Shown here piece by piece: positions 1 through 64,000 of a stretch of DNA of 64,000 bases. Made by a program: the position numbers and the translations under genes. A model generated the notes under the pieces. That model was not told the origin of the DNA and ran no database searches. It saw only the letters and a list, made by a program, of their open reading frames with translations. Every line of letters begins with the position of its first letter. Within the stretch, counting starts at the first letter, position 1. This DNA comes from Xiphophorus maculatus. Taxonomy: Eukaryota; Chordata; Actinopteri; Cyprinodontiformes; Poeciliidae. Location of the stretch: NCBI RefSeq assembly GCF_002775205.1, contig NC_036445.1, positions 26,888,953-26,952,952 on the forward strand, in the 5' to 3' direction.

Positions 1-34
1 TGCACAGAAACAATGCTTAGAATCACTGAAACTA

Positions 35-140
35 CACACCACTGTGAAACATGGTGGTGTGACCATTATGCTGCTTAATTCAGATGGAACTGAGGTTTTA
101 ATCAAGGTGGATACAAATATTCATAGTTTGAAAACCTTCA
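35..140 (+). mobile_element. Tc1-like transposase fragment (short relic)
   Basis: Around positions 43-77 the plus strand reads roughly KHGGVTIMLL. This resembles the glycine-rich block before the middle of Tc1 transposases (K-H-G-G-G-S-x-M-x-W). No terminal repeat is visible and the rest of the element lies outside the window or has decayed. The call rests on this single block. Confidence 0.3.
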
Positions 141-1399
141 GGTGTTTAGCTGGAACACTAAAGACAAAAAGGCGGATTTCATTTTTTAACGTCACTGCAA
201 GTTGAGACACCCACTCCGAGCTGTGACAGAAAAGTTAAGACTTTTGGATTGAGCCAGCCAGTCAAACTAAACTTTGACAAAAATCAAGTGAGATCGTCTG
301 AAAACAGCTGTGGACAAGAGATATCTTCAAAATCTGAAGAACTTTCCCAGGGTAGAACAGACCTTGTGTGCGGCATACTGGTGAACTCTTGCCAAATAAG
401 ACTGAATGTCGCTGCTGAAGTAAAAGTTGTTCTGAAAAAGTTTGCAAATGATAATCCCAATCTATTTGTCAACATAATTTTAAGAAGGGTGTGTACACTT
501 TTTACAGCCACTGTAGCTCGACGCTTTTCAAAGATAATACATTTATTATAGATTTCTTCTTGATTTTCTACTCTTGAAAGTATTTTTAATAACCAACTCG
601 TCGTGTTAGCAGTATAGGCTAAACCTTAGCTATTGACATGTTACCAATTGGGCTACTTAGGCTCAGTAATCTCTCTTAACAAACCCAGAAAAACAGAGCA
701 GAGGATAAACTTTGGATTTATTAGGCACAAGGAATTTTCCGAGACAAGTAGATCACATTGTACAATGATCTACTTGTACAATGTGATCTACAAGTTTCTG
801 CTGTTTCTTTTAAATCAGAAACAGCAGTCAGGAACAGTAGCTAGTATAAATCAGACAAAATAACACAAAAGACTAAAAGATGCTAAAGTAAAATAGTGTC
901 TCTTCATAAAAAAAAAAAGGTAAGCTTGGTAAAGTTAGCTTTGCGCACAATTTCCCCTACGCATTGTTGCGCAGCATCAGCAGAAACAAAGCCCTCAGAG
1001 TGAGGATTTACCACCTCCTTCAAGTCAAGAGCCCCTTTGGGAGCACTCCCGAATGAGTCCCAGATTGCTCTGTAACTCAGCTATCTCGGTGACCCGCCGT
1101 GCCACCAGCTACTTTAACCTGGAATCCACACTCTCTGCTATACGGCCACATCCTGGCAATAAATCACCGGCCAGTCTGAACTTCCCAGGAATGCTTGGAG
1201 CTGCAAAGTGGTTGTTTGTAAGTCTAAGCGAGGTCCAGACCTTATCAGCTCCCATAATCTGGGAGAAAGACGAGATACAGCGACGTGGAAACGTGTTTAC
1301 CCCCTGAAAGATTTCGAGGGTGACCCAGTTTTAATATGATAGAAAGATAGTCTGAGTAAATACACGGCGTTAAACGTCATCCGAACCAACCCGGCCCAA
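141..1399. other. Gene-free stretch, contains paired hairpins
   Basis: No exon-like coding segment or recognisable gene is seen. Two adjacent perfect inverted repeats lie at 748-764/775-791 and 798-807/818-827. The rest is AT-rich with no clear repeat family that I recognise. Confidence 0.5.
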
Positions 1400-2110
1400 T
1401 GTGGAAACAAATATTTGCCCCCTAAACCTAATAAATGGTTATGCGACCCTCGGCAGCAATAACTGTCATCACGCCTCTTCGAGAACCGGCAATGAGTAAC
1501 AGTGGAGGAAGTTTTTCCCACACTTCTTTGAATTGAAAATGAAGAGGCACACCTCAATATCTCTATTGGATTTAGGTCAAGACTTTGACTAAGTCACTCC
1601 AAAACCTTAATGAAATTTTTTTTGGAATTATTAAGACCTTCCTGGGGCGTGACCTTGCTGGTGTAGTTGAGCTTGATTCATGGCTGGACGTTCTCTTTCA
1701 GGATATTCTACAAAGCAGACCCAGACCATTACACCTCCACCACCATATTTGACAAATGGGTTGATGTTTCTTTTCTGAACTGATGTATTAGTTTTATGCC
1801 AGACTCCTGGGAAGGTTCCCCACTGTTTCATGTCAAATCCTTTGACACAACATTGTGATTCTTTTGTTCCTAACAGATGTTAATGTTTTTTTTTTTTGTA
1901 TTTGTTCTTGAATTTCCTTAGATCGGTGTGTGATACGTTGCTTTTTAAGGTCTTTCGCCCTACTTCACGTTGTCAGGCAGGTACTATTTAAATGATTTCT
2001 TGATTCTTGAGCTCAGACAGTAATTAGCCCTGCGTGTAGCTGGGAAATCAAACAAAAAGTGGGATTTGTTCATTGTTGATTTAACAAGGACATTCATAAA
2101 AGAAATCCTC
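1400..2110 (-). mobile_element. Tc1-like transposon relic, internally deleted
   Basis: Read on the minus strand, 1631-1831 gives a Tc1 transposase block with WHKTN and KYGGGGVMVW. Nearby sequence matches what I remember of teleost Tc1 elements: the 'cccctaaacctaataa' block near 1420, 'ttggatttaggtc' near 1568, and the 'gtcaggcaggtactattta' block near 1973. The reading frame is broken and a large internal part is missing, so the copy cannot encode a transposase. Exact ends are uncertain. Confidence 0.75.
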
Positions 2111-3730
2111 ACCCAGAAACTACATATTGTATTCTCCTATGATATCCCTGATATTAAAACCTGTTTCAGGATGCTGTTATTGTGACTAAAAAACAAAAAT
2201 AGAAATATCACAGCACTGTAAATGGGAGAAGTTACACATTCGACTTTTTTCCACAACATGCCATTTAAAGTGGCAGCCAAAAGGTGTTAAAATCATGATC
2301 ATCCACACGTAGCAACAGCTCCACGGACGCACAAGGCTCCAGTGTCCAAAAGTGGCATTGCCCGTTCAAATAAACACCAAGCTCTCAGAGCTTAATTTGT
2401 TCACCTTAAGGATTTGCAAACCAAATGCTGAAACAATATTGTTGCTGTCAGTCCGACTGAGCAACACTTGCTCGCTCCAATTACGTCAAAAGTCTTGATC
2501 TGCCAGTTTTCGCGTACCAGCGGACTTTCCTCACCTGTGTTCACTCCTGACTTCATGGTAAAGATGCAGAATCCCAGAGACACAACACACTCTCAATGTA
2601 ATCCAAGTGTATTTTGACATGCAAATATGCCCCCCCCAGTTCCCTAAGCAAGCTTTCCACTGGACCCCCTTCTGAGGCTTATGTGGCCTCCTGAAATACC
2701 TCTTTTAATTTGACGTGACCTAATTTGGAGGATTTTGGTGTTATTGTTGTTCCTCCTGGACATGTGGACTCACATGTGAGGTCGAGGGAGGTCTCCCCGA
2801 CGCTGTTTTCAGACTCAATGTGAGACGATGGCGGTTCGTGCCTGCGGCCGTCGGACGGACGAAAATACGGGGCTAGGAGAGAGGTGGACAGCACAGGTGG
2901 CAGAAATGAGAGGAGCGGCGAAAAGCGGGGAATATGACACCAAAATGTTTGAGGTGCAAACATTTGCATTTGGGGGCAGGGAGGGTTCTCCCTGCCTCCA
3001 AAAGTATCTTAGTATTGTTGTGGTGGAAGTTGCTGAGTTTTGACAGCTGGATTTGGAGTGCTGTGACGGCGGTCTGCGGGGAAGAGTGTGTCTTTGTCGC
3101 AATGGTGGAGTGTGTCAAAAAGAGAAAAAAATAGAGAACTTTTTAGTCTGGAGTACTTATCAGTTTGTGCATGTTTGTGTCTCCAGAGTGTAACGACAAT
3201 GAAGTGAAAATAAAGCATTGGATCATTAATCGGTGTGCAAACTCAAGTGGTGCAAGCTTTACTTTTTAAATCTGACATGTTTGTAGACAGAAGAGGGGCA
3301 AAAATGAATCTGACCTGTCGTTCAAGCTTGTGTGTCAGCACAATTTGCAACTTCAAGGAAAAATAGCGGATCAAACTCCTGCAAACGTTAATGTTACAGA
3401 AAGCAAATCTGTATTTAGAACTCAGCGAAGGCTACAGGTTTTATAGCTCCATTGTTTTTGAAACACTGCACTCCACAAGGGTTAGCGCTTCGAGCTAAAA
3501 ATGTTATCGGTGATTTTCAGGTGTTATGTTACACTGTAAGTTCAGAGGAAGGGTATGTTTTGCTGTAAACAGATCTGACGGAATTGGGCCTACGGACTTC
3601 CAAGTTAAGAAAAAAAGAGAAGCTAATTAAAATGATAAGGAAGCATTCACAGAGCAATAAATCTTGTCAATAAAGCCACAGAGGCATATCATTACGGTTC
3701 ACTGCAGTTGTCTCAATGAGTCAAGAACGT
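2111..3730. other. Gene-free stretch
   Basis: I see no conserved coding exon. Between about 2815 and 3110 the sequence is richer in GC and CpG and has overlapping short open frames on both strands, none with recognisable domains. It contains a small perfect hairpin (ggcagggag, four-base loop, ctccctgcc) near 2974-2995. Confidence 0.4.
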
Positions 3731-4095
3731 AACGTGCTTCGAAAAGTATTGATAGCCTTTGAACTCTGCCACACTTTAAGTTCTCTTGGGAGTTTGTGAT
3801 AAACCAACACGAGGTAGTGCATAATTGGGAAGTGCAAGAAAAGGACATGATTTTCTTTTATTCTCAGAAGTCCAAAGAAATGCTTTATATGAACACATAT
3901 TCATGCGTGTTGATCTAAAGCAATGGGGTGAGGGGGAAGGGGCTGAAAAAAAATGCACACCACACTTTTCAGATGTTTCAGTTACAAAAACATTTGAAGC
4001 CCCCAGTTCCTTTACCTTCTAATCCATATTAAACTACTTTGTAGTGGTCAATCACATAAAATCTCAATAAAGTACATCAAAGTTTGAGGCCATCA
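3731..4095. mobile_element. Non-autonomous Tc1-type element (end-to-end deletion derivative)
   Basis: The left part resembles the teleost Tc1 terminal repeat (gaaaagtattgatagccttt, then 'tgataaaccaacacgaggtagtgcataattg' in shortened form). The right part, from 'gcacaccacacttttcaga' near 3955 to 'tcaataaagtacatcaaag', is the same terminal sequence in inverted orientation. No transposase remains between them. The outermost right end is missing or diverged. Confidence 0.6.
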
Positions 4096-5452
4096 AGGGA
4101 GAACATCTCAAAGGATAATTAATATTTTTTTTGCAAAACGACATATGATCCGTAGCAACAGACTTAAGGATTCAAGATTGTCCTTTTCATCCAGTCGAGA
4201 ATATGTTTTCCCGAATTAGCATTTGGTCCCCTGACAAAACCCACAAAAAGTGAGATAAACCTTTGTGAGCATTGCCCCCTTTTACACCTGGATCACCTGC
4301 GCACCGAGCAAGTGACATGGGCGGCTTTTCAACGAGCCCGTTAAAATAAAAGTGTGCTCCCACTTTCCTGGCGGTGTTGCAGCTGGTACACATTTTGCCC
4401 CGGCCGATTCCGACACGGGAGGAGGCGAGCTCGGAGGAAATAAAGCAGGAATGCGCGGTGGGTGCCGCGCAGCTGGTTGGTGAGCCCCGCTGGGTCGCAG
4501 GGAGCAAGTCGAGGCCAGCCACATGAGCCTCAGCTGATCCAAACATTCGCAGCCTTTTCGAACCACCACGAACACACCGCTTTGGGCCGCCGCGCCTCCA
4601 CGTTCGCCCCCCACTCCTTCGCACGCTTGTGAGGGCCAACGCAGGAAGTGTGCGGAAGAGACGGGCGCTGAATGATGATTGTAAAACACGGCGCTGGTGG
4701 AAAGGGCTTTTAATGGGCTGATGCTAATCAAAATAGACACGCTGTTAATCATTTTTAAGGCCGATAGCTCGTTTGCCCACCCAGCGAGCCGCGCTCTCTT
4801 CCACCAAAATTAGCAATAATCATAAGGGTCAAGAAAGTTCTCCCAGTTCCCCAGCTAACAGCAAGTGTTAGCCATATGTTGAGCGGAGCTGGCGCTGAAC
4901 GGGAAACTAATAAGGAGGTTGCATTATTGCGTTCCAAGTCCAGCTTTTTTTTCTTCAGCAAAACGAGAACTTTTTATTTCCTTACTGTAACTGACTCAAC
5001 AGCACTTAGGATCAACACAGCCAGATGTATTATGGTAACGACATGGCAAGCACGCAGATTTTAGACTTATCAATCTTGCTCAGAGTGGTGTCACGCCAGG
5101 AAGAAAGGAGAAGAAGAAAAGGAAGAAGAAGCCTAGCTGTCTGTTCAAGATTTGCGAAGCAGATCTTAAACAGCGGATCTTATCAGCTGATTGGGAGAAA
5201 GTGGGAACATTTCCTCTTTGTCACAGCTTGATGAACGCAGGTGTTACGTAACAGCCGGGCTGGATTCAGATCTGTTCACGTTTGATGACATCCATGCAAC
5301 TTTCAGTCTGGCCCAGACTTCTTATTTTTTTCCTTTGCTCTTTTGTTTTTACAGTAAAAATCAAGCCCTGGGCTAATTCACAGTGGATCTGTTCTTAGCC
5401 AGGTGAACGTGTGTCTTCCACACAGATTTCCTTTGGAATCTTTCTAAATCAT
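4096..5452. other. Gene-free stretch with GC-rich core
   Basis: Positions about 4370-4660 are GC- and CpG-rich with overlapping open frames on the minus strand that match no protein I know. From 4660 to 4930 the sequence is non-repetitive and carries homeodomain-like cores (taatgggctgatgctaat, ttaatcattttt). This would suit a conserved non-coding element or an unrecognised upstream promoter. It is an impression from base composition only. Confidence 0.35.
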
Positions 5453-5570
5453 ACTGGTGTACATAGAAGTGCACCAGTAATGGCCATACTGGTGCCATTA
5501 CTGGTGGCAGTATATATGGCCATAGTAGTGGCCATATATATTTAAGCCATCATATATGGCTTAAATATAT
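5453..5570. repeat. Chain of four overlapping inverted repeats
   Basis: Four stem-loops follow each other and share or abut arms. They are 5453-5462/5469-5478 (9 of 10 paired), 5472-5484/5494-5506 (13 bp perfect), 5511-5522/5529-5540 (12 bp perfect) and 5536-5550/5556-5570 (15 bp perfect). Loops are 5-9 nt. The arm of one hairpin lies inside the next, which is hard to get from simple transposon ends and fits successive template-switch copying. Confidence 0.85.
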
Positions 5571-5679
5571 AATGTCAGATTTTTTTAATACCAAATCTAC
5601 TTTCTTTTCTGAAAAAAAAAAGTTGTTTTTTTTTTTACAAATGACAAAATATTTTTTTTAAATGGCTGCAGCTGTCTCA

Positions 5680-5835
5680 AGACTGGGGCAGAGATGTAAA
5701 CATCAACCAGGACAATGATCCAATGATCAGCTATGGAACGGTCTCAATCAAAGTAAGTCTAACAATTTTAAAGTCTGTGGCAAGACTTTAAAATTGCTTT
5801 TCAGTGCACTGGCCAAAACCCCAATAGCATACATT
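5680..5835 (+). mobile_element. Tc1-like transposase fragment with palindromic scar
   Basis: The plus strand reads QDWGRD.NINQDNDP, matching the central QDNDP block of Tc1 transposases. It is followed by the 'tgtggcaagac' block that normally lies after the third catalytic acid. The segment that should encode P-N-P-I-E is replaced by a reverse-complement copy of the sequence downstream, forming a perfect 14-bp hairpin at 5763-5776/5783-5796. Confidence 0.6.
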
Positions 5836-6540
5836 TGAACGTTTTAGTTTGTATTGGTGACAAAGAAGTGAACAAGTTCAAGGGCTAAGAATATTGGGTT
5901 CATTCAAAGGTCTACACATGTGTGTACTTCTGCTGGGAATATGCCAGGATTAAATGACCCACATCTCCTCATACACAGTGTTCTTTATACATACAGCTCT
6001 CTCCTGTCGTCTGTGCTTTGACTCCCTCAGGTGGCTGCTGGTGGTACTTCCTGCTGCACTCTAAGAAAGGAAATTCTGATGCTTGTTTTATGTAACTGTT
6101 TTATGGTCACCTTACTATTTAAAATTGCGTTTTTATTGCACAACACAGGTGGGTTTTATTGTATTTAAACAGCAAGAGATTTTAAAACGACTAAAGATAC
6201 GCGATTTAATCTGATGCAATCTTGTCACTGTAAACCTATTTGGTATTTATGCAAATGAATATTGTCACCAGTTGCTTTCCGTATTGTGTCATGACATCAT
6301 CCGCATTGCGTACTGTTCACTTGCACTTGACGTATCACAAACACAAACCCGTCCAAGGAGACCCGCCCAGTTCTTCAAGGTAACGTAGTTTCCATTTGCC
6401 AACAGGCTCTTCAGTATATAATTTGAAATACCAGAAAATTAAATGTGGTATTTTGTCCCTCAAATGCGATACATAGTTATTTATTCATAAGTTGTTTGTT
6501 TTTTTGTATGAGCTGAAAAAAAGTGTATTATTGAAAAATA
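5836..6540. other. Gene-free stretch
   Basis: AT-rich sequence in which I recognise no gene, RNA or repeat family. Confidence 0.4.
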
Positions 6541-6897
6541 GCTAAATATTTAGGCTAGCAAAATTCAGAAACTTCTTCAAATTGTAACAAAATATTTTTA
6601 TATTCTAAACAGACCCTTTTTCTTATGGAATATAAATATGGAGATGGAAGAATTGTCATGTTGCAGCCAAGTGTCTCAGTGGACTGGCCTCGCTGATTTA
6701 AAAAGTGTACTAATGTAAGTTTGCTAAAAGTTTAGGCTAGCTAAATTCGCAGCCGGTTTAAACCGAATGTCTCATCTCACTGTTTGACCAAGAATAAAAA
6801 ACTATTAAAATATTTTTTAGATTTAATACAAGACTTTTTCTTCTGTGAAATGGAAATATGGAAATGGAAAAATTCTCATGTTTCTGTGGACTAGCCT
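6541..6897. repeat. Diverged tandem duplication, two units
   Basis: Unit A (6541-6690) and unit B (6723-6897) share an ordered series of blocks. These are 'gctaaa..tttaggctagc.aaattc' at the start, 'aaaatattttt' in the middle, 'actttttcttct/accctttttcttat' followed by 'aaatatgga.atgga', and 'gtggact.gcct' at the end. The copies differ by many substitutions and indels. Confidence 0.6.
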
Positions 6898-7290
6898 GGT
6901 CTTCATACGCAATTCTGCTTCAGGGCTCCGTCTGGGCTTTCTCCCTTTGACGTGGATTCCTCCGGATCCAGTGAAATTTTAACCGGACCAATCAGCGAAC
7001 AGAAGGAGAGGTTGTGAATGATGATGTCAATTAGAACTGTAGCCTGTCTGTACTTTTAGCAATGGCAGCGCAGTAAGTGAAAGAAGCCATTCGGCCTGTG
7101 TTGGCCACGCTTCCAAATATTAAATTAACATTCAATATTGATAGTTGTTTAAAGCGCAGCCAATTTCTGGCTCAACACACCTCAACACACAGCCCACGCC
7201 TCCAGGAAGCAAGAGTTTCTCTACTGCCGAGGGTCCAGACCCTCTGTACGAAGCGTAGGGTAGGACAAGGGGCCGTTTTTTTACCAGGCC
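6898..7290. mobile_element. Probable DNA-transposon-derived repeat
   Basis: The stretch has features I associate with an interspersed teleost repeat: 'accggaccaatcagcgaaca' near 6981 and 'gagggtccagaccctctgta' near 7229, the latter being an imperfect palindrome. No terminal inverted repeats could be fixed, and the family is not identified. Confidence 0.3.
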
Positions 7291-7823
7291 ACTGAGGACT
7301 GAACCAGCTGAGATATTGTTCCCTGTTAAAGCATAAAGGTTGACATGTTGACACTGTACTCTGGTAGCCCTTTCACTCTGCTCTGTTATCAGCTGCTGCA
7401 ACTGATAGAGCAGCCGTGTCACTTATAGCCATAAAAAGCCCTATTAAAATGTCATACCTGGGAAGTATGAGCTACATCTGGAGGTCATGTTACACACTCG
7501 CCAATATAGCATTAATAATTACGAAAAGAGCGCAATGTAGCAGAAAGACCCTAAAACATCCCACCTGTGTTCACGGGCCAAGGAATTAGGTTATTAATAG
7601 TTGCTATGGTACTGACATTGTCTCGTCTTACTTTCTTTGTCTGAGCCTCCAGTGATTTAAGGCCCCATATAAACCCTACTGGGTCGGCCTTTTGGCCTCT
7701 TGTCTTGCCGTTATTGCTGTGGCGCTCGGGACATGGTGTCTGGCTGCTCCAGCAAAGAAAGGAGCCCCAACCGAGGTTTTCCCACGACGATGCTCAGACC
7801 GCTTGGCAGGGCAGTGCATGAGG

Positions 7824-7825
<2 letters not shown>

Positions 7826-7869
<44 letters not shown>
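7826..7869. repeat. Poly-C/poly-G tract, 44 nt
   Basis: An uninterrupted run of 44 cytosines on the plus strand. Such runs are unstable and can form G-quadruplex or i-motif structures. The exact length is also vulnerable to sequencing error. Confidence 0.95.
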
Positions 7870-7870
<1 letters not shown>

Positions 7871-8841
7871 CCTGCCTCCTCTGCAAGGTTCTACTACCCT
7901 CCGCTCCCTTCCCAGAGGCCTCTTCAGCCGACATCATCCGCCTCCCCACCCCCAGCCCCATCGTTCCCCTTTCCCTCTCACCGCCTTTTCTCCTTAGTCC
8001 TCCTCCGCCTTCTTTAAGTTCCTTAATGTCACGATCTGGCCCCCGTAAATTAGTACGGGAGGGAGGCAGCGAGGGAGAAAAATGAGTCCTGTAAGATGAA
8101 ACTGGTTTTCGGCGAGTATCAGCACACGACTCAGGGGAGACAAGAGAGAAGAAGCAGGCTGTAAATCCATTGGAGTCCACTGATAGCGCCTGTTTGCGCA
8201 GTCACCGCCGCTTCCTTTGATCAAATGGCTCAGGGAGCAGGGGGTCGTGTGGCGCTGCCGAAGGTCAGCTATATATTACACTCCTAAAAGTGATTACTGA
8301 AATTCTTAAGTGAAACCATTCTGCTGCCAGGGTGTGCTCTAATCCCCTGCAGCGTTGTCTGGGCCGTGGATGGGGCCTCTCCGAGGATCTGTGCACCCGG
8401 CGCTGATCCGTCCCCCACCACCACCACCCCGCTTTTTTCCTCAACTTGTGTTTTTTATCATCAGGGCAGGCCTGAAAAGAGCCCCCACATGGAAACATGG
8501 CCTATCCAGTTGCAATATCAACTGCTGGGGCTCAGGGTGGAGGCAGACAGAGCAGAAGGTAGTGTGTCATGAAACAGAAATGTGCACACACTTCAAAGGC
8601 AGGAGCAGCAAATTAAGGGTTAGGCATTGGACACGACAGTAAGTGGCCTTTACATAAGGAGCAGGATAAACAATGTCTGGATTGTATTTCGTTTTTTTCT
8701 TTTTCCTCTGCGTTGTAGCGCAGAGACCCCCCGGCTCTCCCTCTGCACTCTGACTGTGCTGTAGGTAGAGCTGGAGGTTTCTTTCATTCTTTCTAATCAG
8801 GAAACAACTTTCATCAATTTGAGCCAAGCTGCATTTCGTTT

Positions 8842-8859
8842 TGTGTGTGTGTGTGTGTG
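8842..8859. repeat. (GT)9 microsatellite
   Basis: Pure dinucleotide run. Confidence 0.95.
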
Positions 8860-9138
8860 AGCAGTAGCGATTCTTGCATGAACGGCATGCTGCATGAGCC
8901 CCACCCCTTTTCTGACTTTTTGGCTTCACAATGACAATAAAGTTTTCAAAAATCTCAGGACAGATTTGTCAAGTTCAGCTCAGTATTTGTAGATTATGAA
9001 CAGGAAATAATCACATGTGCTCTCAACTCCTTAAAATATGTGAAATTGCCCTTTTAATTTAGTGCTAAGTAGGAATCTTTAAATCCAATACAAACTACAC
9101 TTTTTATGGCAATGTAGGGTTAAATGTTTCAATGTACA

Positions 9139-9633
9139 CAAGGTGTCTGCAGGTTTAACAAATGTAACATTTTTAAGATAATTAAGCCCTGCATCACAAC
9201 AAAAGTGTACAAAAGAAAATCACAGATTTCATATAATATTCTCAAGCTTTTTAGCACAGAATGAATGCAGCATTGTTCAGAAGTGAGCCAGTGGCGAAGA
9301 CGAACATCGTCCAGCCAACAGGCTGTAAAATTACACTTCACACATGATTGACGCAAAGAAGCGAGCTAAGTTAGCGACTGCTGCTAAATGGCTGTAGTGG
9401 CAACCACTGAGCACAGATATTATGTTTATGGATGACAAACGCTGACAGAAAAGTCCCATGGGAACAAAGCTAGCTATATCAGATTAAATAGCTCTTCCAC
9501 GACTAAATTTAAGTCCTGTGATTAACGTCTTTAAGGCCAACTTACTTTTTTTTTTAAATGAATGTAAGACATTTTAAGACCTTAATTTTAGCTGCATGAA
9601 TTCAAGACATTTTAAGGACGCATGGATACATTG
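9139..9633. mobile_element. hAT-like non-autonomous element, probable
   Basis: It begins with 'caaggtgtctgcaggttta' and ends with 'ttttaaggacgcatggata', preceded by 'taagacattttaagacctta'. This combination recurs in teleost hAT-type repeats that I remember. The termini are only loosely complementary (about 10 of 16) and the eight flanking bases on each side do not match, so the borders and superfamily are uncertain. Confidence 0.4.
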
Positions 9634-9784
9634 GTATACGCTGCAACAAAGCACCTTTTGGGCAGCAGCTGACATATTTTTGAATTTCTTTTCAACAGTT
9701 AGCGCTGCCCTCTGTTGGAACGGCGCCCTTGTAGGTGAGCCACACAGCCCCTATCAAAACTAGTAGCTTGTTCGTGTACGGGGA

Positions 9785-9811
<27 letters not shown>
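9785..9811. repeat. (TG)n microsatellite
   Basis: Pure TG dinucleotide run of about 13 units. Confidence 0.95.
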
Positions 9812-9815
<4 letters not shown>

Positions 9816-12800
9816 GAATGGAAAATCTGACACATATTTTCAGAATAAACATTTATGAGCATGTCTTAAAGCCTCTGTAAAAATTCCGCTATTTATGACC
9901 AGTAGCTAATCCCAACCACAACATCACACCGTATCAAATAAGTTACAGCAACGTATTAAACAGAAGTGCTGCAAACAAATGTGTGCGTGCGCGAGCACCG
10001 CTTTTTTTTTTTTTTTTTTTTTTTGCTGCAGCAGCACGGCAGCTGAGTCAGTCTGCCTGATCTAAATGATTATGTGAAGTCATGCTCTATGAAACTTTAT
10101 ACACATTTGCTGATCATTACCTAAGATTGCTTTGTGTTAACTTTGGCAGACTTGCTCTTAGGTCATGGATCAAAAAACAAAGAAAAAAACCACGGGGATG
10201 ATGTGTTTCTCCTTATTTATTATTTGCACTGGGCTACCGAGTGGGGAAAAAAACGAGGGTGGGAGGGTTGGTGCAAGAGTGGCACACCGGCGCGTCTGGC
10301 TCGTCGATGCCAGGAATAACAGCGAGAAGGTTGCTCTTCCACCTCATTAGGGTGTAGAAAACTGTTCCCAAGAGACACAACAGAATGTAACTGTGTTCAA
10401 AACTTTTTGCACTGCAGGATGCTTGCAGCTTCATCTTTATGTTTCCAGAATTGTTTTTTTGTTTTTTTTTCACTCGTTTGCATCAAAATGACAATATAAA
10501 AAGGTGTAATGGCTGCTAGCATGCAGGTTTCAAAGGGGTTGTAGCTCTGAGGTAAAACTCTCATAAATCCAAGTGAGAGAATTTAAGAGAGCTTTATTGA
10601 GCATGGTATTCACCCGTGTTCAGAGGAAAGAAACGAGGCAGCAACGGGCAGAACGCGTACGAGCGTCCTGCAAGTGGCCATATTGAAATAATACAGAACC
10701 TACTTTGCATTGCAGTGGAAACCTGGTTCTGCATTACCTTGTTGATTCAGAGGTTATCAAAAAAGATTTGTACATTCCTCTGCAAGTTGTTTTTTTTATC
10801 TCCCCTAACAATCAAAAGTACAAATTAGCTAATCATTTGTATGTCACATGTTGTCACCTGCCACCAATCAGAAGTGTTTTGCTGACAAAAACCCCCCCTA
10901 AAATTAAAATATCAAATCTCATTAGGATCTGTTTACTTAAGTTTTTGTTAAAGAAAAAAAATGGTAGCCAAAAGTTAGCATTGTTGTACGACGGCATATT
11001 AGGGTCATTGTAGAAAGAGTTTCCAAAATCGAGATTTTTTTTCTTTAAATTTTCTTAGCTCTCAAAATTTCTGAGTTTTTTTCTCACACATATTGACTTT
11101 TGAAACCCAGAATTTTCCCACTTTCTTCTAGAAACTCTCTGAGATTCATCTTCAAATTTCTGAGATTCTTCTGGCAAATTTTCAACTTTTCAAGCTCAGA
11201 AATGTTCCTGTTTTTTCTAGAATTTTTTTTTAGATGAATTTCAAAATTCAGATATTCTATTTTCAATCTGGACTCCTGCATGCAGTTTGCACGTTTGCCC
11301 TGGGTACTCCAGCTTCCTGCTACAGTCTAAAAGCACAACCTTTGGGTTCATTTGTAATTAATTTCTGCCATTTGTTGGAGAACTGAAGGTGATGTCAGTA
11401 ATTATTTTTCCATCAGCTTTATTAATAATTTAATTTACTAAGCAACAATAAAAAAAACTACTCAGAACTTAAATAGGTTTTCAATTATACTCTTTTTTTT
11501 TTTCTTTTTTACTTTATTCTGGCTGGACCAGGTGAGACATTATTATGTATGTGATCAAAACAAAGCTTTACATCACCTGCTGTTTAGTTTTTTTTTTTTT
11601 GTTTTTTTTGTAATTACCAGCAAATTCCTAATCAGTAATGAAACCTAATGTTGGCCATGACGTCTGAACAAATCAGTTTTTGTTTTTTGGTTTGCCTCAG
11701 GATACATCTCCAAAAATTCAGGTCTTTTTCCCCCACTGAAAAATGCCTTTAAATTCCTTTTTATGTATTGATCATAAATTTTGCTGTCCAAAAATGATTG
11801 TGAGAAGTGAAAGTTCATTTATGGCTACAATGAGGTCATTTTTCATCAATTTTTTTAATCCAGTCCTGTTGGTTCCGAGTCGGATTGGTCCATATTTCAT
11901 CCAGAAGTTGTTTATGAAATTATTTCCAGCATCCATCTTACTCTATGTGCAGCAAATATGCTGTTGTGAACGTGATCTTTACTTGATTTTCTTTTTCATG
12001 TTAAAAACTGTTGATTCAGTGTTTCGTTCCTGCAAGTCTAACCCTGCAAGCAGGTGCACCGTTATTCTATTTGGGGCTATGAGAGGATAACCTCATCATT
12101 TCCCAATATTTCCTCACAATATTAGCGCGTTCCTACCATCTATGTCCAACCGGCTCTGCCAGTTCTCCGCATTTGTACAGTACGGGAGGTGTTTATGACC
12201 TTTGGATGCCTGCGGTCTCACTAGAGACATGACCGTAGAGCTGCTTTAGGACTCGGCGCGCAAGGACCGCACATTTTGGCTCTTTCGCCTATTGACACAG
12301 CTGCTATCTCGCTGCAGTTTCGAGGGTGGGGGAACCAATGTGTGCACACTTCCCTACATGCAGACAAGCACGTGTGGAAACATCTGTAGCATGGCCCTTT
12401 TTTTTCCCTTTAAATGTCATCAAGTGGTCTACAGACACAGGCTTACTTCTTTTTTTTTTTTAGCAAATCTTGCAAAGCTATGAAACTTTTTCAAATGATA
12501 GATTTCAATACGACGACAGAGCACATTTTCCCTGAAGGTTTTGAAAGATTGTCGCCAGTCTTCACCCTTCTCCTAAATGCATGGAGAATCCAGGAGATTG
12601 TCGTCACATTGGTGGAAATTAGTTCAGCTTCTTCAGCATCACTTGCGGCCTCTCGGCAACTTCCATCAACAGTTTCATTCTCATCTTTTCATCAATTCTG
12701 GAGAAATGTGATATTCCTGTTGCTCCATACTTTCCCCCCATTATTGGTAACTTGTGTACCCTTCTCGCAACTGGTAGACCTTTATAACCCGTATGGAAAC

Positions 12801-14692
12801 CAAGGCTTTGGCTACAGGATGCGGAAAAGCAACTGTCAATGAAAACCTACAGAGGAAGCAGGCCTATAATACAAGTAATTTTGGTTTTTTTTTAAGACTG
12901 ACAGGTGTAAACTCAAGAAATGTAAACATTGAAATTGATTCAAAAGGTGCTTCGACAAAGTTTTTAGTTTAGTTTTTATATCTTTTCAATCTAAAACAAT
13001 GTTTGTCATTATATGTACAGAGCTCTCTTTTACGTTACCTCACAACAGGTTTTGGGGTCTCTCGCAGTAATGCATGTCATTTCATGCGGCATCTTGAATA
13101 TCGAACGTCTTTCTGCTGCAATATGAGGTTTTGTAAAGTTTTGCTGTGTATCTTAATATCTTCCTAGTGAGATTTAGAAACACATTTTCACTGAGCCTTT
13201 TTACAGGCGTACGCATGTCCAATTTTAAAGTAATACTTACCACTGTATACCGTAGACTGTATTTTGCCTGTGCTCTATTTCACAGGTAAAATAGAACCTT
13301 TACTTGGAAATGCATCAAATAAAACCAAAGTAAAGCAAATAAGCATATATGACACTACTGTAAGCTACTGCAGACCATAAATGGTTTATTTTAACTGTAT
13401 GCCAAGTAGACCAGGGATTATTTGATAATTTATTGCGAGAGGACGCAATATTTATCAAGAGGGAATACAATATCTTTGCCAGGTAACGAAACCAAGTACT
13501 TTACATTTGAACAGGGATGTGTGCAATTTTGAGAGCCACTCTACAGTTTCACGCCATAAGGTAGAATTACATCTGCCTTATGGTGTATTTGTTGTTTTTA
13601 GGAGTTTACTGTAGTCAGGTTTATAATATATATACTGTTGTTTTTACAGCAACTTGATGTAAAAATGTTTACAGTACATCTGTGATTTTGAAGGTAATTT
13701 TCTGAAAACAGTTAACTGTTCTGTACTGTTAAAGTGACGGTTGCCGACACATTGTACCGCAATGTCTCGTGCACTACGGCCATATTTACCACAGTAACAT
13801 TCTAGCAACTACCTCTGCGGGTATTTTACCTTAAATTATTTTTAAAAAGTCTTACATTGTGTTGTGGCTGGGTTTAGACATTGAATAGGTTTTAGGGTAA
13901 AGGAGAGAACTTGCTTAGATTTCAGAAAAGTAGACGGCTCGCCTTAAAATATATCGCAAATCAAATCTCACTTTTTTGAGACTCTGAAATGGAACGGACA
14001 GAAAACAACCTTTTTGCTAAAACACAAATTTTCGTGAGTACTCTGTGACATTTTGTGCCTAAATGTCAGCTCCTGCTCCACTGAAACCTCTTCTTGCTTC
14101 CTGCAAGATGTGCCACTACATCTTACCTCAAATATTTTCCTTTCGTTTGTTTTACCTTTTTTTTTTTTTAAACTCGCCTGACTTTTTTATGACGTGGAGA
14201 GTAATCTGGTTATTGTACAGCTCCACAGCTGAGCCGAGCGGGTCCAGGGTGATTGAGAAAAGCTGAGAACACAGAGTTAGAACGTAAATACAAATCTCTA
14301 TAATAATATATTGAGTCACCCGTAACTCTATCCAGTGTTGGTATGCGGTGTAGTTCAGAGTGCAGAGCCCGCTTTATAAGGGGCGCCCAGGGGAGATCGG
14401 GCTGATAACATGGGAATTGATGTAGGCCATTAAAGGAACGTGTGTGCAGGGGATGGAGGGGAATGTTACACTTGGCCTCCGCTACAGAACTGTACATCAG
14501 CATGTTGTCACCTAGGCTGATGTCACAGTGGGTCCTTTGGCTATGAAAACACTCCCTGAGCTTTGTGTGGGTGACCGACGCACAGCCTCTACTCGCTAAT
14601 GTGAAACATTATGCCAAGAGGTACACTTTTTTTTTGCTTGGGTTTGCGATGAAATGAAATTAACTTGCAATTAGGTCATGCCTGTGCAACTA
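9812..14692. other. Gene-free stretch
   Basis: No gene is recognised. It contains a poly-T run (10002-10024), several T-rich tracts (11480-11620) and a hairpin at 13554-13565/13572-13583. Open frames at 11743-12090 and 12414-12842 have phenylalanine/serine-rich, low-complexity translations and no domain I recognise. Positions 14200-14560 are non-repetitive and look like unique sequence, possibly conserved non-coding DNA. Confidence 0.4.
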
Positions 14693-15480
14693 CAGCGCCT
14701 TACAAAAAAAGTATCAATGCCTCTTGAAAGTTTTCACTTTTTTTTGTAGGTTACAGCCACAAACTTCAATGTATTTTGATGGGGATTTATGTGACGGACC
14801 CAAACAAAGACATTTTTAAAGGGGTAGTATTATATCACATCAACTTTCTTGAGCTTTACATCATAATGTAATGTTATTACCCTCATCAAAAACACACCTG
14901 GAGAGTTGCCTTGATTCGTTCATGCATGTTTGAGAAATCCTGTAATCTCCTGTGGCAACCATTCAGCTATGCGAAACACCTGGGTGGACCCAGCTCCGCA
15001 TTCAAGACGCAGTTTCCAAGCTCCCAAGCTTCTGCCTCACTCAGCTCCTTCAGACTAGCCAGCAGAAAATTAGCACCTGGTGGAACCACACATCAGCGGA
15101 GCTCATTATAGAAGCTACTTCTCAGTACAATGATGGTAAAAATGTTGTTACAGTGTTAATAGAGCTTTGTGAAGACTTTCTCGAGGCAGAGTGTCAGAAA
15201 CAGGAAGAATTTTTAAAGGGACAGAGGCCCAATTTCAATGTAATAAATTACAAAGTCAAATTACTTTTAAGTCATATTTTATGTATACAGCATTTTTATA
15301 AGAACTGATGGTAAAATACTTGATTGTGCTATAAAATGGCAGCATATGACTGGAAAATAGATCATACTGCCTCTAATTGTGAAATGCAGTCAATACTTTG
15401 TAAAACCGTCCTTCACTGTGATTACTGTTGCGGGCCTTAGGAGGTATGTCAAAGTTTTATGGCTTTCTTTCAAAGCAAAA
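14693..15480. mobile_element. Tc1-type remnant interrupted by a TTAA MITE
   Basis: The left flank (14693-14815) begins after a TA with 'cagcgccttacaaaaaaagt', the teleost Tc1 terminus, and continues through 'acagccacaaacttcaatgt'. The right flank (15377-15480) resumes with 'gtcaatactttgtaaaacc', a Tc1 subterminal block. Between them sits the MITE at 14816-15376, consistent with insertion of the MITE into an older, deleted Tc1 copy. Confidence 0.6.
14816..15376 (+). mobile_element. piggyBac-like MITE, copy 1
   Basis: This starts ttaa-aggggtagtattat and ends, degraded, atcatactgcct-ctaa. It is collinear with the reverse complement of 48002-48600. Shared blocks include 'gagctttacat', 'caaccattcagct', 'cctgggtgga', 'cactcagctccttcagacta', 'gagctcattata' and 'acaaagtcaaatt'. 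TTAA at the ends suggests a piggyBac target site. There is no transposase, so it is non-autonomous. Confidence 0.8.
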
Positions 15481-17372
15481 GTGTGAGAGTCTTTTATATT
15501 TCAGATTTAACATCTACAGAATATTTTCAACTAAAATCTGGCTACTTTGTTTCTTTCACTGAAGTATTTCATGTTTAGCTTAATGTTGAGCATGTAAAGC
15601 CGACTAAATAAATCACAACGCAAATCGAGTTTTGCTTTTCATTTCAAAATCTATAATATTTATGGCCAAGCCAGTATGCTCAACTTTTCAATTTTGGCCC
15701 ACATGGCAGACAGTTTGGACACCATGGGGTTCGACCCGAAGAGCAGAGACGATTCCAGAATCCAAGTTGCTTGAAGTTCTGTTTGGAGTTTCAAACTCAT
15801 ACAGAGAATCAGAGATGATTTATACTGCTGTGGTTTCTCATCTCCAACGTCACTACGGCCGACAGCCAGAGCGTTATGAAAGATCGGTGCTTTCCCTTAT
15901 TGTTATGGAAATGCTGATTTTATTTTCCAGCATGACTTTGGCACCTGCTCACACCGGTCAAAAGTACTAAAACCTGATTTAATAAGCAGAGTGTCACTGT
16001 CTTTGATTATCCAGCAAATTGGCCTGCCCTAATTTATCTAGCATAATTGTTAAAAGTCCGTCTGTTTGTTCAGTACTACATTACGCGCACAGTCTTCTAC
16101 AATAATGTTAAAAGGAAGTTGAGACACCAAAACCAACAATACAGACAATATAAAAGCTACTACTAAAGAAATCTGGGCTTCCTAACTCTTGGAACATCAG
16201 ACTGAACCTCAAAGGATTGAGTGAATAAACTGTAGAGTACAAGGAAATTATTTTCAATAGGACGACGTTTCTGTATCAAACATCCTTTTTAGTCTGGTGT
16301 AATCTAATTTCTCGAGAAACACAATTTTAGGTTTCCATTAGCAATAGGTAATCAGACCAACAGATTTAAGCAGTTGCAATAAATAATGGAGTAATGAATG
16401 TAAATGTGACGTTATTAAATTTAATGTTATTCTACTGTATTGTGATGTGCCTGCACTTTTAAGCAGTTTATAAAATTGATTGAAGAAACAACCAGAGAAT
16501 TGGGGAACAAAAGTCAACAATCATAAAATCATAAAGCTGTTCATTAATGGATTCATTTTAATCCAACAGCTGGTAGACTCAAAGGAAAACATTAAAACAA
16601 AGGAAATAAGAGGTTCTAGCTCCAGTTTTTACACATTTGTTTCTACTAGCTCAAACTATTTTGATAATTATCAGATATCAATAAAATTACTATGTAAATA
16701 AGTGCACAATAACTAATAAAATCACTCCAAGTGTGGAAGAAATGCTTTGGAAGTGTTTTTGTCAAAGAATTACACAAGTGCTGTAGCGTGCTCAGTTAAG
16801 ATTGCATTAAATATTTTGACTATTAACCTTACAATTAGCCTAATGTATTTTAAATCTACCTAAGGAAAAAAAAATGTTATACAGCGACACAATTTGTTGC
16901 AGGTCAGCATTGGAACCATTAGAGGGAGCTAAATCCCTGATTTGGAAGTCACAGAGGTAAAGTTTGAAGTTATTTGGTCTTTAGCCTAAATGTTGATATG
17001 TTATCATTTGTTAGGAGCAATGTTTTAAATCAGCTCTCAAGAAATGAGCCAATTCATAAGTGTGCAAATGAAAATCTGCACACTCATGCATTTTTAGAGT
17101 TGTGCAAGTATTTTAGTGTTTTTCCTCTCAGTCATTAAAAAGCAATAATCTTTAGCTATTTAATGTACATCTGAAAACATTTCTATTTTAGCTCCATCCC
17201 CAAATCTACAGAACTACAGTAGAGACCCTAATTAAATGTAACAGAGTAGCTTCCTTAAGACACTAATGGATGATGGACACTGATTAATTTCTTCCCTGAA
17301 ATTAATTTCTGTATTGTGCTTATATATATATATATATATTGGGAAAAAATGCATATTTAATAAATTGACCCC
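15481..17372. other. Gene-free stretch downstream of ENY2
   Basis: No gene is recognised. The open frame at 15632-15970 looks superficially protein-like but has no splice context or domain I know. A (TA)n run lies at 17321-17339. The ENY2 polyadenylation signal marks the right border. Confidence 0.4.
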
Positions 17373-17378
17373 TTTATT
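17373..17378 (-). terminator. ENY2: ENY2 polyadenylation signal
   Basis: The minus strand reads AATAAA about 220 nt downstream of the ENY2 stop codon, giving a compact 3' UTR. Confidence 0.6.
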
Positions 17379-17600
17379 CAAGCAGCACATTTCATACACA
17401 AGGAGACACGACATCTGATTGGTATAAAACATGAATCAGTTGATCAGTGGATCAATACAAACACATTTATCAGAGGAGATGTCGGAGATGATAAGAATTT
17501 ATAAGCAATCCCAAAAAATATTTCAGAATTCCATTAAATCCTTAAAAAACAACAACACAAAAGCTAACATCTTTATGAGAATAATATTGGCAAATGTTGA

Positions 17601-20094
17601 TTATGAGGCGTGCTGTGTCAAAAAGGCTCGAATTCTCTGTAGGAGCTCCTTCTTAACGCTGTCTGGCACCAAGGCTGCAATAAAGACACACTGATGAGTC
17701 GCTTTCCTGCAACATTCACTCTTTTTCACTGGTAAATATGATCGCAAACTCTTTTATGAAGCCCTACAACATCATTGTACATACACATACATCTGTTTTC
17801 TTTCTGATATGCTTCTGTTCTGAACGGTGCATATGCATTGGGATCAAAGGTGTGGAATACGCTGGATCTTTTCTTCAAAAACGTTTCTTTTTTATATATA
17901 TATATTTAGCAATTGCCTTATTTTTTAATCATCTTATTTATGATGACAAATTATGTAGTCACTGTTTTCTGAGACTGTAGTGTCGATTTGTTATTCGAGT
18001 TACCTCTTCCTTTAGGGGTGACCTCTACAACAAGGTCCTCCACCGTCACGTGCTCCAGACCTTTTTGTTTGATGACGTCTGCATGAGGAATATAATACAG
18101 TTAGACTGACGTATCAGAAGAGATTAAAGTTAAGGATAAAGTTTAAAGCTAACTTTATTGACAAATCAAAACAAACAAAAAAAAACTAAACCCCAAAATG
18201 TTAACCTCCAAAGGAGGTCACAAAGATATCAACCACTACTTTATAGTGCAAGTGGGTTTATTGAGAGTATTAAGACTGTCAAGTGTTCAATAACTAATGT
18301 CTTGTCTTATATTAATTGTCTTAATATAAAGTGGTACTAAAACCTGTGAAAACTTCTTGGTTGATTTTATTTTATTGGTCCCTGCAGAGGGCGCTGTGGC
18401 TGACGTCCACAACTTGCTCTCAAAGCACCGCCGGTGAGTAGTACAGAGAGATATTGTAATAGTTCTTACTAGAAACCGTCACTGCACTACGACTAAAAGG
18501 CTTTTATCCTCAAACCAAACCCTAACCCATGTTAACTCTCCATTTTGTTAAATATTCTGTTGAACTGAACAGAATAAGTGACCGTCTGTACTTCAGAAGG
18601 GTTTCATTCTGAAAACCCTTCAGAATGAATGTTATTTTTTGCTCCGAGAGCAAAATAACATGTATAGAAGTAACGGCGCCCCCTGGAGTCAAGATTTGAC
18701 TACTGCAGAATTCAGTGCAACATCTGTTGAGTCTGTTCAACTGAGGGTTGGAGATGCAGAGTTCTCCGATCCTCTCCTCAACCTATTCACCTTCATCCTC
18801 GTCATCTCTGACCTTGTTTTACTCTCTTCTTACTGTCTGCCATTAAGCTGCACGACCTTTATTTCCATCTCTGCCCTCTTCACTCTCAGCCATATTCTAC
18901 ATAAACCCAAACAAAAACATTAAAAATAAAGTCAACATTTTTCCTATCTCTGCTTTAACTTCACTTACAGGTTCTATCTTTATCTGACAAAATGATTGTG
19001 GTAAGCTTTAAGTAATGTGGGTTTGTCTGTGAATTGTTCTCATTTATGCCAACAGGTCTACAAAAAAAACATTTAGGCTTTACATAACCCCTTTAAAGTG
19101 AATGCTGAATGTGCAGACTTTAGCTCAAATTTAGGACTTTAGTCCAACGGTTTCTTTTTCCCTTTCTGCCTGTTTCAAGTCTGAGAACTGGAAATATTCC
19201 AAATTTTGGAATAGTTCAAGTTCCAGAAAAGTATAAAAATGCAGTATTAGCTGTTTAAAAATAATATCCAAGCCTGCATGAGCCCTCATGCTAGCAGGAG
19301 GGGGAACTCTGATTTTAATTTTTAAGTTTACCAGTGACATTTGGCGGACTTATTGTGTCAAAAAGATTTGCTGTTGACACAACAACAGAAATTGTGTCAA
19401 CAGAATGTATAAACTCTGATGATGACTTTAATAAAAGTGACAGTGAACGTAAACATCAAATGTTTGCACTCTTAAAAGCAGTCACACTGCACAAAAAAAA
19501 AAAAAACATTTTGAAAAGCAACACAAGAACTGTAAAATCCAACAGTTTCAAGACTCCGACTTTGTTCGCGTTTAGGATTTTAGTGTGGACAGTTTTTTCT
19601 ACATTATTCATAGAATAAAAAAACAAAACTAAAGGAAAGAAAACACCACCTTCTCTGAATACCTTGAGGTTTTCTAACTCGTGTAAATTCTGTCGACCTT
19701 TTCGCATCTCTAAGCCAAGAAAAGAAAAATTGAGAAACATAAAAGTACCTCTTCTTAGTAAATCTAACCTTGCTTCCCTCATGTACCAGCCGCCATATTC
19801 TTTCTGGAAAAGAGCTTTTACCTTTGCATTGAGCCTTCATTTGGTCCTTCCATCCACACTCTGTGAGCTTGGCTCTCAGCAGCTCCTTCAGTCTGTCACC
19901 CACATAAACAGAGGAGAGCAGGTGAATTTTATGCAGAAAAATGCCTTCAAGTTGGCATTTTTAGTTGAAACATATTCAATAATACCCCCACCTTCTGAGT
20001 TCTACATTGTATTAAATCCTACCCACCTGTCTCTTTCTCCTGTCTCCGTTAGCTTCTGGTTTATTGACGCCTTCAGTCTGGCTTCTTTATTCAT
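17601..20094 (-). CDS. ENY2: ENY2, transcription and mRNA export factor (Sus1 homologue)
   Basis: ENY2 is the small helical subunit shared by the SAGA deubiquitinase module (H2B deubiquitination) and the nuclear-pore TREX-2 mRNA-export complex. The coding exons are 20027-20094 (start [15 protein letters not shown]), 19822-19892 ([19 protein letters not shown]), 18004-18078 ([18 protein letters not shown]) and 17601-17674 ([15 protein letters not shown], ends QHAS, stop). All borders are GT/AG and phases agree across splits (AG|A, G|AC, G|CC). The total is 95 aa, against 101 for human (from memory). The difference is mainly the human MVVSK leader. An upstream non-coding or leader exon ends at 20244. 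EBAG9 lies upstream in the same orientation. Identification is very secure; the start codon is less so (see the leader entry). Confidence 0.95.
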
Positions 20095-20243
20095 CGTGTT
20101 TGTTCTGGGAGGAGAAACAAAGGCAAGTTAACTCAAAGACTCCAAAAGGGAAGCAACAAACAATATACACCACCAGCTGAAGCAACGGCGACATTACTAT
20201 CAAGACAACACACCGGGTTAAACTTAACCCGAGCTTTACTCAC

Positions 20244-20314
20244 GGTGAGATTCCACTTCTTCTCGCGAGATTCGGCAGCCTGTCTGCATCAAAAAGTGAG
20301 AATACGACGACCAT
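20244..20314 (-). other. ENY2: ENY2 first exon with in-frame upstream ATG
   Basis: A strong donor (CACC|GTGAGT) ends this exon at 20244, and it splices to the acceptor before 20104. An ATG at 20314-20312 would read MVVVFSLFDADRLPN and continue in frame into exon 2 (PTNT before the MNKEAR start), adding 27 residues. Human ENY2 also begins MVV and then SK before its MNKDAQ block, so an exon-1 start is possible. The rest of the leader has no resemblance that I can see. Confidence 0.55.
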
Positions 20315-20540
20315 TAACGGCGCTACAAAAAAAAAAAGAAGAAAGCAGAAGCAACGTAGCCCTAAAAATCCCACCCACCGAGACTCGCTAAGTAAAGTGG
20401 CTATCTCGTTAACAAGTCAGCTCCAAAACATTTAAGCTTTCACAAAGGATCCCCTAGGACGGTGGAGCGCGGTCACAGCAGCTGAAACTCCGCAAACTTC
20501 CGGTGCAAGGCGGAAACACGTCATGTGTACCTTGGGACTG
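20315..20540 (-). promoter_or_regulatory. ENY2: Probable ENY2 promoter
   Basis: This is a locally CpG-rich stretch upstream of the first ENY2 exon, with an ETS-type core (acttccggtg near 20498) and an E-box/CRE-like acacgtcatg near 20515. The call comes from position and motifs only. Confidence 0.4.
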
Positions 20541-21583
20541 GACTTAACCCTTTAATGCATGAATGACTATAACCTCTCAGTTTAGACCGAAGTTAGTTGG
20601 ACAGTGTGTCTTTAGCCAGTGTGTGTCAATGAATATTACTACAAAAATAAACAAAACAAAAAAAAAATAACAATAAACATGGCAATAAAGAAAAGTAAAT
20701 AAAAGCTATAACTGAAGACGATAGTGTAAAATAAGCAGTGAATCCATTTCTCTCAGTAAATATATTTCTATTTTTGTTGACATGACATTCACACCATATA
20801 TCAGTGGCAGTGCGAAAAATCAAGGCAGATTAATCCATACATTTTAAAAGTTTAATTATTTCCTTGGCACACTTAACAAAATAAAACAGTTTTTTTTTAC
20901 ACAAACAAATGTTTCAAAGCCTTTATTTCTGTTTATGGTTTCCCGCTTACAGCTAAAACATTGCTTTTAAGATTTGACTATATTAGACTGATGAAAATAA
21001 ACATTTTAAATACAGAAATATGGGCTTAATAAAAAGTGTGCTACATCTGCTTAAAGGTCATTTAGACTTCCTAATGCATATTATAATTTAGTGGACTGAA
21101 CTATTCTGATTTCCTAAGGAAATTAATTTGGCGTTATCATTAGCTGTAAGTCATTATCACACAGATAAACACTTCAAATGTGTGTGTGTATAATGAACCA
21201 ATATTCAAGTTTTGCTCATGTAATCTAGTTAAGTTGTTTGTGAAGCTGTACTTAGGCAATGTGCTGGTTTCAGGTCTTTTTTAAAACAATCTGTACATTT
21301 TGTATACTATTTGTTGATGACAGATATTGACAGGTGTTTTTTTTTTTTTCTCTAGTAGGAAAACAATAAGATACGGTATTTCAACAATATAAATCTCATC
21401 CCAACCCTTTTTTATTGGAGACAGACTTACTGGAGTATATTTTTGTTTTTTTATTCCATTTGGGATCCTAATAAAAAGCACAAACCTTCACACTAAATGT
21501 CAATTTTAAACCGTTTGGTGACGGCCCGTTAGTAGTTTAGAAAATGTTCCTCCAAAAACAATGCAAACATATGAATCAATGTT
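20541..21583. other. Spacer between EBAG9 3' end and ENY2
   Basis: AT-rich sequence with no recognisable exon on either strand. In human the PKHD1L1 gene lies between ENY2 and EBAG9, but nothing resembling its exons is present here. Confidence 0.5.
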
Positions 21584-21589
21584 TTTATT
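21584..21589 (-). terminator. EBAG9: Candidate EBAG9 polyadenylation signal
   Basis: The minus strand reads AATAAA about 1.5 kb downstream of the EBAG9 stop. The intervening sequence is long, AT-rich and non-coding, as expected for a 3' UTR. Other AATAAA-like sites nearer the stop could also serve. Confidence 0.35.
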
Positions 21590-23085
21590 AAAAAAAAAAA
21601 AAAACGAAAGAAACAAAAAAAAATCTTGTACACCAGATTTACAACCTGTCGAATCTGAACGGGGCTTTTTGTCAACTCAGAGCAAAACTTTTGTTTATGC
21701 TCAACCACCAAATGTTTGAACATGAAGTCATAAAGTGAAAGAAAAACAGAAACAGAAATGATTTCTTTGTGGGGGGGAAAAAATGTGCAAAACAAACCAA
21801 CAAAAGAAAAGCTAAATGCTATGTCTCTTTATGAAACCCCATAGGGAAACAAATTAACTACGCAAACCTTTTCCAACCAATGAACACCAGTTTCACCATG
21901 TTAGTTCTTAGAACTGCCCACCGTCGCTCACTCGTTTAGGTTCAAAACAGTCACGTTTTCACTCAATCACCTCATAAATAATAAAGCAGAACATCCTGCC
22001 ATTTGCAAAGCTTTTGTAACATTGCGAATAAAAATTTGCCTTCTTCGACTTGCTTCAATGGAGGTTTTAAAACTCTTAGCTTCATCATCATGCATATATA
22101 TATTAGATTCTTCACCCGGTTAGGTTTTCATGATTACAGAAATAATATTCTAGGCAATGATCAGGAATTCTTTCTTGCGGAAACACATTAAATCTGCACT
22201 TAAATCCTCTTCGTGGGTGAAGCAATTGATTCTATCGCCTTGGTGATCCATATTTTATAAAAAAAAGTATGTTCATCAGTCATATCCAAAGCAATATTTC
22301 CTCCAACAACAACACACACACAAATAGAAACGAAAGTTTAGATCTCTGGATAATTACCTTCGACAAAATGTCTAGGAATGAATGGTAAACCAGCAGCCAT
22401 GAGGTTGCCATAGGAACCCATAGCCTTCATTCATAGTTTGACTTGATAATTGCATCGATCTTCATCCACACCAAGTGTAAAAGCTCCAGTTTTCATTCAA
22501 ATGCAGATTTCCAGTGTAGTGATGGCTTCCGATTAGAGTGACGAAAATAAAGCCATGATCATCAGGAAAAAAAAAAAAAAAATGTACAGACTCCGAAAGA
22601 CATAAACATAAAAAACAACACAATAATTAGCAAAGCAAAGAATGCCACTGATTAACAGTGATGCAAGTTATAAATTACACTCCTTTTTTTTCCCTGTGAG
22701 GCCATAAAGATTTTATGAGATTTTTTTTTTTTTTTTTAAGTTGCAGAGAAGTTTCGTTTACAAAATGCTTCTGGGAGAGAACAAACAAATTAAGTACTAC
22801 CAACCAGATTAAGTCACAATCTAATTATTTTTTTAATTTTAATTCACACTTCTCCAGTGTGTAATCTGCTCTGGAGACCGATGGGTTTTTACAGTGCAGC
22901 CGCGTACCAAACTGAAATGGCTGCTGGTAGAAACGGGAGGAGGAGGACAGTTTGTAAACAGATAAAGTAGTGACTGATGATAATCCACGTGGAAGGAACT
23001 TTAAAGACTGTTTTAATGATAGATTTGAAGTCTGTGCCCGAACCCAGGCGCCCCCGTCGGCTCGAAACGGAGCATTTCCAAAACG

Positions 23086-26000
23086 TTACGAGAGCTTGAC
23101 TGCGATCTTTTGCTCCTTCTTCAGCATCCTCTGAGCCTCTTTCTCCATTTTCTTCTTCTGCTGCTCCATGAAGCGCTTCTCCCTCTCAGCCATCTTTTGT
23201 TGCCTGGTGGAAAGAGACAGAAGCAAAATGAGAACAGTCTGGTTCATTGAACCATTCAGACGGTATTAACTATATAAATGTGTAAATATATAGAACATGT
23301 AGGATAACAAACTTGTGCTCCATTTCTTTTTGGTTTTTTCCCCCCCAAACATCCGTATAACTGAAACAACTCAAATTGTTACAGCGGACGTAAACGGCAG
23401 GAAGTCTAGCAGAACTTTTACCTGAGCACTTCCTCTGCCTCCCAGGCAGCGTCGGACTCATCCTCCCAGGCGTTTGTGTCCTCCTGCCAGTTTTCCATTT
23501 CGCCCAGTTCAGCCTGAGGAGACACACAGAGTCAAAGTAAGTTTGCAGCTTTCCTCTTTTTTTTAAAGAGCCAAAACTTATTATTTTGACCACTGGAGAG
23601 CTTTGGTTTAAACTCTTAGCAATTGGTTAAAATACTTTAAGTTTCTTAGGATGTCTGCACCATCACTAAGGAGAGTTTACAGTTTTTCTTCTGCCTCTCA
23701 TTAAGTCACTTATGTTTTCTCCATTACATGGACATTGAGAATGCAAATATAATATTGGACTATAAATTCATTTTATTGATTAAATCACATTTTTTTGTTT
23801 TCAAAGATTTGAGTTTTTGAAAAAAAAAAAAAAAAGATTTTTTTTTTTATTTCACCAGTGCACTCCTTGGTTCAGAGTGATGTCATCACTCACAAAGCCG
23901 CCATCTTGTTTGACAAGCCTGGTTTCTATTTACTTATTTGGTCTTTAGAATTCAGGTGAAATCCACGAGGAATCATAAGCGTCGTGCTAACATTTTTTTT
24001 ATTTATTTATTTTTACGAGAATAAAGATATGTTACGGGAATACAATCAAAATAGTAAAAATAATAAAGTCTTAATATTATCAGAATAAAGTCGTAATAGT
24101 AGGAGAATGAAGTAGTGAAGTAACTACATGTCGTTGCTTGTACTTGTGACAGTGCAATGACAATAAAGTTGAATTCTATTCTATTCTAGTTATATTATGA
24201 GAACTCAAAAACAAAATTACGTTTTTTTCCCCTCATTAAAAGGAATGTTTTCTTGTCATATTAAGATGCTCTAGTATTTATTCTGCTAATGTTCTGACTA
24301 TATTCTCATAGTTAAAAAGTAATTCTTGCATCCAGGGTTTAATACGCCGTCGTACAACTCATAGAAGGGACGATTGAAATAAAAGCCACTTTGTGAAAAT
24401 AATTTGTCATTTGTAATTTCTTTTTTAGAAAAGAGATTTTTTTTAAATAAAATCAGAAATGGGAATGGGGGGGAAAAAAAGTGATATTTTTAAGCCACAT
24501 CGCCCAGGCCGAACACAGGACTTTAATTTGATTTTTACTGCTTTGCAACACGTTTATAGTCGAAACAAAAACCTGAACAAGTGAAAACGAAAGAATCTAC
24601 AGAATGTCTTGAAGGAAGCCGAGGCGTTTCTCACAGAGGGCGGACTGAAGCTCATCATGTCCTGGGAGGCTGCCAGCCTGCTGGAGAATCCTGCTGACCC
24701 GTCGGGAACCAGGTAGTTCAACGGCTCGCGCTTTTTCAGCACAATCTGGACCAGAAATAAAAGGGCGAAGCAGTCAGACATACGATCAGTCTTAAAGCTG
24801 TCTGTATTTTTCTTCAATGTCAATTTTTCAACTCTTCGTTTGAATCAAAAGAAAAAAAAAAAACAAAAAACAAAGTCCGTCTGCTCTGAACCCGCTCTGT
24901 ACCTTCTGCGTCTTCCTGATGGTGGGAGCCATGTCTTTAAAATAATCCGGCTCTTCGTCTGCATCGTTGGGCGGAGGGGACACGTTTCCATTTCCACCTT
25001 CGATCTTAATACTCGTAGGAGCTTCTTCATCCCAGGAGCTCCACTCTTCGATTTCTGGCTGTTCAGACCACAAAGGGAGACTTTTTTTTTTTTTGAGTTC
25101 ATTAAATTTTTTTATTTTCATGTTTTCTTACCCAAATTCTGAATTCCAGCCTTATACTTTTAGGGAACGTGAGAGACGCAGCTACTCACCTGTTTTGGTA
25201 AAGAGGAGGAAAAATCGACTGTCGTTGGGAGAGTTATCTGATCACCGCTGAGCTTGCGGCCCCTTCCGCTCCTGTGTCACAATCAAATTATTCAAATCAA
25301 TTTCATAGAACCACAAAGCAGACAAGACGAAGCATAATCAGTTTTTTGGTAATACACAAAGAAGATTCCACCAAACGGAACTTGTTTCAGTTCAGATTTT
25401 TTTTTCTTCTTTTTTTTTTTTCACAATTAGTCAGTAGGAGATCCAGTGACTCGCAGAAGTATCTATACTTGTTCACATTTTGTTACATTACAGCCACAAA
25501 CTTTCATTATCCGAGTCTTTATCTGTAAGCTCAACACTCATAATTGCAAAATGCAAGAAGGAATATAGACCTGCAATCTTCACAATGTTAAGTCCAGCTA
25601 AAGAAGACTTGCTTAGACCTGCAAACGTTAGAAGAACTTCTAAGACGACGACAACTTCAGCTTTATTTGTTTTTTATTGTTTTTAGTAAATGTCTGCTTC
25701 AGGAAATTTGTCGTCATTTTTAAAGAATCCCCAATTTATTTCTGTTTTCAGATTTTAAAGTTAAGAAAAGCAAAATGTTTGCACAAAAGACGGCAGCCAC
25801 ATTTCCTTCCATCGGATGTAGAATTTTAAGGAAACTGTGAAAATGTAAATTGTTTACAACTTAATGACAAAAAGAAAAATAGATCTTAAAAAAAAATCAA
25901 CAGTATCTTCTGTATAACTCTGTCATGGAATACCACTTTAATACATGAAAATAACTGCTTAGATCCTCTTTTTTTATTAAATGTATATTTAAAACATTTG

Positions 26001-26855
26001 TTTATTCTTCATCACTTTAATACAGACTTATTTTAGAGCTGTTGGAAGCTGCAAAGAGCCACTTATGGCAGACGCCTGTCCTAGAATTATTCTTTGCTGA
26101 GCAGTAACTCAGGAACGGTCGCTCTGAGAGTCTGGTAACGCATCGATGAAATGCCCCACATTAATATTTGTGAACGTTGATTACTCTGAAGTGATGGGCC
26201 TGTATTCCATTAAACTACCGTGCAAAACTTGTGGACGGGAACCCAAAGCGTTTCACCCAAGCCAAACAGTTCAAAGATAACAGCAGCAAATACTGAGGGA
26301 ATGCATGTAAACTTCTGATTTTGAAGACATTAATAGATCGTTGACATTTTCTTTCTCCTGTTAGCAAATAAAAATTATTTTGCTGATTCTAACAGACCCG
26401 AAACAAGAAATGTTTGGTCCGATTTAGCTTCAGATAGTGAGGGGGGGGAAAAAAGGCAAATGTGTCTTTTTATTCGGTGTATGTAAACTCCTGGTTTTAA
26501 CTTTTCACCCAAACAGTGCGTGAAAAGATAGAGGAACCTTGTGAGAATGCAGTAGAAGCAGAGATATGAATACAATTAAGAGACAGGGGCAAGACAAGAA
26601 AATGAAAATTGACAGCGATTGAGTTATTTTACAAAGAATTGGAACCAATATGAATTCTTTTTATTATTATTATTATTATTTGTAAGCAGAAAAATGTTTT
26701 ATGGTCCCTAGAACAACAATAACAGGTCAAAATCCGTTTCAAATCACAGTATGGAGGACTAATGGTGCTTACCTGCATATCAACCTTTTAAAAAAGGACA
26801 GCAAACTGGCTAAACACGTGCAAATCTTGAACAGACGGAACTGAGTGATGGCCAT
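23086..26855 (-). CDS. EBAG9: EBAG9 / RCAS1, Golgi-associated membrane protein
   Basis: EBAG9 is a Golgi/secretory-pathway membrane protein reported to restrain regulated secretion in lymphocytes. There are six coding exons: 26773-26855 (MAITQFRLFKICTCLASLL), 25190-25271 (SGRGRKLSGDQITLPTTVD), 24903-25058 (EEWSSWDEEAPTS, EPDYFKDMAPTIRKTQK), 24635-24745 (REPLNYLVPDGSAGFSSRL), 23422-23513 (ENWQEDTNAWEDESDAAW) and 23086-23203 (MAEREKRFMEQQKKKMEK, stop after VKLS). Phases close perfectly and give 213 aa, the same as I recall for human. Residues about 8-27 form the hydrophobic, cysteine-containing N-terminal anchor, and the last 45 residues are a charged coiled coil. The acceptor of the ATG exon (26868) follows a 15-nt poly-C run. 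It is head to head with TTK. Confidence 0.96.
24105..24190. mobile_element. Possible LINE 3' tail
   Basis: The motif 'gtgacagtgcaatgacaata' followed by 'aagttgaattctattctatt' resembles the simple-repeat tail of fish non-LTR elements. It lies in an EBAG9 intron, and no reverse-transcriptase coding sequence is present. Confidence 0.3.
25440..25520. mobile_element. Short Tc1 terminal fragment
   Basis: The sequence 'gcagaagtatctatacttgttcacattttg' and 'ttacattacagccacaaact', here split for length, resembles the teleost Tc1 terminus seen at 14693. It lies inside the EBAG9 intron between 25272 and 26772. Confidence 0.4.
26235..26510 (+). mobile_element. 3' end of a Tc1-like transposon
   Basis: The plus strand reads KRFTQAKQFKDNSSKY then stop at about 26249-26299, a typical Tc1 transposase C-terminus. 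It is followed by 'gcatgtaaacttctgatttt' and then, near 26478, the outer repeat 'ggtgtatgtaaactcctggt'. The element is 5'-truncated and sits in the first coding intron of EBAG9. Confidence 0.6.
26659..26680. repeat. (TTA)7 microsatellite
   Basis: Trinucleotide run in an EBAG9 intron. Confidence 0.85.
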
Positions 26856-26867
26856 GATGAATCTGAG

Positions 26868-28383
26868 CTGCAGGGGGGGGGGGGGGGTGGGGCAGAAAAG
26901 AAAGCAATATTGAATAATGATGAAATAGAACAGTTCCGATAAAAAACTTTGAAACAAACAAGACGGGCAGAAATGAGAGCCAATCAACAACTTCCTCAGG
27001 AGACATGACGAGCGAATCTGTGACACTAGGATGCAGTTCCTCTGCGTTCATGTTTCTGAGTATTAGGCTAACGATGAGTTAAACACATCTTCTTAATGCA
27101 AATGCCGTCTATCCTCGCCTTATGGTCAGCACGTCTTTCTATGCAAATGCATACTCACCTAGAAGGACGTATGCGGGGTGAATGATTTGTTCTTGTGAGT
27201 CAGAAGACACAAGTTCATTTATTTCCTAACCGTTGCTTGCTAGCTTAGCCCACTGAGAAACATTGTATTTTTGAAACCTTTAAAAGTTATTCTCAAACGA
27301 GACATTGGCACTGAGGAGTAATATTGTTGTCACAACATAGATATATACGTGGCAGCTTCCCATACCACTCATTTATCGCGAAAAAACCCCTAAATTCGTG
27401 GCGTCGCTTGTCTCCTTCCCATGGCTGCCATATTGGAAGTGGGAGGAGCTGAATCCATGTTGCGTTTAGGCGCTATTGGGAAAACGAGAACGAGACGGAT
27501 ACGTCTACAATGTATTTCAGTGATTCTTGAGAAATGGGACAAAATGGGTTTAAAGTTTCCCAATTTTTTAAAATTATTTCTCAAGTTTGTGTATACAAAC
27601 ATGATAAATAATGTTTTGGAAATCTAAAGATGCTAAGGTGCAGGCTCCCAGTTGCAACATTTGTTTGAAAATTACATTTTTAATGGAACTGACCTAGAAC
27701 TTTGTCATCACGACCTGGCAAAAATAAATATAAAATTAATTTTTAATGACCCTATTAGTGATATTTTTACTCAGTTTTACAGACAAATGCTTCTCAAGAA
27801 ACAATAGAAATATTATTTAAAACTAAAAACAACATAAGTCCATCTGAAGGAGTTGACAGTGCACGACCGAGTTGACACAGAACTGAAGGTGGTGACAAAC
27901 TAGTGAGTCAAAAGAAATACTTGATACATGTGAAGTAATGCCATTTATGTAAAGTACATTAAAATGAATTAACTGCACATTTAAGTGAGATTTGCCAACA
28001 CTATCACTGAGAGAGTCACACTGTCAGTTGAAAACTCTGATGGAGTTGACAAAATGCCAAACTACCTCAATTTATATGACGCTATTCTGATGGAGGCCAT
28101 ATTGTAGCTCATCGGGTCCATGCAGTCTTTACAGTATACTAAAATTAAGCATTTATTTCACAAAATATATCCTAAAAAGATTGTTTTGTTCCTCAAATGC
28201 TTTTTAAAGAATTGACTTACAAATACACAAATGAGTCAGGTCCAGCCAAGTGGTTCCACTTTAACTTTCAGGAATAATGAAATATATATCGTCTTTTTTA
28301 TTGGTTAGTTGTAATATTGTATATCTGGTGATATAATTCCTACTACCAAGAACATGTTGGTTGATACTAATTTCAGTTTTTAA

Positions 28384-28467
<84 letters not shown>

Positions 28468-28600
28468 TATTAAATACTAAAATGGCTTGCCATAATTGAT
28501 GGCAACGTTTGATGTTTCGAAAGGGGGCACCCGAAAAAAGAAAAATATCACCAGTTACTCTTAAAAAAACAGAATATTATCCTAACACATTTTTAACCAT
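26868..28600. other. EBAG9 5' region and EBAG9/TTK intergenic spacer
   Basis: If the acceptor at 26868 is used, a 5' non-coding EBAG9 exon should lie upstream on the minus strand. The best candidate region is about 27380-27500, which is locally CpG-containing and has an ACTTCC core and a YY1-like ATGGCAGCCAT on the minus strand. I could not fix a donor, so no exon is called. A 76-bp (TA)n run lies at 28389-28464. Confidence 0.35.
28389..28464. repeat. (TA)38 microsatellite
   Basis: An uninterrupted 76-bp TA run about 0.3 kb upstream of the first TTK exon. Long pure TA runs are self-complementary and can extrude as cruciforms. Confidence 0.95.
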
Positions 28601-28680
28601 AGTTATTAATGCGGCGAAAACACTTAGCGAATATTTGACATTCACTTATTTGTACGTGTCATCCGCAAACGAGTACGTCA

Positions 28681-28740
28681 TTTAGGAATGAGCCAATCGG
28701 TACACAGCTTAAACGGAAGTGGCATATTTGAAAATTGTCA
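28681..28740 (+). promoter_or_regulatory. TTK: TTK core promoter with CCAAT box and CHR-like element
   Basis: A CCAAT box (28693-28697), an ETS-type CGGAAGT (28714-28720) and a TTTGAA (28727-28732) precede the first TTK exon. A CCAAT box spaced about 30 bp from a TTTGAA (CHR) is the usual layout of G2/M genes controlled by NF-Y and the DREAM/MuvB complex, which fits a mitotic kinase. Motif presence is observed; function is inferred. Confidence 0.45.
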
Positions 28741-28785
28741 GTTGGGCGTTTTTTTGTTTCGCTGTGCATCGCATCTTCTGAAAAG
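28741..28785 (+). other. TTK: TTK exon 1 (5' UTR), 3' border
   Basis: The sequence ending TCTGAAAAG|GTGAGT at 28785 is a strong donor just upstream of the ATG exon. The transcription start was not determined. The start coordinate given is only approximate. Confidence 0.5.
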
Positions 28786-29333
28786 GTGAGTTTTAGTGAT
28801 TGCTTTCTTTAGGGAAGCATAAACAAGGCGATGTGATTTTTCTGCTAGCTGCGTAATACTGTAAATTATACAAAATGCATCATTACATCATTACTTAATT
28901 TGAGATTACTCGGCGCATGCAAGGTAAGCAATGCTAAGCTATTCACCGCTAACAACATTGCTATTAGCAAACATTGTATGCCGTCAACACGAAAGTCGGT
29001 ATTTTTAAAGAACGAGATGTTCAGAATAATTCTGGAACGAGTGTTTCAATGTCTCTCGGCATTTGTTCATATCAAGAGTTTGGGAGGAAAATTGTGAATT
29101 TCTTTGTTTCTCGGCTTCGCTGTTGTTCCTTACGTTGGTTAGCCAAATTACTTTAGTTGCTTAGGTGTTTCTTTGTCAAACAGGCGTTGCGAAAGTTTTT
29201 GTCACAGTGGTAAAGTCTTGAAGAGGGCGAATGTTTGTTGCACAAAATTCAAATTTGGCCACAGTTTGATTTAATTTGATTTGACTGGAAAAGCTTTTGT
29301 TTAGGATGGGCTTTGTCGGCTTCTCACTTTCAG

Positions 29334-32300
29334 ATGGAAGAAGAGGAACACACAGACAGAAAGCAGCAGCTCGCCAGGCTTTATCAAAGGTTCAGCAACA
29401 TAAAAAAGTATTTCAATGAAGGTAACGAATGTGCTGCTGATGATTAACGAACAAGTCCCTTCGTCCTTCCTTTGTTTACAGTCTTTTTGACGTTGTAAAT
29501 ACCCCCTCTCCCTTTTCTTTCCTTTCCTTTCAGATGACACAGACAACATCAACCAGGTCATCGGCTCAAACTCGCCCGAATCTTGCCTCTCCTACCTGAA
29601 TGACCTGGAGAGGAAAAGGGATCCCGTGCTGGACCAGAACCACCTCACCAGGCTCATAGATTTTTATACCAGGGTGTTTTCCAATATGCCACTGGGGAAA
29701 CACTGTCATAATGAAAGCTACGCCAGGATGTTGGTCCGATTTGCCGAGCTGAAAGCGTGAGTAGATGTGATATTTCGAGCAGTTTGGAAAAAGCATCGTC
29801 ATTCCTTTGAGTTTTTTTTATCTTTTACTTTACTACCACTAATGGGAATATTTTCTTTCACTTGACAGTAATGCACAACTTAATGATGATCTTTCCAAAG
29901 AAATGCATTGAAATTTAGTGGTTGTTGACAAGCTGATAAAAATTTTAGACACTGTACCTGAAGCTCTAAATAATAAATTCTGGATAGAATTAACTTTCTT
30001 TCTTTTTTTTCTTTTTTTTTTTCTGTTTTCCTTCTGCTAGACTTCAAGATGTCAACGAGGCAGAGGCCAACTTCAACGTGGCGACAGCTCACAGCCAGAG
30101 CTTTGCGTTTGTCCACGTCGCGCACGCGCAGTTTGAGCACTCTCAAGGTACAGGACCGTTTTTTAGCTCCTTGTGGCATCTGGGTGAGTGTGTGTTAAGT
30201 GTTCACCTGGTGGGTGTGTTTCGTGTTGCGTCTCCAGGCAACACAAAAAGAGCCGTTCAGATACTACAGAACGCACTGGAGGTGGACGCCAAACCAAAAG
30301 AACAGCTGGTGGCTGCGCTGCAGAGCATGCAGGCCGGGAAAACGGCGATCTGTCTGGAGGACAAGGAGAACTTCCCATGTGAGAACTTGTTTTTTATATT
30401 CCAGTTTACAAGTCATTAATACTGGGGGCGCAGCAATGAATCGGCCCAGATTTTCTTCATTTTGGGTGTTCGGTCCATCTTGTCTGCCTCCATAGATTCA
30501 CATCTGTATGTGTGCAGTCAACAATAAATGCCCTACTTTTGCCAACTTAGCAACTTTTCAAACAAACAAAAAAAAAAAAACACGTTATCAGCCAAAACCT
30601 GAATAGGAAGGTCAGATTTGGGGGTTTTTTGTTGTTTTTTTTTAAGTTTGGCGATCGACCAGAAAACTGCAATCGGTGCACTTTAAAGCTGGACAGTATG
30701 TCTTGAAAATAAAATACAACATTTTTTCCCATACTTGTTCCAATCTCCACTTTATTTTTCATTTTATTTTCTTAAAGTACAAATGTTGGATGACAAAACA
30801 TTTTCAAAAAGTGGCGTTTATTTCCCTTCTGTGAGCTGGAGCTCTGAGTACTAGAGCAAGGCTATTAGAATTTTTGCTTAATTACAAGAACATTGTTGTG
30901 ATATTGACAGAATAAAGTCGCAATTTTACTAGAAAAACTGAACTATGGAAGCCCAACGAGTGCACTGATGAAAAAAATCCTGATTTAAAAAAAAAAAAAA
31001 ATTATTTACCCCCTCTCCCAAAAAAACCCCAACAACTTCAAAAACCAAAAATTTGCTTCATCTTCCAACCCCAGTGCATCCCTCATTAATACCTTTCTTA
31101 TCTTACTAAATTAGATTCATCTTATAGTTTTTTTGTGTTTACATATTTTCTTTGTGTTTCCAGCATTATCCAATACAACTGTGCAGGATTCTGTCAAAAG
31201 AGACTTGGAATTCCCGAAACTCGGCAGAATGTCAGATGGAACCGGCGACTTGCAGCTCTCCAGTCTTTTTAGCATGGAGTAAGAATGAAGTAGATTCTTA
31301 AATTTGCACGGTTTTGTCGAGGAGGAATACGCTTATTTATTTATTTCTTCAGGACGGAGCCACCGTCTGGGGCTTTGGACGATCCGTTTCCTGGCTGGAG
31401 GACGGGATCCCATCGGAAAAGAGGAGTTGGCTTGGTGGGCTTCAGCCTGCGGGATAAAATAAATGACTTAACGGTTCTTGGAATTTTCACCTTTTTTCCC
31501 CCCCCTTTTTTTTGTTGATAGCCGGGGAGAGTACCTGTAGTGCCATTTTCAATTCCAGAAAATGATGACGACATCCACAAGAAAGTCTCCAAATCAAGCA
31601 GTATGTCTGTTACTAGGGGTTTGTCCAGGTTTGTATTTTCCCCACTTCACTCTGATGCCCCTAATTTATTCCAAATGCAAACTAATTGTGTATTTTATCT
31701 GTTTTTTTGTTTTGTTTTTTTATTTTCTCTCAGACCAACGTCTGGTTCAAACGGGACCTCGGGATTTGGAGTGTCCTCCTCGAGGAAAAGCGTCGAAGGC
31801 CGAGACGTTGTCAGGGATCAGGTGAGAACAAAGAAACTTGCTGGCAAAGCTCTTTTGTGCTTCGGTGCGAAGATGATTTTTTCCAAAATCCATTTTGACG
31901 CACTAGAAGCCATCAGTTCTCAGTCCGGATCACGGCCAGTGGGAGGACCAGACAGACTCGACCGCATCGCTCCTCCAATCAAACGGCGCGAAAGGATCGT
32001 CCAAAATAGAAGGTAAAACCTGCTGAGTTGCGTTTTGACCTGCAGCGTGCTGAACGGAGTGATCAGTGGAGATTAAAGTTCTGTTGTCTTCTTCTTCTGC
32101 TTATTGTTATTATTTCCTCTGCAGATGTGACTTTTAATTTCGAACAAGTTGTCAACTCCAACTCTCCCGAGTCGTGTTGGACGTACCTGATGAGCCTGGA
32201 GAAGAGAGGAAACCCTCACACAAACGTCAGCCTGCTCAACAAGCTCAAAGACTGCTACTCCAAAGTCTTCAGCAGGCTGCCGATCAGACAGTACAGCAAA

Positions 32301-33852
32301 AACACCAGCTACGCCAGAATACTGGTCAGATATGCAGAACTGAAGGGGTGAGTCTTACTGAAGACATTCTGGGGGATCTCCAGATGTGAACGTATAAAGT
32401 GTCAGATTTTCATTATCTTTCTAAATATCAAAGATGCACCAATCTGATTGTTGTGCACAATCTCTTTTCTATATGGACTGCAGAGTTTTCGATTAAAGTT
32501 GTGCTTCTGAATCCAACATAAGGAGATAATCTAAAATGCACTGAAAAAAGTATTCACAACCTTTTCACAGTATTGCTGGTTAAAGCCGCAGTGTGTTTAA
32601 TTAAGGCTGTATGGTAGATGAAGTGACCTGTGGTTACCTTGATTCTATACTTTTGACTCGGTTGAAGTCTTTTGATAAATTTAGATAAAGTTCTTGGATG
32701 CTAAATAACACAAACTCTTATCTTTTCTTTATTTCAAATCAGTTTTCTGCCTTTTTTGTTTCTTTCCTCCATTTGGTTTTTCTCTGATTCTTTGCTGCTT
32801 TCTCTCTTTCTTTTTTTTTTTGCTTTGTTTTACCTTTCTTTCTTGGTTTCTTTATTTGGATCTTTGTTTTCTGCCTTTTTTTCTTTTGCTTCTGTCTTTG
32901 TTTAATTTTTTCCTCTGGTTTCTGTTTCGATTTTCTTTCCTTTTCTTGTTGCTTTGTTTTCGTTTTTTGCTTTGTTTCTGTCTTTTTTTTTTCTTCCGTT
33001 GTATTTGTTTCTTTTCCTTTTCCATTTTGTTTCTTTCTATTTCTCTCTCATTTTTTCTGTCATTTCTTTATAATTTATTCTTTCTTTTTTTTTCCAACAG
33101 GGGATTCTGGTCTGTTTCTATCGCTACCTAGCAGCTGTCTGCTGAATATCACCATTTGTTTTCCACTCTGTAGGATTGAAGATCCAGATGAGGCTCAGGA
33201 TCACTTCATAGTCGCGAGATCCAACTGCAAAGGCTTTGCGTTTGTCCACATTGCACATGCCCAGTTTGAGGTTTCTCAAGGTAATCTTGTGTTTTTATTT
33301 GTGGCTGTACTAAAATAACTGGAAGTGGCAAAGCAAATAAAAACGTTTAGAATCTCGAGATTTCATGTTGTGAAATGAGTTCTTCGTTCTCTTCATGTTT
33401 GACCAGGTTACCAAGGTGATTTTGTGGATTTTTTTACATTTTTTAATTTTTTTTATTTTTTAGGTAACCTGGTCAAAGCAACTTCAATTCTGCACAAAGC
33501 TCTGGCATTAAATGCCAAACCGGCAGAGCTTCTGGAGACGGCCATGCGGAACCTAACATCGGGAGAGAAACAGCTGGTTCCCCCCATGGAGGACGACCCG
33601 CCCATGGGTAGGGATCAGTCTGAAGCGGAGTGCTGCTGCTGCTTTTTCTGTTTCTGTCTGCTGAATCTGTAAACGTCCGTGTAGCAGGAAGCGGGCCCCC
33701 CTCTGGCGGGAAGCAGAAGCTGCAGCTTCCGGCTCGGATCCCTGTGAGCCAGTCGGTGGAACGGAATAAACCTGCCAGCAAAGAGCTGGATGCAGAGTGG
33801 AAAATTCCCAGTCTGCTCTCCCGGCAAGTTTCTCCTGAGGTATTAGCAATAT

Positions 33853-33908
<56 letters not shown>

Positions 33909-36900
33909 GTATTTTCCCTCTCTAGATGCACCGATTCATTTACTTATTTTTTTTCACTGCCAATGCATATATCTGAGGTTTAGTATTGGCCAATAACGAT
34001 CCGATATAGAATAACTTGTTTCGAAATGTTTCTTTTTTTTTTTTTTTTTTAAACAGACATAAATGTTCAGAATTACAAATTTAGTTGATAACTGCACCAG
34101 TACAGCACATTGAAATTCTTGGTCAAACTTGTGAAAAGCAACACAACTTTAATTTGTTCAGTCCGTGCAATTAGGAGTAAAACAGCCAACGTAAAATAAA
34201 TAATAATAAAGCGTGACGTCACTCAGAACACGTAGCATAGAATTGAATCAATAGATCTGCTCTTATTGATCCGTCAACATTGTCACAATGAATTGCTTTC
34301 AATATCGGGGTTGATACAGATATTGATATCGGATCGGTGCATCTCTACTGTTAAGTCATTTTATGCTTCACTTCATTTGCTCCTAAGGATAAACGGACCA
34401 CGCCTCCCGACCTCAGACCCGTTCCCCGTCTGGTGGAGTCTTACCCCACTCCCTCCATCCAGCTTCCGTCCAAACTGAACCCACAAGCCGCCTATCAGAC
34501 GCCCAACGGCTACAGGAACCCACGTCCCAGTAGGTAGGTGCTTAATTCGCTCACATCCAAGATCTGGATCGTTTCAGCCTCTTAAACGTTTAAAGAAGTT
34601 GGTCTGGTTGTGTATTTTCCGCCCTTGAATGAACGATTTTCACAAGTCGTTTCTCCTCAGCTTCATCACTCCTGTCGTAAAGAGAGGCCCCGAGGCGGCG
34701 TCCTCTGCAGCAGCGCCTCACAGAGCCGGAGCCGCGCAGCAGGCCTGCACGCCTCTGAGCCACACAGCTGGTTTCCACACTCCACAGGTGCAGCACTGTT
34801 ACCGCCCGGTTACAGATGTTTCAACCTGTTCACTGGATTTTGTTATTTACCTCTCAGCCGAAATCCCTTGCAAATAAAACAGAAATCTCATTGGAACTTA
34901 TTTGTTTTTCAATGAAGGTCTCCTTCAGTTCTTTTTCAAACGAATCCATCACAATAAAGGGGAAGCAGTTCTTCATCCTCAAGATGATTGGACGAGGCGG
35001 CTCCAGCAAGGTAAAGCATCACGGACGGCAACAAAAAACACAAACCACTTCAAACCAAAGTTGTTCTGTTCTGACTCGGGGTGCGCCGATAAATCAGCTT
35101 TAACTATCGGCACAAAGATCTGAAAATCAGCTTTTGGTCTACCATGAGAGAGAGCTGACTGACCTGCCCACCAGCTCACATCTGAACGTGTGCCGTTAAC
35201 AATAGCCTCCCCACTGTTGAAAACATGGTGACTGTCGCTATATTTGGAGACTTTTCAGACCAAAAAAATTGCTATCGGCAAAAATCGGAATCAGCAGGTC
35301 AACAGGATATCAGTGCATCCTTATAAAGTATTACATCTGAATATCTAAAATTAAGGCCTTAAAATGCGCTAGATTATATTTTTTAAAGAAAAATTTATTT
35401 GGCCGTTAATACGTCAATTGAAACTTTTGAATTTATTCGTGGATTTTCTATGTAGTTTTTTTTTTTTCCCTCAAGATTTTTCAGTCAAGCAACATTTTTA
35501 ATTGCGCGCAGACATCTTTATTGCATCCCGTGACTTGAGGCGGTTACGCTAGCTTGCTGCTAATGTAGCCTTGCTAGCTAGCTAACTTTTTTTTTGCTAA
35601 TTTATCATCAGTGGCTCACTTCTGTTGCCAATCCATGCAATGCTCCGTTCATCCTGTCACTATGCAGGCTAAGCCACTAAACAGACCTCAGAATTGTCAG
35701 TTTTGATCCACTGAGTGGCTAAAGCTCCCCTGAAAACCAACAGCTAATACTACTTGCTCTGACCTAAGAGCAGCGTTTTGAGAGACATAAACTCCGAAGC
35801 TGGACGTTTAATGGATTTTAAGCATGATGATCGAGCAGCGGTTTGACATACTTTATTTCATGAACGTTGTTTCTATAGAGGGAAATATAGCTGAGAAAAG
35901 GAATAGAACATGGCAGCAGAAGAGAACAGAAAGCCACAGATTCAGCAAATTGGGAGAAAAGATGGAAAAAAGAAAACGATGTCTAATAATTTTCCTATTG
36001 TGTATGTGTTGCGATACATGTCTTAAATTTAGTTGACGATGGACTTAAAAGCCTCACATTTACATTGATGAAACCTGTTTTTAAAGATTGCAGCAAAAAA
36101 AAAAAAAACTTCAGTTGGTGCACTCCGAACTCTTGTTGTTTTTGTTTTTCTTTTCTGCAGGTCTATCAGGTCCTCGATCACAAAAAGCAGCTGTTTGCAG
36201 TGAAATATGTGAACCTGGAGGAGGCTGACGCTCAAACGATAGAAAGTTACAAAAATGAAATTGAGCATCTGAACCACTTGCAGCAGTACAGCGACCAAAT
36301 CATAAAGCTTTACGACTAGTGAGTATATGACTAGTCTAGAGTCGGTGTGTTGATGATGAATCGCAGTGGAGTGTGTGGTCAAATCCAACCACCTTTAGCT
36401 TGTTTGGCAGAGATTTTGATGGTTCCACTTTTTTTTGTTTTTTTGCAGTGAAATAACCAACAGCTATATCTACATGCTGATGGAGTGCGGCAACTTGGAT
36501 CTGAACACCTGGTTGCGAAACCGCAAAACCGTCAACCCGCTTGAGAGGAAGTTCTACTGGAAGAACATGCTGGAGGCCGTCCACGCCATCCACAAGCACG
36601 GTTCTCGTCGTCTCCAACTGCTTGTCATATTTTCTGTGTTGTTCGTTATAAATGAGTAATTGTGACGTTTTCATGTTCGCTCTCTGCAGGCATCGTCCAC
36701 AGCGACCTGAAGCCGGCAAATTTTGTCATAGTCAACGCGTCGCTGAAGCTGATCGACTTCGGCATCGCGAACAGAATCCAGCCCGACGTGACGAGCATTA
36801 TGAAAGACTCTCAGGTAGGTCATATTTATTTTAGGTTCGGTTTTAATTGAGTTGTCTGATTATTTATGGTTTATGTAGTTTTTAGTTTTTTAAAAAATGT

Positions 36901-38256
36901 GTGTTCTAATCACACAGGTTGGAACGCTGAACTATATGCCTCCTGAGGCCATCAAGGATACATCATCTCAGCCAGGACAGGCGCGATCCAAGGTACTCAT
37001 CTAAACCTGGCTGATTTAACTTGTGAAATAAGACTCGTATAAAGAATCTCAATATAATAATAATTATAATAATAATGGTGTTGTACAGATCAGCCCTAAA
37101 GGAGACGTTTGGTCCCTTGGATGCATCCTCTACTGTATGACCTATGGGAAGACTCCGTTCCAGAGCATCACAAACCAAATCGCCAAGCTGCAGGCCATCA
37201 TCGATCCGTCTCATAAGATCGAGTTTCCCGACATCGCAGAGAAAGATTTGCTGGATGTTTTGAAAGTGAGGCTTTTTTTTTTTTTATTTATTTTTTTGGT
37301 ATGCAATGAATTTCGTTTACCTGTTTGAATAATTGTAAAGCTTGAAATCACGTTAAACTGCTTAGAAAACATCTGACTGAGGTTGGGATTGGTGGCATTC
37401 ATGATTTATAATTTATAAGGTAGGTAAGTAAACTTTATGTACATATAGAGGTCCGAAACTAGATATGCTTTAAAATGAATAACAAAGCTTGTCGCTCAGA
37501 GCACAAAGAATAGAATTAGGCTGGATAGATCTGCCCTTCGGTTTGGGCACATTGTCACCGACACATAATCCAAAAATTGCTTTAATATCGGGACCGATAC
37601 AGACATTAATATCGGATCGGTGTGTCTCTAATTATTAATTAAGCTTAGATGGTCATTTATGGGAGTTTATCACATTTTCACAAAACCTTAAATGAAAATA
37701 TCTCCACGTGTATCTTCTTGTTTCTTACTTCAAATGGAGGAGGCACTGGAATAAAGGGAATTCTAGTTCTCTCTCTGCCACGTCTGTTCACAAGTCCCAA
37801 GCTAGCAGGTTAAGTTTGTGATGCCACGTTTTCTCTCGTTTCATCAGAGGTGCTTGGTGCGAAACCCAAGAGAGAGAATCTCCATTGCAGAGCTGCTGGA
37901 GCATCAATACCTCCAGCTGAAACCACAATCCTCTCCTGAACCAGGTACGCAAGAGCCAAATAAGCCCTCTGGGTGCTCAGCGATCAACTTCTGAAGCTAA
38001 ACTGTGATTCGTTTTGTTCCGTCAGAGCGTCCTTCTGACAAGGACCTGAAGAGGATTCTAACTGACCTGGCAGCCCTCCAGTCTCCAAACAGTATCGTCC
38101 GAGCAGCTAATGTAGGACTTTTAGTGTGTGTGTAACATCTTCTTGATCACGCCTGACATTAAACACTAACTTTATTGTTTCTTACAGAATTTGGCTAAAA
38201 TGTGCAGCAGCGGCAGGAAGCTGGATGTCACAGAATGCGCAAAGTCGTCGTCCTAA
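29334..38256 (+). CDS. TTK: TTK / MPS1 dual-specificity kinase with two TPR modules
   Basis: TTK is the kinetochore kinase that starts spindle-assembly-checkpoint signalling. The exons are 29334-29421, 29534-29756, 30041-30147, 30238-30378, 31164-31278, 31353-31434, 31522-31628, 31734-31821, 31907-32012, 32125-32347, 33174-33280, 33464-33607, 33688-33839, 34388-34533, 34661-34787, 34858-35010, 36161-36318, 36449-36600, 36690-36814, 36918-36992, 37089-37265, 37848-37944, 38026-38111 and 38188-38256. All introns are GT/AG and phases close to 1015 aa. TPR1 is residues 30-186 and TPR2 is 353-510. The kinase starts near residue 690: IGRGGSSK at 696-703, Lys718 in [13 protein letters not shown] with Asp812, and Asp829 of DFG. 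Human TTK is 857 aa (from memory); the surplus equals one TPR module. Exon 18 of the list (36449-36600) ends at a weak donor (CACG|GTTCTC). Confidence 0.95.
29534..30378 (+). other. TTK: TTK TPR module 1 (three exons)
   Basis: Exons of 223, 107 and 141 bp encode a TPR-like helical repeat domain with [40 protein letters not shown] and [16 protein letters not shown]. The cassette enters and leaves in phase 1. It occupies the position where TTK of other vertebrates has its only TPR domain, used for kinetochore targeting. The intron between the second and third exons is only 90 bp. Confidence 0.9.
32700..33100 (+). repeat. T/C-rich low-complexity tract in TTK intron
   Basis: About 400 nt of TTTCTTT-type sequence lie between the first and second exons of TPR module 2. 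The open frame inside it encodes only phenylalanine, leucine and serine and is not a gene. Confidence 0.8.
33398..33477 (+). repeat. Inverted repeat enclosing the 3' splice site of TTK exon 33464-33607
   Basis: Arms 33398-33412 (tttgaccaggttacc) and 33463-33477 (ggtaacctggtcaaa) are perfectly complementary over 15 bp with a 50-nt T-rich loop. The right arm starts at the last base of the acceptor AG and covers the first 14 exon bases. The polypyrimidine tract lies in the loop. Confidence 0.9.
33860..33892. repeat. (AT)n microsatellite in TTK intron
   Basis: Pure AT run immediately downstream of the exon ending at 33839. Confidence 0.95.
33921..34347. mobile_element. MITE with 'gatgcaccgat' ends
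   Basis: The left end tagatgcaccgat and the right end atcggtgcatctcta are inverted. Internal blocks such as 'ccgatatagaata' and 'gatattgatatcggatcg' recur in related fragments at 35080-35330, 37440-37635, 45180-45295 and 59435-59530. It lies in a TTK intron and is non-coding. The superfamily is probably hAT. Confidence 0.6.
35080..35330. mobile_element. Fragment related to the 'gatgcaccgat' repeat class
   Basis: It begins 'ggggtgcgccgataaatcag' and ends 'aaaaatcggaatcagcaggt', with 'atcagtgcatcc' beyond. It lies in the TTK intron before the exon carrying the catalytic lysine. Confidence 0.4.
37440..37635. mobile_element. Second copy of the 'gatgcaccgat' MITE
   Basis: It shares 'gctggatagatctgccctt'-type, 'attgctttaatatcggg' and 'atatcggatcggtgtgtctc' blocks with 33921-34347. 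It lies in a TTK intron, and its left end is degraded. Confidence 0.5.
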
Positions 38257-38363
38257 CAATCAACAATCTCGTTTCCTCCTGTCTTCATTTATTTCCTGTT
38301 TATGTCAACTGATTTATTCAGACCCCTTTGTGACCACTATAGAGGTATCTTACTGTAAGTCTA

Positions 38364-38401
38364 AACTAGCGTACATGTATTTAACTAGCATACATGTATT
38401 T
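38364..38401. repeat. Two-copy 19-bp tandem repeat in TTK 3' UTR
   Basis: The unit aactagc[g/a]tacatgtattt is present twice in tandem with one difference. It is a recent local duplication between the TTK stop and its polyadenylation signal. Confidence 0.85.
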
Positions 38402-38449
38402 TCTTTTTCATTTTAGCTAAACTAATTGTAAGCTTATACAGTTTAGAAA

Positions 38450-38455
38450 AATAAA
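38450..38455 (+). terminator. TTK: TTK polyadenylation signal
   Basis: AATAAA lies about 195 nt downstream of the TTK stop codon, implying a short 3' UTR. Confidence 0.7.
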
Positions 38456-39059
38456 CACACTTTGTTCCAATGAGCTGCTTGTTGATTTTTTTTTTTTTTT
38501 TTTGCAACAGCTGAAAGCAGAATCATGAAACAAGTTAAATAACTTTCTGAATTACAAACAGAACTAACCTCACATATGAGAGCATGCTCTGTAAAGAGGG
38601 AGTGAAGGGTATTTACAACTGGATGCAGATGAAAATTAGACTAAAAGTGGTCATCTTTGTTTTATAGCAAATAAGATCTTCATTATTTGTATATATTGCA
38701 CAAACAATGCCAAGAAAAGTTTTCATAACAATAAAGTACTGAAATGCATAATAGTGATGTGGAACTACACCACAGGACTGGCAGCTGTAGAAAAGGATGA
38801 ACAATTTAGACCCTATTAGTCTAGCAAATACGAATTCAATTTTTTCACCATTTTTTTTGTTAAAAAAAGGGAAATACCAATGTCTGCAGAGCTAAGCTGA
38901 TACAGTTTGACAGAAAAACTTTTAAATAAAAAGTTAAAGTATTTTTGAACTGAGCTAAAATATATTATAATATATTTATGATCATAAATCACATCTCTTT
39001 TTTTTCTTCATGGATTCTTCATCTTTGTCTCCCAGTTTGTGGTTTTCTTGCAGAATCTG

Positions 39060-39400
39060 AACGCTGACACCGCCTCCTTTTTAGACCAATCACGAGCAGC
39101 CTCCGCTCACACGCTGACGTCTCGAGGGCAGGGAGAGACAAAGAGTTCTCACTCTGCAGTGTTTTCTAGAATTCCGCATTAAATTTCTTTCTGATGGAAT
39201 AGTGCACTAATTTTTTTTTTTTTTTTTTTTAAATAAAACTTTTTTTTCCCTTCATAAGCCGACTGTTTGCTTACTAATATCCTTAGTGAGTTGACAACAT
39301 AACTCCCGATGCACCACACACAGTGAAGGCGCCTTCTTGCATTAGACGATCTTCGTACTAAGATTCAGCTTGCCCTTCCTGCTATCTGATAATAACAGCG
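39060..39400 (+). promoter_or_regulatory. BCKDHB: Probable BCKDHB promoter and 5' UTR
   Basis: This region upstream of the BCKDHB start codon has an accaatcacg CCAAT box near 39083 and a CRE-like gctgacgtctcg near 39113. TTK and BCKDHB are in tandem, with under 1 kb between the TTK polyadenylation signal and the BCKDHB ATG. Confidence 0.4.

Positions 39401-64000
<24,600 letters not shown>

Follow-up and report, generated by a model that had tools for sequence, protein, structure and literature searches.

The TTK/MPS1 gene of Xiphophorus maculatus encodes two TTK-type TPR domains in its predicted product

The spindle checkpoint begins when TTK (MPS1) is recruited to unattached kinetochores. 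In human cells, contributions to kinetochore localisation come from the N-terminal extension (NTE), from the TPR domain, and from the segment following the TPR, and this localisation increases when dimerisation of the N-terminal 300 residues is induced, according to the part of PMC7493027 cited here. The role of the TPR itself is disputed between restraint of the NTE and direct binding of Ndc80 (PMC6119859 and PMC7493027, in the parts cited): in one account the TPR restrains the NTE and inactive MPS1 relies more on the middle region (PMC6119859, in part), while direct binding was contested by another group, which did not detect TPR–Ndc80 binding, as stated in the cited passages of PMC7493027. 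Its role in self-association is disputed as well (PMC6119859, in part), and MPS1 was described to dimerise mainly via a C-terminal fragment (PMC7493027, in part). The preliminary description of the locus studied here assumed that the TPR controls both docking and self-association. The middle region (MR) of MPS1 binds the Ndc80–Nuf2 head; in vertebrates this segment contains QSCPFGR, the arginine of which is invariant, and other forms of this Ndc80 "hub" motif are a yeast motif that ends with LGPAxR and TLPQR in human Aurora B (PMC11847324, in part).

The analysed window, a stretch of 64,000 nucleotides, carries an intact TTK/MPS1 gene on the + strand at 29334–38256. The exons were spliced by consensus sites and homology in one genome of a single species, which resulted in a model of 24 coding exons with GT...AG borders at 23/23 introns and a sole stop codon at the end. 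The predicted protein consists of 996 aa, instead of the 1015 aa calculated previously. The coding parts are as follows.

29334–29421, + strand: TTK coding exon 1, N-terminal extension, aa 1–29 (spliced model)
29534–29756, + strand: module 1 (TPR1) exon A, 223 bp, phase 1 to 2 (model, homology, alignment of the two modules)
30041–30147, + strand: module 1 exon B, 107 bp (model, DNA repeat search, alignment of the two modules)
30238–30378, + strand: module 1 exon C, 141 bp, ending in phase 1; module 1 corresponds to aa 30–186 (model, alignment)
31164–31278, + strand: linker exon 5 (spliced model)
31353–31434, + strand: linker exon 6; its final codon, 31432–31434, supplies the leucine of LPGRVPV, the first MR-like motif
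31522–31628, + strand: linker exon 7; PGRVPV of the first MR-like motif is encoded by 31522–31539 (motif after PMC11847324, in part)
31734–31821, + strand: linker exon 8 (spliced model)
31907–32012, + strand: linker exon 9, with a weak acceptor, joining linker exons 5–8 in frame to module 2
32125–32347, + strand: module 2 (TPR2) exon A, 223 bp, phase 1 to 2 (model, homology, alignment)
33174–33280, + strand: module 2 exon B, 107 bp (model, DNA repeat search, alignment)
33464–33607, + strand: module 2 exon C, 144 bp, ending in phase 1; module 2 corresponds to aa 353–511 (model, alignment)
33685–33839, + strand: exon 13, with a NAGNAG acceptor; the second MR-like motif, LPARIPV (aa 525–531), is encoded by 33726–33746
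34388–38256, + strand: exons 14–24, the remaining linker, kinase domain, C-tail, and stop (model, Pfam, kinase homology)

The kinase part matched human TTK with an E value of 1e-138 (query residues 1–277/278), and the Pfam Pkinase domain was located at aa 674–935 of the predicted protein. Judged from this homology, the encoded kinase is an intact TTK kinase. In the gene lying downstream (first ATG at 39401), two joined pieces starting from about 40216 and 41376 matched BCKDHB with an E value of 7.2e-27, the matching chains being named branched-chain alpha-keto acid dehydrogenase beta subunit; BCKDHB is also the neighbour of human TTK. Elsewhere in the window, open frames at 1634–1879 and 43501–44028, both on the − strand, resemble Tc1/mariner-type transposase fragments by eye. 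The N-terminal extension (29334–29533) is presumably about 20 residues shorter than that of the human protein. An autoinhibitory stretch has been described at positions 40–49 (PMC5863767, in part), and the shorter NTE of the fish differs near there.

Exons 2–4 (223/107/141 bp) and exons 10–12 (223/107/144 bp) proved to be two versions of the same cassette. Their phases run 1, 2, 1 and end at 1 in both, that is, the flanking introns share the same phase (1) and the internal phases are equal, which is the pattern of a phase-symmetric exon-cassette duplication. The coordinates, sizes, phase-1 borders, and reading frame proposed earlier for these exons were all reproduced by the spliced model, and the identity of about 50% estimated by hand (69/137) was close to that obtained by alignment of the encoded modules (70/145 identical and 104/145 similar residues, no gap, E 4e-50). 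The global alignment score was 351, while the highest score in 1000 shuffles was 11. At the DNA level, a repeat search paired the two versions of exon B over 127 nt at 70% and, over 47 nt at 81%, the end of exon A. A recent duplicate in the assembly was ruled out by the 61% nucleotide identity of the modules over 435 bases. That the second module is an artefact of the gene model, derived from another transcript or from a duplication in the assembly, seems very improbable, as it lies on the same strand with correct phases and acceptable splice sites at exons 10–12, and the TTK kinase is intact downstream.

When each module was compared alone with solved structures, the best match was the human TTK TPR (4h7x, 4b94) in both cases. 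Module 1 aligned to 4h7x with an E value of 1.4e-29 (query 11–155/157) and module 2 with 1.1e-38 (query 11–151/159), while the runner-up structures were mostly other helical-repeat proteins, the best of which reached 5e-07 for module 1 and 0.002 for module 2. As the alignments with the human TTK TPR extend over the length of each module, the two TTK-type TPR modules of the preliminary description were confirmed, and these matches, together with that of the kinase, also bear out the assignment of the gene as TTK. On the evidence of these alignments, the gene encodes two complete TTK-type TPR domains, whereas human TTK has one, located between the NTE and the middle region. Neither module alone reached the Pfam cut-off for any family and no TPR-type Pfam family was found above the cut-off in the whole predicted protein, thus automatic domain annotation may miss both.

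The relation of the modules to each other and to the human TPR was examined over 140 common columns, where 65 identities were counted between modules 1 and 2, 61 between module 1 and human, and 70 between module 2 and human. These nearly equal distances suggest an old split, as the preliminary description had assumed, and they are compatible with a duplication that took place either before or after the fish–tetrapod split. Module 2 obtained a higher bit score against the human TTK TPR than module 1 (136 vs. 106), and 26 residues were common to human and module 2 only, compared with 17 for module 1, a difference that is not significant (p 0.22). A greater likeness of module 2 to the mammalian TPR, which had been noted earlier for the middle exon, held for that exon, where 24/36 residues of module 2 and 17/36 of module 1 were identical to human, but not for the first exon (29/64 in both) and hardly for the third (17/40 vs. 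15/40). The human residues found in one module only were distributed accordingly (module 2 vs. module 1: 8/8 in the first, 9/2 in the middle, and 9/7 in the third exon). Both modules are one residue longer than the human domain at one place, and the stretch ARxNCK, which is common to human and module 2, has been lost in module 1. Zebrafish Ttk is roughly 980 aa long, which would fit a second module present throughout teleosts and is taken here as a lead only. In the prokaryote genome and viral contig collections, 0 confirmed relatives of the module alignments were found, and the number was likewise 0 for one kinase exon in the viral contigs.

Several features of the two modules point to coding constraint. 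Between them, dN was 0.39 and dS 2.23 (NG86, 145 codons), a pairwise ratio that represents an average and is compatible with a recent relaxation in one module, and the differences were unevenly distributed among the codon positions (52/40/79, p 0.0009). Positions that are hydrophobic in human remained hydrophobic in 47/63 cases in module 1 and 49/63 in module 2, while polar positions of human were hydrophobic in 14/77 and 9/77 cases, respectively. GC3 was 0.68 and 0.61 in the modules and 0.69 in the kinase. The low dN relative to dS and the preserved hydrophobic core argue for constraint, and, averaged over their history, both modules have the appearance of functional coding exons. These data also bear on the idea that the two modules are in one protein, one of them being a structural spacer or a slowly decaying remnant without a partner of its own, and that TTK functions with a single TPR, like the human protein. 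The lack of the ARxNCK stretch in module 1 would suit this explanation, which we nevertheless find rather improbable considering the average purifying selection and the preserved core in both modules, and also because an unconstrained stretch of 145 codons stayed open in only 5/5000 simulations at 1.1 substitutions per site, that is, at roughly half the dS of 2.2 and with insertions and deletions left out of the simulations. At 0.5 and 0.3 substitutions per site, 45/5000 and 135/5000 stretches were open, respectively.

Phase 1 is found at the end of exons 1, 4, 9, and 12 and at the start of exons 2, 5, 10, and 13; consequently, skipping of module 1, of module 2, or of the linker that separates them would cause no frameshift, and one-TPR isoforms are possible. 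Based on intron phase, we infer that both modules are joined in one mRNA. According to a score computed within the gene, the acceptor of exon 9 was the weakest of the 23 acceptors, and the weakest donor was donor 18 (GTTCTC), located in the conserved kinase. The NAGNAG acceptor of exon 13, just after module 2, can be used at 33685 or 33688, giving two forms one residue apart. The cassettes might also be alternative, with transcripts carrying one TPR or the other, or they might distinguish tissue- or meiosis-specific isoforms. Although the 1-1 symmetry of both cassettes (471 and 474 bp long), the frame-preserving nature of the joins 1-5, 1-10, 4-10, and 9-13, and the weak acceptor before exon 9 would permit such an arrangement, we regard it as unlikely: mutually exclusive exons are usually adjacent, unlike these cassettes, which are separated by five linker exons, and the splice sites of exons 10–12 were ordinary to good by the same within-gene score.

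In the region of the exon 9 acceptor (31887–31940), an alternative AG, which is also frame-preserving, was noticed at 31938–31939. Intron 3 (30148–30237, 90 nt), located inside module 1, has no in-frame stop and is part of an open frame spanning 29994–30416; if retained, it would insert 30 residues into TPR1 with no frameshift.

Each module is followed by one occurrence of the pattern LP[GA]R[VI]PV, namely LPGRVPV 65 residues after module 1 and LPARIPV 13 residues after module 2, and basic residues are found just upstream of both. At the level of motifs, these sequences resemble the Ndc80-binding motif of MPS1. Using patterns that were written after seeing the sequence, the second motif being 7 residues long, shuffling of the second linker produced LP[GA]R[VI]PV in 2/200,000 cases, LPxR[VIL]P[VIL] in 48/200,000, and PxR[VIL]P[VIL] in 928/200,000, while in 100,000 further shuffles evaluated with similarly post hoc patterns [GA]R[VIL]P[VIL] appeared in 0.5%, LPxR[VIL] in 1.5%, and xR[VIL]P[VIL] in 3.2%. 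The two linkers aligned no better than expected by chance (670/2000 shuffles scored as high), and a wider duplicated linker block was rejected on this ground. A phase-0 intron (31434/31522) splits the first motif, while the second is unsplit. With linkers that are otherwise unalignable and an intron in the first motif only, a duplicated unit of TPR plus MR is plausible rather than demonstrated. In the preliminary description, module 2 was placed inside the linker, which is one of two readings, as the motif after each module could also stem from a tandem duplication that took in the TPR and the linker. We tentatively propose as a possibility that the duplicated unit was a TPR together with an Ndc80-binding motif, by which one chain might be bivalent for Ndc80 heads and NTE restraint might be separated from Ndc80 binding.

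Considering these results, the explanation we favour, with modest confidence, is a single TTK polypeptide with two TPR domains derived from an old in-gene duplication, which would provide bivalent or divided kinetochore docking. An old duplication of DNA within the gene, through phase-1 introns, would have created the second complete TPR, and if the main mRNA contains both sets of exons, the parts would follow each other in one polypeptide in the order NTE-TPR1-MR1-TPR2-MR2-kinase-C-tail. Each TPR would be paired with a putative Ndc80-head-binding motif, thus one TTK molecule may touch two Ndc80 heads, and this bivalent docking in cis could partially substitute for dimerisation. Alternatively, the two jobs proposed for the human domain may have been divided, with restraint of the NTE left to the adjacent TPR1 and Ndc80 binding to TPR2-MR2; the loss from module 1 of ARxNCK, which is present in human and module 2, fits such unequal jobs.

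No report of two TPRs in TTK was found among the literature matches listed, as judged from titles and abstract openings. In a naturally occurring protein whose two TPRs have diverged and lie beside different partner regions, both disputed roles of the domain would be separately testable. With two docking domains, this TTK may grip chromosomes differently from the human protein, and if the second module is common to teleosts, work on TTK and the checkpoint in zebrafish and medaka should be read with a two-TPR docking architecture in mind.

Among the known systems, human TTK/MPS1 (TPR structures 4h7x, 4h7y, 4b94) has the same TTK-type TPR and kinase, and the likeness of the NTE and C-tail was judged against the human sequence. 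The order of the parts, NTE-TPR-MR-kinase, is also the same (PMC6119859, in part). The difference lies in their number, as human TTK has one TPR, while the fish gene has two, plus two MR-like motifs. The TPR domains of BUB1/BUBR1 are related in structure and have a role in the spindle assembly checkpoint (SAC; PMC6119859, in part), and duplication and fission have been described for BUBR1 in teleosts (PMC5204127, in part). The match of module 2 to Mad3_BUB1_I was sub-threshold (20.5 bits vs. the cut-off of 31.4), for both modules the TTK TPR was by far the best match among the solved structures, and no BUB1/BUBR1 chain occurred among the distinct sequences listed at E ≤1 (16 for module 1 and 5 for module 2). 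A BUB1-type origin of module 2 is thus unsupported, the solved-structure matches favouring the TTK TPR. In yeast Ipl1/Aurora, two short Ndc80-hub motifs are present in one kinase and avidity has been suggested (PMC11847324, in part); however, Ipl1/Aurora carries short motifs only, whereas in the fish TTK a whole TPR domain precedes each of the motif-like sequences.
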